Made by a program: the position numbers and the translations under genes | In this document: positions 1-64,000 of the stretch, one piece after another | Layout of the letters: each line of letters starts with the position of its first letter | Numbering within the stretch: the first letter of the stretch is position 1 | DNA from: Pukyongia salina | GTDB lineage: Bacteria > Bacteroidota > Bacteroidia > Flavobacteriales > Flavobacteriaceae | Assembly: GCF_002966125.1 (NCBI RefSeq) | Contig: NZ_CP027062.1 | Location: forward strand, 186,001 to 250,000 | Length of the DNA stretch: 64,000 nt | Direction of reading: 5' to 3' | The notes under the pieces: model-generated | What the model was told of the DNA's origin: nothing | Databases searched by the model: none | What the model saw: only the letters and a program-made list of their open reading frames with translations

Positions 1-885
1 ACCCTTAACAATCTAACCAAGAAGTTTGGCCCTCTTACAGCCGTTGATGATCTTTCTTTCAGTATTGAAAAAGGGAATGTCTATGGAATTCTTGGACCAA
101 ATGGAAGCGGTAAATCCACTACGCTTGGAATCGTTTTGAACGTTGTAAATAAATCAAGCGGGAACTTTCACTGGTTCGACGGCTCCGATAGTACACACAA
201 CGCCTTAAAGAAGGTTGGCGCCATCATTGAGCGTCCTAACTTTTATCCTTATATGACAGCCGTACAGAATCTGGCATTAGTATGTAAGATCAAAGGAGTT
301 TCGGAGGATAAGATCGAAGAGAAACTTGAAATTGTGGGGTTAAAAGAACGGCAACACAGTAAATTCAGAACATTTTCACTGGGGATGAAACAGCGATTGG
401 CCATAGCTTCGGCCTTACTGAACGACCCGGAGATCCTGATCCTGGACGAGCCAACTAACGGACTGGATCCACAAGGAATTCATCAAATTAGAGAGATCAT
501 AACAAAAATTGCTTCGGAAGGAACCACCATTCTGCTCGCATCGCATTTACTGGACGAAGTAGAAAAAGTGTGTTCGCATGTGGTGATACTGAGGAAAGGT
601 AAAAGCCTTTATACGGGGAGGGTGGATAATATGATCGCCAGCCATGGTTTCTTCGTTCTTCAGGCAGAAAATATGGAAGCTCTTGAGGCTGAATTGAAGT
701 CGAACGATGCTTTTAATTCGATAAAAAAAGAAGGCGAGTCTTTTGTAGCCTACCTGAAGGAGCCTATGAGCGCTTCAGAATTCAATAAAGAGATGCATAC
801 CAAAGGAATTAGCTTGTCTCATTTGGTAAAACGAAAAGAAAGTCTTGAAGAGCAATTCCTGGAAATCACTAAAAATCTCAACTAA
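1..885 (+). CDS. ABC transporter ATP-binding protein, 5'-truncated by the window edge
   Basis: ATPase subunit of an ABC-2 type exporter; it would power the permease encoded next to it at the cytoplasmic membrane. The reading frame is open from base 1, so only a few N-terminal residues are missing. Walker A (GPNGSGKST) is at bases 94-120. The signature loop reads SLGMKQR instead of LSGGQ, a variant common in BcrA-type exporters. Walker B with D-loop is ILILDEPTNGLDP, and the H-loop histidine is in ASHLLDE. The C-terminal third is the less conserved region typical of drug or peptide exporters of this class. Only 2 bases separate it from the permease gene, so the two are surely co-transcribed. 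The substrate cannot be told from sequence. Confidence 0.93.
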   Translation, partial: TLNNLTKKFGPLTAVDDLSFSIEKGNVYGILGPNGSGKSTTLGIVLNVVNKSSGNFHWFDGSDSTHNALKKVGAIIERPNFYPYMTAVQNLALVCKIKGVSEDKIEEKLEIVGLKERQHSKFRTFSLGMKQRLAIASALLNDPEILILDEPTNGLDPQGIHQIREIITKIASEGTTILLASHLLDEVEKVCSHVVILRKGKSLYTGRVDNMIASHGFFVLQAENMEALEAELKSNDAFNSIKKEGESFVAYLKEPMSASEFNKEMHTKGISLSHLVKRKESLEEQFLEITKNLN

Positions 886-887
886 GC

Positions 888-1733
888 ATGCTACGATTAC
901 TCAATATCGAATTACATAAGTTAAAGTACAACAAGACCGTAAAGGTAATTTCTATTGTTTATTTCGCATTGATATGTTGTGTGGCACTGCTGGTGTCTAT
1001 CGAATTCAATTTTGCCGGTGCGAAGATCAGGGTGGCCGATCAGGGCATTTTCAACTTTCCCTTTATCTGGCATTTCAATGCTTATATCGTTGCCTGGTTG
1101 AAAATTTTCTTTGCAGTGGTGATCGTATCAATAGTAGCGAACGAGTACAGTTATCGTACTCTCAAGCAAAACCTGATCGATGGACTTAGTAAAAAGGAAT
1201 TTCTGGCTTCCAAGTTTCTAACTGTGGTGCTCTTTAGTGCTGTATCCACCATCTTCCTATTCATTGTAACACTCATCCTGGGATTGATCTTTTCAGATTA
1301 TACAGAGGTTGGTATCGTTTTTAGTGACTTACAATATGTTGGAGCCTATTTCTTAAAATTACTGTGCTTCTTCAGTTTTTGTATGTTTCTGGCAATTTTG
1401 ATAAAACGGTCAGCTTTTGCCCTGGGCTTTCTGGTATTATGGCAGGTTATCGAAGGTGGTATTGCCCTGCTGTTTCAGATCATAAAGATTAGATCCAATG
1501 GAGAAATTAATCTTTTTGATTCTGTATATAATTTTTTTCCGCTGGATGCCATGTCCGATCTTATCGTTGAACCTTTTTCCCGCTTTGGGGCCGTGCAATC
1601 TGCGGCCAATCAACTAGGGGAAGGATTCGATAAAAGTTATGATGTACCCTGGTATTCCATTCTTATTACTATAGGTTGGACATTCATTTTCATCTTCTGG
1701 TCCTATCGAATCCTTAAAAGACGCGATTTATAA
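888..1733 (+). CDS. ABC-2 type transporter permease
   Basis: Integral membrane partner of the preceding ATPase. The 281-residue product has about six hydrophobic segments: near residues 19-40, 60-85, 107-133, 150-170, 175-198 and 257-275. It starts with a short basic cytoplasmic tail and ends in a lysine/arginine-rich tail (ILKRRDL), as ABC-2 permeases of the bacitracin/lantibiotic-export type do. The ATG follows the ATPase stop codon after 2 bases. No accessory gene reveals the substrate; bacitracin-type immunity, export of an envelope component, or another role are all possible. Confidence 0.85.
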   Translation: MLRLLNIELHKLKYNKTVKVISIVYFALICCVALLVSIEFNFAGAKIRVADQGIFNFPFIWHFNAYIVAWLKIFFAVVIVSIVANEYSYRTLKQNLIDGLSKKEFLASKFLTVVLFSAVSTIFLFIVTLILGLIFSDYTEVGIVFSDLQYVGAYFLKLLCFFSFCMFLAILIKRSAFALGFLVLWQVIEGGIALLFQIIKIRSNGEINLFDSVYNFFPLDAMSDLIVEPFSRFGAVQSAANQLGEGFDKSYDVPWYSILITIGWTFIFIFWSYRILKRRDL

Positions 1734-1782
1734 ATTAAGACTAATTGTAAGTCCCTGTAGGCTGCTACTCCCGATAATTAAT

Positions 1783-1790
1783 TATCTTTA
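1783..1790 (+). promoter_or_regulatory. Probable -7 element upstream of the T9SS protein gene
   Basis: TATCTTTA matches the Bacteroidota -7 consensus TAnnTTTG except at its last base. It lies 7 bases before the ATG at 1798, so the transcript would have almost no leader. No clear -33 element was seen. Confidence 0.45.
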
Positions 1791-1797
1791 AAGTGGT

Positions 1798-4239
1798 ATG
1801 AGATTTCACCCACTTTTAATCAACTCGCTCTGCATTATATTGCTACTTTGTCCTGTTTTCCTATCCGCACAGGATGATGTAAGCCTGTTCGCTCAATTTA
1901 ACGGACGATACGATTATCTTGCTTTTGGAAACACCATGAATATTGCAGAGAATACCGGCGGAAACCCTCCGGCAGACTGTGTTATACTCACCGAAAGCAG
2001 TGCAGATTACAGCCTGGGTATCGGGCAAACCCCGGTAGCCGCCTTACTATATTGGGCAGGTGTTGGAACAGGAGACCTGGATGTGGAATTGAATGGCACT
2101 CCTATTTCGGCACAACGTGTTTTTAGTTATCAGTTAAGTGCGCAATACGTCTACTTCGCAGCTTATGCCGACGTCACCGATCTGATCGTTGCCACCGGGC
2201 CGGGAACCTATACGCTCTCGGAACTTGATCTTACCTCCGAAATACAGAATTATTGTACCAATACTACCAATTTTGCGGGCTGGGCTATAAATGTGATCTA
2301 CCAGGATCTAACTCTACCGCTCAACCAGGTTAATGTGTTTGATGGCCTGGAAGGTGTTTCTGCCGTAAATAATGAACTGAATATCGTAATCGACAACCTA
2401 TTGGTATTGGACAATGAAGGCGCTAAAATTGGTTTTACCGCATGGGAGGGTGATGAATCCCTTGCAAACAATGAAACTCTTCAGATTAACGGTAATATTA
2501 TCAGCAACCCACCTCTGAATCCTGCAAACAATCAATTTAACGGAACTAATAGCTTTACAGGAAATTCGGATTTCTACAATATGGATCTGGATTTCTACGA
2601 TATTGAGAACAATATTCAACCGGGAGATACTATGGCGACGATCACACTTACTTCCAGCCAGGATCTGGTGATGATCAATAACGTGATCACTGTACTTAAC
2701 ACCGAATTACCCGACGCCACCATAAGTATAGACAATGTATTTGGTGCGGACGAATGTGGCGACCGGGATATTACTGTAGAGTACACAGTATACAATGTTA
2801 ATAGTACTGATATCCTCCCGGCAAATACCCCTATCGCTTTTTATGCCAATACCACGCTAGTGGGCCAGGCCGCTACCATGGCGGCTCTTCCTATAGGTGG
2901 ATCGGAAAGCGGTAGCATCGACCTGTCTATTCCGCTTAGTATCCCACCCGATTTTGAATTGAAGGCGTTTGTAGATGATGATGGTGGTGGACAAGGGGTT
3001 GTACAGGAACTAAATGAGGACAATAACGGCTTCATTATCGATTTTCATTTATTGGCATTTCCCGTGATTCCAGGACTGGAAAACCTGGAATTATGCGATG
3101 TAGTGGGTACAGAACTCTTCGATCTCACCCAGGCTACTAGTTTGATCGATCCCGTAAATACTATAACTTATCACACTTCTGAAGACGACGCATTGAACGA
3201 TATAAATCCTATTGTAAACCCCACCTCCTACCAGAACGTGAGTAACCCCGAAACGATCTGGATTCGGGTGTCGAACCCCGATTGTTTCGTCGTTGATAGT
3301 TTTGAGATCGAGGTGATCCCCTGCCCCTTACCCGATGCCACCATCGACATACTTGAACCATTATATGCCTGTCGCGGCCGAGAATTTACGATCCATTATG
3401 TAGTGTTTAATCTGGAATCTACAGGCCCACTTCCGGCAGGAACTCCTATTACTTTCTACATTGACAATGTGATCATCGCACAGTCCGCAACCCAGAACGT
3501 GATCCCGGTGGATGGCAGCGAGGAAGGATCGGTAACTCTTGATCTAAGCCCTGATATACCCGATGAATTCTTATTGTTCGCGATGGTAGATGATGTAGGG
3601 AATGGTACTGGGATCGTGGAAGAATTAAACGAATTTAATAATGATAATGACTCCTACACGGTTTTTGGAAGCATCCCGCCACTTGGAACTCTTCCAGACC
3701 TTGTTGCCTGTGATGAAGGCTTTAATATGGCCACCTTCGATCTTACCGAACAAAATGAGAATATAAGTGGCGATCCGGATGATCTTATCACCTATTACAC
3801 CAATGAGGCCGATGCTATTGCAGGGATAAATCCCATACAAGACCCAGAAAATTATACAAACAGCATCGATCCACAACGCATCTATGTGAGACTGGATAAT
3901 ATTATTTGTTTTACTGTTGGTTTCTTCAATATTAGAACCGAAAATTGCCCGCCATTTATTCCTGAAGGATTTTCTCCCAATGAGGATAATATCAACGACG
4001 AATTTGAAATAAGTGGTTTATTGAACGTATTTGAAAATTTCAATCTGAAGATCTACAGCCGGGAAGGAAACTTGATCTACGAGGGTGGGAATGATGATGG
4101 ATTCTGGTCTGGCATACCCAATACAGGATTGTTGTATCGTGAACAACTGGTCCCGGTGGGTACTTATTATTATGTGCTTCAGCTAAATGACTCCCAGTAC
4201 CCGGATGCTTACCTTGGATTTGTGTATGTAAATTATTAA
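1798..4239 (+). CDS. Secreted protein with duplicated CARDB-like domains and a type B T9SS sorting domain
   Basis: A large extracellular or cell-surface protein of 813 residues, exported by Sec and then by the type IX system. Residues 1-24 form a signal peptide ending at LSAQ. About residues 30-300 form a beta-rich N-terminal region. Two homologous modules follow, near residues 303-415 and 513-620; both begin PDATI, contain a VDD segment and end in ELNE-NN, which resembles CARDB adhesion-like folds. Each is followed by a linker containing Y-T/H-ED-A--INPI. The last 95 residues begin PEGFSPNEDNINDEF, the gliding-motility-associated C-terminal (CHU_C, type B) domain. A role in adhesion or matrix binding is inferred; no catalytic motif is visible. 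Confidence 0.85.
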   Translation: MRFHPLLINSLCIILLLCPVFLSAQDDVSLFAQFNGRYDYLAFGNTMNIAENTGGNPPADCVILTESSADYSLGIGQTPVAALLYWAGVGTGDLDVELNGTPISAQRVFSYQLSAQYVYFAAYADVTDLIVATGPGTYTLSELDLTSEIQNYCTNTTNFAGWAINVIYQDLTLPLNQVNVFDGLEGVSAVNNELNIVIDNLLVLDNEGAKIGFTAWEGDESLANNETLQINGNIISNPPLNPANNQFNGTNSFTGNSDFYNMDLDFYDIENNIQPGDTMATITLTSSQDLVMINNVITVLNTELPDATISIDNVFGADECGDRDITVEYTVYNVNSTDILPANTPIAFYANTTLVGQAATMAALPIGGSESGSIDLSIPLSIPPDFELKAFVDDDGGGQGVVQELNEDNNGFIIDFHLLAFPVIPGLENLELCDVVGTELFDLTQATSLIDPVNTITYHTSEDDALNDINPIVNPTSYQNVSNPETIWIRVSNPDCFVVDSFEIEVIPCPLPDATIDILEPLYACRGREFTIHYVVFNLESTGPLPAGTPITFYIDNVIIAQSATQNVIPVDGSEEGSVTLDLSPDIPDEFLLFAMVDDVGNGTGIVEELNEFNNDNDSYTVFGSIPPLGTLPDLVACDEGFNMATFDLTEQNENISGDPDDLITYYTNEADAIAGINPIQDPENYTNSIDPQRIYVRLDNIICFTVGFFNIRTENCPPFIPEGFSPNEDNINDEFEISGLLNVFENFNLKIYSREGNLIYEGGNDDGFWSGIPNTGLLYREQLVPVGTYYYVLQLNDSQYPDAYLGFVYVNY

Positions 4240-4248
4240 TTCTGAATA

Positions 4249-4779
4249 GTGCATCAGGCCCGACATTGCGAATTATGTGACCATCAGACAGTGACCTTAA
4301 AGGAGGGAACTATTTGTGAGCTAACCGACCGAAAGCCTGATTTTCACAGGACCTGCCTTAACATTAGCCTGAACCGGAAATTTGAAGATAAACTGAAACT
4401 GGCCAATGTACAGTATCAGAAAGTTCTGAATACTAAAGTATGGACGTACGCTTATTTTACCACTTTTCTGGTTTTATCGATAATGGTAATGGGTGGAGCT
4501 GCTTATTTTGCATATTATCTTTTCAATTTAACAGACCGGGTGGGGGTGGTCTCGGTGGCTCCCGTGGTGATTTTCGCCATTGGCGTAGCCTTGCTTAGTA
4601 TGGCTTTTGGTGCAAGAAACAAGTACAGGCAGGATCTTGCTGCTGCACTACATAATAAAGAAAAGATTGACCAAGTCCTTGTTTTGTACAATATAGACTA
4701 CCAGATCGATATGAAATTTGGCAAGAATTACCACGGAACTCAGGATGTGTATGTAGATGTGAAATTTAAAGGGCGATGA
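4249..4779 (+). CDS. Small membrane protein with a cysteine-rich N-terminus
   Basis: I do not recognise a named family. The product is 176 residues and starts at GTG, 9 bases after the preceding stop; no upstream ATG is available in frame. The N-terminus has Cys in CELC, then one in TICEL and one in RTCL, a spacing that could bind a metal such as zinc. Two transmembrane helices lie near residues 63-88 and 98-120, joined by a short loop. A basic, tyrosine-rich C-terminal tail follows, so both ends probably face the same side. It may be co-transcribed with the surface protein before it, but the functional link is unknown. Confidence 0.65.
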   Translation: MHQARHCELCDHQTVTLKEGTICELTDRKPDFHRTCLNISLNRKFEDKLKLANVQYQKVLNTKVWTYAYFTTFLVLSIMVMGGAAYFAYYLFNLTDRVGVVSVAPVVIFAIGVALLSMAFGARNKYRQDLAAALHNKEKIDQVLVLYNIDYQIDMKFGKNYHGTQDVYVDVKFKGR

Positions 4780-4862
4780 TGTATGCATTACAAAACCTAA
4801 ATAACGGTAGATCTATCTAAATTTCGAGTTGGCCTTTGCCAACCGACCTCGCCAAAATTCCG

Positions 4863-4870
4863 TATTTTTG
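4863..4870 (+). promoter_or_regulatory. -7 promoter element of uvrB
   Basis: TATTTTTG is a full match to TAnnTTTG, 20 bases before the uvrB ATG. A small GTTGG/CCAAC inverted repeat lies just upstream at 4828-4843 and could be an operator; this is inference. No LexA-type box was recognised. Confidence 0.6.
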
Positions 4871-4890
4871 CTTCTTATCCTTTTATCAAT

Positions 4891-6897
4891 ATGAGATTTG
4901 AAATTGTTTCTGATTTTACCCCAACAGGTGACCAGCCGGACGCTATCCAAACCCTGGTGGATGGATTGAATGATGGTGAGAAATATCAGACCCTTTTAGG
5001 GGTAACTGGAAGTGGAAAGACTTTTACCGTTGCCAACGTGGTGGAACAAGTTCAAAAACCAACTTTGGTACTTGCACATAACAAGACCCTGGCGGCACAG
5101 CTATATTCAGAATTCAAACAATTTTTTCCCCATAATGCGGTAGAATATTTTGTGTCTTATTATGACTACTATCAGCCGGAAGCTTATCTTCCTACCAGTG
5201 GAACATATATAGAAAAAGATCTTTCGATCAATGAAGAAATTGAGAAATTACGGTTAAGCACGACCTCATCGCTGTTATCAGGTAGAAGAGACGTGATCGT
5301 GGTGGCCTCGGTTTCCTGTTTATATGGTATTGGAAATCCGGTTGAATTTCAGAAGAACGTGATTAACCTGGAACAGGGACAAATAATATCAAGAACAAAG
5401 CTGCTACATATGCTGGTTCAGTCTTTGTATTCGAGAACAGAAGCCGAATTTCACAATGGCCGTTTCAGAATAAAAGGTGACACAGTAGATGTATATCCCG
5501 GCTATGCCGATGATGCCTACCGAATTCATTTCTTTGGTGATGAGATCGAAGAGATCGAAGCATTTAATCCGGACACCAATGAGGTGATTGAAAAATTTGA
5601 CCGACTTAACATCTACCCGGCAAATATGTTCGTGACCTCACCGGACATCCTGCAGAACGCCATTCATGCGATTCAGGAAGATTTGGTGAAGCAGGTTGAC
5701 TATTTCAAGGAGATAGGAAAGCACCTGGAAGCAAAACGCCTGGAGGAGCGAACTAATTTCGACCTTGAAATGATACGCGAATTGGGGTATTGCAGCGGTA
5801 TTGAAAATTATTCGCGTTATCTCGACCAGCGACTTCCTGGATCTCGTCCCTTTTGCCTTTTAGATTATTTCCCGGATGATTTCCTGATGATCGTGGATGA
5901 AAGCCATGTATCCATCCCGCAGGTAGGTGCTATGTACGGAGGTGATAGATCGCGGAAGGAGAATCTTGTTGAATATGGTTTCCGATTACCGGCCGCCATG
6001 GATAATCGCCCCTTAAAATTTGAGGAATTTGAAGCACTTCAAAATCAAGTGATCTATGTTAGTGCCACTCCGGCCGACTACGAACTGGAAAAAAGCGGGG
6101 GCGTTTATGTGGAGCAAGTGATCAGGCCAACAGGACTCCTTGATCCGCCGATTGAAGTTAGACCAAGTTTAAATCAGATCGATGATCTGCTGGAGGAAAT
6201 ACAGCTACGGGTGGAACAGGATGAACGCGTTCTGGTAACTACCCTCACCAAGCGTATGGCAGAAGAACTGACAAAGTACCTTACCAGGATCCAGATACGC
6301 TGTCGCTATATCCATAGTGATGTAGACACCCTGGAGCGTGTTGAGATCATGCAGGATCTGCGATTAGGCTTGTTTGATGTACTAGTGGGAGTTAATTTAT
6401 TAAGAGAAGGACTGGATCTGCCGGAGGTTTCTCTGGTAGCCATCCTGGATGCCGATAAGGAAGGTTTTTTACGTTCCCATCGATCCCTGACTCAAACTGT
6501 AGGTCGGGCTGCACGACATATAAATGGGAAGGCGATCATGTATGCCGATAAGATCACCAGAAGTATGCAGGCCACAATTGACGGAACGAATTACAGAAGG
6601 GAGAAGCAAATAACTTATAACAGCGAAAACAATATTACACCTACCGCAATAAAGAAATCCCTGGAGAATGCCCTAACAAATAAAAAGACGGAAAAATATA
6701 CATTCGATACTGCGGAGTCTTTAGCTGCTGAAACCGAAAATGAATATCTCACAAAACCCCAGATCGAGAAAAGAATTCGCGACACACGAAAGGAAATGGA
6801 AAAGTCTGCCAAAGAACTTGACTTTTTGATGGCAGCCAGGTTGCGGGATAAAATAAAGTCGCTTCAGAAGCAATTGGAAAAAGTAAACGCAGGCTGA
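4891..6897 (+). CDS. uvrB: Excinuclease ABC subunit B (UvrB)
   Basis: Damage-verifying helicase-like subunit of nucleotide excision repair; it is loaded by UvrA and recruits UvrC for incision. The 668-residue length is normal for the family. Visible motifs are Walker A GVTGSGKT near residue 39, the beta-hairpin start [16 protein letters not shown] near residue 90, the DEAD-like IVDESH motif, [10 protein letters not shown], and helicase motifs V and VI ([19 protein letters not shown]). The C-terminus carries the UvrC-interacting UVR motif ([15 protein letters not shown]). The ATG matches the canonical N-terminus and follows a good -7 promoter element. It stands alone, without uvrA or uvrC nearby. 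Confidence 0.98.
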
Positions 6898-6971
6898 TTC
6901 AGCGAGATACCTTTCAAATTTTATTATCCTTTTAACGCCCCTTTACAAAGGAGATTTGTATTTTAAAATGT

Positions 6972-7535
6972 ATGGCAGAATCAAAGCAATTACAGATAGA
7001 TAATAAAGTAATTCCGGAAAGTATTCGGGAGGAGGCGATTGAAGCATTGAAACACTTCCCCGAACTCTACCAAACTGAGATCATTTTCAAATTCAAGGAT
7101 AATATCAAAAAATCGACCATGCAGGCGCAGCCTACCTGGATGAGCTTTTTCAAACCGAGGAAAGACCGATCTTATATAATACTGATTAGCCGCAAAATAA
7201 AAATTGACGCACAGGAATTTACCATTCACGACATCCCCTCGGATGTACTCGTTGGGTGGTTGGGACATGAATTAGGGCATGTTATGGACTATAGACATAG
7301 AAGTAGTTTCGACATGCTGGTCTTTGGTCTAAAGTACCTGTTTTCAAAGGCTCATATAAAAGAGGTTGAACGCGCCGCAGACACCTTTGCCATCGCTCAC
7401 GGGATGGGGTATTATATCATGGAAACGAAGAATTTTATTCTGAATCACGCCGATATATCCGAGTCCTATAAGTTGAGGATCAAATCTCTATATATGTCTC
7501 CCGAGGAAGTGATGCAACTTATCAACGAAAACTAA
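6972..7535 (+). CDS. Small M48-like putative zinc metalloprotease
   Basis: Probable soluble zinc peptidase domain protein of 187 residues; it has no signal peptide or membrane segment. The HExxH motif is HELGH (H99, E100, H103), preceded by hydrophobic VGWLG. A likely third ligand is the glutamate of EVERAAD near residue 133, the spacing seen in gluzincins of the M48/M56 type. Substrates are unknown. It follows uvrB by 74 bases with no strong terminator, so read-through is possible. It may instead be a non-catalytic member of the fold, but the three ligands and the catalytic glutamate are all present. Confidence 0.7.
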   Translation: MAESKQLQIDNKVIPESIREEAIEALKHFPELYQTEIIFKFKDNIKKSTMQAQPTWMSFFKPRKDRSYIILISRKIKIDAQEFTIHDIPSDVLVGWLGHELGHVMDYRHRSSFDMLVFGLKYLFSKAHIKEVERAADTFAIAHGMGYYIMETKNFILNHADISESYKLRIKSLYMSPEEVMQLINEN

Positions 7536-7558
7536 ATGTAAGCAGTTTCTATTAGCGA

Positions 7559-9079
7559 TCAATAATTTGAGACAAATTCTTCCCATTCACTAAACTTCTC
7601 TTCACCCATCACTTGCTCCATTTTAACTTGCCCACCCTTTTTCTTGTTAGCAGCACTCCATTCGTAAAAAACTTCTGGTTTTACCGTTGTTACTTTAACA
7701 CCTTTCAAGGCCTTGTTTCTGGCTACCTTGTAGTTTTTATTTGCATCCTTTAAAGAAGAATCAAGGGCATTGGCCAGATCTTCGTTACTTGTTGAACCTT
7801 CGGTGCCCAGATACCAGTGATGATAGAATTCGCCATCAATATTCACAGCTGAAATGGTGAATTCCGGAATCTCGATATCGAATTTCTCTTCCAACTCCTG
7901 TATGGCGGTTTCCATCTTGTTTACAGATAATTGCGATCCAACCACATTGAGAAAGAACTTGGTTCTTCCTGTGATGATTATCTCTGCTCTTTCCACATCC
8001 GTGAAGGCAATGGTGTCGCCGATCAAATAGCGCCATGCTCCAGAGACCGTACTGATGATCAATACATAATCCCGGTCTTTTTCAACTTCGCTGATAGAAA
8101 GCACCGGGGCATCCTGACTAATGGATCCGTCGGAGTTTATATAATCCGGCTCGAAGGGAACGAATTCGAAGTATATCCCATTATCGGTAACCAACCGCAT
8201 AGCGGTGGTTTCCGGGCGCTGCTGATAGGCCAGGAATCCTTCGGAAGCCAAATAAGTATCTATGATAGTTATTGGTTTAGCCAGGAGCTGATTAAAACTC
8301 TTTTCATAAGGTTGGAATGCCACTCCTCCACTGGTAAACACCTGAAGGTTTGGCCAGATATCGTGGATCGTATCCGCCTTATGATAACTTATCACTTCTT
8401 TCAACATGAGTTCCATCCACGATGGAATACCGCTTAAGGCACCTATATCCCAATCCCTGGCTTTTTTAGCGATGGTCGCAACTCGTTCGTCCCAATTGTC
8501 TATCCTGGCAATTTCTTTCCCGGGCTTGTAATAACCCTCGAACCAGTAAGGGATGTTACCCGCGCTAATTCCACTTATCTCACCTTCATAGAATTCATCA
8601 CGCTCGTTTAAATTGGTTGAACTTCCCAACATCATGATCTCTTTCTCGAAAAAATCTGCCGGAAGTTCGAAATTACTCAAAGCACTTACCTGCTTGATAC
8701 CAGTACCCTTGATGGCACTGATCATGTCGTCTGTCACCGGTATCCGCTTACTCTTTTTTCCTGTTGTCCCTGAACTTAAGGCAAAATAGCCGGGTTTCCC
8801 TGGCCAGGTGATATCTTCATAACCATCCTGTACCCTATGCCACCACTCTTCGGTAATTTTGTTATAATCATGGTACGGTATTGCTTCGGCAAAAGCTTTT
8901 ACTATGTTCTCTTCGTTCAGGATCTTTTCGAAACCATAGTATTTTCCGAACGCAGTATCCTTTGCTGTGTTCAGAAGGTCATTTAGTACTTTAAACTGAG
9001 CTTTCTGAGGAGGATCTTCAGTAGAAATTGCGTCTTTTAAATGAATTGCCCCTTTTATAATACTTCCGAGAATGGCCAT
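7559..9079 (-). CDS. GH3 auxin-responsive promoter family protein (acyl-adenylating fold)
   Basis: Member of the GH3 family, named for plant jasmonate/auxin-amino acid synthetases of the ANL adenylating superfamily. The 506-residue product has the ATP/phosphate-binding signature SSGTTGKKSKRIPVT near residue 103 and the downstream YLASEGFLAYQQ and YLIGDT segments typical of the family. In plants these enzymes adenylate a carboxylate and transfer it to an amino acid; the bacterial substrates are unknown. It is transcribed alone and converges on the peptidase gene before it (23-base gap). The start MAILGSIIKG is the common N-terminus of bacterial members. Confidence 0.88.
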   Translation of the reverse strand: MAILGSIIKGAIHLKDAISTEDPPQKAQFKVLNDLLNTAKDTAFGKYYGFEKILNEENIVKAFAEAIPYHDYNKITEEWWHRVQDGYEDITWPGKPGYFALSSGTTGKKSKRIPVTDDMISAIKGTGIKQVSALSNFELPADFFEKEIMMLGSSTNLNERDEFYEGEISGISAGNIPYWFEGYYKPGKEIARIDNWDERVATIAKKARDWDIGALSGIPSWMELMLKEVISYHKADTIHDIWPNLQVFTSGGVAFQPYEKSFNQLLAKPITIIDTYLASEGFLAYQQRPETTAMRLVTDNGIYFEFVPFEPDYINSDGSISQDAPVLSISEVEKDRDYVLIISTVSGAWRYLIGDTIAFTDVERAEIIITGRTKFFLNVVGSQLSVNKMETAIQELEEKFDIEIPEFTISAVNIDGEFYHHWYLGTEGSTSNEDLANALDSSLKDANKNYKVARNKALKGVKVTTVKPEVFYEWSAANKKKGGQVKMEQVMGEEKFSEWEEFVSNY

Positions 9080-9164
9080 AGCGATGTGTTATTTTCTCCT
9101 AAGATATAGATTTTGAGGTAGTCTTTCATGAGGTTTAATTTTAGTTTAACCATTAGGTAATTTG

Positions 9165-9172
9165 TATCTTTG
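9165..9172 (+). promoter_or_regulatory. -7 promoter element of rluF
   Basis: TATCTTTG is a perfect TAnnTTTG match ending 6 bases before the ATG at 9179. The transcript should start at or next to the start codon, giving a leaderless or nearly leaderless message. The in-frame TTG at 9170 lies inside the element and is therefore not the start. Confidence 0.65.
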
Positions 9173-9178
9173 CGAACT

Positions 9179-9949
9179 ATGCATCATCCGGAATCCGTAC
9201 GTATAAATAAAGCTATTAGTGACAACGGTTATTGTTCGAGAAGACAAGCAGATGTCCTTATCGAAAAAGGGCTGGTCACGATAAACGAAGAAGTAGCGAC
9301 TCTGGGTGACCGGGTAATGCCTGAAGATGTGATCAAGGTAAATGGAGAACCTATCACTGAGAATGAGAACCTGGTCTACATTGCCTTAAACAAGCCTGTA
9401 GGTATCACCTGTACCACCGATAGGAGAATACCGGGAAATGTAGTAGACTTTATAGGGCACGAAGAGCGAATCTTTCATGTAGGGAGGTTGGATAAACCCA
9501 GTGAAGGGTTGCTTTTAATGACCAACGACGGGGATATAGTAAACAAAATACTTCGAGCGGGGAACCGCCATGAGAAGGAGTATATCGTTAAGGTGGATCG
9601 TCCCATTACTCCGGACTTTCTTAAACGTATGCGAAACGGTGTTCCTATATTAGATACGGTAACGAAAAAGTGTGAGGTTGAACAAATAAGCCGTTATGTT
9701 TTCAGGATCATTCTTGTTCAGGGATTGAATCGACAGATTAGGAGAATGTGCGAATATCTTGGTTATGAAGTAACCGAATTAAAACGAATACGGATCATGA
9801 ATATAGTGTTGGGAGATCTAAAGACAGGAGACTGGCGTGATCTTACATCTGAAGAGCTTCAAGGTTTGAAAGCAGCGGTTTCCGAGTCGAAGAATGTACC
9901 TCAGGTGGAACGAGAAAAGGCTACGGGAGGCAAAAGGCGTAGGCGTTAG
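9179..9949 (+). CDS. rluF: 23S rRNA pseudouridine synthase, RluF/RluB family
   Basis: Isomerises a uridine in 23S rRNA; RluF of E. coli acts on U2604. The 256-residue product has an N-terminal S4 RNA-binding domain (RINKAISDNGYCSRRQAD, residues 6-65) followed by the RsuA/RluB/E/F catalytic domain. The catalytic aspartate is D105 in GRLDKPSEGLLL, and the NRQIRRMCE motif is present near residue 180. A basic tail (KRRRR) ends the protein. I chose ATG 9179 over the in-frame TTG 9170, because the latter overlaps the promoter. RluF is preferred over RluB from the sequence pattern; the exact target uridine is inferred. Confidence 0.9.
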   Translation: MHHPESVRINKAISDNGYCSRRQADVLIEKGLVTINEEVATLGDRVMPEDVIKVNGEPITENENLVYIALNKPVGITCTTDRRIPGNVVDFIGHEERIFHVGRLDKPSEGLLLMTNDGDIVNKILRAGNRHEKEYIVKVDRPITPDFLKRMRNGVPILDTVTKKCEVEQISRYVFRIILVQGLNRQIRRMCEYLGYEVTELKRIRIMNIVLGDLKTGDWRDLTSEELQGLKAAVSESKNVPQVEREKATGGKRRRR

Positions 9950-10006
9950 AGCTATAGGCAATACATTTATTCAAACTTCAATCATTAAGCTTATGGCAAT
10001 AAAAAA

Positions 10007-10034
10007 ACCGCACACCGATTGAGTAATGTGCGGT
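10007..10034. terminator. Bidirectional intrinsic terminator between rluF and the Hsp20 gene
   Basis: Perfect 8-bp stem ACCGCACA/TGTGCGGT with a 12-base loop. It is followed by CATTTT on the plus strand and by a run of T on the minus strand. It lies in the convergent gap and serves best as terminator of the minus-strand Hsp20 gene. Confidence 0.8.
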
Positions 10035-10067
10035 CATTTTCAACTAACTAACCAAATTAAATTTCAA

Positions 10068-10496
10068 TTATGAAATCTCAACCATTTTCTTCAAGGCTTT
10101 CTGCTTTTCTTTCTTCGGCACAGTGATATATAAGATCCCATCCGTATAAGAAGCAGTAATATTTTCAACATCTACCGTCTCCGGTAATGTAAATGATCTG
10201 GTGAAGTTTCGGAAGCTAAATTCTCTTCTTGTGAATTTTTTGTCTTTATCTTCTGAATTGGTTTCTGAAGTAACCTCTGAAGATACTTTTAAAATATTTT
10301 CTTCAACTTCTATAGCAAATTTTTCTTTTGTCAAACCGGGCGCTGCCAATTCGATTACAAAATTCGCCAAATTTTCTTGAATATTTACAGCTGGGATGCT
10401 AAAGTTTTCATAATTAGGTACATCTAGCCTGTTTTCTGTAAAAAATTCATCAAAAACTGACGGAATCCATCCTGTATTTCTTTTAACTAATTTCAT
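10068..10496 (-). CDS. Hsp20/alpha-crystallin family small heat-shock protein
   Basis: ATP-independent holdase chaperone, cytoplasmic. The 142-residue product has the alpha-crystallin domain from about residue 35 (VNIQENLANFVIELAAPGLTKEKF) to 128, including the GILYITVPK signature near the end. Length is normal for the family. The C-terminal tail is short and lacks a clear I-x-I motif. It is a single gene ended by a strong hairpin terminator. The upstream region contains no obvious heat-shock box that I can name. Confidence 0.92.
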   Translation of the reverse strand: MKLVKRNTGWIPSVFDEFFTENRLDVPNYENFSIPAVNIQENLANFVIELAAPGLTKEKFAIEVEENILKVSSEVTSETNSEDKDKKFTRREFSFRNFTRSFTLPETVDVENITASYTDGILYITVPKKEKQKALKKMVEIS

Positions 10497-10689
10497 ATCG
10501 ATTTATTTTAATATGTGCCATATTTATTATCTCACTAGCAAAATAAGTTCCAAAGAAGTTTACAGGTCAAAATGACTGAAAATCAGGTAATACGACTGTC
10601 GTTTTGTCAAATCGATCTAGTTTAGGGAAATAACTTTTATTCATAAATAAGTATTATTCTTTCGATTATCCGTAATTTATAAAGCGGCC

Positions 10690-11976
10690 GTGAAAAAAAT
10701 TATTAGAAGAACCATCGCTTTTTTTAACGCGATAAAGAGTAAAATTGCTTTTTATCCAGCGCTACTTGCCTTAGTGGGTATAGGATTAGCCTTACTTATG
10801 ATGAGTATCGAACAAAGCGATGTCTCCTCAATAATGAAGGAGTTTGTACCTCAATTGATCATTGAAAACGGCGATACTGCCCTCACCATTCTTAGTGTTT
10901 GCATAGGTGGTCTTATTTCCATGATGGTATTTAGTTTTTCCATGGTAATGTTACTCCTCTCACAGGCGTCCAGCAATTTTTCTCCCCGGTTACTACCAGG
11001 ATTGATATCTGATAAAACTCATCAGATCATACTTGGGTTATATCTCGCCACGATATTGTATAATATTTTTGTACTGTTCTCGGTTGAACCCGATGAAAAC
11101 AGCTATTCCTTACCCGGACTTGCCATTTTAATTGGTATCACTTTTACTTTGATCTGCCTGTGTGCCTTTATTTACTTCATCCATAATATTTCACAATCGA
11201 TACAGATAAACAACATTCTGGATGATATATTCGATAAGTCACTGAAACGGCTCTCAAAAATAATACGAGACGAGAAAGATACACCATCAAAAGATTCAGA
11301 CGCCTTCGAGGACACATCCAACTGGAATTCATATTCTGCTAAGAAGTGTGGCTATTTGCAGAACATCTCGATTCAAAATGTGCTGAATTTCTGTAAGGCC
11401 CGTGATATAAAGATCTATATCACCCAGCCGAAGGGGTTCTTTGTTCAAAGCAACGGCCACTTCATTAAAACCAATAAGGAGCTTGAAGAGAAAAGTTTGA
11501 ACGAATTATATTCCTATATAAATTTTTCTCGAAGTGAGCTTGTTGAAGATAATTACATCCTGGCTTTCAAACAGATAACAGAGATAGCCGTAAAAGCGAT
11601 GTCTCCCGGAATAAATGATCCGGGGACCGCTGTAAATTCTATCGATTACCTCACAGAACTCTTTGCGCTACGTTTGAAAAAATCTGACAATAGTATCTAC
11701 TTTTTAGACAATGAGTTATATCTGAAAATAGCTACGGTAGATTTTAGTGAATTGATCTACACGACCATGGCATCTCTTCGCACCTACTGTAAGCATGACC
11801 CGGTAATAGTTCAGAAACTATTACTTATGCTGAATTACCTGTATGAACAGCAAGCGTATTCGAAAAAATACAAAGAATGTATTGAGCGGGAGATCAAATT
11901 ATTAATAGACGACGCAAAGAACACCTTCGAAAGTTCTGCAGATATCGATCGAATTAATGCACTCGACAATACTTAG
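10690..11976 (+). CDS. DUF2254 family membrane protein
   Basis: Inner-membrane protein of unknown function, 428 residues, GTG start. Four transmembrane helices lie near residues 21-40, 64-90, 111-131 and 142-165, followed by a large cytoplasmic domain. Family hallmarks are the SSNFSPRLL segment after helix 2 and SPGINDPGTA in the soluble part. Some family annotations suggest channel-like or stress roles, but I cannot support one here. Its stop codon overlaps that of the convergent TerB-like gene by 4 bases, so the two transcripts must overlap. Confidence 0.85.
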   Translation: MKKIIRRTIAFFNAIKSKIAFYPALLALVGIGLALLMMSIEQSDVSSIMKEFVPQLIIENGDTALTILSVCIGGLISMMVFSFSMVMLLLSQASSNFSPRLLPGLISDKTHQIILGLYLATILYNIFVLFSVEPDENSYSLPGLAILIGITFTLICLCAFIYFIHNISQSIQINNILDDIFDKSLKRLSKIIRDEKDTPSKDSDAFEDTSNWNSYSAKKCGYLQNISIQNVLNFCKARDIKIYITQPKGFFVQSNGHFIKTNKELEEKSLNELYSYINFSRSELVEDNYILAFKQITEIAVKAMSPGINDPGTAVNSIDYLTELFALRLKKSDNSIYFLDNELYLKIATVDFSELIYTTMASLRTYCKHDPVIVQKLLLMLNYLYEQQAYSKKYKECIEREIKLLIDDAKNTFESSADIDRINALDNT

Positions 11977-12371
11977 TTGTAGTAAGTTTGAAAGATCTGT
12001 ATGAGTTCCTCTGCGGGGATAACCCGGTTCTCATATTGCTGTGTCCTTAATAGGATCTGGTCGATGGCTCCAGGACGAATCCCTAGTTTTAGACCAAAAT
12101 TACGTACTACTTCCACTTCCTTCTGATGCGCTTCCCAATCGACGTTCATTAGTAAAATAAGCTTATGGAAATGGGTGATCCGCTCTATTTCCGAAACAAT
12201 AGGCAATGATGGTAACGGATCTTCTATAAGCCGATCCACTTCTTCCTGGGATACATTCATACGTGTTGCAATACGTAAAATGAAGTCGTATTCGGACGCC
12301 ATGATCTTATCATCGGCTTTTGCCAGTACGATCAGGTCGCTAATTAACGCGTGGTTCTTTGCTGTCTCCAT
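11973..12371 (-). CDS. TerB-like (tellurite resistance TerB fold) protein
   Basis: Cytoplasmic all-helical protein of 132 residues resembling the TerB/DjlA N-terminal fold. Evidence is the opening helix with LIVLAKADDKIMASEYDFILRI, the acidic-Asp/Glu pattern expected of the TerB metal site, and the second repeat ITHFHKLILLMNVD. Family members appear in stress and envelope contexts; there is no ter operon here, so a tellurite role is not implied. It is read from upstream of a strong hairpin that ends the 111-residue exported protein gene, so it needs its own promoter within the gap near 12372-12428. Confidence 0.75.
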   Translation of the reverse strand: METAKNHALISDLIVLAKADDKIMASEYDFILRIATRMNVSQEEVDRLIEDPLPSLPIVSEIERITHFHKLILLMNVDWEAHQKEVEVVRNFGLKLGIRPGAIDQILLRTQQYENRVIPAEELIQIFQTYYN

Positions 12372-12384
12372 GCCGCAAAAATAA

Positions 12385-12409
12385 AAAACCCCGGTCGATT
12401 AGGCCGGGG
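12385..12409 (-). terminator. Intrinsic terminator after the small exported protein gene
   Basis: Stem AACCCCGG/CCGGGGTT with a 9-base loop. On the minus strand it runs straight into a T-rich tract, as expected for a terminator of the gene that ends at 12429. Confidence 0.85.
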
Positions 12410-12428
12410 TTCTTCAGAAAAAATCTTC

Positions 12429-12764
12429 TTATTTCTCAGATTTGATCTTCAATGGGATCACGTATTGCTTTCCTTGTACTAATTCAGACTTGAGAACCTG
12501 ATAATTTAAACGTGATTTCACATAGCTCACTACTTCAGGATCCTCGGTAGCAACAGATAATACGACGATCTCATTCTCTGCCGTTAAGGTAAAAAGTACC
12601 TGGGCTTCCATGTCATGCTCAACAATGAACTCAGGATTCTGTAGTAATTTCTTTAGTTCTTTTGAAGTAGTAGAACCTTCTTTAATAGGAGCGGGATTCG
12701 CAGCAAATGCTGTCGTACTGGCAACAAGCCCTAAGGCAAGTAAAAACAATTTGAATCGTTTCAT
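12429..12764 (-). CDS. Small exported protein, function unknown
   Basis: I do not recognise the family. The 111-residue product begins with a clear signal peptide (MKRFKLFLLALGLVASTTAFA, cleavage near residue 21), leaving a mature periplasmic domain of about 90 residues. The mature part has a two-strand-like pattern (VLFTLTAENEIVVLSV, KQYVIPLKI) and a VVSYVKSRLNYQVL helix. The beta-helix-beta order faintly recalls TonB C-terminal-like domains, but the match is too weak to name. It is a single-gene unit closed by the hairpin at 12385-12409. Confidence 0.75.
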   Translation of the reverse strand: MKRFKLFLLALGLVASTTAFAANPAPIKEGSTTSKELKKLLQNPEFIVEHDMEAQVLFTLTAENEIVVLSVATEDPEVVSYVKSRLNYQVLKSELVQGKQYVIPLKIKSEK

Positions 12765-12915
12765 AGTTGTTCGTTTTAAGATTAATGAATAATTGATTGA
12801 CTGAATGATTTATATATACTATAGACGCATAAGAAAAATTTATGTTACTCTAAACTGCTGGTTTTAACGCAACGTTAACCTTCATTAACATAAAATGTAA
12901 CTATCGGATATAAAA

Positions 12916-12939
12916 AAAGCCCTTCTTTCGAAGAGCTTT
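12916..12939 (-). terminator. Intrinsic terminator of sucC
   Basis: Stem AAAGC-T-CTTC/GAAG-G-GCTTT with a GAAA tetraloop on the minus strand, including one G-U pair, followed by a T run. On the plus strand the same position would be an A-C mismatch, so the structure belongs to the sucC message. Confidence 0.8.
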
Positions 12940-12959
12940 ATAAATTGAGTTTTCTCGGG

Positions 12960-14150
12960 TTATGACAGTACCGCCTGTACTTTATCGGCAGCTTCCTGGA
13001 ATTCGATCGCGCTTTGCACATCTAATCCACTGTTATCTATTAACTCTTTAGCAATATCGGCATTAGTTCCCTGTAACCTAACAATGATAGGTACATTGAT
13101 ATTCCCCATGTTTTTATACGCATCCACAATTCCCTGTGCCACGCGATCGCATCGCACAATCCCTCCGAAGATATTCACCAGGATCGCCTTTACATTAGGA
13201 TCTTTTAATATGATCTTGAAAGCTGTTTCCACACGCTCGGCATCTGCTGTACCCCCTACGTCTAGGAAGTTTGCAGGTTCTCCTCCCGCTTGTTTAATTA
13301 GGTCCATCGTGGCCATTGCCAATCCGGCTCCGTTCACCATACAGCCTACGTTACCATCCAGATCTACATAGTTAAGGCCAACGGCCTTCGCTTCTACTTC
13401 GATCGGGTTCTCTTCTCGTTCGTCGCGTAACTCGGCGTAGTCCTTATGGCGGAACAACGCATTGTCGTCCAGGGTAACCTTAGCATCTACGGCAATTATT
13501 CTGTCATCACTCGTTTTCAAAACCGGGTTGATCTCAAATAAGGACGAATCGGATTTTATATACGCCGTGTATAGGGCTGTTACAAATTTTGTCATTTTCT
13601 TAAAGGCTGTTCCGCTTAACCCGAGATTGAACGCTATTCGTCGCGCCTGGAACGGTAATAGGCCTACAGCTGGATCGATCTCTTCGTGAAAGATCAAATG
13701 CGGAGTTTCCTCGGCCACTTTTTCAATATCCATTCCTCCCTCGGTAGAATACATGATCATGTTTCTGCCAGTGCCTCTGTTTAGCAATACGCTCATATAA
13801 TATTCTTCCGGCTCACTATCGCCAGGATAGTAAACATCTTCGGCCACCAGTACCTGGTGTACCTTTTTACCCTCTGCACTGGTTTGTGGGGTGATGAGAT
13901 TCATTCCAATGATCTGTCCCGCAATCTCTTCAACTTCCTGAAGATTCTTTGCCAATTTCACACCGCCTCCTTTCCCACGGCCTCCCGCATGAACCTGGGC
14001 TTTTATAACGTGCCAGCCGGTTCCTGTATCCTCGGTTAATTTTTTCGCAGCAGCTACCGCTTCAGTAGTGGTGGTTGCAACAATTCCACGTTGAATCTCA
14101 ACGCCAAAACTATGTAAGATCTCTTTTCCCTGATATTCGTGTAAGTTCAT
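12960..14150 (-). CDS. sucC: Succinyl-CoA synthetase beta subunit (ADP/GDP-forming)
   Basis: Beta subunit of the TCA-cycle enzyme that makes ATP or GTP from succinyl-CoA; it pairs with SucD, which is not encoded here. The 396-residue length fits. The N-terminal ATP-grasp domain opens with MNLHEYQGKEIL and has the nucleotide-binding segment VKAQVHAGGRGKGGGVK near residue 45. The C-terminal CoA-ligase part has GNVGCMVNGAGLAMATMD, DVGGTA and NIFGGIVRCD motifs. It has its own -7 promoter element and its own terminator, so it is a single-gene unit divergent from lysA. Confidence 0.97.
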   Translation of the reverse strand: MNLHEYQGKEILHSFGVEIQRGIVATTTTEAVAAAKKLTEDTGTGWHVIKAQVHAGGRGKGGGVKLAKNLQEVEEIAGQIIGMNLITPQTSAEGKKVHQVLVAEDVYYPGDSEPEEYYMSVLLNRGTGRNMIMYSTEGGMDIEKVAEETPHLIFHEEIDPAVGLLPFQARRIAFNLGLSGTAFKKMTKFVTALYTAYIKSDSSLFEINPVLKTSDDRIIAVDAKVTLDDNALFRHKDYAELRDEREENPIEVEAKAVGLNYVDLDGNVGCMVNGAGLAMATMDLIKQAGGEPANFLDVGGTADAERVETAFKIILKDPNVKAILVNIFGGIVRCDRVAQGIVDAYKNMGNINVPIIVRLQGTNADIAKELIDNSGLDVQSAIEFQEAADKVQAVLS

Positions 14151-14173
14151 GCTTTGTCTGTTTTTCAGCTGGA

Positions 14174-14181
14174 CAAAAATA
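14174..14181 (-). promoter_or_regulatory. -7 promoter element of sucC
   Basis: TATTTTTG on the minus strand, a full TAnnTTTG match 23 bases before the sucC ATG. Confidence 0.6.
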
Positions 14182-14273
14182 CTAAATGCCCTGCGAATGG
14201 ACTAATGTTTTTTGAAGATTGCCTATCCAATATATTTTCAGAGAAAATTAATAAAAAGCAATTCATAATCTAC

Positions 14274-14281
14274 TAATTTTG
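14274..14281 (+). promoter_or_regulatory. -7 promoter element of lysA
   Basis: TAATTTTG on the plus strand, a full TAnnTTTG match 27 bases before the lysA ATG. It sits about 90 bases from the opposing sucC element. Confidence 0.6.
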
Positions 14282-14308
14282 TCGATTCAACATTAAACAC
14301 CCACTGAA

Positions 14309-15514
14309 ATGAATGATCAGGAACTTTTATCGGTAGTTCAGGAATATGGAGGTCCGTTGTATGTTTACGATACAGCCGTAATGCAAGCGCAGTATAAACG
14401 CTTACAACAAGCCTTTACCGGTGTAAATAAATTACGAGTGCATTATGCGGTGAAGGCCCTTTCAAATATCTCTGTCTTAAAATATCTTCATTCTCTGGGT
14501 GCGGGAATGGATACAGTTTCCATTCAGGAAGTTCGTCTGGCACTGGAAGCCGGAATTCCTGCCGAAGAGATCATTTATACGCCTAACGGTGTATCCATGG
14601 AGGAGATAGAAAAAGCTGCTTCCATTGGTGTTCAGATCAATATAGACAACCTCTCTGTTCTGGAGCAATTTGGAACAAAACATCCAAAAACACCGGTATG
14701 TATCAGGATCAACCCTCATGTGATGGCGGGTGGAAATACAAATATATCGGTTGGACATATCGACAGTAAGTTTGGTATTTCCATTCATCAATTACCGCAT
14801 ATTAAACGCATCGTTGAGAACACGGGTATGTGGATTAATGGTATTCATATGCACACAGGGAGTGATATTCTGGATATCGAAGTATTCCTGTATGCTTCAG
14901 AAATACTCTTTAAAGCAGCCGAACATTTCGAAGATCTCGAGTTTATTGACTTCGGAAGCGGATTTAAAGTTCCCTACCGCGAAGGAGACATAGAAACGAA
15001 CGTGGAAGAGTTTGGCGAAAAACTGAGCCATAGATTTAACGAATTCTGCCAATCGTACGGAAGAGATCTAACTCTCGCGTTCGAACCGGGAAAATTCCTG
15101 GTTAGCCAGGCAGGTAAATTCCTTGCCAAAGTGAATGTAGTAAAACAAACTACCTCGACTGTATTTGCACAAGTAGATAGCGGGTTTAATCATCTCATTC
15201 GTCCTATGCTCTACGGCTCGCAGCATTACATTAGCAATATCAGCAATCCCGACGGCAGGGAACGTTTCTACTCGGTGACCGGTTATATTTGTGAAACAGA
15301 CACCTTTGCCAATAACAGAAGAATTGCGGAAATACGCGAAGGTGATATCCTGGCGTTTCACAATGCCGGAGCCTATTGTTTTACAATGGCAAGTAATTAC
15401 AACAGCCGTTACCGCCCCGCAGAAATACTGTGGCATAAAGGGAAGTCGCATGTAATAAGAGAGCGGGAGACTTTCGACGACTTAATTGTAAAACAGAAGG
15501 TGTTGGAATTCTGA
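14309..15514 (+). CDS. lysA: Diaminopimelate decarboxylase
   Basis: PLP enzyme that converts meso-diaminopimelate to lysine, the last step of lysine synthesis. The 401-residue product is a fold-III decarboxylase: the PLP lysine is K49 in HYAVKAL, followed by the barrel motifs GIHMHTGSDI, IDFGSGFKVPY and AFEPGKFLV. The second active-site segment is CETDTFANNR (usual consensus CESGD), and the C-terminus has the GAYCFTMASNYNSR motif. A related carboxynorspermidine decarboxylase is less likely given length and motifs. It leads a plus-strand run of small genes, but the 30-base gap to the next gene carries its own weak promoter-like sequence. Confidence 0.93.
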   Translation: MNDQELLSVVQEYGGPLYVYDTAVMQAQYKRLQQAFTGVNKLRVHYAVKALSNISVLKYLHSLGAGMDTVSIQEVRLALEAGIPAEEIIYTPNGVSMEEIEKAASIGVQINIDNLSVLEQFGTKHPKTPVCIRINPHVMAGGNTNISVGHIDSKFGISIHQLPHIKRIVENTGMWINGIHMHTGSDILDIEVFLYASEILFKAAEHFEDLEFIDFGSGFKVPYREGDIETNVEEFGEKLSHRFNEFCQSYGRDLTLAFEPGKFLVSQAGKFLAKVNVVKQTTSTVFAQVDSGFNHLIRPMLYGSQHYISNISNPDGRERFYSVTGYICETDTFANNRRIAEIREGDILAFHNAGAYCFTMASNYNSRYRPAEILWHKGKSHVIRERETFDDLIVKQKVLEF

Positions 15515-15547
15515 AACTTTCCCGAAAGAATTCGTTAACTTTAGGTG

Positions 15548-16132
15548 ATGAAAGATTTCGAACGAAATTATCTCACCGGCCTAAGGAAACAATTCGAATA
15601 TTACAAACTATTAGGCGAGCGCACCTTCGATCAATTATCCGAAGCAGATCTGTTTTGGCGCTATAACGAATCGAGTAATTCTATAGCCGTCATGGTAAAT
15701 CATTTGTGGGGTAATATGATGTCACGATGGACTAACTTTCTCAGCTCCGATGGAGAAAAAACCTGTCGCGAACGGGATCTCGAATTCGAGGAAGTGTTAA
15801 GGAGCAAAAAAGAGATGATGTTGAAATGGGAGGAAGGTTGGGCTTGTTTATTCGAGGCCCTGGATTCTGTTAACGAAGGAAATATCGATCAAACTGTTTA
15901 TATCAGAAATCAGGAACACAGTATCCCTGAGGCGATCAACAGGCAGTTGGCGCATTACGCTTATCACATCGGGCAGATCGTCTATGTGGGTAGAATGATA
16001 CGGGATCAACAGTGGGAAAGTTTATCAATTCCGAAGGGAAAATCTCAAAGCTTCAATCGTAAAAAATTTTCAGAAGAAAAGCACAGGGCTCATTTTACCG
16101 ATGAGTTCCTCAACCATAATGCCGAATCCTAA
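15548..16132 (+). CDS. DinB/DUF1572 family protein
   Basis: Four-helix-bundle protein of the DinB superfamily, 194 residues. The opening FERNYLTGLRKQFEYYKLLGERTF helix and the metal-site style histidines in MVNHLWGNM and QLAHYAYHIGQIVY match DUF1572. Members of the superfamily include thiol transferases that use bacillithiol or mycothiol; bshC at 34058 shows that this organism probably makes bacillithiol, so such a role is possible but is inference. The GTG at 15545 directly precedes ATG 15548, which I take as the start. The sequence TTAACTTTAGG just upstream is a weak -7 candidate. Confidence 0.8.
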   Translation: MKDFERNYLTGLRKQFEYYKLLGERTFDQLSEADLFWRYNESSNSIAVMVNHLWGNMMSRWTNFLSSDGEKTCRERDLEFEEVLRSKKEMMLKWEEGWACLFEALDSVNEGNIDQTVYIRNQEHSIPEAINRQLAHYAYHIGQIVYVGRMIRDQQWESLSIPKGKSQSFNRKKFSEEKHRAHFTDEFLNHNAES

Positions 16133-16158
16133 TTCGAATAATAACTTAACACCCACTT

Positions 16159-16551
16159 ATGAACAGCATCATTCCCTATATCGCCTTTCCCGGAACCTGT
16201 AAAGAGGCCATGGAGTTCTACGCAGACACACTCAATGGACGCATAACCACTATGCAATCTTTTGCTGAAGCGCCCATGGAAGTACCGGAACAAATCCAGG
16301 ACCGCATCTTTAATTCTGAACTAAAGGCAGGCAGTATAACGATCAAGGCATCAGACGACCTCCCTACCCACCCGGTTACGCAAGGAAGCAATATGTCGTT
16401 GTATGTTGTATTTCCGAATGCTGATATGAAAACCGAAGTATTTAATAAACTTTCGGAAGGGGGCCAGGTACTTTTCCCTATTTCAGATAATTTTGGAATG
16501 CTCAAGGATAAATTCGGAATTCAATGGATGGTGGTGCATCACGACGACTGA
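16159..16551 (+). CDS. VOC (glyoxalase/PhnB-like) superfamily protein
   Basis: Small beta-alpha-beta-beta-beta fold protein of 130 residues in the PhnB/3-demethylubiquinone methyltransferase-like VOC group. Evidence is the opening IIPYIAFPGTCKEAMEFYADTL, the central IMIKA-type strand and the end FGMLKDKFGIQWMVVHH. Many members are of unknown substrate; metal binding is not guaranteed. It lies between a DinB-like and a START-like gene, a trio of small enzymes that often travel together in environmental bacteria. Confidence 0.85.
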   Translation: MNSIIPYIAFPGTCKEAMEFYADTLNGRITTMQSFAEAPMEVPEQIQDRIFNSELKAGSITIKASDDLPTHPVTQGSNMSLYVVFPNADMKTEVFNKLSEGGQVLFPISDNFGMLKDKFGIQWMVVHHDD

Positions 16552-16575
16552 TGCATAACCCTAATCATATATAAT

Positions 16576-17070
16576 ATGAAAAATTTCGACTGGACGCAGT
16601 TTACACGTAAGATCGCCGTAAAAGCCCCGTTGGAGGTAATTTACGACGCCTGGACAAGATCCCACGAATTGGAACGCTGGTTCCTTAGTGATGCCACATT
16701 CTTTAACGGTAGTGGCGAAAAAGTTGACAAAAAATCTAGGTATGCTGTTGGTGATCGCTATGAGTGGCAGTGGTATCTCTGGGACGGAACCGAGGAAGGC
16801 ATGGTCAAGGATATGAACGGGAAGGACCACCTTCAGTTTACCTTTGCTGGTGATTGCCTGGTAGATATTAACCTCTCAACGATGGATGATTATACCGTGG
16901 TATCGTTAACACAGAAGAACATCCCTATAGACGATCAAAATAAGATAAACACCCGTTTGGGGTGTGACAGCGGCTGGTCATTCTATCTCGTAAACCTAAA
17001 ATCGATCTACGAAGGAGGTCTCGATCTTCGTAACAAAAATGAAAAATTAAAATCCATGCTCAACGCTTAA
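16576..17070 (+). CDS. SRPBCC/AHSA1-like START-fold protein
   Basis: Ligand-binding helix-grip protein of 164 residues. The start FTRKIAVKAPLEVIYDAWTRSHELERWFLSDATF is typical of the AHSA1 branch, and the middle YEWQWYLWDGTEEGMV and the late SGWSFYLVNLKSIYEGG fit the same fold. It is probably cytoplasmic. The ligand is unknown. It is spaced 24 bases after the VOC gene and 10 bases before the glucosidase start, so it is likely in the same transcript. Confidence 0.85.
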   Translation: MKNFDWTQFTRKIAVKAPLEVIYDAWTRSHELERWFLSDATFFNGSGEKVDKKSRYAVGDRYEWQWYLWDGTEEGMVKDMNGKDHLQFTFAGDCLVDINLSTMDDYTVVSLTQKNIPIDDQNKINTRLGCDSGWSFYLVNLKSIYEGGLDLRNKNEKLKSMLNA

Positions 17071-17080
17071 ATTGAAATTC

Positions 17081-19339
17081 ATGATACACACTTCATCCCG
17101 AATACTTCAAGCACTAATAGTCTTAACGTTAATCACCACTTGCAGTCTTTATGGTCAGGATAAAAATATCGACCAAAAAGTAGACTCCCTGCTAAATATA
17201 ATGACCCTGGAGGAGAAAGTTGGGCAGATGAATCAATACAATGGGTTTTGGAATATCACCGGACCCGTTCCTAAAGAGGGAAATGCCAAATTAAAATACG
17301 AACATCTTAAAAACGGGATGGTTGGTTCCATGCTCAATGTTCGCGGCACTGAGAACGCTCGAAAATTACAGGAGATCGTGGTTAACGAAACCCGTCTGGG
17401 TATCCCTTTACTATTTGGTTTCGATGTAATTCACGGTCAAAAGACCATTGCCCCAATTCCCCTGGCCGAAGCAGCTAGCTGGGACCTGGATGCCATAGAG
17501 AAATCTGCCAGGATCGCGGCCCTCGAGGCCACGGCTGAAGGAATACACTGGACCTTCGCTCCTATGATCGATATTTCCAGAGATGCAAGGTGGGGCCGGG
17601 TGATGGAAGGTGGTGGTGAGGATACCTACCTGGGAACAAAGATAGGAGTTGCCAGGATCAAAGGGTTTCAGGGGAACGACCTGTCTGCCCCGGGGACTAT
17701 GGCCGCCTGTGCCAAGCATTTTGCAGGTTATGGTTTTGCTGAAGCAGGTAAAGATTATAATACTGTGGATGTAGGAACAACTACCTTGTATAATGTGATC
17801 CTGCCGCCCTTTAAGGCTGCCGTTGAAAATGATGTGAAGACCGTCATGAATTCATTCAATACATTAAACGGAATACCGGCCACTGCAGATGCATTCCTTC
17901 AAAGGGATATCCTGAAAGGAAAATGGGGGTTTGAAGGCTTTGTTATTTCCGACTGGGGTTCGGGAAAGGAAATGATAGACCATGGTTTTGCGAAAGATCT
18001 AAATGACGTGGCAGTTCTATCTGCTAACGCGGGTTCGGATATGGACATGGAATCCTACGCTTATGTAACCCATCTTAAGGAAGCTGTGGAAAAAGGTGCT
18101 GTAAAGATGTCTGTGATCGACGATGCAGTAAGACGAATTCTTAAGGTAAAATACGAATTAGGGTTATTCGACGATCCCTATCGCTATTGCAACCCGGAGC
18201 GTGAAAAAGAACTGATTAGCCATCCAGATCATCACGCCGGCGTACTGGATATGGCGAAAAAATCTATAGTGTTGTTAAAAAATCAGGGCAACTTACTTCC
18301 CCTGTCCAAAGACCAGAAAAAGATAGCCGTTATTGGTGCATTGGCTAATGATAAGAACAGCCCGTTGGGTAGTTGGCGCCTGGCCTCCGATGATAACTCG
18401 GCTGTATCTGTACTGGAGGGTTTAAAAGAGTTTTCTTCGGAAATTACCTATGCTAAGGGCCCCGATCTCACTAAGGGACCGCTTACCTTTATCAATGAAG
18501 TTGAGATCAATGAAACAAATAAAAGTGGCTGGGACCAGGCAATAGCCCTTGCGAAAGAATCGGAAGTAGTGATCATGGTTTTGGGCGAGCACGGTTTTCA
18601 GAGCGGTGAAGGGAGAAGCCGTGCCAATCTGGATCTCCCCGGTTTACAGCAGGAACTACTTGAAGATGTTTATAGTGTAAACAAAAATATAATCCTGGTA
18701 CTAAACAATGGCCGCCCCCTTACCATTCCCTGGGCCGCCGAAAATATTCCTGCCATCGTTGAGGCCTGGCATTTAGGGAGTGAGACCGGTCATGCCGTAG
18801 CCCAGGTTCTCTTTGGTGAATACAACCCGAGTGGGAAACTTCCAATGACATTCCCGAGAAGTGTTGGACAAGTGCCAATATACTACAATCCCTATAGCAC
18901 CGGAAGACCGGGACCAATCGATCTGGTATTCTGGTCGCATTATACAGACGAATCAAATACTCCGCAATACCCATTTGGATTTGGATTGAGTTATACAGAA
19001 TTTGGATATTCGGATCTAAAAATAGATGCATCTAATTCTAGGGCAATAAAAGTTTCGGTGAAAGTGACAAATAAGGGAAATCGGTTTGGAGAAGAAGTAT
19101 GTCAGTTATACATAAGGGACAGGGTGGCGAGTGTAGTAAGACCCGTTAAGGAACTAAAAGGATTTGAGAAATTTGGTTTAAAACCTAAAGAATCACGAAC
19201 CGTAGAATTTGTCCTTACTGAAAAGGAGCTAGGTTTCTTCAACGGACAGGGAGATTTTATCGTAGAAAAGGGAGCTTTTAATGTGATGGTTGGAACCAGT
19301 TCGACTGAAGGTCTCACCGGAAGTTTTGAGCTAAAATAA
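17081..19339 (+). CDS. bglX: Glycoside hydrolase family 3 beta-glucosidase, exported (BglX-like)
   Basis: Periplasmic exo-acting beta-glucosidase that would trim gluco-oligosaccharides. The 752-residue product has a signal peptide (about residues 1-28, ending SLYGQ), the GH3 N-terminal barrel, the alpha/beta sandwich and a C-terminal fibronectin-III-like domain. The nucleophile is D291 in GFVISDWGS. The KHFAGYG, DISRDARWGR and ATLEATAEG-like segments match BglX. I start at ATG 17081; an in-frame TTG lies 9 bases upstream, 1 base after the previous stop. There is no SusCD pair nearby, so it is not part of a visible polysaccharide-utilisation locus. Confidence 0.93.
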   Translation: MIHTSSRILQALIVLTLITTCSLYGQDKNIDQKVDSLLNIMTLEEKVGQMNQYNGFWNITGPVPKEGNAKLKYEHLKNGMVGSMLNVRGTENARKLQEIVVNETRLGIPLLFGFDVIHGQKTIAPIPLAEAASWDLDAIEKSARIAALEATAEGIHWTFAPMIDISRDARWGRVMEGGGEDTYLGTKIGVARIKGFQGNDLSAPGTMAACAKHFAGYGFAEAGKDYNTVDVGTTTLYNVILPPFKAAVENDVKTVMNSFNTLNGIPATADAFLQRDILKGKWGFEGFVISDWGSGKEMIDHGFAKDLNDVAVLSANAGSDMDMESYAYVTHLKEAVEKGAVKMSVIDDAVRRILKVKYELGLFDDPYRYCNPEREKELISHPDHHAGVLDMAKKSIVLLKNQGNLLPLSKDQKKIAVIGALANDKNSPLGSWRLASDDNSAVSVLEGLKEFSSEITYAKGPDLTKGPLTFINEVEINETNKSGWDQAIALAKESEVVIMVLGEHGFQSGEGRSRANLDLPGLQQELLEDVYSVNKNIILVLNNGRPLTIPWAAENIPAIVEAWHLGSETGHAVAQVLFGEYNPSGKLPMTFPRSVGQVPIYYNPYSTGRPGPIDLVFWSHYTDESNTPQYPFGFGLSYTEFGYSDLKIDASNSRAIKVSVKVTNKGNRFGEEVCQLYIRDRVASVVRPVKELKGFEKFGLKPKESRTVEFVLTEKELGFFNGQGDFIVEKGAFNVMVGTSSTEGLTGSFELK

Positions 19340-19350
19340 GAACGACCGCT

Positions 19351-19875
19351 ATGAAGAAATTGAGCATAATACTTATCATTTTTATTACTTCGTTAGCTAC
19401 AGCTCAGGAGAAAAAAATTCCGGAGTGGTTTCTGAACGATCTCGAAGAAAGTATTGGTACCTGGATTGCGGATAACAAGAATTATGTTTCAGAGAACGAG
19501 CCATTCACCCATTACGGGATCGAATGGTCCTGGGGCCTGGGAAAAACCACTATGAAAGGAAGGTTGTTTGGCTTAATAGATGGGGAGGAACAAGGTGATT
19601 TTTGGGAATTTCGTCAATACTGGGATAATGTGAATGAAGTTGCGGTTGTGGAGCAATTTGGCAATGGAGGAATGATAGGATTAGGATCTTTACATCCTAT
19701 CGATGAATACACGACAGAATCTGTTCAAACTTTTTCACTTCCTAACGGCAACAGCTGGAAAGACCGGCATATCAGTATTCGAAAAAAAACTGAACTCATC
19801 ACCACTTCCTATAAGATGGATTCCGAAGGGAAATGGGTTGAAAATCGCACCTACAGCTGGACAAAGAAAAATTAA
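19351..19875 (+). CDS. Small exported protein, function unknown
   Basis: Not recognised with confidence. The product has 174 residues with a signal peptide (MKKLSIILIIFITSLATAQ). The mature part is rich in aromatic beta strands (GTWIADNKNY, HYGIEWSWGLGKTTMKGRLFG, FWEFRQYWD), which suggests a lipocalin- or DUF1579-like beta barrel. It lies 11 bases after the glucosidase and is probably the last gene of that transcript. Its end overlaps the convergent nitronate-monooxygenase-like gene by 4 bases. Confidence 0.7.
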   Translation: MKKLSIILIIFITSLATAQEKKIPEWFLNDLEESIGTWIADNKNYVSENEPFTHYGIEWSWGLGKTTMKGRLFGLIDGEEQGDFWEFRQYWDNVNEVAVVEQFGNGGMIGLGSLHPIDEYTTESVQTFSLPNGNSWKDRHISIRKKTELITTSYKMDSEGKWVENRTYSWTKKN

Positions 19876-20816
19876 AACAGGTCTTTCACTGTAGATCTTG
19901 CTGCCTCGAATTCGGTTACCATTTCGTCCACAATTTGTGCCGCCGGTTTTATGTCGTGAATTAATCCTGCGATCTGTCCTATTTCCAGTTCGCCTTCTTC
20001 CAGATCCCCTTCAAACATACCGCGTTTCGCCCTGGCCCGGCCCAGTAATTCTTTCAGCTCTTCGGGAGAAGGGTTGGATTGATATAATTTCATCACATCC
20101 TCAAAGAACTTGTTTTTCAGCATTCGTACGGGAGCCAGTTCTTTTAAGGTAAGAAGAGTATCACCTTCTTTGGCGGCAACCACCATCTTTTTAAAGGCAA
20201 TATGTGAACTGGATTCTTCCGAAGCAACAAATCTACTACCTACCTGCACACCATCAGCTCCCAGTACCATGGCCGCCAACATTCCTCTGCCATTGGCGAT
20301 CCCTCCGGCTGCGATAAGTGGGACAGAAATTTGTTCCTTCACCATAGGGATAAGTGTGAAGGTTGTAGTTTCTTCCCTCCCATTATGACCGCCAGCCTCG
20401 AAGCCTTCAGCCACAACAGCATCCACTCCGGCTTCCTGAGCTTTTAAGGCAAATTTTACACTACTTACCACATGCACTACGGTGATTCCGGCTTCCTTGA
20501 GTTGAGAGGTATAAGTTTTCGGGTTGCCAGCGGAAGTAAACACGATTGAAACTCCTTCTTCGATTATAATCTCTATGATCTCTTCCAGATTGGGATATAA
20601 CATAGGAACATTTACTCCGAAGGGTTTATCGGTTGCCTTTTTACATTTTTGTATATGTTCCCTAAGGACCTCGGGATACATGGATCCGGCGCCAAGCAGG
20701 CCCAAGCCCCCGGCATTGCTAACTGCGCTTGCTAATCGCCAGCCACTGTTCCAGATCATTCCGGCCTGGATGATGGGATACTTGATATTAAATAATGTTG
20801 TAATCCTGTTTTGCAC
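19872..20816 (-). CDS. Nitronate monooxygenase / FabK-like flavoprotein
   Basis: FMN-dependent TIM-barrel enzyme of the NMO/2-nitropropane dioxygenase family, 314 residues. Motifs include the opening YPIIQAGMIWNSG, VNVPMLYP, VVAEGFEAGGHNG and IAAGGIANGRGMLAAMVLGADGVQVGSRF with FMN-phosphate contacts. Family members oxidise alkyl nitronates or, in the FabK branch, reduce enoyl-ACP; the GGHNG motif is shared by both, so the precise reaction is open. It starts at GTG 20816, sharing the G of the preceding gene's stop (TAGTG), which implies translational coupling to the subtilase gene. Confidence 0.85.
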   Translation of the reverse strand: MQNRITTLFNIKYPIIQAGMIWNSGWRLASAVSNAGGLGLLGAGSMYPEVLREHIQKCKKATDKPFGVNVPMLYPNLEEIIEIIIEEGVSIVFTSAGNPKTYTSQLKEAGITVVHVVSSVKFALKAQEAGVDAVVAEGFEAGGHNGREETTTFTLIPMVKEQISVPLIAAGGIANGRGMLAAMVLGADGVQVGSRFVASEESSSHIAFKKMVVAAKEGDTLLTLKELAPVRMLKNKFFEDVMKLYQSNPSPEELKELLGRARAKRGMFEGDLEEGELEIGQIAGLIHDIKPAAQIVDEMVTEFEAARSTVKDLF

Positions 20817-22435
20817 TATCGCTTTACAATTTTAAAGGTGTTGGAAGCTAATTCCCCCTTGATGGAAACCAAATACATGCCTGCGCGTAGCTGCGCAATA
20901 TTTATTCCCCCCGTTGTGCTGGTAACTTCGTGATCAAATACTTTTTCGCCTAATAGATTATATACTGTAACGGTGGCGCGCTCTTCAGCTGTAGGGAATG
21001 ATATATTTAATATTTCACTTACAGGGTTAGGATACAACGCAAAATTAATTTGTAATAAGAATTGATCATTTCCTAAGAGTTGCAGGGCATTATATGCATC
21101 TTCGAAGTTAGGGATGCCGTAGCCCATCTCGTCTGTAGGATTGTTGAACAAATGCGCAGATTCCCTAACGATCTGCATAACCTGAAAGTTACGTGCGTCC
21201 GGCCTGCTCTGCCACAAACAAGCCACCACGCCTGTCATAATAGGAGAGCTAAAGGAAGTTCCGCTATTGGTGGTTATCATTCCATTTTCGTTAACTACGG
21301 CAGCACTGGCACCTTGCGCCATAACATCGGGCTTTATTCTACCATCTACCGTAGGGCCAATAGAGCTGAACGAGGCGTAATTACCATTGCTGTCTACAGC
21401 ACCTACCGTTAAAATACCCAGAGCATCCGCGGGGGTTGCGACGTAAGTAAATCCTCCCCCGTCATTACCCGCCGAGGTTACCAGTAGCATTCCCTTGTCG
21501 AAAGCAAGATTAGCTGCTCTGGCGCCAAGGGTGGTCTCCCCATCCAGATCGGCATAGCTGTGATCGTAATTAGGATTATCAAAATCCTGGTACCCAAGGG
21601 AGGTGTTCACCACATCGACTCCAAGGCTATCGGCTCGTTCCAGGGCTTCCAACCAGTATGCCTCTTCTACCGGGCGTTCGGTGGAGGCATCTTCTGTCCT
21701 GAACAGATAATAGGACGCTTCCGGGGCTGTTCCCACGAACTGTCCGTCGATAAAGCCAGCCATATCGCTAAGCACTCTTGCGCCATGACTACTACTTCCG
21801 CCTATCGTGACTTGATCCAATACAAAATCGAAAGTCCCTAATAGTCTGTTTTCAGAAATCAATTCGGCAAAAGCAGGATTGGTGGTTACGTTTGGAAAGC
21901 CACTATCCAGAACGGCGATGATCATTCCATCTCCGGTAAAATCCTGTTCATGCAGGAAATCTCCGGCCAGCATTTGTATTTGATTGGCTGCTGCTCCATA
22001 ATTATAAACGATTCGGGAAGATTCGTTCTCAAGGGAAAATTTATCGGGTGTAGGAAAAGGAACCGGAAATAGGTTCAGATCAGGATCCATGAATTCTACT
22101 GCCGTAACAAAAGATAAATTGAGGAGGTCTTCGACTTCAGCCTGAGTACCGCTCACGTAAACCGCATTAAGCCATTTACTCTTAGAGTACACTGTGATCC
22201 CGGGCTGACTCTTAATCGTGCTTATATAGGTTTCATTCACGGGTACATCCCGCTCATCGATTGTTACGTTATGCGTTGTTTTTCTATCGATGGCCTCCTG
22301 GGTTAGGATACTAATAGGATTAGCGATCGAGGCCGCCACATTTTCCTTGTCGGCAAAAAACACCAAAGCCTCCTGTGATTGTGCGAGTATGCCCTGACAC
22401 ACTAACATAATCCCGGCCATAAATAATTTTTTCAT
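20816..22435 (-). CDS. S8 family subtilisin-like protease with a type A T9SS sorting domain
   Basis: Secreted serine endopeptidase of 539 residues. Residues 1-19 are a signal peptide (ending ILAQ). A propeptide-like region precedes the catalytic domain. The triad is visible: D177 in IAVLDSGF, H217 in SSHGARV and S394 in NSGTSFSSP, with oxyanion asparagine N324 in SAGND. The last 80 residues form a Por_secre_tail (type A) sorting domain, beginning FALYPNPVSEILNI and ending FKIVKR, which directs export across the outer membrane by T9SS and attachment to the surface. It lies 9 bases after mnmA and is coupled to the next gene, an odd position for an exoprotease. Confidence 0.92.
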   Translation of the reverse strand: MKKLFMAGIMLVCQGILAQSQEALVFFADKENVAASIANPISILTQEAIDRKTTHNVTIDERDVPVNETYISTIKSQPGITVYSKSKWLNAVYVSGTQAEVEDLLNLSFVTAVEFMDPDLNLFPVPFPTPDKFSLENESSRIVYNYGAAANQIQMLAGDFLHEQDFTGDGMIIAVLDSGFPNVTTNPAFAELISENRLLGTFDFVLDQVTIGGSSSHGARVLSDMAGFIDGQFVGTAPEASYYLFRTEDASTERPVEEAYWLEALERADSLGVDVVNTSLGYQDFDNPNYDHSYADLDGETTLGARAANLAFDKGMLLVTSAGNDGGGFTYVATPADALGILTVGAVDSNGNYASFSSIGPTVDGRIKPDVMAQGASAAVVNENGMITTNSGTSFSSPIMTGVVACLWQSRPDARNFQVMQIVRESAHLFNNPTDEMGYGIPNFEDAYNALQLLGNDQFLLQINFALYPNPVSEILNISFPTAEERATVTVYNLLGEKVFDHEVTSTTGGINIAQLRAGMYLVSIKGELASNTFKIVKR

Positions 22436-22444
22436 ATAAAATAA

Positions 22445-23635
22445 TTAAGATATTACACCACTGCCCAGCAATTCTTCCCCATCGTACCAGGCAACAAATT
22501 GCCCTTCGCTAATCGCCGACTGCGGCTGCTTAAAGATAACATAAAGTCCAGACTCTGTCCGGTGCAGCGTTGCCTCCTGCAAAGGTTGCCTGTAGCGGAT
22601 TCGAGCCTTAACCTTTAAAGATTGATCTACCTCTAATTCAAGATCTTCACGAACCCAATGTATCTCCTCGCCCCGCACAAAGAGTCCTTGTCTATACAAG
22701 CCGGGATGGTCTTTCCCCTGCCCTGTGTAGATCACATTTTCTTCTACATCGGTATCGATTACAAAAAGGGGTTCTTTCGTCCCGCCTACGGCCAGGCCTT
22801 TTCTTTGACCTTTGGTAAAAAAATGTGCTCCCTGGTGTTTCCCAACTACAGTACCATCACCGGTTCCGTACCTTTTCTTAGCCGCCAGGTATTTAAGTTT
22901 ATCTTCTTCGGAATTAAAATTAGGTGGGCCTACAGCATAGCCTTCGAAGTTTGAAGGGACCTCTACGATCACTCCTTCCTTCGGAGCTAACTGCTGCTGA
23001 AGGAAATCGGGCAGGCGGACTTTTCCAATAAAACAAAGCCCCTGAGAATCTCTTTTCTCGGCGGTGATAAGACCCTTACTCGCAGCGATCTCTCTTACCT
23101 GGGGTTTCATTAGTTCTCCAATTGGGAAGAGGGTCTTTGCCAGTTGCTCCTGGGATAACTGACAAAGAAAATAAGACTGGTCTTTGTTATTATCCTTGCC
23201 GGAAAGTAACCTGTGGATGGTTTTGCCATCTTTCTCTATAGAATCCTTTCGGCAGTAATGGCCTGTAGCCACAAAATCGGCCCCAAGGTCCAGAGCGATC
23301 TTCATAAACACATCGAACTTGATCTCCCGGTTACACAATACATCAGGATTGGGAGTTCTTCCCATTTCGTATTCCCTGAACATATAATCTACGATCCGTT
23401 CTTTATATTGCTCACTCAAGTCGACTGTTTGAAACGGAATCCCAAGTTTTTGAGCAACAAGCATTGCATCATTACTATCTTCTAACCACGGACATTCATT
23501 AGATATGGTCACAGTGTCGTCATGCCAGTTCTTCATAAAGAGGCCTATAACATCATAACCTTGTTCTTTAAGAAGATAGGCAGCCACACTGGAGTCTACT
23601 CCTCCACTTAATCCTACAACAACCCGCTGCTTCAT
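22445..23635 (-). CDS. mnmA: tRNA-specific 2-thiouridylase MnmA
   Basis: Installs the 2-thio group on U34 of Lys, Glu and Gln tRNAs, with ATP and a persulfide relay. The 396-residue product starts with the PP-loop [16 protein letters not shown]. The catalytic cysteines lie in [11 protein letters not shown] and GLCFIGK. The central [12 protein letters not shown] and C-terminal beta barrel are normal. I choose ATG 23635: the in-frame TTG at 23656 lies inside the -7 promoter element and cannot be translated from that promoter. It leads a mnmA-subtilase-NMO run. Confidence 0.96.
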
Positions 23636-23653
23636 ACGATAATTAATTCGCTG

Positions 23654-23661
23654 CAAAAATA
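23654..23661 (-). promoter_or_regulatory. -7 promoter element of mnmA
   Basis: TATTTTTG on the minus strand, a full TAnnTTTG match 18 bases before ATG 23635. It decides against the longer start. Confidence 0.65.
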
Positions 23662-23719
23662 CGATAAAACTGTTTAAGATAGTGTGACGTTAGCGCTGGT
23701 CAAAAATTACAATATGTAA

Positions 23720-24406
23720 CTAATTTCTGGGCCTGGGGTGGGTTTCCTCAACTTCCACCTTTCCATCCTTGAAGTATTGCCAGAGACCGTGTTTGGCGCC
23801 GTCCTTATAGAACCCTTTTATAGTTACATTCCCATAGGCATCATAGTATATAGCCTCCCCATGAAGTTGGTCGTTGCTATATCGAAGTTTTTTTAATAAA
23901 GTCCCATCAGGGCCATAATACAGGTTTTCACCCTGCATAAGGCCATCAACATAGCTTATTTCCTCGGTGACCTGACCGTTGGGATAGTAGGTATACTTTT
24001 TACCGTCCAGTTTTCCGTTCTTATAGTTCTCCCTGGACATTACAGCGCTGGACTTCTTATGGTAGAATAACCACTCTCCTATTCGGTCTTTTCCCTGCAT
24101 TTTGCCTTCGCTAACCAGTTTACCTTTTACAGTAAAGTACTGAACTTCGGCAATATCACTATTTGGTCTGAATTTTTTGATCACCATGGGCTGACTCCCA
24201 CAATCCTCGCAATAGAATTTAAAGGTACCTGTTTCCCTGCCGTGATCAAACTCACCTTCATAGCGTAATTGATCGGTACCCGGAAAGTATTTCTTCCAGC
24301 TACCATGCCGCTTTTTATTCTCATCAAATTGATTGATTCCCTCCTGTGATAAAAGTGGGGAGAATGTGAAAACAATTCCGAAGAAAAAAAACAAAACAGA
24401 TCTCAT
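23720..24406 (-). CDS. Exported MORN/YwqK-like repeat protein
   Basis: A 228-residue protein with a signal peptide (MRSVLFFFFGIVFTFSPLLSQ) and about six repeats of the YwqK/MORN-variant pattern: G-WxxY or GxxxYYxxxGxxxxxxxY-xGxxxG. Examples are GKKYTYYPNGQVTEEISY and GENLYYGPDGTLLKKL. Databases often label such proteins 'toxin-antitoxin YwqK family antitoxin', but there is no toxin partner here and the protein is exported, so that name should not be read as function. A cysteine pair (CEDCG) near residue 67 could form a disulfide. It follows yidC by 83 bases. Confidence 0.8.
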   Translation of the reverse strand: MRSVLFFFFGIVFTFSPLLSQEGINQFDENKKRHGSWKKYFPGTDQLRYEGEFDHGRETGTFKFYCEDCGSQPMVIKKFRPNSDIAEVQYFTVKGKLVSEGKMQGKDRIGEWLFYHKKSSAVMSRENYKNGKLDGKKYTYYPNGQVTEEISYVDGLMQGENLYYGPDGTLLKKLRYSNDQLHGEAIYYDAYGNVTIKGFYKDGAKHGLWQYFKDGKVEVEETHPRPRN

Positions 24407-24489
24407 ACCATTGCACTTTTATAGTAAACGAATTTTTTAAAAATGTATTGAATCCTGATCCTACTTTTTCAAAAAAATACTATTTATGA

Positions 24490-26382
24490 TCACTTCCGTT
24501 TTCCAGCCTTTTTTTGTTGTTCGGCCTGCTCCATCATTTCTGCCATCTTCCGTTGAAAACGATTCTGTTTTTTAGGCTTTTTCTTATTCTCCTGAATCTT
24601 CGCATGGATCTTGTCCTCGTCCAGAATAAAGTTCTTGATCACCAGCATGATACCAATGGTGATCAGGTTAGAGGTTAGATAATAAAGCGATAGCCCACTG
24701 GCGTAGTTATTAAAGAATACGAGCATGAACAACGGAGACAGATACATAAGAAACTTCATATTTGGCATTCCAGGTTGCTGTTGTGCCTGCATGCTCTGCC
24801 CCATTGTCATCATCATATAGACAAAAATGGCGATGGACGCGAGAATTGGGAATAAACTAATATGGTCTCCATAAAAAGGTATGTACGGAATCTCCGCGAT
24901 GGTGTCGAAACTCGACAGATCTTCCGCCCACAGGAAACTCTTTTGTCTCAGGTCGAAGGCAGTTGGGAAGAAAGTAAACAAAGCATAGAACACCGGAATT
25001 TGCAGTAATGCCGGTAAACATCCCGTTTTCAACGGATTGGCCCCTGCAATGTTCTGCAATTTCATGGTCTCCTGCTGGATCTTCATTTTGTTGTCCTTGT
25101 ATTTCTCGCGGATCTCATCCAATTCGGGTTTCAGGATCTTCATCTTCATTTGAGAGAGATACTGCTTATACTGAACCGGAGATAATACTAACTTGATAAG
25201 GATGGTCAATACAATGATGGCGATACCGGCAGGAAGGAACCCACTTAGAAAACCGAACAATGGGATGATGATGTATTTGTTGATCATACCAAAGATTCCC
25301 CATCCCAGTGGCATAGCTTCATCGAGGTTTCGATCGTATTTTTTAAAGATCTTGTAATCGGTAGGACCGTAATACATATTCATATTATAATCCACAGAAC
25401 CTCCTTTGGCGGTAAGTAGCATTTTGGCGCCGTATTGTTTTGTAAATACCGTGTCTACTTCTTCGTCTTCCACCAGGTCAACCGAAGTTAAGGCGACCTC
25501 ATCGAAAGGTGTGTCGGTAAGGAGCATAGAAGAAAAGAAATGCTGACGGAAATTCATCCAGCTAACATCTTTTTCTAACTCCTCATCTTCTCCTGAAGGT
25601 GATAGTTTGGAGTGCTTGTCACCTTCGTATTCGTAGGTAAGCCTGGTATATCTGTTTTCGTAAGAAATACTTTTTGCGTGACGATACCCTTTTAGGTTCC
25701 AGTCAAGGTATATGGGTTGGGAGGTGTTCATAACGCCATCCAGTCCCTGGGTCTTTAAACTGAATCCCATCATGTATTCTCCTGGCGTTAATTCGTAACG
25801 ATATTCAATATATGCGCTTTCCGAAGCTTTCAAACGCATGCTGAGTACCTTGTTCTCTCCATCGGTTGATACCTTGGGCTCGAAGAACAGGTCCTTTGTA
25901 TTTAGCAGTCTGTTTTCGGAAGTAAATTGCAGATTAAAAGAATTGTTTCCGTCTTTAATAAGGTAGATAGGATCTCCGTTGATAGTGGTGTGATCCTTCA
26001 GGCGAGCCAGGGTTATTTGACCACCTTTATTACTTACGTGAAGTTCGAGGACATCGTTCTCGATCACGGTGGTAGATTCGATCGCTGAAGGCAAGGTAGC
26101 CGAGTATGCAAAAGAGCCCAGCCTGTTTTTAAGATTTTCCATGGCAAGGGAGTCCCCTGTCTGTACCGCAACGATTTCCTGAATACCTTCTTCAAGCCCT
26201 ATCGTATCTTTTACTACCTCCTCTTCTGTCTTTTCAGCCTCCTTGCTGAGCTGTTCGGTCTTTTGTTTTTCTGCCTCAATTTCCTCCGGAGTAGGTTGTT
26301 GCAGATAAAGCATGTAAACCAGGATCCCTCCTATAAGTATAAAACCAATTAGTGAATTGAGGTCAAACTTCTTTTCTTCCAT
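24490..26382 (-). CDS. yidC: Membrane protein insertase YidC
   Basis: Inserts and folds inner-membrane proteins, alone or with SecYEG. The 630-residue product has the Bacteroidota layout: an N-terminal helix (SLIGFILIGGILVYMLYL), a large periplasmic beta-supersandwich domain (about 100-350) and the conserved five-helix YidC/Oxa1 core with YKQYLSQMKMKILKPELDEI. It ends in a long lysine-rich tail (KKPKKQNRFQRK), which helps bind ribosomes. I start at ATG 26382 (MEEKKFDLNSLIGF), the family's usual N-terminus, rather than the TTG 21 bases upstream. It is downstream of pyrG, a frequent flavobacterial arrangement. Confidence 0.96.
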   Translation of the reverse strand: MEEKKFDLNSLIGFILIGGILVYMLYLQQPTPEEIEAEKQKTEQLSKEAEKTEEEVVKDTIGLEEGIQEIVAVQTGDSLAMENLKNRLGSFAYSATLPSAIESTTVIENDVLELHVSNKGGQITLARLKDHTTINGDPIYLIKDGNNSFNLQFTSENRLLNTKDLFFEPKVSTDGENKVLSMRLKASESAYIEYRYELTPGEYMMGFSLKTQGLDGVMNTSQPIYLDWNLKGYRHAKSISYENRYTRLTYEYEGDKHSKLSPSGEDEELEKDVSWMNFRQHFFSSMLLTDTPFDEVALTSVDLVEDEEVDTVFTKQYGAKMLLTAKGGSVDYNMNMYYGPTDYKIFKKYDRNLDEAMPLGWGIFGMINKYIIIPLFGFLSGFLPAGIAIIVLTILIKLVLSPVQYKQYLSQMKMKILKPELDEIREKYKDNKMKIQQETMKLQNIAGANPLKTGCLPALLQIPVFYALFTFFPTAFDLRQKSFLWAEDLSSFDTIAEIPYIPFYGDHISLFPILASIAIFVYMMMTMGQSMQAQQQPGMPNMKFLMYLSPLFMLVFFNNYASGLSLYYLTSNLITIGIMLVIKNFILDEDKIHAKIQENKKKPKKQNRFQRKMAEMMEQAEQQKKAGKRK

Positions 26383-26446
26383 ATGTTCAAATTCCGAAGC
26401 CAAAAGTGTTTTTGCTTCGAACTTAATTAAGTTGTCAATTTATGTT

Positions 26447-26464
26447 TTCAGAATTAATTCTGAA
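26447..26464. repeat. Perfect 18-bp palindrome between pyrG and yidC
   Basis: TTCAGAATTAATTCTGAA is identical to its reverse complement. It sits 65 bases before the yidC ATG and has no T tail, so it looks more like an operator or mRNA cruciform than a terminator. Function is unknown. Confidence 0.5.
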
Positions 26465-26528
26465 GGCGATACTGCCGACTTCTCATTACCAATAATCCCG
26501 CCGCGGCTGCAAATTACGCCAAATTGTC

Positions 26529-28163
<1,635 letters not shown>

Positions 28164-28175
28164 CTATACGGGGTG

Positions 28176-28183
28176 TAAAGATA
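28176..28183 (-). promoter_or_regulatory. Probable -7 element of pyrG
   Basis: TATCTTTA on the minus strand, one mismatch (last base) to TAnnTTTG, 33 bases before the pyrG ATG. Confidence 0.45.
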
Positions 28184-28251
28184 CATTATTCTTAGAAGTT
28201 TCAGACTTATAAAAGAATAAATCAATTTAAAGTTTATTAGATATTACGGGT

Positions 28252-28259
28252 TATATTTG
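28252..28259 (+). promoter_or_regulatory. -7 promoter element of the unknown exported protein gene at 28301
   Basis: TATATTTG is a full TAnnTTTG match, 41 bases before the ATG. It is divergent from the pyrG promoter in the same 158-base gap. Confidence 0.55.
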
Positions 28260-28300
28260 GCGTTTTCCAGAACTTACTAGAAATACTAAACCAAAACATA

Positions 28301-29332
28301 ATGTATAATACCATCAGATCAACATTTACAATCCTATTCATTTTCATTTGTGTAACCTCTTTTAGCCAGATATCTGTAAGCCCAAGACATATTGGGGGTT
28401 CAAAAAATTTTAAGAAAGGAACCCTTGAGTCATTTAAAAAAACAACCACAGTTTTTGTACTTTCCAATATATACAGCACTTCAGAATATGAAACCATATT
28501 GAATATGTCATGGAAGGCCACGCCCTTTAAGGTAGTATCACTTTCAGAATTCAATATAGCCGAATATCTGGATGGAAACTATTCTATAGCGACATTAGAG
28601 GGGTATAAAAAGACGATGCAAACCACCACGGGAGTCGACAAATACTCTTATTTGCATGCCTATATCGATATTTACATGTTCGATATCGAGCGATTAAATA
28701 AGAAGCTAGAAAGTTTGAAGAAACGTGATGCCGAAAGAGTAAACGATATACTTGAAGACAGCAGGGTTAACATCGCAAGGGTTGAATTGTTTCCCAAAGA
28801 CGAGTTCATTGCCACAACAATGACTCAAAAGTCAAAAGAAGCAGTGAAATCTATGTTCAACAAAGATGTTTTCAACAATTATGGTAAAGGGTTTCTTGTA
28901 AATTATTTTCAGCAAATAAGTTCGGCCATAGAACGCGAAGAGACCTTATGGATGTACGAAAGTGATACACAGAAGGGGTTGAAACAATTAACAACAAAAA
29001 CCTTATATATCCCCGATTATGTTAAGATAAGATACAATCCGTGGAAAGGTCTTGATGAAGATAAGGACGATACTGAATCACTATTCTCAAAATATGATTA
29101 TAATTATGAGTTTATTTCAGATGCCGACCTTAACCAGAAGATCATGGACGCCGAGGATATTTATTATTTACGATATGTACGCGTTAACACACAGAAATTT
29201 ATCCATGTAGTGTCAGCCAGGACAGGAGAAATGGTCTATCAGGAATATGTTGGCGGGTCATTTAGTTATAATCTAAAGTCCAAACATATTTCAAACATCA
29301 GCAAGGAAGTGAAGAAATCGGCAAAGAAATAA
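28301..29332 (+). CDS. Exported protein of unknown function
   Basis: I do not recognise this 343-residue protein. It has a signal peptide (about residues 1-23, ending TSFSQ) and no sorting domain or membrane helix after it, so it should be periplasmic or lipid-free outer-envelope. The mature part is mixed alpha/beta with a long charged helix (DIERLNKKLESLKKRDAERVNDILEDSR), many Tyr and Lys residues and a basic end (KEVKKSAKK). The GEMVYQEYVGG segment near residue 310 resembles the closing strands of envelope stress proteins, but no motif is diagnostic. Single gene between pyrG (divergent) and the DUF3820 gene (convergent). Confidence 0.7.
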   Translation: MYNTIRSTFTILFIFICVTSFSQISVSPRHIGGSKNFKKGTLESFKKTTTVFVLSNIYSTSEYETILNMSWKATPFKVVSLSEFNIAEYLDGNYSIATLEGYKKTMQTTTGVDKYSYLHAYIDIYMFDIERLNKKLESLKKRDAERVNDILEDSRVNIARVELFPKDEFIATTMTQKSKEAVKSMFNKDVFNNYGKGFLVNYFQQISSAIEREETLWMYESDTQKGLKQLTTKTLYIPDYVKIRYNPWKGLDEDKDDTESLFSKYDYNYEFISDADLNQKIMDAEDIYYLRYVRVNTQKFIHVVSARTGEMVYQEYVGGSFSYNLKSKHISNISKEVKKSAKK

Positions 29333-29339
29333 TGATCGG

Positions 29340-29588
29340 TCATTCGATCAATTTACGAAGCATACCCTCCAGGCCATTAATTTTCAGCTCGTGCATTTCC
29401 TGCATTAGCCGGCCTAATTTTCCCGGAGGAAAGCCTTTTTGTTTGAACCACACATAATAAGCCTCAGGTAGATCGACCAGATATTGCTCTTTGTACTTCC
29501 CAAAAGGCATTTTGTAGTTAGCGAGTTCTATAAGATGTGCAGCGTTAGGTACAGGGTTGGTACCTTCCTGTTTATTTCCAGGAGTCAT
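29340..29588 (-). CDS. DUF3820 family protein
   Basis: An 82-residue protein nearly all DUF3820: YKMPFGKYKEQYLVDLPEAYYVWFKQKGFPPGKLGRLM. The family is named from a putative quorum-regulated virulence factor, but its biochemistry is unsettled. The same FGK(Y/H)xxxxxxD(L/V)xxxxxxYxxW pattern closes the exonuclease at 54519-55292, which hints at a nucleic-acid-linked role (inference). Its start overlaps the end of the DUF922 gene by 17 bases, so the two are translated from one message. Confidence 0.85.
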   Translation of the reverse strand: MTPGNKQEGTNPVPNAAHLIELANYKMPFGKYKEQYLVDLPEAYYVWFKQKGFPPGKLGRLMQEMHELKINGLEGMLRKLIE

Positions 29589-30108
29589 ATTTCTCTAATT
29601 CGGAAGCAATGAAGTCCCTCCATTCGAGTTCCAGTTCACGAAGTTTGGAATGATCACTATCACTATCAAACCGATGTTGCATATCTCGTCTCTCCTGTTC
29701 GATCTCACTATACAATTTATCGGCATCTGCCTTTACGTTTTCGGTAACATCGAGTTCCATAAGTTTTTTCCTCAGCTTTCGGGCGTGTAGTTCGGAAATA
29801 TCGAAGTGTGTCTGTTCATGTTTCAGAATATATTCTGAAGCCGCCTCGGGACGATACCAGGATTGTTTAGGGTAAAAATTGCTTTGAACAGTAAAATTGA
29901 ATTTATACTCGCCGTTGCGATAGCCAATCGAGTATGATAAGGATATCCCGCTATTCGTGCTAGCCACGTAATCATCGGAACCATTAGGGACCCCTTTGAA
30001 ATCGGACCAGGTTAGCGGACGTGATTCATCCCACTGCATTTTTTCCTTGTCATTTTCAACCGGGAATAACAGTAAGACCGGGATTGCCAGGATTAAAAGG
30101 ATTTTCAT
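29572..30108 (-). CDS. DUF922-like exported putative metalloprotease
   Basis: A 178-residue protein with an N-terminal hydrophobic signal (MKILLILAIPVLLLFPV). The mature part has PLTWSDFKGVP, an opening common to DUF922 proteins, and the zinc-peptidase-like motif HEQTHFD (H97, E98, H101) followed by an acidic-helical region. Such proteins are annotated as possible zinc-dependent proteases; activity is not proven. The C-terminal 70 residues form a charged helix. It is in the guaA-led minus-strand cluster, 51 bases after the OsmC gene. Confidence 0.78.
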   Translation of the reverse strand: MKILLILAIPVLLLFPVENDKEKMQWDESRPLTWSDFKGVPNGSDDYVASTNSGISLSYSIGYRNGEYKFNFTVQSNFYPKQSWYRPEAASEYILKHEQTHFDISELHARKLRKKLMELDVTENVKADADKLYSEIEQERRDMQHRFDSDSDHSKLRELELEWRDFIASELEKYDSWK

Positions 30109-30159
30109 AAAATTGCTAACGAAAAAAATCGGAATTTATTGAAGAAAATTTCAGAAGCC

Positions 30160-30570
30160 TTAAAAGCTGTCCCAATTAAAATGGATACGTTTTTGTATAT
30201 CGGGATGCAAACTATGATGCACCGGGCAGGTATTTCCGGTATTTTCTAAGATTTTTTGATGCTTGTTGGAAACATTGGAAGGGAGAGACATTTCTATCTC
30301 TATTTCAGCAATACGCCGGGGATTTGCAGCCATTATTTTGGTAACCACGGCAGTTGAGCCGTCGAGGACCACACCAAGGTCCCTGGCCTTTATACCCATA
30401 ACGGTAAGCATACAATTTGCGAGTCCTGTTGCCACTGTATCGGTAGGAGAAAAAGCTTCTCCTTTTCCGTTATTATCGAGCGGGGCATCTGTGATATAGG
30501 TATTTCCCGACCGTAGATGTTCACATTGGGTACGCAGATCTCCCAGATAGGTTACTTTAGAAGTACTCAT
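30160..30570 (-). CDS. OsmC/Ohr family peroxiredoxin-like protein
   Basis: Thiol peroxidase-like protein, 136 residues, cytoplasmic. The two redox cysteines are C53 (in LANCMLTVMGI) and C115 (in NTCPVHHSL), the arrangement of OsmC/Ohr enzymes that reduce organic hydroperoxides. The family fold is a homodimer, with each active site shared. Its start overlaps the stop of the LysM/receptor gene by 4 bases (ATGA), so translation is coupled. I cannot separate OsmC from Ohr or YhfA subtypes from the sequence alone. Confidence 0.9.
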   Translation of the reverse strand: MSTSKVTYLGDLRTQCEHLRSGNTYITDAPLDNNGKGEAFSPTDTVATGLANCMLTVMGIKARDLGVVLDGSTAVVTKIMAANPRRIAEIEIEMSLPSNVSNKHQKILENTGNTCPVHHSLHPDIQKRIHFNWDSF

Positions 30571-32471
30571 TCTACTACTTCAAATTGAAGGTCCTTATTG
30601 TATTTTATGATATACAGGGCATTATTCTGATAGCCGGAGAACATTTTCTTGGTATAGCGAAACTTGTTTTCTATATATTCGGTCTCTACATTGCTATCGC
30701 TGGCATCGTAAACATCGTCTGCTATGGCAAGCCTTAAGATCACATCGTAGGTTACATCGAATCCACGAACTGCAAAACGATTAGGAAGAACTTCGTATTT
30801 GTTCTTATAGCTTACCAAGAAAGCGCTCTTATCTTTAAAATTATAACTCTTATTCACAGAGGGAAAGGTAAAATTGAGATTAGCCAGGTGAATATTCGAC
30901 ACATCTTCATAATCGAATGCGTCGTTCTTATCCAATGTAAAGAGTCTAATTGTTACATGATCCGGCATCCCGTTGAGCAATCCAACTACGTTCGCCACGA
31001 TCACGGGATTGTCGGATTCGAGTATCACCCAGTTCTCCCGCGTATTGTCCAGCCTCGAACTAATATCTGTATCGTACAGGAATCCTTTTTCTCTGGGCGC
31101 CAATGTTTTCGCCCCGGGAATGGCCTCAACAAGAGCTGCCTTTTCCTTCGTCTTTTTTGAATCACTAATAATTATCACATTTTTACCAGGGGCGTGCGTC
31201 CTAAGATACTCTAACATTGCCTGCTGTAACATTTCATCTGAAGGCAGGGTTTGAAATAAATTAGAGGAGATCTTGATCTCCCTGTTACTGAGGGGTGAAA
31301 ATATGGGAGTGTCTGATTTTTTCAGGGAGGCGGCCGCTTTTTCAACATTTCGTCGAAGCAATGGTCCAATTACGGCATCCACATTGGAGAAGTCATTAGA
31401 TGTACATATAGTGCTAACCTTACTCTCACTACCTTCGGTATCATATATATCCAATTCTACCGATATTCCTTTGTCCTTGGCAAATTCGGCAGCCATAAGT
31501 ACTCCACTGTAAAAGTCGAGGGCAACGCGAAGAGCTCCATTATCTTTTATAAGATCTATGTTATTTTGCAAAGAGTCCCTGTCTGCTTTCGATAATTGGA
31601 AAGGCAACATAACAGCTATCTTCTTTTTACGGTAGTTCTTTATCCCGTCTTCCAGGTTAACAATAACATGTGTATCTCTTGTATCGCTGTTTTTTTCCTT
31701 CGGAATTTTTAGGATCATACCTTCCTTAAGACCGTCTTTAGCGTAGGGATTGAGCGCTATGATCTCTTCCTGGCTAAGGCCTAGTTTTACCTTTAATCTG
31801 AAAAATCCTTCTTTTGGTAAAACTTCGTAGAATTCGAAATCCTCCTCTTCTATCGTTGCCGATTCTATAAGTGAGTCCACCGGCACATTGAGAACAGTAC
31901 CGATAGGCAGATTCTCTCCAACCAGTGGATTAAGTGCTTCCAGTTCGGCTATGGTGATACCGTACTTACGGGCGATCCCATATTTAGTTTCCTTAGGCTG
32001 AACCGTATGTTTACCATTACTTGCCGTTCCTGTTTCAACGGTTGTAGTTGAAGTATTATCCGTTACCGCCACCTGTTCAAAAACCGGGATCTGTATTCTT
32101 TCTCCTTTTTTAAGCTGACGTGAATACAGTTCTTTGTTGTATTTCTTAATATCATCTACGGTGATATTATACCGTTGTGCAATACTAAAAAGTGTTTCTT
32201 TTCGCTTTACACGGTGCTTTTTGAAGGAAACTTTCTCCTGCATAGTGGCAGATCCTTCCGAAGGGATCATTAGCAAAGCATTTAACCGGAGGCCGTTCTT
32301 AGCGTCTGGATTGAGCTCATAGAGAGTTTCTTCAGAAATGCCATACTTTTTTGAGATACTGTATACAGTCTCCCCTTTTTCAACCCGGTGGGTCTTATAT
32401 TGCTGGGCTAGTGCGGGACCACCCATAAACATAATAAGACCGATAAGTATGCAGTAAATTATCCTTTTCAT
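30567..32471 (-). CDS. LysM-repeat protein fused to a type 1 periplasmic binding fold
   Basis: Exported protein of 634 residues: signal peptide (about 1-22, ending ALAQ), then LysM modules near residues 27-70, 84-127 and 153-196, with a fourth degenerate one near 215-258. From about 280 to the end is a receptor-like domain (KKIAVMLPFQLSKADRDS, ... DAVIGPLLRRNVEKAAASL) similar to the ligand-binding region of amino-acid ABC receptors or LpoA. LysM binds peptidoglycan, so the receptor fold is probably held at the cell wall. A role in regulating peptidoglycan synthesis, as LpoA does, is inference. It follows guaA by 7 bases. Confidence 0.85.
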   Translation of the reverse strand: MKRIIYCILIGLIMFMGGPALAQQYKTHRVEKGETVYSISKKYGISEETLYELNPDAKNGLRLNALLMIPSEGSATMQEKVSFKKHRVKRKETLFSIAQRYNITVDDIKKYNKELYSRQLKKGERIQIPVFEQVAVTDNTSTTTVETGTASNGKHTVQPKETKYGIARKYGITIAELEALNPLVGENLPIGTVLNVPVDSLIESATIEEEDFEFYEVLPKEGFFRLKVKLGLSQEEIIALNPYAKDGLKEGMILKIPKEKNSDTRDTHVIVNLEDGIKNYRKKKIAVMLPFQLSKADRDSLQNNIDLIKDNGALRVALDFYSGVLMAAEFAKDKGISVELDIYDTEGSESKVSTICTSNDFSNVDAVIGPLLRRNVEKAAASLKKSDTPIFSPLSNREIKISSNLFQTLPSDEMLQQAMLEYLRTHAPGKNVIIISDSKKTKEKAALVEAIPGAKTLAPREKGFLYDTDISSRLDNTRENWVILESDNPVIVANVVGLLNGMPDHVTIRLFTLDKNDAFDYEDVSNIHLANLNFTFPSVNKSYNFKDKSAFLVSYKNKYEVLPNRFAVRGFDVTYDVILRLAIADDVYDASDSNVETEYIENKFRYTKKMFSGYQNNALYIIKYNKDLQFEVVE

Positions 32472-32478
32472 TGCTTTT

Positions 32479-34008
32479 TTATTCCCATTCGATGGTAGCC
32501 GGAGGCTTAGAACTTATGTCGTACACTACTCTATTAACGCCTTTCACCCGGTTTATTATATTATTACTGGTTTCCTGTAAGAACTCATACGGTAAATTTA
32601 CCCAATCTGCCGTCATTCCATCGGTACTTTCCACGGCTCTCAAGGCTACTACCTGCTCGTAAGTTCGTTCGTCTCCCATCACTCCAACACTTTGCACGGG
32701 CAACAAGATGGCACCGGCTTGCCACACTTTATCGTACAGATCCCACTTGCGAAGTCCCTCTATAAAAATGTGATCAACCTCCTGTAAGATACGAACTTTT
32801 TCAGCAGTTATATCTCCCAGGATCCGAATAGCAAGGCCTGGCCCCGGAAACGGATGTCTGCCTAAAAGTTTTTTATCTATCCCCAATTCGGCACCTACTC
32901 TGCGCACCTCATCCTTAAACAGCATTTTTAATGGTTCCACCACTTTTAATTTCATAAAATCCGGTAAACCACCTACGTTGTGGTGTGATTTTATGGTTAC
33001 TGAAGGCCCGTTAACCGAAACACTTTCAATAACATCCGGATAGATGGTACCCTGTGCCAGCCAATCTACATCTTCCACCCTGTGTGCTTCATCGTCGAAA
33101 ACGTCTATAAACATCCCACCAATTGCCTTGCGCTTGGCTTCAGGATCAGATTCTCCTTTCAGTGCTTCCAAGAAACGTGCCGAAGCATCCACACCGTGTA
33201 CATTAAGACCCATATGCTTATACTGGTCGAGTACATCTTCAAATTCATTTTTTCGAAGCAAACCGTTATTTACAAATATGCAGTAGAGATTCTTGCCAAT
33301 GGCCTTGTGTAACAGCACTGCTGCCACAGTGGAATCCACGCCACCACTTAGTCCGAGAATCACTTTACCATCCCCAATTTTTTCTTTCAGCATATCAACT
33401 GTTTCCTCTACGAATGCAGCAGGTGTCCAGTCTTGTTTCACCTGGGCGATATGAACCAGAAAATTCTCTAGAAGATGTTTCCCGTGGGTTGTGTGATAAA
33501 CTTCAGGGTGAAACTGGATAGCGTAGGTATCTTCTCCTTCAATGCGATAGGCAGCGTTTGCAACATCACTTGTGCTGGCAAGTCGCACACCTCCTTCAGG
33601 CAATTCGGCTATGGTATCGCTATGGCTCATCCATACTTGTGTATTTTCAGGAATACCGGCAAACAAACATTCGCGATCGTGTATGGTTTCCAACTTTGCA
33701 CGTCCGTACTCCCGAATATCCGATGGGGCTACGTGACCCTTGTTAAAATGAGCAAGATACTGCGCGCCGTAACAAACCCCCAGCAGGGGTTTGTGGCCCT
33801 TTATTGCAGAAAGGTCTGGATGCGGAGCATCCTCGGCGCGCACCGAGAACGGGCTACCGGACAAAATCACTGCTTTAAAGGGTTCTAAATTCTCAGGAAT
33901 ATGATGGTAAGGATGGATCTCGCAATAGATATTCAACTCTCGAACACGTCTTGCAATTAGTTGGGTATACTGCGATCCGAAGTCTAAAATGAGGACGTTA
34001 TTGTGCAT
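32479..34008 (-). CDS. guaA: GMP synthase (glutamine-hydrolysing)
   Basis: Converts XMP to GMP in purine synthesis. The 509-residue product has an N-terminal class I glutaminase domain with nucleophile C79 (LLGVCYGAQ) and QFHPEVYHT. The ATP-PPase domain has the PP-loop [16 protein letters not shown], and the C-terminal dimerisation domain ends PPATIEWE, the standard GuaA end. I use ATG 34008; the in-frame TTG at 34014 lies inside the -7 promoter element. It leads a cluster with LysM/receptor, OsmC, DUF922 and DUF3820 genes. Confidence 0.98.
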
Positions 34009-34011
34009 AGG

Positions 34012-34019
34012 CAAAAGTA
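34012..34019 (-). promoter_or_regulatory. -7 promoter element touching the guaA start codon
   Basis: TACTTTTG on the minus strand, a full TAnnTTTG match with only 3 bases between it and the ATG. Transcription would begin at the start codon, giving a leaderless message. Confidence 0.65.
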
Positions 34020-34057
34020 ATTCAAAAAAATAATTCGCCTAAATCTTTTCGTAAAAA

Positions 34058-35653
34058 TTACCAGCTAATTACCGTAAACTTATTCACTAGTGGATCCAGT
34101 TCTTTTTTTAGAACAGAAAGTAACTCCGGTCCGTACTCCAAATAGAATTCAGAAAAGTTCTTATACCGCTCCTGCAGGCTTTCACCCGGGAATAGAGATT
34201 CCTTTAACGTTGTGATCCTTTCCAACTCTCCTGAAAGTTTTCGTCTCTGGGCTTTTAACAATCGTTTTTCCAGCTTGTCAAGTCCATTTAACTGTTTTTT
34301 CTCCTGGGCCGCAACAGCTCCTAGAAAGGACGCATCGGTTTTTTCGGCGATCTCGTACATAGATCGAAATTGCTGCTTTAAAAATTCCCGTTGCTTACTA
34401 AAATCGATATCTATTTCGGAAATACGACGGGTGTGCATATTTTCCAGCTCCTGTACAGGGAGGAATAATTCTCGTACCGAAAGCTGCAATCTTTTTAATT
34501 TGTCCAGGGATTTCTCCTGTATCAACAAGGCTGAATTTCGTAAAAGTAATATCGGAAAAGTAACCTCCACAGTATCGAAATACTTTTTCAACTGCAGCCA
34601 ATACGCCAGTTCACCACCTCCCCCAACATAACAGAGGTTAGGAAGTATCACCTCCTGATATAAGGGCCGGAGAAGTGCATTTGGTGAAAATCGCTCCGGA
34701 TAGGTATGTAACTCTTCAATGATGTCCTCTACGCTAAAACTGATCTGGGTATTGTTAACGTGATACACCCCGTCTTTTTCAATGATACGCTCTCGCAATC
34801 CTTCATTTAGGTAGAACAGGTTAATTTCTCTCGGACTCACTTGCTCCGGATACCCCAATTCCTTTAATCTGGAACTGGTTTCTGTTACGTGGTTAAACGC
34901 TGTGCGTTTTTCAAGTTCTTGTTGTGCATACGGAATAAAAGCTGTTTTTAGCTGGTGGTCGTTTCCGTCAACGATCACTAGTCCATACGCTCCAAATAAT
35001 TCGTTGGCCAGATACCGCGTTGCCCGAGTTAGATCCCGATGTTTCGTGTATGCAGTCTCGAACAGTTCTTTCAGACCATTGCTAAACTTCCCACTTCCCA
35101 TTTCTTTATCGAAAATCTCCAACACTGCGTCGAGTCCTTCCGTACTTAACTCCCCAACTGCACCACCGTCAGCGCGATTCCATCGTATCTTCTTTCCGTG
35201 GAAATTAAAATAATTGATCTCCTCAAAATCGTGATCCTCGGTAGCCATCCAATATACCGGTACAAAATCATGATCGGGATATTCTTTTTTTAAGGCTTCG
35301 GAAAGGTTTATTACCGAAATGATCTTGTAAAGAAAATACAATGGGCCGGTAAATAGATTAAGTTGATGTCCCGTAGTAATGGTGAAGGTTTTCTCGCTAT
35401 GCAACGCCTCGATATTAGCCTGGGTGGCTTCGGAAAGTGATAGCCCTTCCAACTGTTTTTTCAAGGCCGAAACCAGCGTTTTCCTGAAATTATGGTCATA
35501 TCCTTTATTTTTCTCCTCGATTTGATCGCGGAATGCCTCAATATTAGGAAAGCGATGATAAAAGGGCCGTATCGAGTCGTCCTCCGCGAGATAATCACAA
35601 ATAAGTTTAGAGAAAAAACCGGTTTCTTTATAGGGAATGGTTTCGATTGGCAT
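34058..35653 (-). CDS. bshC: Bacillithiol biosynthesis cysteine-adding enzyme BshC
   Basis: Putative last enzyme of bacillithiol synthesis, adding cysteine to glucosaminyl-malate. The 531-residue length and the segments TGHQLNLFTGPLYFLYKIIS, YWMATEDHDFEEINYF and CYVGGGGELAYWLQLK are characteristic of BshC. The C-terminal part contains the family's long coiled coil (QLNGLDKLEKRLLKAQRRKLSGELERI). Bacillithiol is best known from Firmicutes but also occurs in Bacteroidota. bshA and bshB are not in the window. It is upstream of guaA with its own promoter element; the 49-base gap has a second promoter, so the two are probably separate units. Confidence 0.94.
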   Translation of the reverse strand: MPIETIPYKETGFFSKLICDYLAEDDSIRPFYHRFPNIEAFRDQIEEKNKGYDHNFRKTLVSALKKQLEGLSLSEATQANIEALHSEKTFTITTGHQLNLFTGPLYFLYKIISVINLSEALKKEYPDHDFVPVYWMATEDHDFEEINYFNFHGKKIRWNRADGGAVGELSTEGLDAVLEIFDKEMGSGKFSNGLKELFETAYTKHRDLTRATRYLANELFGAYGLVIVDGNDHQLKTAFIPYAQQELEKRTAFNHVTETSSRLKELGYPEQVSPREINLFYLNEGLRERIIEKDGVYHVNNTQISFSVEDIIEELHTYPERFSPNALLRPLYQEVILPNLCYVGGGGELAYWLQLKKYFDTVEVTFPILLLRNSALLIQEKSLDKLKRLQLSVRELFLPVQELENMHTRRISEIDIDFSKQREFLKQQFRSMYEIAEKTDASFLGAVAAQEKKQLNGLDKLEKRLLKAQRRKLSGELERITTLKESLFPGESLQERYKNFSEFYLEYGPELLSVLKKELDPLVNKFTVISW

Positions 35654-35670
35654 GGTTTCAGAAATTCATT

Positions 35671-35678
35671 CAAAAATA
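35671..35678 (-). promoter_or_regulatory. -7 promoter element of bshC
   Basis: TATTTTTG on the minus strand, a full TAnnTTTG match 17 bases before the bshC ATG; a TTG lies 16 bases further upstream. Confidence 0.6.
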
Positions 35679-35802
35679 AACACTTTTATTTCGGCAATTT
35701 CTAAAAATACGTTAATTCATAATAGTGTTGAAAAAGTTCAACTTTCAATTCCCGAATTTTAGAAATTCCGTTACCTTTAGGCTTCGTTTTAAAAAACTAA
35801 CA

Positions 35803-38283
35803 ATGATTCGCTTAAGCTCTCTTTTACTCTTATTCGTTACCATATCCCTTAACGCACAACTTAAATCGCCCTCCGAATTCCTCGGATACGAGATCGGCAG
35901 TGAATTCTCAAGACACGCCGATGTGGTTAATTATTTTAAACATGTTGCAGACAACAGCGACCTGGTTACCTACCAATCCTACGGAAAAACCAATGAAAGA
36001 AGACCGCTTACCTACGCCATTGTTACGTCCACAGCCAATATGGCGAATATCGATAAAATAAGAAGGGATAACCTTAAGAATATCGGACTCGAAAACGGCT
36101 CGTCCAATCCCGAGATCGCTATTGTATGGCTAAGCTTCAATGTACATGGGAACGAAGCTTCCAGTACCGAAGCCTCGATGACAACCTTATATAAACTTAT
36201 TACCGAGAAAAAGGAATGGCTAAACAATACAGTCGTGATTATCGATCCATGCGTGAATCCCGATGGCCGGGACCGTTACGCAAACTGGTACAACCAGGTG
36301 AAAGCCACGCCCTATGACAAATTACAGGTTGCCGCAGAACACAACGAACCCTGGCCGGGAGGGCGTCCTAACCACTATCTTTTCGACCTTAACCGGGACT
36401 GGGTATGGGCAACCCAAATAGAATCTACCGAAAGATTGAAGATATATAACCAGTGGATGCCACATGTCCATGTCGATTTTCACGAACAGGGAATTAATGA
36501 ACCCTATTATTTTGCGCCTGCCGCAGAGCCTTATCATGAGATCGTTTCTACTTGGCAACGCGAATTCCAGGAAATGATAGGTAAAAATCATGCGCGTTAT
36601 TTCGATAAGGAAGGATGGTTGTTCTTTACCCGAGAACGATTCGATCTGCTTTACCCCAGCTACGGGGATACCTACCCCATGTTCATGGGAGCCATAGGAA
36701 TGACCTACGAGCAGGCAGGTCACGGACGTGCAGGCCTTGGTATCAACACAGACGAAGGCTACGAACTCACCCTCTTCGACAGGGTAGCGCATCACACAAC
36801 TACCGGACTTTCAACCGTGGAGGTAGCTTCTAAAAATGCGAAGAAATTAAACTCAGAATTCAAGAAATTCTTCCAGAATGACAACCTCAAATACAAGAGC
36901 TACGTACTGAAAGGCAATGCCGATAAGATAGACGCACTTACCAAACTGCTTAGGAAACACCAGATCGCGTACGGTTTTGCCTCAGGCGGTACGGTTTCGG
37001 GCTACAGTTATACAACCAACGGGAACGGCAGCATGAATGCCTCCGGTGCACTAGTAGTTAGTACCAACCAACCCAAGGGTAAAATGGTAAAAGCGTTGTT
37101 CGAACCCGACGCCAAATTAAATGAACCCTTAACGTACGATATTACAGCATGGAGCCTACCACGGGCCTACGGATTGGAGGCGATTGCCTCCACATCGAAT
37201 GTGAGCGCGAATAGTGAACTAGCTACATATAACATTAATAATCAGCAGGCTCCGGCATCCCCGGGATATATCAGTAGCTGGAATAGCCTCTACGACGCTG
37301 GTTTCCTTGCAGAACTTCTTAAAAATGACATCAGGGTGCGCTTTACAGAAAAGGATGTGAGCTATGGCGGGAAGACATTTAATAAAGGGAGCCTCATCAT
37401 TACACGAAGCGACAACAAGAAAAATGCAGAGTTTGATCGATTGGTAACGAGCATAGCTACTAAGCACAACCGACAATTATACGCGGCGCCAACCAGTTAT
37501 AGCGATAATGGTTACGATTTTGGATCTCCGGAGATCAAACTGGTGAATAAACAACGGATCGCCGTCCTGAAAGGCGAAGGTACGTCTTCATTGAGTTACG
37601 GAGCCATTTGGCATTTCTTCGAACAGCAACTTCATTATCCGGTGACTTCCATCGATACCGATGGCTTTAATGTGGATAAGCTAAATTCATTTGATGTTTT
37701 AATTCTCCCTTCCGGGTGGTATGGAGGAACACTAAACGATAGCGTGATGGACGATCTGAACGCATGGATACGTGATGGTGGGAAGGTAATCGCCTTTGGC
37801 GGTGCATTGAGATCGTTTTCGGGGAAAGACGGGTTTTCTTTAAAATTCAATGATTCTGATGAAGACGGTGACAATGAAAAATCGGAAAACCTCACCCCAT
37901 ATGACCAGAGAGAAAGAGAAAGTGTGAAAAATTTTATTACCGGTAGTATATACGAAGTGACTTTGGATCCGTCACACCCCATGGCATTTGGTTATGGTGA
38001 TACATATTACAGTTTGAAACTAGGCAGTAGCTCCTATTCTTTCCTCGACAGCGGATACAACGTGGGCTATATAAAAGGTACCCCTGTTAGCGTTTCTGGA
38101 TTCTCGGGTGACGCGGCCAAGGCCGGCCTTGAAAATTCTTTGGTCTTTGGAGAGACTCGAATGGGTCGCGGTAGCGTAGTTTATTTTGTAGACGATGTGA
38201 TGTTCAGATCGTTTTGGGAAAATGGTAAACTTTTCTTTGTAAACAGTATCTTCTTTGTGAACAATAATAAATTCCGAATCTAA
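35803..38283 (+). CDS. M14 family zinc carboxypeptidase, exported
   Basis: Secreted zinc exopeptidase of 826 residues. I start at ATG 35803, which gives a clean signal peptide (MIRLSSLLLLFVTISLNAQ); the upstream extension in the same frame lacks one. Zinc ligands are H115 and E118 in FNVHGNEASS and a third histidine in VDFHEQG near residue 227. The probable catalytic glutamate is in GMTYEQAGHG. After the catalytic domain comes a class I glutaminase-like domain (FDVLILPSGWYGGTL) typical of these large bacterial M14 enzymes. It has no T9SS sorting domain, so it is probably periplasmic. TTACCTTTAGG near 35770 is a weak promoter candidate. Confidence 0.9.
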   Translation: MIRLSSLLLLFVTISLNAQLKSPSEFLGYEIGSEFSRHADVVNYFKHVADNSDLVTYQSYGKTNERRPLTYAIVTSTANMANIDKIRRDNLKNIGLENGSSNPEIAIVWLSFNVHGNEASSTEASMTTLYKLITEKKEWLNNTVVIIDPCVNPDGRDRYANWYNQVKATPYDKLQVAAEHNEPWPGGRPNHYLFDLNRDWVWATQIESTERLKIYNQWMPHVHVDFHEQGINEPYYFAPAAEPYHEIVSTWQREFQEMIGKNHARYFDKEGWLFFTRERFDLLYPSYGDTYPMFMGAIGMTYEQAGHGRAGLGINTDEGYELTLFDRVAHHTTTGLSTVEVASKNAKKLNSEFKKFFQNDNLKYKSYVLKGNADKIDALTKLLRKHQIAYGFASGGTVSGYSYTTNGNGSMNASGALVVSTNQPKGKMVKALFEPDAKLNEPLTYDITAWSLPRAYGLEAIASTSNVSANSELATYNINNQQAPASPGYISSWNSLYDAGFLAELLKNDIRVRFTEKDVSYGGKTFNKGSLIITRSDNKKNAEFDRLVTSIATKHNRQLYAAPTSYSDNGYDFGSPEIKLVNKQRIAVLKGEGTSSLSYGAIWHFFEQQLHYPVTSIDTDGFNVDKLNSFDVLILPSGWYGGTLNDSVMDDLNAWIRDGGKVIAFGGALRSFSGKDGFSLKFNDSDEDGDNEKSENLTPYDQRERESVKNFITGSIYEVTLDPSHPMAFGYGDTYYSLKLGSSSYSFLDSGYNVGYIKGTPVSVSGFSGDAAKAGLENSLVFGETRMGRGSVVYFVDDVMFRSFWENGKLFFVNSIFFVNNNKFRI

Positions 38284-38340
38284 TTAAAGAGTACAAATCA
38301 GGGTTTTTTCTGTAGCTTTTTTCTGAAGTAAATAATTCCA

Positions 38341-38348
38341 TATCTTTA
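38341..38348 (+). promoter_or_regulatory. Probable -7 element of the TPR-CHAT gene
   Basis: TATCTTTA, one mismatch to TAnnTTTG, 21 bases before ATG 38370. This is the housekeeping promoter type, so the CHAT gene need not depend on the neighbouring ECF sigma factor. Confidence 0.45.
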
Positions 38349-38369
38349 TTGGAGTTGGCTGATAATCAG

Positions 38370-41336
38370 ATGAAAAAACTTCTATTCTTTCTTTTTTTCT
38401 TCGGAATTCAATATTCGGGATCTACCCAGGAATGTAATATTTCCGAAGGGATAGAAAAGATTCATACGCTAAATTCTAAAGGGGATTTTAAAGCCGCTCT
38501 GGTATTGGCCGGCAACCTGCAAACTTGCCCTAACTTAGAGGTTGAAAACTCTCTCGAACTGCTGATCTGGGAATATAAATTACACCGAAACCAACTTAAA
38601 AATAAGAAGGCAGAAGAGGCCATAGTGAAAGCGCTGTCCCTTTTAACCCGTACCCGAATGCAAGCCGATAGGGATTTTGAGTTATTGCTACTAGAGCATT
38701 ATGCTTTACGTGGTAAAAAACACGAATTCGATCTCTTGTATAAAAGACTTGAACCGGAGATCGAAGCGTTGAATTCGGATCAATCGGAATTCAAAGGGAG
38801 ATATTACCTCAGCAGACACTATGGGATGGACGGAAATACCTACCCGGCAGAGCGAGTAAATTTTCTGCACCGGGCTCTGGAGCAATTTGAGGCAAGCGAC
38901 TCTATATCCATTTATTATCTGGGCAATACACTTCGCGCCCTGGGCAACCTCAACAGAACTCATGGCGACTATGATAAATCGGCATCCTTTTACCAGAGGG
39001 AGTTGGAATTATATACCTCACACTACCCTATAGATCATTTTAATATCTCCATCTGTAATTACAATCTTGGAGGTGTTTATTATGAGAAACTGGAGTATGA
39101 GAAGGCACTGGACCATTTCCTTAAAGCACATCGAATCTGGATTAAAACATATAAGCCAGACAGTCACCGAATGAGAAGCCTCAATGAAGCCATTGGAGAT
39201 ATGTATTGGGAATTAGACGATCATGAAAAAGCGTTAGAATATTTCAATTATGCAGTTCCCTTTCAAAAACACGTGAATAACGATGAGAGTGAGAGTACTC
39301 TCACTAAGGCCGACAGTCTTCTGGAAGCAGGAAACTATGCCTCCGCAATGATATACTATGAAGAAGCTGTAAACTGGCGTGAAAAGACGTTTGGTAAAGA
39401 TCATTTGCTCACCGGGGCATGTAAAAATTTCGTAGCTCGTGCACTTCATGCCGCTGGTGATGTTCGGGCCTCCCTGGACGCCTACCAGGAAGCTATCAAC
39501 ATACTTGTTGCAGATATGGATAATACATCCTGGTATGCCAATCCCAACCTCAATATGCAGATCCAATCGGGGCAATACCTGCTGGAAGCACTTACTGCTA
39601 AAGGAGAGCTCCTAAAGGAATTATATTTGGAGACCAGCGAATTAAATGATCTGGTTGCCGCCCTGGATACCCAGGAAACAGCGATTCAATTACTGGAAAA
39701 GATCAAAAACAGCGAGATGTCTACCGCCAGTAAATCATTCTGGACCACCAAAACAATAAATCTCGTGGATAGTGCCATTGACACAGCCCTGCGTTTAGAA
39801 TCGGTAACAGGTGACCAAAACTATATCGCTACAGCGTTCAATTTTACAGAAAGAAGTAAGGCCTTATTACTCCTGGCTTCTCTTTATGACCAGGAAGTGA
39901 ATTTATTTGCAAATGTTCCTCAGGAAATCATTCAGAAGGAAAAAGAATTAAAGGCAGGCATCACAGAATATGTAGGTCGCATAGAAAATGAAGAAAAACG
40001 CTGTGCTGAGGTACGAGATAAAATGCTCAAACTATACACCGGGAAATTACATTCTTTGCAAAATAGCTATGATTTGCTAATCAATGAGATCGCCCAGAAG
40101 TATCCCGATTACTACGAGCTAAAATACGATGTGCAAATTGCTTCCTTAAAGGAGATTCAAAAACAGTTGTTAAATAACAAGAAACAAATTATAAGTTATT
40201 TTTCCGGGGCAAAACATACCTATGTCTTCCACATTAGTACTAAGTCTTGCGAAGTTCGTCGTATAGAAAACTCTGCTGAGCTCACTACGCAAATGGCCAG
40301 GTTTTTTGAGATAGTAAGTGGAAATCAGGCCGAAATAAGTAATACAGAGTCGATCGCACAATACACCACCATCGCTTTTCAGTTGTACGATATCCTCCTG
40401 GGTCCGGAATTAGGCGATAGTGAACATCTAAACCAGCTAATTCTTATTCCCGATGGAAATATATCGTATCTGCCTTTTGAGAGTTTGCTTACCCGAGAAC
40501 CCGAAACAGGCGTTATCAACTACAAATACTTACCGTATTTGTTCAGAAAATATGCAGTTTCTTACAGTCCGTCGGCTTCAATAGCCCTTGTCAATAATCG
40601 TCTGAAAAGCAGAGGATCCGGTTACTATGGATTCGCACCCGATTACAACAGCGAAAGTGACAACGAGCTGCGGAAGAAACCTTCCAACCTAAGATATAAC
40701 CAACCCGAAGTTGAATATGCCGGCGAACTGTTCAACGGGGAGATATGGAAAGGAGAAAATGTTACCGAAGAGCTTTTAAAACGCAATTCCGCCAAGGCCG
40801 GTATACTGCATCTGGCAATGCACGGACAGGTGGAAGATGAGCACCCCATGCTATCAAGATTATTCTTTAATAGTTCAGATAACGAGGATGGTATGCTACA
40901 TATTTATGAAGTCTATAATCTCAGTATCCCTGCAGAACTCGTGATTTTAAGTGCGTGTAATACGGCGGCTGGAAAATTGAACAGGGGTGAAGGAATTATG
41001 AGTTTGGAACGAGCCTTTCAGTATGCAGGTAGCAAATCACTTTTAGCAACTTTATGGAGTGTGGATGATGCAGCCTCTTCACGGATAACGCAATTATTTC
41101 TTCAGAATCTCAACAATGGTATGCCGAAAAATATTGCGCTTCAGCAAGCGAAGATCACGTTTTTGGAAACCGCTAATCCCGAAAAACTTCACCCCTTTTA
41201 CTGGAGTAGTTTCAGGTTAACAGGTAACACCAGTTCTTTAAGTCGCGGACTCAAACCATACTATTACGGCATGGGAATTGGCTTTCTGGTTATTATTACA
41301 GCTTTGTTTCTATTCAGAAGAAAAAAGAGGAAATAA
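38370..41336 (+). CDS. Membrane-anchored TPR-CHAT (caspase-like) protein
   Basis: A 988-residue protein with three parts. Residues 1-20 form a signal peptide (ending YSGSTQ). Residues about 25-480 hold TPR-like helical repeats, clearest in YNLGGVYYEKLEYEKALDHF and EAIGDMYWELDDHEKALEYF. Residues about 630-950 form a CHAT domain, the caspase-fold peptidase, with catalytic H818 (LHLAMHGQ) and C863 (LSACNTAAG) both intact. A transmembrane helix (YGMGIGFLVIITALFLF) and a basic tail (RRKKRK) end it. This topology places TPR and CHAT in the periplasm, anchored in the inner membrane (inference). CHAT-TPR proteins are separase relatives; some act in defence or regulated proteolysis. I start at ATG 38370, not TTG 38349. 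It converges on the anti-sigma gene with a 5-base gap. Confidence 0.88.
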   Translation: MKKLLFFLFFFGIQYSGSTQECNISEGIEKIHTLNSKGDFKAALVLAGNLQTCPNLEVENSLELLIWEYKLHRNQLKNKKAEEAIVKALSLLTRTRMQADRDFELLLLEHYALRGKKHEFDLLYKRLEPEIEALNSDQSEFKGRYYLSRHYGMDGNTYPAERVNFLHRALEQFEASDSISIYYLGNTLRALGNLNRTHGDYDKSASFYQRELELYTSHYPIDHFNISICNYNLGGVYYEKLEYEKALDHFLKAHRIWIKTYKPDSHRMRSLNEAIGDMYWELDDHEKALEYFNYAVPFQKHVNNDESESTLTKADSLLEAGNYASAMIYYEEAVNWREKTFGKDHLLTGACKNFVARALHAAGDVRASLDAYQEAINILVADMDNTSWYANPNLNMQIQSGQYLLEALTAKGELLKELYLETSELNDLVAALDTQETAIQLLEKIKNSEMSTASKSFWTTKTINLVDSAIDTALRLESVTGDQNYIATAFNFTERSKALLLLASLYDQEVNLFANVPQEIIQKEKELKAGITEYVGRIENEEKRCAEVRDKMLKLYTGKLHSLQNSYDLLINEIAQKYPDYYELKYDVQIASLKEIQKQLLNNKKQIISYFSGAKHTYVFHISTKSCEVRRIENSAELTTQMARFFEIVSGNQAEISNTESIAQYTTIAFQLYDILLGPELGDSEHLNQLILIPDGNISYLPFESLLTREPETGVINYKYLPYLFRKYAVSYSPSASIALVNNRLKSRGSGYYGFAPDYNSESDNELRKKPSNLRYNQPEVEYAGELFNGEIWKGENVTEELLKRNSAKAGILHLAMHGQVEDEHPMLSRLFFNSSDNEDGMLHIYEVYNLSIPAELVILSACNTAAGKLNRGEGIMSLERAFQYAGSKSLLATLWSVDDAASSRITQLFLQNLNNGMPKNIALQQAKITFLETANPEKLHPFYWSSFRLTGNTSSLSRGLKPYYYGMGIGFLVIITALFLFRRKKRK

Positions 41337-41341
41337 GCCGA

Positions 41342-42091
41342 TTAATTTTCAATTTTAGTGTTCAGTATTTTTTTTGCCTTACGGTGATTGTAGGTCTTGT
41401 TCTTTACGATCTCCTTAAAAACCTGTTTAGCTTCGATTTTCCTGCCGTTCTTTAATATGGCGAGCGCATAATACCAATTTGCCTGTTCTTTGTAGTCTGA
41501 ATTCTCCAGCCGCACCTCGTTGAAATAATAAGCAGCATCCACATAATCCGGATGTTCGAGTTGTAAATAACTCATTCCCTGGTAGAATTCACGGGTTGTA
41601 AAATGCACGTTGTCGTTTTGTGATATCTCAAAATACTGTAAAGCATCCTCATAATTACCTGCATAATAGTATTCGACGGCCTTATTCCAGTTCTCCGATC
41701 CTTCATCGATATTATCCCTTAACACAGATGGTGGGTCGTAAGGTTCGTAATATCGGTCGTAAACTTCTGCTGTGGTCATGCTGCCGCTAAGATTAAAAAA
41801 CAGGCTAACACCTAAGATCACTACAAGTATAGCTGCAACTGCCATCAAAGGCCGGGGTTTTATTCTTTTCACCGGAACCTTAGTCTTTGCCTTCTCCTCA
41901 ATACCTTGTAATGTAGATTGTAGTTCGAGCCTCCCTACCTCATCGATCAACTTATGCGCCGCAAGCGTAGCCTGATAAGCATCATTGAATGAGGGATCAT
42001 GTTCGAGTCTATGCTCAAAATCCTTCCGTTCCTCTTCACTCATATCGCCCTGGATGTACCGGTCTATTTCTATTTCGTGTGAATCATTCAT
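41342..42091 (-). CDS. Putative anti-sigma factor with a periplasmic TPR domain
   Basis: A single-pass membrane protein of 249 residues. Residues 1-80 are cytoplasmic and resemble the zf-HC2/anti-sigma start (EIDRYIQGDMSEEERKDFEHRLEHDP), without a Cys-His zinc site. One transmembrane helix spans about 81-102. Residues 115-249 are periplasmic TPR-like repeats (AVEYYYAGNYEDALQYFEIS and ANWYYALAILKNGRKIEAKQVFKEI). Its start overlaps the end of the ECF sigma gene by 8 bases, the normal sigma/anti-sigma arrangement. By inference it binds and silences that sigma factor and senses a periplasmic signal through the TPRs. Confidence 0.8.
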   Translation of the reverse strand: MNDSHEIEIDRYIQGDMSEEERKDFEHRLEHDPSFNDAYQATLAAHKLIDEVGRLELQSTLQGIEEKAKTKVPVKRIKPRPLMAVAAILVVILGVSLFFNLSGSMTTAEVYDRYYEPYDPPSVLRDNIDEGSENWNKAVEYYYAGNYEDALQYFEISQNDNVHFTTREFYQGMSYLQLEHPDYVDAAYYFNEVRLENSDYKEQANWYYALAILKNGRKIEAKQVFKEIVKNKTYNHRKAKKILNTKIEN

Positions 42092-42719
42092 TGGATCTTA
42101 ATATTTGTATCAATGCGGGGCGGCTACTGATCAATTCTTTTAATTTTTTAAGGCATTTGTATTTTTTATTCCTAACTATCTGATCGCTACTAAAATTACC
42201 CGCCGCAGCAATATCCTTCATAGAAGTGTTGTGGTAAATACTTTCCACTAGTATCTTTTTGCAGTCCTCTCCCAGTAAGGCAATTACCTCCAATACCTGT
42301 TGTCTGTTTTCACCTCTAATGATGGTTGCAAGTTGCCCCTTTATTTCCTGATCGCCTTGTTCGAGGGCGTTGTGATGTTCATCTCTCACCTTATCCTTTT
42401 TTATCTGGTTTAACCACTTGAACCTTGCAACTGAATACAGATAGGTACTAATGGCGCTTTCGCCTTTAAAAATATCCTCCTTTACGTTTTCATAGAACGC
42501 AATAACCGATTCCTGGAAGATATCTGCCGCTTGTTCGGTTGTCCCGCTATTGGATAAGACAAATCCGAATATCCGTCCCCGATTTTGCTGATATATCAGC
42601 TCGAGTGCCTGGTTTCGCCCGGGGTTTCCTCCCTTTAGCAGATCCAATAGTTCATTATCCGGCAGTGGTTTTTTGATAGTATGTAAGTTTTGAGAGACGG
42701 TTTGTAATAAAAATATCAA
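42084..42719 (-). CDS. ECF-type RNA polymerase sigma factor
   Basis: Alternative sigma-70 factor of the extracytoplasmic-function class, up to 211 residues. Sigma region 2 is seen in LELIYQQNRGRIFGFVLSNSG, AADIFQESVIAFYENV and the core-binding/melting stretch STYLYSVARFKWLNQIKK. Region 4 follows as IALLGEDCKKILVESIYHNTSMKDIAAAGNFSSDQIVRNKKYKCLKKLKEL, a helix-turn-helix. There is no ATG near the N-terminus: the longest frame starts at TTG 42719. The true start may be this TTG or slightly downstream. It is transcribed ahead of, and overlapping with, the anti-sigma-like gene, and divergent from two surface-protein genes. Confidence 0.9.
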   Translation of the reverse strand: MIFLLQTVSQNLHTIKKPLPDNELLDLLKGGNPGRNQALELIYQQNRGRIFGFVLSNSGTTEQAADIFQESVIAFYENVKEDIFKGESAISTYLYSVARFKWLNQIKKDKVRDEHHNALEQGDQEIKGQLATIIRGENRQQVLEVIALLGEDCKKILVESIYHNTSMKDIAAAGNFSSDQIVRNKKYKCLKKLKELISSRPALIQILRSNE

Positions 42720-42734
42720 AAAAAATGCACAATG

Positions 42735-42797
42735 AAGGTTACAATTCCTGTCCGGCGGTTTACATAGAAGTGAAGAAACCCAAAATTATGTAACCTT
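42735..42797. repeat. Inverted repeat in the sigma/surface-protein divergent region
   Basis: Perfect 9-bp arms AAGGTTACA (42735-42743) and TGTAACCTT (42789-42797), 45 bases apart. Each arm is 15 bases from the start codon it faces (TTG 42719 and ATG 42812). The AACC core recalls ECF -35 elements, but it is too close to the annotated starts to be a -35 for them. It may be an operator or mark different starts. Confidence 0.55.
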
Positions 42798-42811
42798 TTA
42801 AATTATTAATT

Positions 42812-43297
42812 ATGAGTAAAAACAAACTAAAACACCTAATCATCTGCGCCATCTGGCTTTCCGGATTGACGGTTTTTGCACAAAGCAATACAGTAACTGC
42901 CGGAGGCGACGCTTCCAGCCCGGACGGTTCGGTGAGCTATACCATAGGGCAGCTGGACTATATCGAAGCTAGTGGATCCGGAGGAACTGCCAGCCAGGGT
43001 GTTCAGCAACCTATCGAAATAATTATACTGGGCAACAATGATTATGAAGAGATTAACCTGATCGCCTCCATTTACCCCAATCCAACGGTGAATCATGTAA
43101 CACTTATGGTTCAAAATATGGACCCTTCAGGTATGGAATTCCAATTGTACGATCTGTCCGGGAGAATGCTTCAGAAAAAAGTAATTAAGCAGAACAACAC
43201 TGTTGTATCTATGGAGTATCTGTCATCGGCCACCTATTTTCTGGCTGTAACAAAACATGGATCAGTATTGAAAACCTTTAAAATAATCAAACACTAA
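42812..43297 (+). CDS. Short secreted protein with a type A T9SS sorting domain
   Basis: A 161-residue surface or secreted protein. Residues 1-24 are a signal peptide (ending TVFAQ). The region SNTVTAGGDASSPDGSVSYTIGQLDYIEASGSGGTASQGVQQP is a motif found before sorting domains in many Bacteroidota proteins. From about residue 80, YPNPTVNHVTLMVQN to FKIIKH is a Por_secre_tail domain. There is almost no other functional domain, so it may be a small surface factor or a carrier. Starts at ATG 42812 preceded by AT-rich AATTATTAATT. Followed after 11 bases by the 604-residue gene. Confidence 0.85.
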   Translation: MSKNKLKHLIICAIWLSGLTVFAQSNTVTAGGDASSPDGSVSYTIGQLDYIEASGSGGTASQGVQQPIEIIILGNNDYEEINLIASIYPNPTVNHVTLMVQNMDPSGMEFQLYDLSGRMLQKKVIKQNNTVVSMEYLSSATYFLAVTKHGSVLKTFKIIKH

Positions 43298-43308
43298 AAA
43301 TTTTAATT

Positions 43309-45123
43309 ATGAAAAATATTACAATTCTTTTTATCGCTTTGCTCAGTTGTCTCGGCACTTGGGCGCAAACACCGGAAAAAATGAGTTTTCAAGCTGTAGT
43401 GCGCGATGCAGCCGGTGACCTTATAACAGACACGACCATAGGGATGCAAATAAGTGTGCTTATGGGTTCACCCACCGGAACAGCAGTATATGTAGAGACC
43501 CATACCCCCACTACCAATACTAATGGTCTGGCCACTGTGGAGATTGGAGACGGAACCGTTGTTACCGGAAGTTTCTCTGCTATATTCTGGGAATTAGGAT
43601 CGTATTATCTTAAAACGGAGATCGACCCTGCAGGTGGAACAACCTACACCATAGAATCTACTACCCAGTTAATTAGTGTTCCCTATGCCCTTTTATCCAA
43701 AGACACGGAGAATAAGAATACCCTTGATGAGGCATATGACGAAGGAGGGGCCGGACTTGGCAAGAGTATTACGGCAGATGCTGGTCCTGTGGAGATCATA
43801 GGCGACGGAGATTTTGCCTTAGAAGTGGTTTGCGACCCAGACTTTTCGGGAATATATGTGGAGGGAGTTACAGCAATCGATCATGCCGCGATCTACGGTT
43901 TTGGAGACGGAGATGCCTACGGGGTATGGGGAAGTAATAGTGGTGCCAGTTCCTCCTTGTACGGCTGGCATAACGGGACCGGAAACGCACTTGATATATT
44001 GCATCTGGGCACAGGTAAAGGAATTTTTTTAGAGAACGCCGGTACAGGATTGTCGCTGGATATACTTCAGGGCAATCCTGCAAACGCCACTACCGCACTA
44101 ATAGCTTCTACTATGGGAACCGGTGGAGTCGCCTTCTTTAACACAGATGATAATAACGCCAACCTGGCCAATACACTGGTCACCAATAATAATGCGGCCG
44201 GAAGTGCGGCTCAGTTTATCATAACCGATGAAGTTGCCGGAAAAGTAAATGGAAAACCGGCTGTAGAAGTTCTAACCAATGGGAAAGGCCCTGGTATGAA
44301 CGTAATTGTGATGAATCCCGCCATGGGTGCCGATATGAATGCAGAACCGGCTGTATTTGCCAAACACGACGGATATGGTAATGGAGCGTTTTTGGAGACG
44401 CCAAAATCAGACAACACCAAGTCCACACTTGAAATTAAGAACAACGGTACCGGACATGGCGCACATATCGATAGCTTTGGAAATCCGGGAATAAACGTAG
44501 AAGCTACTTTGTACGTAGAACAGGGAAACTCCTCTACGGTTGCTGCTAAAGGAAGAACTGCGATCTTCGATCTGCATCCTGCCGGTACCTCGGCAGATGC
44601 TGCCGTCTTAATTCGATCAAGTGCCACTTCGGGGGGGAGCAGTGCCTTACGGGTTATTCCTGCCGATGCCACTAAACTGGCTGCGGTTTTTGAAGGGGAT
44701 GTGGAGGTTGCTTCCGATATTACAATTGGAGGTATGATGAGCGCAGCAGCCAAGGCGTTTAAAATAGACCATCCTTTGGATCCTGAAAATAAATTCCTGG
44801 TACATAATTCTATCGAAAGTAATGAGAGGGTGAATATATATAGTGGAAATATAACAACCGATATCGAGGGATATGCTACGGTACAATTACCAGACTATAT
44901 GAGCGCGCTCAACAGAGATTATAAATACCAACTAACAATAGTGGATAAGGAATTTGCTCAGGCGATCATCTGGGAGCCTCTTAACGAGGAGTCCAACTCC
45001 TTTGTTATAAAAACCAGTGTTCCGGAAATAAAGCTAAGCTGGCAGGTTACAGGAACCAGGCAAGATACCTGGGCTCTTGAAAACCCCATGCAAGTGGAGG
45101 TAGCCAAAAATACGGAACAGTAG
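43309..45123 (+). CDS. Large exported repeat-rich protein, candidate surface structural protein
   Basis: A 604-residue protein with a signal peptide (residues 1-19, ending TWAQ). An N-terminal module (KMSFQAVVRDAAGDLITDTTIGMQISVLMGS ... ISVPYALLSKD) is common at the start of Bacteroidota surface proteins. The middle (about 150-470) is built of short glycine/asparagine-rich beta-strand repeats (GTGKGIFLENAGTGLSLDI, NGTGHGAHI) like those of beta-helix or fibre proteins. The C-terminal 120 residues begin KIDHPLDPENKFL and contain SGNITTDIEGYATVQLPDY, a conserved module of unknown role. No T9SS sorting domain is visible. Co-transcribed with the preceding gene; ended by a strong terminator. Binding or shielding function is inferred. 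Confidence 0.75.
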   Translation: MKNITILFIALLSCLGTWAQTPEKMSFQAVVRDAAGDLITDTTIGMQISVLMGSPTGTAVYVETHTPTTNTNGLATVEIGDGTVVTGSFSAIFWELGSYYLKTEIDPAGGTTYTIESTTQLISVPYALLSKDTENKNTLDEAYDEGGAGLGKSITADAGPVEIIGDGDFALEVVCDPDFSGIYVEGVTAIDHAAIYGFGDGDAYGVWGSNSGASSSLYGWHNGTGNALDILHLGTGKGIFLENAGTGLSLDILQGNPANATTALIASTMGTGGVAFFNTDDNNANLANTLVTNNNAAGSAAQFIITDEVAGKVNGKPAVEVLTNGKGPGMNVIVMNPAMGADMNAEPAVFAKHDGYGNGAFLETPKSDNTKSTLEIKNNGTGHGAHIDSFGNPGINVEATLYVEQGNSSTVAAKGRTAIFDLHPAGTSADAAVLIRSSATSGGSSALRVIPADATKLAAVFEGDVEVASDITIGGMMSAAAKAFKIDHPLDPENKFLVHNSIESNERVNIYSGNITTDIEGYATVQLPDYMSALNRDYKYQLTIVDKEFAQAIIWEPLNEESNSFVIKTSVPEIKLSWQVTGTRQDTWALENPMQVEVAKNTEQ

Positions 45124-45144
45124 AATTTAATTCTACACTTTTAA

Positions 45145-45176
45145 GAGAGCTGCCATTGGCGGCTCTCAATCTTTTT
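45145..45176 (+). terminator. Intrinsic terminator after the surface-protein pair
   Basis: Ten-base-pair stem, GAGAGCTGCC with GGCGGCTCTC (one U-G pair) around an ATT loop, followed by AATCTTTTT. A small TAGAATT/AATTCTA palindrome directly precedes it and includes the stop codon. Confidence 0.85.
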
Positions 45177-45216
45177 GTATGCAGCTATCTGGTTCAAAAA
45201 AAAATGCAATACCTAT

Positions 45217-45354
45217 TTAGGTGTCGGAATAATGAGGTTCCAGATCTAAAACTGCGTCTGCAGTGAAGTATCGCTCAGATTTTATGATCTCATAAAACCA
45301 CTCCAGAAAACTCTGTGATCGACGCTTAAACGTGTAATTTAATTTCTGCTCCAT
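45217..45354 (-). CDS. Possible small protein of 45 residues
   Basis: A short reading frame from ATG 45354 to TAA 45217. The predicted product begins MEQKLNYTFKRRSQSFLEWF and ends LDLEPHYSDT; it is basic at the N-terminus and acidic at the C-terminus with an aromatic helix between. It has no signal peptide. A TATCTTTA -7-like element on the same strand at 45404-45411 would give a leader of about 45 bases. It lies alone between a convergent terminator and a divergent lipoprotein gene. I do not recognise it; it could be chance, since 45 codons in AT-rich DNA is not long. Confidence 0.35.
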   Translation of the reverse strand: MEQKLNYTFKRRSQSFLEWFYEIIKSERYFTADAVLDLEPHYSDT

Positions 45355-45551
45355 AATAAATAAGGTTCAGCATAAACAGGATCACAATGGAATAGGGCTA
45401 GTATAAAGATAGGGAAGAATAATACTAAAACGTACTCTTTTTCCTACTTTTGGTAGTTTTTTTCTTACAATTAATCGGAGTTTTATCCAGGATTTCTAGA
45501 TTTATCTTAAATTCATTGCCAGCGAGATTAACTTTACCTCTAAACTCTGTT

Positions 45552-46481
45552 ATGAATAAAATCTGCTTTATCCTTCTGCTAACTGTTTTAATTGCATGCA
45601 AAACTGAAGAATTTAAAGACCCACCAGCACCGGCACCCAATTACGAAGGGATAAGTCTGTTAGGCGACACCCTGCGATCCAAAGCTCCTTCCGAAGCTTT
45701 TATGCAGCGCTATGAGGAGAAGAAGAAAAACTACAACGAAAACCCCGATGATCTGGATGCACTCATTTGGTATGGACGGTTTACCGCCTACAAAGGTGAT
45801 TACAGAAAGGCAATAGAGATCTACACAGATGGATTAAAGAAATACCCCGATGAATCAAGGTTGTTAAGGCATCGCGGACATAGATATATTTCCATTCGGG
45901 AATTTGATAAAGCGATCGCCGATCTTTCTGCAGCAGCTAAATTAATTGAAGGAAAAGAAAACCAAACAGAGCCGGATGGAATGCCTAATGCCAGAAATAT
46001 TCCTGTAAGCACCATGCATGGAAATATACACTACCATCTCGGGCTGGCTTATTACCTGAAACAAGATATGCGTAATGCGCTTGAGGCCTATAAAAATTGC
46101 CTGGAAACATCTTCGAACCCGGATAATGTTGTATCTGCCACCCATTGGATATATATGATCAATCGCCGTATGGGTAGGTTAGAAACGGCAGCGCAATACC
46201 TCGTTAATATTGATGAAGATATGGACGTGATCGAAAATGACGCTTACCATAAGGCATGTCTGGTATACAAAGGGGTGCTAAAACCTGAAGTTGTTTACGA
46301 TCCGGGATCAACGGATACCCCTTCCGGAAGTGCACTAAAATATGCTATTGGCAACTGGTATTATTACAACGGCGACAGGAAAAAGGCCGAACAGATCTTC
46401 AGGGAGATCGTAGCGGGTGACGATTGGGCGTCGTTTGGGTATATCGCCGCCGAAAGCGATCTCGCAAATTACTTTAACTAA
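45552..46481 (+). CDS. TPR-containing lipoprotein
   Basis: A 309-residue outer-envelope lipoprotein. I start at ATG 45552, which gives a signal peptide MNKICFILLLTVLIAC with a lipobox (LIAC) and the acylated cysteine at residue 16; the longer frame upstream has no ATG and no signal. The mature part starts with a Pro-rich linker (PPAPAPNYEG), then TPR repeats from about residue 55 (DALIWYGRFTAYKGDYRKAIEIYTDGLKKYP; HYHLGLAYYLKQDMRNALEAY; YAIGNWYYYNGDRKKAEQIFREI). TPR lipoproteins bind protein partners at the outer membrane. TAACTTTA at 45529-45536 is a possible -7 element. Confidence 0.85.
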   Translation: MNKICFILLLTVLIACKTEEFKDPPAPAPNYEGISLLGDTLRSKAPSEAFMQRYEEKKKNYNENPDDLDALIWYGRFTAYKGDYRKAIEIYTDGLKKYPDESRLLRHRGHRYISIREFDKAIADLSAAAKLIEGKENQTEPDGMPNARNIPVSTMHGNIHYHLGLAYYLKQDMRNALEAYKNCLETSSNPDNVVSATHWIYMINRRMGRLETAAQYLVNIDEDMDVIENDAYHKACLVYKGVLKPEVVYDPGSTDTPSGSALKYAIGNWYYYNGDRKKAEQIFREIVAGDDWASFGYIAAESDLANYFN

Positions 46482-46499
46482 ATAAACCAGACTTTTACT

Positions 46500-47729
46500 T
46501 TAAAAACGGTTCTTTAGTTCGATCCATTTGCTCATGTACTTAGAGGCTTGCAGGTTTTGCTGGTGAAGCACCTGGCCTACAAAATTCCTATTGCGATGGC
46601 TGTGAAGATCATTATTTAAAACTTCTAGTTTTCTTTTAAAAGTTTCTGAAAAAAGCCTTAGATCGAAACGATTTCTTAGAATGTTGAATCCCTGATCCCG
46701 CGCCATATTCCACGAATTCTCATTCGAAAATAACCGAATAGCCGCCTCGATAAGTTGTCCGGGTTCTTCTTCCACAGCACCGCAGAAGGGAAACTTACCG
46801 TTAATGCCCTCGGCACCAATGGCAGTAGTAACCACCGGTGTTCCATTGCGCATTGCATCCAGGATCTTACCTTTTAAACCGGCCCCAAACCGAAGGGGTG
46901 CTAGACATAATCTCGCATTTTGCATCATCTTGTTCACATCCTGTGCCCATCCTTTAATGTGAAATCCCGTATGTTGATCGTGAAGTTGAGTGATCTGTTG
47001 CGGAGCATAATTCCCGTAAACATGCAGTTCTGCTGAAGGAAGCGCTTCATGGATCCCGGGCCAAATTTCGGTGGCCAGCCATTTTACGCTGTCCAGGTTG
47101 GGTGCATGCTGAAAATTCCCGATCGTGACCATATGGCTGCGTTGCTCAAAACCGGGTGATTCGGCTTGCTGCAGTATAGAAATATCTGTCACCAAAGGCA
47201 GGTAGAACAAGATCTCGGATGAGATCCTGAATTGATCTTGTAATAAGTCCAGTTCTGTTTCGGAAATAATAAGTGAAAGGTCCGATCTCAATATACTTGC
47301 GATCTCCCGTTTGGCAAGATTGGTATACACATTTGCTTCTGAAACAGATAAGCCTTCTTTTATCGCCAATTCCCTCGCTTTACGTAAAAAATGAAGATCT
47401 TCTGTATCCAGGATCCTAACTGCCTCGGGACAGGTTTGGGCGACGCGCCAACCAAATTGTTCTTCGGTGATATAACGATCGAAGATCACAACCTGTGGAT
47501 CCAGTTCCCCGATCAGTGCATCAAAAGATGGATGGTTTAGCTGAATGCTTTCTACCGAGATTCCCATTTCTTCCAGAGATGCCGACTTCTCCATAGCCGA
47601 GGCCGTGCTTCCGAAAGTAATTTGGTATCCAAACTCCCTGAAAAGATCAATTAGTTGCATCATCCGAACCCCGGCTGCCGTGGTGGAGGGTTCGGGAAAG
47701 GTATGGCCTATTACAAATAGTTTCTTCAA
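46500..47729 (-). CDS. Glycosyltransferase of the GT4 (group 1) type
   Basis: A 409-residue GT-B fold glycosyltransferase. The N-terminus (KKLFVIGHTFPEPSTTAAGVRMMQLI) is the acceptor-side Rossmann fold, and the C-terminal half holds the donor-site segment APLRFGAGLKGKILDAMRNGTPVVTTAIGAEGI, with the E/G-rich pattern of GT4 enzymes. The donor and product are unknown; a role in envelope glycans is inferred. It lies 3 bases after the sialidase-like lipoprotein gene, at the end of the ftsY-rimO transcript. Confidence 0.85.
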   Translation of the reverse strand: MKKLFVIGHTFPEPSTTAAGVRMMQLIDLFREFGYQITFGSTASAMEKSASLEEMGISVESIQLNHPSFDALIGELDPQVVIFDRYITEEQFGWRVAQTCPEAVRILDTEDLHFLRKARELAIKEGLSVSEANVYTNLAKREIASILRSDLSLIISETELDLLQDQFRISSEILFYLPLVTDISILQQAESPGFEQRSHMVTIGNFQHAPNLDSVKWLATEIWPGIHEALPSAELHVYGNYAPQQITQLHDQHTGFHIKGWAQDVNKMMQNARLCLAPLRFGAGLKGKILDAMRNGTPVVTTAIGAEGINGKFPFCGAVEEEPGQLIEAAIRLFSNENSWNMARDQGFNILRNRFDLRLFSETFKRKLEVLNNDLHSHRNRNFVGQVLHQQNLQASKYMSKWIELKNRF

Positions 47730-47732
47730 GGA

Positions 47733-49004
47733 CTAAAGTTTGTCCAAAGATAAGGTGGCAGTTTTAATTGAAGATGTTCCTTTATTTACTACCGTCCACG
47801 CGGTGAACAATTCGGTACCTAGTCTTTCCAACTGCGGGAATCCACTTGCTCGTTCTGCGCTGGTATGGGATATTGTTATCGGGTCTCCTTTCTTTCCTTC
47901 TGAAGTTACTTTAAGTACCCTGATCGTTTCTTCATCGCCGTCTGGTTCCATCCACATTACAGCCGCCTCCGTTTCATTTAGCATAACCACATCTACCCTG
48001 CCGGTAGCATTCCCGGAATCGATCCTGATTGGCTTACCATATGATCTACCCACATCATTCGAAAATACTAGTTGTACTTTTCCTTCGCCTCCCACGGCCG
48101 TAAACCAGGCAACGGCTAAAGAATTCCCGAATGAGTCGATAGCAGGCCCGTTAACAGGGCAGCCATCAATTTTCCACTGGTCGTCCCCAATGGGCAAAGG
48201 TTCGCTCCAACCGTCCTTTTTATCCCATCGTACCACGGAAATATCTCTTATCTCACCTTCTTTTCTGTCCCTGTAAGCCACAATGATCTCATCGTCCGGC
48301 CCAATGGCCGATGCAGTCTGGCAGCAATCGCACACGCGATCATCCATTAAGGTATCGTAATCTATCGTTCCATCTTCGAAAAGCAGTGCGGCCCGAAGGG
48401 TCATAGCTCCTTGTCCGTGTCCCTTCCCTACCGTTTCCCGTCCATCTAGCCAGGTAAAGAGAAAAGAATTCCCTGTGTAGGGACGTACAGATACAAATCC
48501 ATGTTCGCTTTGGGTGCCATCATCGTGCAACAGAAAATTGTTTTTCACGAAACTGGTGTTCGAGTTGAAAAAGTTAAGTTTTACGTCGTAGGTGTAGGTG
48601 CCTGTAGCAGATTTTTGTAAAAAACTACTCACGATATTACCATTATTCTCGGCAATTACCGGGAAATCGGCCCAATTAACAAACCAATCGGAACCCGAAC
48701 TTTCCTCCAAATAATCGGACCAGGATCCATTTGAGTAGCTTGCGTACTTAAGAATAGCAAGGCTGTCTTTCTTCTCGACCCATGACATATAGATTTCCTT
48801 GCCGTTACTAAATATCCTGGGCAGTGAACTATTACCCTCTACCGGATTTGGTAGCTGCGTTACCACCGATGTTTTAGTTTCTGTATTCCCAACTTTTGTT
48901 TCACTATCCTTACAGGCTATAATTAGCGTGCTAAAAAGGAACAGGAGGAGGAGATAACTTACTATTTTCGAGATGTCAAGTGCTAAGCGATTGTTATTTC
49001 TCAT
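47733..49004 (-). CDS. Sialidase-like beta-propeller lipoprotein
   Basis: A 423-residue lipoprotein. The signal (about residues 1-31) ends in a lipobox, LIIAC. The rest is a six-bladed-like beta propeller with Trp/Ser/Gly-rich repeats (e.g. NSLAVAWFTAVGGEGKVQLVFSNDVGRSYGKPI) that databases usually call exo-alpha-sialidase. I see Asp-box-like SNDVGRSYG but not a full sialidase active site with the arginine triad, so an actual sialidase role is uncertain. It follows rimO by 16 bases in the ftsY-led cluster. Confidence 0.75.
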   Translation of the reverse strand: MRNNNRLALDISKIVSYLLLLFLFSTLIIACKDSETKVGNTETKTSVVTQLPNPVEGNSSLPRIFSNGKEIYMSWVEKKDSLAILKYASYSNGSWSDYLEESSGSDWFVNWADFPVIAENNGNIVSSFLQKSATGTYTYDVKLNFFNSNTSFVKNNFLLHDDGTQSEHGFVSVRPYTGNSFLFTWLDGRETVGKGHGQGAMTLRAALLFEDGTIDYDTLMDDRVCDCCQTASAIGPDDEIIVAYRDRKEGEIRDISVVRWDKKDGWSEPLPIGDDQWKIDGCPVNGPAIDSFGNSLAVAWFTAVGGEGKVQLVFSNDVGRSYGKPIRIDSGNATGRVDVVMLNETEAAVMWMEPDGDEETIRVLKVTSEGKKGDPITISHTSAERASGFPQLERLGTELFTAWTVVNKGTSSIKTATLSLDKL

Positions 49005-49020
49005 GATGTACGAAATGTCT

Positions 49021-50325
49021 TTATTTTACTACTTCGCCGTATAGGTCGAAATCTTCGGCGGCTTTGATTTTTACATCAAAGAATTCTCCCGTTCGCAGGT
49101 AACCGTCTTCCGCATTGATAAGTACTTCATTATCCACGTCCGGGCTGTCAAATTCGGTACGCCCTACGTAATAGCTTCCTTCCTTCCTATCGATAAGCAC
49201 ACGAAAGGTCTCCCCTATCTTCTGCTGGTTTAGTTCCCACGATATCTGGGACTGAATTTCCATGATCTCGTTGGCTCTTTGCATTTTTACCTCTTCGGGA
49301 ACATCGTCCTCCAGATTATAGGCATGCGTATTTTCCTCGTGTGAGTAGGTAAAACAACCCAGGCGTTCAAAACGCATCTCCTGTACCCATTCCTTCAGAA
49401 TGTTAAAATCTTCTTCGGTTTCTCCAGGATAGCCTACAATTAGGGTAGTCCTGATCGCCATTTCGGGTACGGCTGTCCTGAAATCCCGCAGTAATTTTGT
49501 GGTTTTCTCGCGGGTTGTTCCTCGCCTCATCGATTTTAAGATGGGGTCTGAAATATGTTGTAAAGGGATATCGATATAGTTACAGATCTTTGCTTCCTGC
49601 TTCATTACCTCCAGGACTTCCATTGGGAACCCTGTAGGAAATGCATAATGGAGACGGATCCATTCTATCCCCTCAACTTTAACCAGTGCTTTCAATAGGG
49701 TGGCCAGTTCGCGCTTTTTATAGAGATCGAGGCCGTAGTAGGTGAGGTCCTGAGCGATCAGGATAAGTTCTTTCACCCCTTTTGCTGCAAGTTTTTCGGC
49801 CTCGGTTACAAGGTCCTCGACAGGTGTGGAACGGTGCTTACCTCTCATGATGGGGATTGCGCAAAACGAACATGGCCTGTCACAGCCTTCGGCTATCTTG
49901 AGGTACGCATAATTTTTTGGGGTGGTGGTATGGCGTTCACCTATGAGTTCGTGTTTGTAATCGGCTCCCAAAGCCTTAAGCAGTCCGGGCAATTCGGTGG
50001 TTCCGAAATACTGGTCTACGTTGGGTATTTCCTTTTGCAGGTCTGGTTTATAACGTTCACTCAGGCATCCGGTAACAAATACTTTATCCACCTCGCCATC
50101 TTCCTTCTTCTGCACATATTCCAATATAGTGTTCACACTTTCTTCCTTGGCATTGGCTATGAATCCACAGGTATTGATCACAACGATATTCCCCTCCTCC
50201 TCATGAACCACTTCTTTATTGTTAGCCTTTAGCTGGCCCATAAGTACCTCGCTGTCATAGACATTCTTGGAGCACCCCAGGGTGACGACATTGATCTTGT
50301 TCTGCTTGAGAGATTTTGTACGCAC
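49021..50325 (-). CDS. rimO: Ribosomal protein S12 methylthiotransferase RimO
   Basis: Radical-SAM enzyme that adds a methylthio group to an aspartate of ribosomal protein S12. The 434-residue product has the N-terminal MTTase domain with NVVTLGCSKNVYDSE and VINTCGF, the radical-SAM cluster motif CDRPCSFCAIP (Cx3Cx2C) and the C-terminal TRAM domain (EVLINAEDGYLRTGEFFDVKI). Length and order are standard and RimO fits better than MiaB. It is 10 bases after ftsY. Confidence 0.95.
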   Translation of the reverse strand: MRTKSLKQNKINVVTLGCSKNVYDSEVLMGQLKANNKEVVHEEEGNIVVINTCGFIANAKEESVNTILEYVQKKEDGEVDKVFVTGCLSERYKPDLQKEIPNVDQYFGTTELPGLLKALGADYKHELIGERHTTTPKNYAYLKIAEGCDRPCSFCAIPIMRGKHRSTPVEDLVTEAEKLAAKGVKELILIAQDLTYYGLDLYKKRELATLLKALVKVEGIEWIRLHYAFPTGFPMEVLEVMKQEAKICNYIDIPLQHISDPILKSMRRGTTREKTTKLLRDFRTAVPEMAIRTTLIVGYPGETEEDFNILKEWVQEMRFERLGCFTYSHEENTHAYNLEDDVPEEVKMQRANEIMEIQSQISWELNQQKIGETFRVLIDRKEGSYYVGRTEFDSPDVDNEVLINAEDGYLRTGEFFDVKIKAAEDFDLYGEVVK

Positions 50326-50335
50326 CTGTTGTTTT

Positions 50336-51289
50336 TTATTTAAAGAATGAATCTACAAATTCGAATTTATTGAAGACCTGCAGGTCCTCAATTCCCTCAC
50401 CTACGCCTATGTATTTTACCGGGATCTGAAACTGATCGCTGATCCCGATCACAACGCCACCTTTGGCTGTACCATCGAGTTTGGTAACGGCCAGAGAGGT
50501 AACTTCGGTGGCAGCCGTGAATTGTTTAGCCTGTTCGAACGCATTCTGACCCGTAGAGCCATCCAGCACGAGTAATACATCGTGTGGGGCATCCGGGATC
50601 ACCTTTTGCATCACTCTTTTCACCTTGGTAAGCTCGTTCATAAGATTTACCTTGTTATGAAGGCGTCCGGCGGTATCTATTATTACTACATCGGCATCCT
50701 GGGTTACCGCACTTTCCAGCGTGTCGAAAGCAACACTGGCAGGATCGCTACCCATTTTCTGCTTTACGATGGGTACTTCGGTGCGATCTGCCCATACCTG
50801 TAACTGGTCTATGGCGGCCGCCCTGAAGGTATCTGCAGCACCCAGCACAACTTTTTTACCGGCCGATTTAAACTGGTATGCCAGTTTCCCTATGGTAGTG
50901 GTCTTTCCCACACCATTAACTCCTACCACCATGATCACATAGGGATGTTCGGTTTGAGGGATTACGAACTCTGTGGCATCGCCTGTATTAGTTTCACTTA
51001 AAAGTCCGGCGATCTCTTCCCTAAGGATCTTATTGAGTTCGTCTGTACCCAGGTATTTGTCTCTGGAGACCCGCTCCTCTATACGATCGATTATCTTGAG
51101 GGTGGTATTTACACCCACATCACTGGAAACCAGGACTTCTTCAAGGTTATCGAGAACATCGTCGTCTACCTTGCTCTTTCCGGCAACTGCCTTGGATAGT
51201 TTATCGAAAAAAGTGTTTTTACTCTTTTCAAGACCTTTGTCCAGTGTTTCCTTTTTCTCCTTGGTGAATATTTTCTTGAATAGACTCAT
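50336..51289 (-). CDS. ftsY: Signal recognition particle receptor FtsY
   Basis: SRP receptor GTPase that brings translating ribosomes to the membrane. The 317-residue product has the N-domain helices (SLFKKIFTKEKKETL ... DDDVLDNLEEVLVSSDVGVN) and the G-domain motifs GVNGVGKTTTIGKLA, DTFRAAAIDQL, DTAGRLHNK and TKLDGTAKGG. It lacks the long acidic A-domain of E. coli, as usual in Bacteroidota. It is read from a promoter 191 bases upstream through a structured leader, and is followed by rimO. Confidence 0.97.
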   Translation of the reverse strand: MSLFKKIFTKEKKETLDKGLEKSKNTFFDKLSKAVAGKSKVDDDVLDNLEEVLVSSDVGVNTTLKIIDRIEERVSRDKYLGTDELNKILREEIAGLLSETNTGDATEFVIPQTEHPYVIMVVGVNGVGKTTTIGKLAYQFKSAGKKVVLGAADTFRAAAIDQLQVWADRTEVPIVKQKMGSDPASVAFDTLESAVTQDADVVIIDTAGRLHNKVNLMNELTKVKRVMQKVIPDAPHDVLLVLDGSTGQNAFEQAKQFTAATEVTSLAVTKLDGTAKGGVVIGISDQFQIPVKYIGVGEGIEDLQVFNKFEFVDSFFK

Positions 51290-51344
51290 GTAACTTTTTG
51301 AATATTTAATGCTGCGTTAGGGATTGAAGCAGGCTACCTCGTCT

Positions 51345-51447
51345 GGGCGCGCCTTGGCGACCAGGCGTGTAGCGCGTAAAGCCCGGCCCTGAAGTACCGC
51401 CGAAGTAGAGCGCAGCTCACTTCAAGGATACGATACAGGGAACGCCC
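51345..51447 (-). ncRNA. Structured GC-rich leader element upstream of ftsY
   Basis: About 103 bases much richer in G and C than the surroundings. On the minus strand, GGGCG (51447-51443) can pair with CGCCC (51349-51345), closing a multi-branch. Inside are a 9-bp stem CCTTGAAGT/ACTTCAGGG with an inner GAGC/GCTC hairpin and a CGCC/GGCG hairpin. The 9-bp stem has a G-U pair on the minus strand but a C-A mismatch on the plus strand, so it fits an RNA read with ftsY. The region lies between the -7 element at 51480-51487 and the ftsY ATG. It may be a cis-acting regulator or a dispersed intergenic repeat; the class is not recognised. Confidence 0.5.
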
Positions 51448-51479
51448 AAAATCCTCTTCTAATCTTCAATTAACAGCGG

Positions 51480-51487
51480 CAAAGATA
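51480..51487 (-). promoter_or_regulatory. -7 promoter element of the ftsY-rimO transcript
   Basis: TATCTTTG on the minus strand, a perfect TAnnTTTG match, 9 bases beyond the DUF4295 terminator. Transcription would start near 51474 and give a leader of about 185 bases before ftsY. Confidence 0.7.
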
Positions 51488-51495
51488 CGAAATAG

Positions 51496-51527
51496 AAAAA
51501 GCCACTCTTAACTAAAAGTGGCTTTTT
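51496..51527. terminator. Terminator after DUF4295
   Basis: Perfect 11-bp stem AAAAAGCCACT/AGTGGCTTTTT with a 10-base loop. It ends in T on either strand; it terminates the rpmB-rpmG-DUF4295 message on the minus strand. Confidence 0.88.
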
Positions 51528-51547
51528 ACAATATGAGTTTGTGTGGT

Positions 51548-51700
51548 TTATTTTTTACTTAACCACTCGTTTACTTGCTCGGGAGCCATGATAGACTCAA
51601 CAAACATATAGGCTCCGGTTTTTGGAGATCTAACCATTTTGATAGCCTTGGTTAAACGCTTGGATCCTGTTTGTAATGATGCAACTGATTTCTTTGCCAT
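51548..51700 (-). CDS. DUF4295 family small basic protein
   Basis: A 50-residue basic protein encoded directly after rpmG. It begins MAKKSVASLQTGSKRLTKAI and ends EQVNEWLSKK, with SPKTGAYMFVESIMAPE between. This is the DUF4295 family, which is restricted to Bacteroidota and sits next to ribosomal protein genes. By its size, charge and neighbours it may be a ribosome-associated factor (inference). The stop is followed by a strong terminator. Confidence 0.9.
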   Translation of the reverse strand: MAKKSVASLQTGSKRLTKAIKMVRSPKTGAYMFVESIMAPEQVNEWLSKK

Positions 51701-51719
51701 GACTCTTTATGCTTAGCGG

Positions 51720-51902
51720 TTATTTAATTTCTTTATGAACAGTCATACGTTTAAGGATAGGATTGAATTTTTTCAATTCCATTCTATCCGGAGTATTCTT
51801 TTTGTTCTTGGTCGTGATATAACGAGATGTTCCCGGTTTTCCAGATTCTTTGTGCTCTGTACATTCCAGGATAACTTGAACTCTATTTCCTTTTTTAGCC
51901 AT
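51720..51902 (-). CDS. rpmG: 50S ribosomal protein L33
   Basis: Large-subunit ribosomal protein, 60 residues. The sequence [20 protein letters not shown] ... [24 protein letters not shown] is a typical L33. It has the single Cys of the Cys-poor (zinc-independent, C-) form rather than the four-cysteine form. It lies 26 bases after rpmB. Confidence 0.97.
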
Positions 51903-51928
51903 TGTATCAGACTTTATCTATTAAGCTG

Positions 51929-52168
51929 TTATTTTTTAAGGAAGCCCTTTTCGCGAGCCTCTTTGATAACTGCTGAAATTCCTTTCTTATTAATGTTCTT
52001 TAATGCCGAAGTAGATACTTTAAGAGTGATCCATTTATCTTCTTCTGGAATGTAAAAACGCTTCTTCACAAGGTTTACATTAAACTTGCGCTTGGTTTTA
52101 TTCATTGCGTGAGACACGTTGTTTCCAACGATGGCTCTCTTTCCTGTAAGCTCACAAACTCTAGACAT
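51929..52168 (-). CDS. rpmB: 50S ribosomal protein L28
   Basis: Large-subunit ribosomal protein, 79 residues. [20 protein letters not shown] and the end [18 protein letters not shown] are typical. One cysteine in the N-terminus; the full zinc site of L28 C+ forms is absent. It leads rpmB-rpmG-DUF4295, with a well-formed promoter upstream. Confidence 0.97.
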
Positions 52169-52192
52169 TGTTAGTTATTTTAAAACAGGCTG

Positions 52193-52223
52193 CAAATTTA
52201 AGAAAATATATCTATACAGCCAA
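52193..52223 (-). promoter_or_regulatory. Promoter of rpmB-rpmG-DUF4295
   Basis: Minus strand: TTG (52223-52221), a 20-base spacer, then TAAATTTG (52200-52193), which fits the flavobacterial TTG-N17-23-TAnnTTTG consensus. It lies 24 bases before the rpmB ATG. Confidence 0.7.
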
Positions 52224-52233
52224 CAAAAGAATT

Positions 52234-53481
52234 TTAGTTTTTTGAAATTTCTTTAAGGAGCATTTCAAAGGCTTTATTTGTGGCCTTGGAGATTACCCGT
52301 TCTCTGGGTTTACCAAAATTGAATTCTTCCACTATTGTGCGCTGCGGGGTAGCAATAGCAATATAGACAGTGCCTACTTCGGCAACTGCATCGCCTTTGG
52401 TTGGGCCAGCAATTCCCGTGGTGGCGACTGCTACATCTGAATGGAACAATTTAACACATTGATTAGCCATAGCTTCGGCCACTTGGGCACTTACTACTGT
52501 ATGTTTTTCGATAAGACCGGCGTCTACTCCTAGAATCTTCACTTTTTGCTGGGTCTCATAGGGCGTGATACTTCCAATAAAGTAGGAAGATGACCCTGCG
52601 ATTGTTGTGATTTCCCTGGCTATGGCACCTCCCGTACAACTTTCGGCCAGGCTAAGGCTGTATCCTTTCTTAACTAAAATGGCACCAATTCGCTCCTGGA
52701 TGGTAGTTTCATCTTCAAAGCCAACAGCGATATCCTTAAGCATTTCGCTCAATTGAGCCATTTTATCGTCTACCCTCTGGCGGATCTCGGTTTCGTTCGA
52801 TCCTTTTGTCGATAACCTCAGCCTAACCCTTCCCAAAGAAGGCAAATAAGCCAGTTTGATGTCATTGGGCAGTTCGTTCTCAAATTTCTCGATTCGTTCG
52901 GCTATGCTACTTTCACCCAAACCGTAGGTTAACAGGGTCTTGTGGTAAATATGCGGCCTGTTGAATTTACGGATCACCCTCGGAAGAACCTCATTGGTAA
53001 GCAGGTATTTCATCTCGTAGGGTACCCCGGGCATGGAAACAAATACGGTATCGTCTTTTTCCATCCACATACCGGGGGCGGTACCATGGGCATTCTTTAA
53101 AACTTTGGCAGTAGAAGGTACCATAGCCTGTTCCAGATTTGCCGGAAGCGGATCTTTTTGAAGATATTTGCTGAAAATAGCATGGATATGGTGTAGAGTT
53201 TCCTTGTCCTCCACGAGCTCATCGTCTAAAAATTCGCAGAAAGTGTGTTTGGTGATATCGTCTTTGGTGGGGCCCAGACCGCCGGTTACCAAAACGAGAT
53301 CTGCGTGTTTTTTGGCGTCTTCCAGGGCCTGCAGAATATGCTCCCGATCGTCCTGAATGGATGTTATCTGGTACACCTGAACACCAATTTTATTCAGTTC
53401 CTTACTAATGAATGCCGAATTGGTATCGACGATCTGTCCTATAAGTATTTCGTCACCGATGGTGATTATCTCAGCAAGCAT
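52234..53481 (-). CDS. cinA: CinA family protein (nicotinamide-nucleotide amidohydrolase type)
   Basis: A 415-residue protein with an N-terminal MoaB/MogA-like COG1058 domain (ITIGDEILIGQIVDTNSAFI; GGLGPTKDD) and a C-terminal CinA/PncC domain with LAESCTGGAIAREIT, GSITPYETQQKV and TTGIAGPTKGDAV. The two-domain enzymes act on ADP-ribose and deamidate NMN, recycling pyridine nucleotides. It starts directly at the base after the HPt gene's stop, so the two are coupled. It precedes rpmB by 65 bases. Confidence 0.93.
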   Translation of the reverse strand: MLAEIITIGDEILIGQIVDTNSAFISKELNKIGVQVYQITSIQDDREHILQALEDAKKHADLVLVTGGLGPTKDDITKHTFCEFLDDELVEDKETLHHIHAIFSKYLQKDPLPANLEQAMVPSTAKVLKNAHGTAPGMWMEKDDTVFVSMPGVPYEMKYLLTNEVLPRVIRKFNRPHIYHKTLLTYGLGESSIAERIEKFENELPNDIKLAYLPSLGRVRLRLSTKGSNETEIRQRVDDKMAQLSEMLKDIAVGFEDETTIQERIGAILVKKGYSLSLAESCTGGAIAREITTIAGSSSYFIGSITPYETQQKVKILGVDAGLIEKHTVVSAQVAEAMANQCVKLFHSDVAVATTGIAGPTKGDAVAEVGTVYIAIATPQRTIVEEFNFGKPRERVISKATNKAFEMLLKEISKN

Positions 53482-53826
53482 TTATTCCAGGTCAAAGTCT
53501 GCCTTCAGTTCTTTAAATACAGCGCGTAAGGTAGTTGAAACATTGTGGACGTTCTCATCTACCGAAGACTTGTTCTTCGAAGTTTTGGTCCATGATTCTA
53601 TAGTGGTGATATCTTTTAGCACATCGATCCCGAACATTTCTAGATTTGGTTTCATTTTGTGTGCAAACTGGTACGCCAGTTCTTTATTATCGTTTTCGAT
53701 GGCGTCCTCCATTGCCTGGAGGTCCGGGGGAATCTCATCTAAAAAGGTTTGTGCAACTACTGCCATAAAATCTGAATCGCCTCCGGCGATCTCCCTTAGA
53801 CTTTCAATTGAATAGTGTTTTGTCAT
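53482..53826 (-). CDS. HPt (histidine phosphotransfer) domain protein
   Basis: A 114-residue soluble helical protein, nearly all HPt domain. The phosphorylatable histidine is H56 in AYQFAHKMKPNLEMFG (the usual motif is AHxLKGxAxxxG; here Pro-Asn replaces Gly-x). The helix SDFMAVVAQTFLDEIPPDLQAMEDAI is the family opening. It lacks a kinase or receiver partner in the window, so it would relay phosphate from a distant hybrid kinase. It is directly adjacent, with no intergenic base, to the FAH gene before it and cinA after it. Confidence 0.83.
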   Translation of the reverse strand: MTKHYSIESLREIAGGDSDFMAVVAQTFLDEIPPDLQAMEDAIENDNKELAYQFAHKMKPNLEMFGIDVLKDITTIESWTKTSKNKSSVDENVHNVSTTLRAVFKELKADFDLE

Positions 53827-54438
53827 TTATTTTACTTTAATAGAAAAAACCTCGGTTTCTTCAATATATCCGGTTAGTTTGTCTTCCGGGTTCACTTTGG
53901 CTACGCCGGAAGGAGTGCCCGTAAAGATAATATCTCCAATCTTTAATGTGAAATATTTGGAAATATATTCGATTAACGAATCTATTTTCCACAACATCAG
54001 GGCTGTATTGCCTTCCTGAACGATCTCGTCGTTTTTCCGGAGGTTAAATTTAATGGAATCCACACTTTTAAAGCGAGTTTTCGGTATAAATTTTCCTACA
54101 ACGGCTGCTCCGTCGAAAGCCTTTGCCTTTTCCCAGGGAAGGCCTTTTTCTTTCAACTGCGATTGCAAATCGCGTGCCGTGAAATCGATCCCGAGACCAA
54201 TTTCATCGTAATATTTGTGCGCAAATTTACGATCTATATGCTTCCCGATCTTTTTGATCTTCACCAATATCTCTACCTCGTGATGAACGTCATTGGAGAA
54301 ATCGGGGAGAAAAAACGGTTGTTTTTTGAGTAAGATAGCGGTATCTGGCTTTAGAAATAATACCGGGTCTTTCGGACGATCATTGTCTAATTCTTCTATG
54401 TGAGCGGCGTAGTTTCTACCTACACAAATTATCTTCAT
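53827..54438 (-). CDS. Fumarylacetoacetate hydrolase (FAH) family protein
   Basis: A 203-residue metal-dependent hydrolase of the FAH superfamily, similar in size to acylpyruvases such as FAHD1 and YcgM. Motifs are the start IICVGRNYAAHIEEL, HHEVEILVKI with the metal-binding acidic residue, GIDFTARDLQ and GDIIFTGTPSGV. It probably hydrolyses or decarboxylates a small oxo acid; oxaloacetate, acylpyruvate or fumarylpyruvate are all known in the family. First gene of a FAH-HPt-cinA operon. Confidence 0.9.
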   Translation of the reverse strand: MKIICVGRNYAAHIEELDNDRPKDPVLFLKPDTAILLKKQPFFLPDFSNDVHHEVEILVKIKKIGKHIDRKFAHKYYDEIGLGIDFTARDLQSQLKEKGLPWEKAKAFDGAAVVGKFIPKTRFKSVDSIKFNLRKNDEIVQEGNTALMLWKIDSLIEYISKYFTLKIGDIIFTGTPSGVAKVNPEDKLTGYIEETEVFSIKVK

Positions 54439-54518
54439 GACTCTTGACGTTTCAAATTTTATGCTTTCCCAAGTTCAACACATTTAAAACCTTTCGTTCG
54501 GAACAAATTCATCCCACT

Positions 54519-55292
54519 TTAAAGTTTGTTGTTTAGCTTACTCAGTTTTATTCGAGTGAGTACTTTTTTAGTATAAAGTGGAAAATCTGCATTCAGCAGC
54601 CAGCCAAAATACCCTGGTTCCTGCTCCATCACATCTTCTACTTTCTTACCTCTGTGCTTTCCAAATGAGAACACTTCTGCTCCGTCCTTATCAAATCCAA
54701 TGTAACCGGCAAAGTCGGCATAGTTCTTATGGGAACTGAAGGTTGCCAGAGTATTTACATCATTTTCAAGATCTTCGTATTTATCTAATTGTGCTTTCAG
54801 CACCTCATAGGTTGCGATCGTATCGGCCTCTGCACTATGTGCATTTTCCAACTCTTTATTACAATAGAACTTATAGGCAGCTTCCAGGGTTCTCTTCTCC
54901 ATTTTGTGAAAAATGGTTTGTACATCCACCGAGGCAGCCTTTTTCAAGTCGAAATCCACGTCGGCTCGCAATAGTTCTTCGGCAAGTAATGGAATATCGA
55001 AACGATTGGAATTAAATCCGCCCAGGTCTGAATCCTTCATCAAAGCATGCACTTTAGGAGCCAGTTCCTTAAAGGTGGGTTCGTTGGCCACCATTTCGTC
55101 TGTAATACCGTGGATGGCAGCGGCACCAGCTGGGATTGGCATTTCCGGATTTACTCGCCAGGTGTAACTTTCTTTGTTACCGTTTGGATGTACTTTAAGG
55201 ATAGAAATCTCTACAATTCGGTCTGTTGCAACATTAGTACCAGTTGTTTCAAGGTCGAAAAAACAGATAGGTTTAGATAATTTCAATTCCAT
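54519..55292 (-). CDS. 3'-5' exonuclease with a DUF3820-like C-terminal domain
   Basis: DnaQ-like (DEDDh) 3'-5' exonuclease, 257 residues, possibly proofreading or repair (ExoX-like). The first motif is FFDLETTGT (D13, E15), then GFNSNRFDIPLLAEE and the last motif HSAEADTIATYEVL. The C-terminal 70 residues end in FSFGKHRGKKVEDVMEQEPGYFGWLL, matching the stand-alone DUF3820 protein at 29340. I start at ATG 55292: the longer frame overlaps the divergent promoter region, and a TACATTTG -7 element on the minus strand lies 17 bases before this ATG. Confidence 0.88.
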   Translation of the reverse strand: MELKLSKPICFFDLETTGTNVATDRIVEISILKVHPNGNKESYTWRVNPEMPIPAGAAAIHGITDEMVANEPTFKELAPKVHALMKDSDLGGFNSNRFDIPLLAEELLRADVDFDLKKAASVDVQTIFHKMEKRTLEAAYKFYCNKELENAHSAEADTIATYEVLKAQLDKYEDLENDVNTLATFSSHKNYADFAGYIGFDKDGAEVFSFGKHRGKKVEDVMEQEPGYFGWLLNADFPLYTKKVLTRIKLSKLNNKL

Positions 55293-55301
55293 AGGCACGA
55301 T

Positions 55302-55333
55302 TTGTGATGCAAATGTAGTAATTACTACTTTTG
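55302..55333 (+). promoter_or_regulatory. Promoter of the glutaredoxin-like gene
   Basis: Plus strand: TTG (55302-55304), a 21-base spacer, then TACTTTTG (55326-55333), a full match to the flavobacterial consensus. The -33 part overlaps the transcription start zone of the opposing promoter. Confidence 0.65.
55310..55317 (-). promoter_or_regulatory. -7 promoter element of the exonuclease gene
   Basis: TACATTTG on the minus strand, a full TAnnTTTG match 17 bases before the ATG. It lies only 8 bases from the divergent -7 element of the glutaredoxin-like gene. Confidence 0.62.
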
Positions 55334-55344
55334 TGATGCTTGTT

Positions 55345-55959
55345 ATGAGACCTAATTTACTTTTTTTATTGATACTTTTTTTCTGCAATCTTTCCTATGC
55401 ACAGGGTCTGAAAGTTCTGATAAAGGAAAAGAAGAAAGGAAAACGCCTGATTCTCATCGCAGAAAATAAAACCCCGGACACCCTCAATGTCTTTTTGATG
55501 GTAAATGCTGAAGGTTACAGGAGAAGCGCTTCAAAACCTGTGATAAAGAATATTCCTCCCCTCTCCGAAACTCCTATGATCACCCTAATCGAACTGGACA
55601 ATGTGGAGTCTTTCTATACCTTCGATCTGGTGGTCAATGAAAAGGAACACAATCTGCAATTTTCGTACGATGAACCCGAGCGGGACATCGAAAGGGTGGT
55701 ACAAGGGAAGTTGATCATCTTTTCGGCCGACGGTTGTACGAAATGTGAGCGATTATCACAAAAATTAAATGAGAACCGAATACAGCATCGAATCTTTAAT
55801 ATCCAAAAAGACGCTGTGCTTTACGGACAATTTATGAGTTTTATTGAACGCAAATTAACCGAAGAAACCAAGATAAGGTTTCCGGTGATATGGTATAGAG
55901 ACGATGTTATATTTGGTTATAACGACCTGGAGGATCTTGTCCTAAGACTCAAAGATTGA
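55345..55959 (+). CDS. Exported glutaredoxin-like protein
   Basis: A 204-residue protein with a signal peptide (about 1-19, MRPNLLFLLILFFCNLSYAQ). The middle is a beta-rich domain of unknown type; the last 80 residues form a glutaredoxin/thioredoxin-like fold with the redox pair CTKC (KLIIFSADGCTKCERLSQKL) and a cis-Pro-like FPVIW segment. A periplasmic disulfide or glutaredoxin role is inferred. I start at ATG 55345; ATG 55336 lies only 2 bases after the -7 element and would be outside the transcript. Confidence 0.78.
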   Translation: MRPNLLFLLILFFCNLSYAQGLKVLIKEKKKGKRLILIAENKTPDTLNVFLMVNAEGYRRSASKPVIKNIPPLSETPMITLIELDNVESFYTFDLVVNEKEHNLQFSYDEPERDIERVVQGKLIIFSADGCTKCERLSQKLNENRIQHRIFNIQKDAVLYGQFMSFIERKLTEETKIRFPVIWYRDDVIFGYNDLEDLVLRLKD

Positions 55960-56022
55960 ACAGGAAATCAAAAAATAATAAATCGGCCTTCCTGGCTTGC
56001 TACTTAACTAAAAATTATATCG

Positions 56023-57357
56023 CTAAACTTCGCGGTTCACATCCCAGGCTTCGAGATAATCGGCCACTGCTTTTACAAATTGTCCTCCTAAGGCTCCATT
56101 AACTACACGGTGGTCATAGCTATGCGACAAGAACATCTTGTATCGAATTCCAATAAAATCACCTTCAGAGGTCTCGATTACCGCCGGCACTTTTCGAATA
56201 GCGCCCAGCGCAAGGATCCCTACCTGGGGTTGGTTTATAATAGGCGTACCCATCACACTTCCGAAGGTACCTACATTAGTAACTGTATAAGTGCCTCCCT
56301 GGATCTCGTCCGGCTTTAATTGTCCGTTGCGAGCACGATTAGCCAGGTCGTTCACTGCCTTGCTCATCCCAACAAGGTTAAGCTGATCTGCATTTTTGAT
56401 AACCGGGACTATTAGGTTTCCATCGGCCAGGGCTGCAGCCATTCCCAGATTGATGTTTCTGCGTTTGATGATCTTGTCGCCATCCACCGAAATATTCATC
56501 ATAGGAAATTCGCGAAGCGCTTTGGCCACTGCTTCCATGAATATAGGAGTAAACGTAAGTTTTTCGCCTTCTCGTTTCTCGAATCCGTCTTTCACTTTGT
56601 TTCGCCAGTTCCATATCTTGGTAACATCACACTCAACAAAACTCTGCACATGAGCGGAGGTTTGAGTACTTTCTATCATGTGATGGGCGATCAATTTACC
56701 CATTCGGGTCATCTCGATGATCTCATCCTCACCATTCACCGATACAGGAACTACGGGCTTAGAAACGGACACGGGTTTTTCTGGTCTCGCGGCTTCTACG
56801 GCTGGCGTTGTAGCTGCCGGGGTCGATGTACGACTCTTCAAATAAGATAGAATATCGTTTTTGGTAACCCTTCCATCCTTACCTGTTCCCGGGACCGCAT
56901 CTAATTCGTTTTGCGTTATCCCTTCTTCCGAAGCTATGTTTCTTACCAGGGGTGAGTAAAATCTTTCCCCTTTATTCTCAATAACCGGTTGCGTACTCGC
57001 TTTGGCTTCTGCCACTCTCTCCTCAACGGCTGCTACTACTTCTGGTGCAGGTGTGTCTGCAGTATTTTCCTGTACTTCTGTTTCGGCCAAATCTACCCCG
57101 TTAGAACCCAAATCGCCATCAGTTTCGATGATTGCTATGGTTTGTCCTACCTGTACTACATCGTCTGCCTCGAACAATCGTTCTACCAATACCCCATCCA
57201 CTTCACTTGGCACTTCGCTGTCTACTTTATCGGTAGCGATCTCCAGCACCGCCTCATCGGCTTCTATGGTATCTCCAATTTCCTTGAGCCAGTTGGTTAC
57301 CGTTGCTTCAGCAACACTCTCACCCATTTTTGGAAGTTTCAATTCAAATTTTGCCAT
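56023..57357 (-). CDS. Dihydrolipoamide acyltransferase (E2) of a 2-oxoacid dehydrogenase complex
   Basis: E2 core of a 2-oxoacid dehydrogenase complex, 444 residues. The N-terminal lipoyl domain has the lipoylated lysine K44 in EIATDKVDSEVP. An Ala/Thr/Glu-rich linker follows, then the peripheral subunit-binding domain (FYSPLVRNIASEEGI ... VTKNDILSYL). The catalytic domain ends with HSYDHRVVNGALGG, in which H416 is the active-site histidine. Sequence pattern favours the branched-chain or 2-oxoglutarate type over pyruvate, but the subtype cannot be fixed; E1 and E3 genes are not adjacent. Confidence 0.92.
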   Translation of the reverse strand: MAKFELKLPKMGESVAEATVTNWLKEIGDTIEADEAVLEIATDKVDSEVPSEVDGVLVERLFEADDVVQVGQTIAIIETDGDLGSNGVDLAETEVQENTADTPAPEVVAAVEERVAEAKASTQPVIENKGERFYSPLVRNIASEEGITQNELDAVPGTGKDGRVTKNDILSYLKSRTSTPAATTPAVEAARPEKPVSVSKPVVPVSVNGEDEIIEMTRMGKLIAHHMIESTQTSAHVQSFVECDVTKIWNWRNKVKDGFEKREGEKLTFTPIFMEAVAKALREFPMMNISVDGDKIIKRRNINLGMAAALADGNLIVPVIKNADQLNLVGMSKAVNDLANRARNGQLKPDEIQGGTYTVTNVGTFGSVMGTPIINQPQVGILALGAIRKVPAVIETSEGDFIGIRYKMFLSHSYDHRVVNGALGGQFVKAVADYLEAWDVNREV

Positions 57358-57395
57358 AGGAGTGTATCTTTCTTGTACGCTTTAATATTGCGCCA

Positions 57396-57403
57396 CAAAA
57401 TTA
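57396..57403 (-). promoter_or_regulatory. -7 promoter element of the E2 gene
   Basis: TAATTTTG on the minus strand, a full TAnnTTTG match 38 bases before the ATG. Confidence 0.6.
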
Positions 57404-57435
57404 GTCAAATTTTGAATGTTTAGGATTGATATTAG

Positions 57436-58566
57436 TTAAAAAACGACAACAATTCCTTTTTCGTCACTTTTATCGCTCCCGAGCATAAAATTGCATCCGG
57501 AAGGCCTTATTCTGAAGTGGTTACCCCTTTTTTTAAGCCGCTTCATAACCATAAATATCTGATTATAAGACATATACTCCTCATCAAAAACGAACAGCGT
57601 ATTTTTGAAATCTTTGTCATTAAGGATGGCTTTTGAAGCCGATTTCGCAGGTATTTCGAGTTTTTCTGAAAGATTTTTCAGCAAATTAAAGTTATCGGTG
57701 ATAATTACGGCTTCCGAAGGCGGAATAGCCTTGTTCCGGCTACGCTTGCCCGTTAATTTACGTATCAATTTACTTAGGGATAAACCTAAGTGAACTCCTG
57801 CATCGCTTAGGAAATTGGATGCAAAATGTTTCCTGTAAAAAATGTGCATGGCCCCGTAGAAGCGATCCAGATATGTAGAGTCGTTCTGCGGGCTTTCTCC
57901 TTTATAATGAAGGATACCGTCGGTTCCCATATAATGATTCTTATATCCCGCCTGCAATACCTTATACGAGAAGTCTATATCCTCCCCATACATAAAATAG
58001 TCTTCATCGAAACCACCCACTTCTTCATAAACAGACCTTTTAAGAAACATAAATGCACCGGGTAATACAGCTACTTCACCTGTATCGGTTTCGGCTATAT
58101 CATTGGCATAATATCCATTTTTATTTTTTCTGAAACCGAGTAGTTTTACAATAGATGCCCAAGGAGTAGGCACATTTCTTTTGCTTTCCGGAAGGAAATT
58201 TCCAGTTCCATCCATCAGTTGCACACCGAGTATCCCAAGATCAGGATTTTCTGAACTGTAATGAAGACAATTGCTGAAAATGGTGTGCGGTACGGCTGTA
58301 TCCGGATTGAGTATGCACACATATTCTCCCTGAGCCTGGGCAACGGCCTGATTATTCGCTTTGCTGAACCCTACATTCTCATTATTCTCTATCAACCTGA
58401 TGGTAGGAAATTTTTCTTTCATCATTTGGCAGCTATCATCGGCCGAATTATTATCGATCACAATAATCTCTGCATCCAGGGAAGTTATGGCTTGTTGCAC
58501 ACTTCGAACTGCCTGTTCGAGGAAATATCGAACATTATAATTGAGAATGATGACAGACAATTTCAA
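57436..58566 (-). CDS. Glycosyltransferase family 2 protein
   Basis: A 376-residue GT-A glycosyltransferase. The N-terminal fold starts [21 protein letters not shown], with the donor-binding [10 protein letters not shown] and the DxD-like ILNPDT segments. [18 protein letters not shown] is the family's acceptor-side motif (ED). The C-terminal 120 residues have no recognised domain and may contact the membrane. The donor and acceptor are unknown; rhamnosyl or galactosyl transfer to surface polymers is typical. It overlaps the recR stop region by 4 bases (ATGA) and is co-translated with it. Confidence 0.87.
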
Positions 58567-59180
58567 CTTTTCAGCGAGGTTTCGAACGGAATTCGGTTTA
58601 AAATACTTCGGCCCAGAGTCACTTCATCTGCATATTCTAACTCATCGCCTACCGATATGCCCCGAGCTATGGTAGTAGAAAGTACATTGAAGCCTTCTAT
58701 CTGCTTGTAGATATAAAAATTGGTGGTATCTCCTTCCATGGTCGAACTCAATGCGAAGATCAGCTCTTCTACTTGTCCGTTACTCACTTTATCCACCAGG
58801 GAGGGAATATTGAGATCGCCGGGCCCAATACCGTCCATGGGCGAGATCTTTCCTCCCAGGACATGATAATGCCCCCGGTACTGACTCGTATTCTCGATCG
58901 CCATTACATCCCTTATATCTTCCACAACACACACCTGTTTTTCATTTCGGCCCGGATTTGCACATATCTCACAGAGGGTAAGATCGGAGATGTTATGACA
59001 GTTCTTACAAAAATTGATCTCATTTCGCATTTTCTCCAAAGCTGCCGCTAATTGTGAAGTTTGTTCCTGCGGCTGTTTCAGCATATGTAAAACAAGTCGC
59101 AAAGCTGTTCGCTTGCCAATTCCGGGCAATTGCGACATCTCGTTCACCGCATTTTCAAGTAATTTTGAAGAGAAATCCAT
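58563..59180 (-). CDS. recR: Recombination protein RecR
   Basis: Mediator of RecA loading in the RecFOR pathway, 205 residues. The helix-hairpin-helix start ([22 protein letters not shown]), the zinc finger with C58, C61, C70 and C73 ([16 protein letters not shown]) and the Toprim domain ([16 protein letters not shown], with [12 protein letters not shown]) are all present. First gene of a recR-GT2 pair with coupled translation. Confidence 0.97.
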
Positions 59181-59210
59181 AGGTTTAGAATACCCGGCAA
59201 GATAAAAAAA

Positions 59211-59242
59211 ATGCTTCAGAAAACAGAGGTATTCCGAAGCAT
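59211..59242 (-). terminator. Terminator of the T9SS beta-propeller gene
   Basis: On the minus strand, an 11-bp stem ATGCTTCGGAA/TTCTGAAGCAT with one G-U pair, followed by eight T. It lies 18 bases after the stop at 59261 and just before recR. Confidence 0.85.
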
Positions 59243-59260
59243 CTCACATTAGTGGATCCC

Positions 59261-61741
59261 TTACTTTTTTACGAATTTTTTAGTGGCCTGTCCCATTTCG
59301 GTTTGAATGCGAATGAAATATACACCTCGTGTCAAATTGGATATATCGATAGCCTCATTATTGGAAACTTGTTTTTCAAACTGAACTAACTTCCCTCCCA
59401 CATCAAATATTCGCACCTCAGCCTCGAAAGCTGTTCCGGCAGCTATCCAAATATGGTCATCTCCCGGGTTTGGATAAATCGATACCGTATTAGAATTGAA
59501 CAAGTCGTTCCCCCCCAGGATCACATCGGCAATAGGCGACGCCCAGAGTCCGCGGCCATAAGTAGCAGCGTATATCTTTTCATCGGCATAATTGATCTCC
59601 AGTTCGTTGATGATCACGTTAGGTAAGTTGGTATTGTAGGGTTGCCACTCATTTAAGGTATCGTCTATATAATAGATACCGTAGTTCATACCAATATAGA
59701 GTCCGTTAGCCCCATTATCCTGCCACACCAGAGCCAGCGCACTGAAATTTGGCAGATTCTTCTTATAGTTCTCCCAGGTAGCACCCCCATCATTCGAGAT
59801 AAAAATCGAATTGTTATTAGCAACGGCCACTGCGATCTTATCCGGATCCGCCGGATGTATGGCAATGGAATTGATAGACCCTCCGGGTAAGGATTTTAAT
59901 ACCCAATTAGTTGCTCCTCCATCATCGGTGCGATAAAGCTGTCCACTATTACTGGCGTACATCACCAGGTTGTTTGATGGTGCGATCTTCAAATTATCCA
60001 GACTGGCATTAAAATTTTGAGAGATAGCTGTCCAGGTAATTCCTTTATTCGTGGATTTATATACATAATTGTAACCGAGATAAATTGTATTTGGCTCGAT
60101 GGGATCCTGTTCGAAGGGCGTTACCCATTCACCGCTACCTGTGCCGGGTTCATTTAAATTAATAATACTCGCGGCTGCATCTTCGGTTCGATAAAGACGG
60201 CCAAATTGTATGGTGCCGTACATTATATCCGGATTATCCTTATCCACAAATCCTTCCATGCCATCGGCACCTATCCAGTCCTTCCATCCCTCTGCTGCCG
60301 TGTAAAAGGAAGAGCCATTATCCTGGGAACCACCAGTTACGATCACGTCTGGGGTTTGTGCAACCCCTATCTTATACCACTGCCTGATACCCAGGCCAGA
60401 GGAGAGATCGGTATAATAATCGGAGGTTAGATTAACGGTATCTTCGGCTTTAAAGATTCCTCCGTCTGTACCCACATACAAGGTGGAACCGTTAAATAAC
60501 ATAATATCCACATCGGCATGGCAGTAACCAATGTTGGCCGTGGCAGCTGCATCGGGTATCCAGTCTGCCGTACAGGTGAACGATACACCGCCGTCCATGG
60601 ATCGCCAGGTAAGGACTCCGGCAATATGTACTTCATCTGCATTGGCAGGGTTTACCGCTATATCCATGTCGCGAGGTGCCTGTCCGCTGTTATCCAAGCC
60701 CGCTGTACTATATCCAAAGTAGTTTAGCCCCCCCTGATCCAGTTCTGTAAACGTATCGCCACCATCCGTCGATCTATAGAATCCGCCAAATATTCCACTA
60801 TCGGCTTCCAGCACGTAGACTCTGTCCGGATCTGCCGCAGAGACCCCTATCATTTTTGGTCCGTTCTGAAATCCACCTATTGTGGTAAAGGTCATACCGC
60901 CATCTGTTGATTTATGTACCCCGGCCCCACTGGCATAGACGATATCCGGGTTGCCGGGTTTAAATTCTATATCGTAAGCCTGGTTATCAATACCGGTATT
61001 GGTCCAGCTGACTCCTCCATCTGTACTTCTGTAGATGCCCGCATTTTGAGAACAGGCAAACATGATAGATGAATTGGAAGGATGAATAACAATCTTATTG
61101 ATGAGCGAGTTGCTCATATCGGCCAACAGGTTCCAGGTGGCACCGGCATCGGTCGATTTAAATATGATCCCGCTGGAAGATCCCGAGAAATACGTATCTG
61201 GATTGGAAGGATCTATAGTGACTGCATACACATACAAATTAGAAAAAAAGTCGTTGAGCGGGGTCCAGTTTAGACCACCATCTGTAGTTTTCCACACCCC
61301 TCCTGTATTTGCTCCAACGATAATATGATCGCTGTCATTCTCATCGATCGAAATACCCGTGATCCTTCCTACTCCCGGATTCCAGCTAGTTGTGGCATTC
61401 CAGTTTGTAGGGCCCAATTCTTCCCAATTATCGGATAATGGTTGTCTGCTACCTGCAGTTTCATTGAGGTACGCATTATAGCGTTCAAACTCGGTAAGGT
61501 TTTCGGTTATTGCAGGCAGGAAACCATCTTCCTTCACCATTCGAAGGGCATTGTATTCCCATCGTTTGAATTGTTTATAGCCAGATCCTCGTCCTTTATC
61601 TTTACCTTCAAAATAAGCCTCTGCGCTATCTATTATTTCCTGAACCGGATACGTTCCGGCATCTATCATTTGAAGATATTCCTGAGAATTCGCAGTAAAG
61701 TTTAAAAGAAACAGGATTATTGAAGTACAAAGAGTTTTCAT
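59261..61741 (-). CDS. Secreted VPS10/sortilin-like beta-propeller protein with a type A T9SS domain
   Basis: A surface-exposed protein of 826 residues. I start at ATG 61741, giving a signal peptide (MKTLCTSIILFLLNFTANSQ); the 11-residue extension upstream has none. From about residue 110 it has repeated Asp-box/BNR-like hairpins (GVWKTTDGGLNWTPLN; YRSTDGGVSWTNTG; FISNDGGATWENYK), typical of sortilin/VPS10 propellers and bacterial xyloglucanase-like GH74 proteins, without a clear catalytic acid. The last 80 residues (VSIYPNPGDDHIWI to FVKK) are the T9SS sorting tail. A binding rather than enzymatic role is likelier. Confidence 0.88.
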   Translation of the reverse strand: MKTLCTSIILFLLNFTANSQEYLQMIDAGTYPVQEIIDSAEAYFEGKDKGRGSGYKQFKRWEYNALRMVKEDGFLPAITENLTEFERYNAYLNETAGSRQPLSDNWEELGPTNWNATTSWNPGVGRITGISIDENDSDHIIVGANTGGVWKTTDGGLNWTPLNDFFSNLYVYAVTIDPSNPDTYFSGSSSGIIFKSTDAGATWNLLADMSNSLINKIVIHPSNSSIMFACSQNAGIYRSTDGGVSWTNTGIDNQAYDIEFKPGNPDIVYASGAGVHKSTDGGMTFTTIGGFQNGPKMIGVSAADPDRVYVLEADSGIFGGFYRSTDGGDTFTELDQGGLNYFGYSTAGLDNSGQAPRDMDIAVNPANADEVHIAGVLTWRSMDGGVSFTCTADWIPDAAATANIGYCHADVDIMLFNGSTLYVGTDGGIFKAEDTVNLTSDYYTDLSSGLGIRQWYKIGVAQTPDVIVTGGSQDNGSSFYTAAEGWKDWIGADGMEGFVDKDNPDIMYGTIQFGRLYRTEDAAASIINLNEPGTGSGEWVTPFEQDPIEPNTIYLGYNYVYKSTNKGITWTAISQNFNASLDNLKIAPSNNLVMYASNSGQLYRTDDGGATNWVLKSLPGGSINSIAIHPADPDKIAVAVANNNSIFISNDGGATWENYKKNLPNFSALALVWQDNGANGLYIGMNYGIYYIDDTLNEWQPYNTNLPNVIINELEINYADEKIYAATYGRGLWASPIADVILGGNDLFNSNTVSIYPNPGDDHIWIAAGTAFEAEVRIFDVGGKLVQFEKQVSNNEAIDISNLTRGVYFIRIQTEMGQATKKFVKK

Positions 61742-61833
61742 TTTTTCTAATAAAATAGTGTTTACAAACACCAAATTTTCAATTGGTTATAAAAGTATTA
61801 AAAAAAATGAAGGAGCATCGAGGTCAAACTTTG

Positions 61834-61841
61834 TATTTTTA
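61834..61841 (+). promoter_or_regulatory. Probable -7 element of the symporter gene
   Basis: TATTTTTA, one mismatch to TAnnTTTG, 24 bases before the ATG. Confidence 0.42.
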
Positions 61842-61865
61842 CAAGCACCTCGAATACATTAATAT

Positions 61866-63302
61866 ATGCAACCACTACATATCATTTATCTAATTGCAGC
61901 CTATTTTGGGGTGCTTATACTGGTTTCTGTATTCACTAATAAGGGAGGAAGTAATGCCGATTTTTTTAAGGCAGGTAAAAGATCTCCCTGGTATCTGGTA
62001 GCCTTCGGAATGATTGGCGCTTCGCTGAGTGGGGTTACATTTATTTCGGTGCCCGGATGGGTGGAGGCTTCAAAATTTAGCTATTTCCAGGTGGTCCTTG
62101 GGTATACGATTGGTTATGCAGTGATAGGTACTGTGTTATTACCATTGTATTACAGGCTTAATCTCACCTCTATATATACCTACCTTGAAGGCCGTTTCGG
62201 TAACAATTCGTATAAAACAGGTGCTTCATTCTTTCTTTTGTCGAGAGTTGTGGGTGCCAGTTTCCGTTTATATTTAGTTGCTATTGTACTCCAGAATCTC
62301 GTATTCGATGCCCTTAATATACCATTCTGGGTTACGGTTACTATCACCATCTTACTCATTTGGCTTTACACCTTTAAAAGCGGGATCAAGACCATTGTAT
62401 GGACCGATACATTACAAACATTGTTTATGCTAATTGCGGTGGGTGTTGCGATCTATTATGTAGCCACCGATCTAGGACTGGACGCCGGGTCTGTTTTCGG
62501 GTTTATCGCAGATAGTGATCTTTCCCAGATCTTCTTTTTCGAAGATTGGAAAAGTGGTGATCATTTTGTAAAACAATTTATCAGCGGGGCATTTATCGCT
62601 ATTGTGATGACCGGCCTCGACCAGGATATGATGCAGAAAAACCTCACCTGTAGATCTCTGAAAGACGCTCAAAAGAATATGTTCTGGTTTACGATCGTGC
62701 TCACAATTGTGAATTTCATTTTCCTCGCTCTTGGTTTATTATTAACTGTATACGCTCAACAAAACGGAGTGGATGCCGTTCGTGACCAATTATTTCCAAC
62801 CATAGCGATGAAATCGGGCTTAGGGATAGGAATTGCGGTGTTCTTTATGCTCGGTTTAATTGCCGCAGCATATTCCAGTGCGGATAGCGCGTTAACCTCC
62901 CTAACTACCTCTTTCAGTATCGATATTATGGAGATAGAGAAGAAATACGATGCAGTGAAGCAGGTGGTAATGCGCAAACGGATTCATGTTTTGGCTTCCC
63001 TGGTATTAATTGCAGTCATCATTATTTTTAAATACCTCATCGCAGACGCTACGGTTATTGCAAAATTGTTCACTTTTGCCGGCTATACCTATGGGCCCTT
63101 GCTGGGTCTTTATGCTTTTGGCTTATTTACTAAATGGGAGGTAAAGGATAAACTCGTGCCATGGATCGCCGTGGCTACCCCGTTTGCAGGATACTTAATT
63201 AGCTACCTGGCCACATTATGGATAAATTTCGATTTCGGTTTCTTTATCCTCATTTTAAACGGAGCTCTCACCTTTTTAGGACTAATATTGATTAGACGCT
63301 AA
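61866..63302 (+). CDS. Sodium:solute symporter family protein
   Basis: Inner-membrane transporter of the SSS family, 478 residues, with about 13 hydrophobic helices. Conserved SSS features are GASLSGVTFISVPG in helix 2, GRFGNNSYKTGASFFLLSR, and the sodium-site region AAYSSADSALTSLTTSFSIDI in helix 8. The N-terminal helix begins LHIIYLIAAYFGVLILVSVF. The substrate cannot be told: family members carry sugars, amino acids, nucleosides or vitamins. Its end overlaps the convergent CoA-binding gene by 21 bases. Confidence 0.92.
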   Translation: MQPLHIIYLIAAYFGVLILVSVFTNKGGSNADFFKAGKRSPWYLVAFGMIGASLSGVTFISVPGWVEASKFSYFQVVLGYTIGYAVIGTVLLPLYYRLNLTSIYTYLEGRFGNNSYKTGASFFLLSRVVGASFRLYLVAIVLQNLVFDALNIPFWVTVTITILLIWLYTFKSGIKTIVWTDTLQTLFMLIAVGVAIYYVATDLGLDAGSVFGFIADSDLSQIFFFEDWKSGDHFVKQFISGAFIAIVMTGLDQDMMQKNLTCRSLKDAQKNMFWFTIVLTIVNFIFLALGLLLTVYAQQNGVDAVRDQLFPTIAMKSGLGIGIAVFFMLGLIAAAYSSADSALTSLTTSFSIDIMEIEKKYDAVKQVVMRKRIHVLASLVLIAVIIIFKYLIADATVIAKLFTFAGYTYGPLLGLYAFGLFTKWEVKDKLVPWIAVATPFAGYLISYLATLWINFDFGFFILILNGALTFLGLILIRR

Positions 63303-63641
63303 AAGCACCAGGCTGCAGGCCACATCCACCTTAATATTATTTTTTAAGAGTATATCGTAAAACTCCGGATTTTCAGTTCCGGGATTAAAAATCACCCGTT
63401 CCGGATTGAGAGAGACTACATAGTCGTAATATTCCGGTTGCCTTTTTGCGCCCAGGTAGAGACTTACCGTGTGCACATCTTTCAATGGTTCTTTTTCAGT
63501 AATAATATCAACATCGGCAATAGTCCCAGTTCTATTTCCTATCGCAACAACCGGATAACCTTTAGCCCTCAGTCTGTGAATTACAAGGTTCGAATAACGA
63601 TCAAGGTTTGTACTGGCACCTATTACAACTGTCTTTTTCAT
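63282..63641 (-). CDS. CoA-binding domain protein (YccU-like)
   Basis: A 119-residue Rossmann-fold protein. The start KKTVVIGASTNLDRYSNLVIHRLRAKGYPVVAIG and the closing LVLLASNQY are typical of YccU-type CoA-binding domain proteins. It should bind CoA or a nucleotide; the function is unknown. Conserved in flavobacteria near recR and a sodium:solute symporter (inference from memory of such clusters). It has its own promoter element. Confidence 0.9.
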   Translation of the reverse strand: MKKTVVIGASTNLDRYSNLVIHRLRAKGYPVVAIGNRTGTIADVDIITEKEPLKDVHTVSLYLGAKRQPEYYDYVVSLNPERVIFNPGTENPEFYDILLKNNIKVDVACSLVLLASNQY

Positions 63642-63663
63642 GCAGTATTTTTTTTATGGACCC

Positions 63664-63671
63664 CAAAAGTA
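63664..63671 (-). promoter_or_regulatory. -7 promoter element of the CoA-binding protein gene
   Basis: TACTTTTG on the minus strand, a full TAnnTTTG match 22 bases before the ATG. Confidence 0.6.
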
Positions 63672-63801
63672 TTAAAACTAAGTTAAAAAAGAGAAGTGCT
63701 GTAACAAAGTGTCTTTGGATACGTCTATAGAATAGAAATATTTCTGCTTTACTGTGAAAATTTTTACGTTGATGGTTAGTGTTAATAATAGCAGTAAAGT
63801 T

Positions 63802-63832
63802 ACAAGCCCCGGGTTCTAGTCCTGGGGCTTGT
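63802..63832. repeat. GC-rich hairpin with a T-loop-like loop
   Basis: Reads as 7 bp (ACAAGCC/GGCTTGT) stacked on 5 bp (CCGGG/CCTGG, one G-T) with a 7-base loop TTCTAGT. This is the geometry of a tRNA acceptor-T-arm minihelix, but there is no D or anticodon arm and no CCA. It may simply be a terminator or intergenic repeat. Confidence 0.6.
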
Positions 63833-63839
63833 TCTTTTA

Positions 63840-63863
63840 ACAGAAAAAGTAGAATTTTTCTGT
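63840..63863. repeat. Perfect AT-rich hairpin
   Basis: ACAGAAAAA/TTTTTCTGT, 9 bp with a 6-base loop, 7 bases after the GC-rich hairpin. On either strand it could act as a weak terminator. Confidence 0.55.
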
Positions 63864-63988
63864 AACACAATTTCTCCCCAGACGTCTTATGTGAAACATT
63901 CCGATTAATCAACGGAAGGCTCTTTATTTCATTTCGATTTTACAAGAGCAGATAAGACAACACCAATAAAAACATTCAAATCAATCAA

Positions 63989-64000
63989 ATGATGAAACAG
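63989..64000 (+). CDS. Possible gene start at the window edge
   Basis: ATGATGAAACAG at the last 12 bases could begin an exported or other protein (M-M-K-Q). It is too short to judge; the upstream region is AT-rich and non-coding, which is compatible with a start here. Confidence 0.25.

Follow-up and report, generated by a model that had tools for sequence, protein, structure and literature searches.

A predicted periplasmic TPR-CHAT peptidase as the likely site-1 protease of an envelope-sensing ECF sigma switch in Pukyongia salina and other Bacteroidota

The locus at positions 38370-45123 of the window (the whole analysed stretch of Pukyongia salina DNA, 64,000 nucleotides) raises the question of what a TPR-CHAT peptidase does beside an ECF sigma factor, a putative anti-sigma factor and two exported surface proteins. 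A preliminary description of the locus had proposed that a periplasmic CHAT domain cleaves, or releases, the anti-sigma factor and so frees sigma to transcribe the surface genes. We consider it likely that the locus encodes an envelope-sensing ECF switch in which a periplasmic, separase/caspase-like TPR-CHAT enzyme serves as the site-1 protease, although cleavage, its site, the downstream steps and the regulon are all inferred. The supporting sequence evidence consists of gene content, predicted topology, phylum-wide linkage, an invariant catalytic dyad, covariation and paired promoter-like elements. The genes are as follows.

38370..41336, plus strand: TPR-CHAT peptidase gene, 988 aa (signal peptide, TPR array, CHAT domain, C-terminal transmembrane helix, RRKKRK tail)
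41342..42091, minus strand: anti-sigma gene (cytoplasmic helical N domain, one transmembrane helix, periplasmic linker, TPR domain; topology predicted)
42084..42647, longest open reading frame to 42719, minus strand: ECF sigma gene, start probably TTG 42647
42812..43297, plus strand: exported protein with T9SS type A sorting domain (TIGR04183, 2.5e-12)
43309..45123, plus strand: exported large fibre-like protein (weak MAT_N match)

All five genes of the preliminary description were confirmed at their positions in the open reading frame list, as were the overlap of the sigma and anti-sigma genes (8 bp) and the divergent orientation of the two exported surface genes relative to sigma. As a refinement, the CHAT gene is convergent with the sigma and anti-sigma genes and stands outside their operon; the CHAT and anti-sigma stop codons are separated by 5 bp. 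In the profile search, the 43309 product weakly matched the N-terminal domain of "mosaic adhesive trimer" fibre proteins. The sole PADLOC output at the locus was one generic weak TPR model, and neither Cas7-11 (gRAMP) nor a CRISPR array was evident among the open reading frames at 36000-48000, as judged from their list without a dedicated search. It was also noted that an exported M14 carboxypeptidase (35725-38283) lies directly upstream of CHAT on the same strand and is kept in two relatives (L143 and L145); it was not seen adjoining CHAT in a third (L066) and is not a constant CHAT neighbour across loci.

We then assessed the identity of the three core proteins. The CHAT domain scored 182.7 bits against a Pfam cut-off of 24, with TPRs also matched. 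The catalytic residues had been described as intact, and this held, the numbering of H818 and C863 being correct from the ATG at 38370. The His/Cys dyad was invariant in 78 of 78 CHAT proteins from the family neighbourhoods analysed below; peptidase activity itself is inferred. The sigma protein matched Sigma70_r2 (4e-7) and sigma70-ECF (1.5e-16; 60.4 bits against a cut-off of 42.9), and profile matches to ECF structures extended across both the sigma2 and sigma4 regions, the only regions present. We regard TTG 42647 as its probable start because the longest reading frame (to 42719) overlaps a promoter-like element, and this start agrees with homologue lengths. The 41342 protein gave weak TPR matches and only weak, sub-threshold matches to anti-sigma profiles. 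Its AlphaFold2 model (mean pLDDT 74.5) comprised helices at residues 3-68, forming a helical N domain of about 65 residues, a transmembrane segment at 82-102 and a TPR array at 130-243, and a Foldseek search with this model returned TPR proteins. The protein has some features expected of a membrane anti-sigma factor, namely a gene that adjoins and overlaps that of an ECF sigma, a single transmembrane helix and a predicted cytoplasmic N terminus, with sigma binding and inhibition inferred. The positions on which the argument rests are as follows.

40374..41228, plus strand: CHAT domain PF12770 (Pfam E=1.4e-53)
40707..40709, plus strand: E780, predicted S1 (P1-binding) residue at the start of helix alpha1, by analogy with PMC4626109
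40821..40823, plus strand: catalytic His818, invariant
40950..40958, plus strand: S861-A862-C863, with catalytic Cys863 (invariant) and the Cys-2 pocket position 861
41067..41069, plus strand: D900, predicted second acidic S1 residue, in LWxxxD, separase Asp2070-like
41259..41315, plus strand: C-terminal transmembrane helix of the CHAT protein
41717..41719, minus strand: R125, predicted P1 residue (cleavage site) in the linker between transmembrane helix and TPR domain of the anti-sigma factor
41795..41851, minus strand: anti-sigma transmembrane helix, residues 81-99 (hydropathy, AlphaFold2)

The proposed interaction depends on the two proteins meeting in one compartment. Topology was assigned with simple hydropathy rules and no trained predictor for both proteins. 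A signal-peptide-like start was found in 71 of 78 CHAT proteins, and a C-terminal transmembrane helix followed by a net positive tail in 72 of 73; the CHAT and TPR domains of the peptidase are therefore placed in the periplasm. The model that emerges from sequence alone is of a periplasmic CHAT anchored in the inner membrane. A cytoplasmic CHAT domain, previously named as a refuting result, was tested by topology and not found. The anti-sigma proteins possess one transmembrane helix with more positive charge on the N side in 74 of 78 cases, and on this basis the N domain is assigned to the cytoplasm and the TPR domain to the periplasm. The AlphaFold2 domain order is consistent with this assignment. 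It follows from the two predicted topologies that the CHAT protease and the anti-sigma TPR domain share a compartment, which supports the earlier claim that both TPR domains and CHAT lie on the same side of the membrane.

The conservation check suggested in the preliminary description was run on the family and on the phylum, and the neighbourhood was found to be conserved far above chance. The family sample comprised 149 genomes, one per genus, searched with both the anti-sigma and CHAT proteins. Among the 89 anti-sigma homologues in the match list, 78 lay within 7.5 kb of a CHAT homologue; chance linkage is estimated at well under 1%, from an approximate count of 90 such CHAT genes over some 540 Mb. 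For the other 11, no CHAT was found within 20 kb, several of them lying on short contigs. The module was encountered in roughly half of the genera sampled. Every one of the 78 fetched neighbourhoods contains CHAT and anti-sigma by selection; sigma was not selected for and was present in 75, the next commonest family occurring in 18. In a phylum sample of 198 genomes, CHAT linkage held for at least 47 of the 66 anti-sigma matches (a lower bound); the linked cases span several families and include genomes from beyond the class. Four relatives (L066, L143, L144 and L145), Aequorivita vitellina among them, carry all five genes, and a single-protein scan of genome contigs returned only three close relatives, each with the full set.

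A referee may ask whether these genes merely hitch-hike together, linked without functional interaction, and some loci of gene order IV (defined next) do lie within long conserved syntenies. The gene orders were convergent as in the window (27 loci), a sigma-anti-sigma-CHAT operon (17), CHAT divergent behind one exported gene (13; gene order III), CHAT in a longer divergent operon (17; gene order IV) and other (4). Because the linkage survives four different gene orders, hitch-hiking is hard to credit. The presence of the module in further families and outside the class also argues against it, as do the co-divergence of the trees and the residue covariation described below. Trees of CHAT, anti-sigma and sigma were correlated (r 0.76-0.84, versus at most 0.10 in free shuffles), and the correlation also exceeded all shuffles within gene-order classes. 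We consider this explanation all but excluded. Two further observations concern gene content: the CHAT operon of gene-order-IV loci such as L087 includes a PKD/DUF7619/DUF7849 protein and lipoprotein-like genes, and four loci (L132, L162, L166 and L183) possess two tandem CHAT genes near a single anti-sigma gene.

The preliminary description had left open whether CHAT cleaves or releases the anti-sigma factor. The alignment showed that the anti-sigma linker between transmembrane helix and TPR domain is variable except for one near-invariant basic residue (R125 in the window). This position is Arg, rarely Lys, in most modules and Met in all operon-type modules. A scan of CHAT columns for positions acidic in the Arg/Lys-linker group but not in the Met group yielded one within the CHAT domain, 780. 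An Arg linker is paired with E780, S/N861 and D900; a Met linker with L/V/I/A780, T/S861 and E900 (19 of 19 loci); and a Lys/Gln linker with D861, E900 and an altered 780 (4 of 4 loci), as in L126 (Gln linker, K780) and L142 (Lys linker, D780), both with D861 and E900. A further 40 regions were fetched afterwards, their linker residue being read by eye from the alignment. They contained two new Lys-linker modules (L181 and L184, both D861/E900) and one new Met linker (L150, with A780/E900); the remaining regions with a complete CHAT paired Arg with E780, S/N861 and D900.

Arg-type CHAT domains have 42 conserved columns. Only 780, 861 and 900 differ in both the Met and the Lys/Gln groups, and the latter shows no other change at these columns. 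Given the trio, the odds that the Lys/Gln group would match it exactly are 1 in 11480, a figure that serves as a guide and not as a p-value because the trio was found partly post hoc. On a CHAT tree built without these three columns, the Met and Lys/Gln groups arose separately. As each switch occurred only once, two independent events underlie the covariation. Against it, two Lys linkers (L069 and L139) go with an Arg-type pocket.

The same three positions appear to correspond, by analogy and from sequence alone, to the S1 positions of clan CD peptidases. They were assigned without a structure because the AlphaFold2 model of the CHAT protein was poor (mean pLDDT 51; four-sequence alignment). 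In clan CD, S1 specificity is located in alpha1, L4 and L5 (PMC4357240), and the P1 residue is held at the start of alpha1 by caspase-3 Arg64, gingipain Asp163 and MALT1 Asp365 (PMC4626109). Cys-2 is an S1 position in metacaspases and clostripain. Separase has an acidic residue near alpha1 (PMC4626109) and a conserved Asp that binds P1 Arg; in the human enzyme this is Asp2070, 41 residues after Cys2029 (PMC10317155). Here D900 follows C863 by 37 residues and belongs to an LWxxxD motif. Acidic residues at alpha1 and in the LWxxxD region thus fit a separase-like preference for P1 Arg by sequence position only, and such specificity is not shown to be special to the module since an acidic 780 may be a general CHAT feature. 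The covariation supports the cleavage branch of the earlier proposal and also names a site: CHAT is predicted to cut the anti-sigma factor after R125, with cleavage itself still inferred.

The same covariation would fit a second reading, in which the linker is a securin-like pseudosubstrate. R125 would then occupy the CHAT active site in a mutual hold without cleavage, and a signal would break the complex and free sigma. Separase is indeed inhibited by a pseudosubstrate (PMC10317155). However, securin replaces the P1 Arg with a large hydrophobic residue, whereas Arg is kept here in nearly all loci, as in substrates, and the invariant Cys/His dyad implies catalysis. We therefore regard this reading as very unlikely and retain site-1 cleavage as the preferred one.

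Next, we examined the link between sigma and the surface genes. Two promoter-like elements were found back to back in the 92-bp gap between sigma and the T9SS gene.

42680..42707, minus strand: promoter-like TTACA-N17-TACATA upstream of sigma
42739..42766, plus strand: promoter-like TTACA-N17-TACATA upstream of the surface genes

The wider pattern TTACA-N17-KACATA occurs in 6 copies in the 3.18 Mb genome. Both gap copies are conserved in L066 and L143, and L144 and L145 retain the copy facing the T9SS gene. The copy on the sigma side has the position of a sigma promoter provided that TTG 42647 is the start codon. The other four genomic sites revealed no convincing regulon and the genome total was no higher than that of a reversed control pattern, so only the paired gap sites are counted as evidence. 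A search for a motif shared by every one of the 75 regions upstream of sigma found none. Loci of gene order IV share a conserved GGGTAAC/GATAT pair of their own in the gap adjoining sigma, and a TGTTACCC element precedes sigma in both order III and order IV. In 46 of 60 loci the gene divergent from sigma encodes an exported protein, compared to 39% of other genes (p=1.5e-8; in-house signal-peptide rule). The back-to-back elements support the earlier claim that sigma controls the surface genes, the regulon being inferred.

These data bear on a third reading, in which CHAT is an effector or target of the switch, co-regulated with the surface proteins and processing them, while a DegS-like protease cuts the anti-sigma factor. 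In its favour, gene orders III and IV place CHAT and exported proteins in one divergent operon, and there sigma may transcribe CHAT. Against it, the reading does not predict matched changes in the linker and three pocket positions, and the CHAT gene of the window is convergent, without a TTACA-N17-KACATA element before it. We consider it unlikely. A PDZ serine protease is not a member of the module itself, as only CHAT, anti-sigma and sigma are shared by nearly all of the 78 neighbourhoods.

Under the preferred site-1 reading, the cytoplasmic N domain of the anti-sigma factor would tether ECF sigma to the membrane at rest. A signal, not identified, would be sensed by CHAT through its TPR domain, by the anti-sigma factor through its periplasmic TPR domain, or by both. 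CHAT would then cut the exposed linker on the C-terminal side of R125, some 25 residues from the membrane on its outer face, and thereby shed the TPR domain. The remaining stub would probably be removed by an RseP-type M50 peptidase, which the genome encodes, together with cytoplasmic proteases, and the freed sigma would act at the TTACA-N17-TACATA promoters, driving its own operon as well as the divergent surface genes. The preliminary interpretation is supported overall, with cleavage and the steps after site 1 remaining inference. Its claim of a departure from the DegS/RseP cascade is narrowed to a predicted replacement of DegS by CHAT at site 1; the RseP step may still be needed.

The DegS/RseP-RseA-sigmaE and RsiW-type systems likewise pair a one-transmembrane anti-sigma factor with an ECF sigma and an extracytoplasmic, near-membrane cut (predicted here). 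The DegS-type site-1 enzyme is a PDZ serine protease, whereas a clan CD cysteine peptidase is predicted in this module, and, unlike in RseA, the anti-sigma periplasmic domain is a TPR array. The nearest precedent for the logic is the type III-E Craspase, where TPR-CHAT (Csx29), an ECF sigma inhibitor (Csx30) and RpoE (CASP-sigma) are also encoded together, and TPR-CHAT cleavage of Csx30 relieves sigma inhibition (PMC10028731, PMC9729208). The relay of protease, inhibitor and sigma is therefore already known; the compartment, trigger and inhibitor differ here. Craspase is cytoplasmic and activated by target RNA through Cas7-11, and Csx30 is not a membrane anti-sigma factor, while the present CHAT is predicted to be exported and membrane-anchored. 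Craspase TPR-CHAT has K670 in place of the separase Asp (PMC9729208), and its known sites of cutting show no conservation (L|D, M|K, A|S), none having Arg at P1 (PMC11106740), in contrast to the conserved linker Arg found here. This counts against the site-1 argument to the extent that a CHAT protease need not rely on a conserved P1.

Two other groups share parts of this arrangement. ECF54 has a CHAT gene near the ECF sigma, in a context of CHAT, subtilase and carboxypeptidase genes, with proteolytic control proposed; it was described without an anti-sigma factor (PMC8999054), whereas one adjoins sigma here (the loci having been selected by anti-sigma). EACC2 links a caspase-fold peptidase with an ECF sigma and a TPR protein (DUF1822), but has another domain architecture, is proposed to be a conflict system and has no membrane anti-sigma switch described (PMC8195603). 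In the literature searched, the full ECF classification excepted, we found no account in which a membrane anti-sigma factor is the target of a periplasmic CHAT.

A class I anti-sigma domain is recognised near only 6% of Bacteroidetes ECF sigmas (PMC7406223), so the control of these sigmas is largely open. A TPR anti-sigma factor cut by a periplasmic caspase/separase-like enzyme is a candidate answer, and the module offers a cellular counterpart to the Craspase relay. As one cleavage residue and three pocket residues are named, the proposal is testable by point mutations. A bolder reading, towards which we remain tentative and slightly more doubtful than inclined, is that these are phylum-wide Bacteroidota envelope systems whose periplasmic separase-like P1 pockets co-evolved with Arg, Lys/Gln or Met to form insulated parallel pathways within one cell, and that Craspase-Csx30-RpoE is a captured, RNA-triggered form of this older logic.

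The same genome contains a second module (L129, at 1.645-1.649 Mb) of the operon type, with a Met linker. It was noted that its apparent operon continues into further exported genes downstream (genome 1636863-1656462). Two short CHAT-like reading frames of 321 and 339 aa, with a partial CHAT profile match, were also encountered in this genome (L003 at ~3.093 Mb and L004 at ~2.813 Mb). Lastly, sigma residues C138 and C174 (196-residue numbering from 42674; 42087-42674) were invariant in 29 diverse sigma factors of the module.
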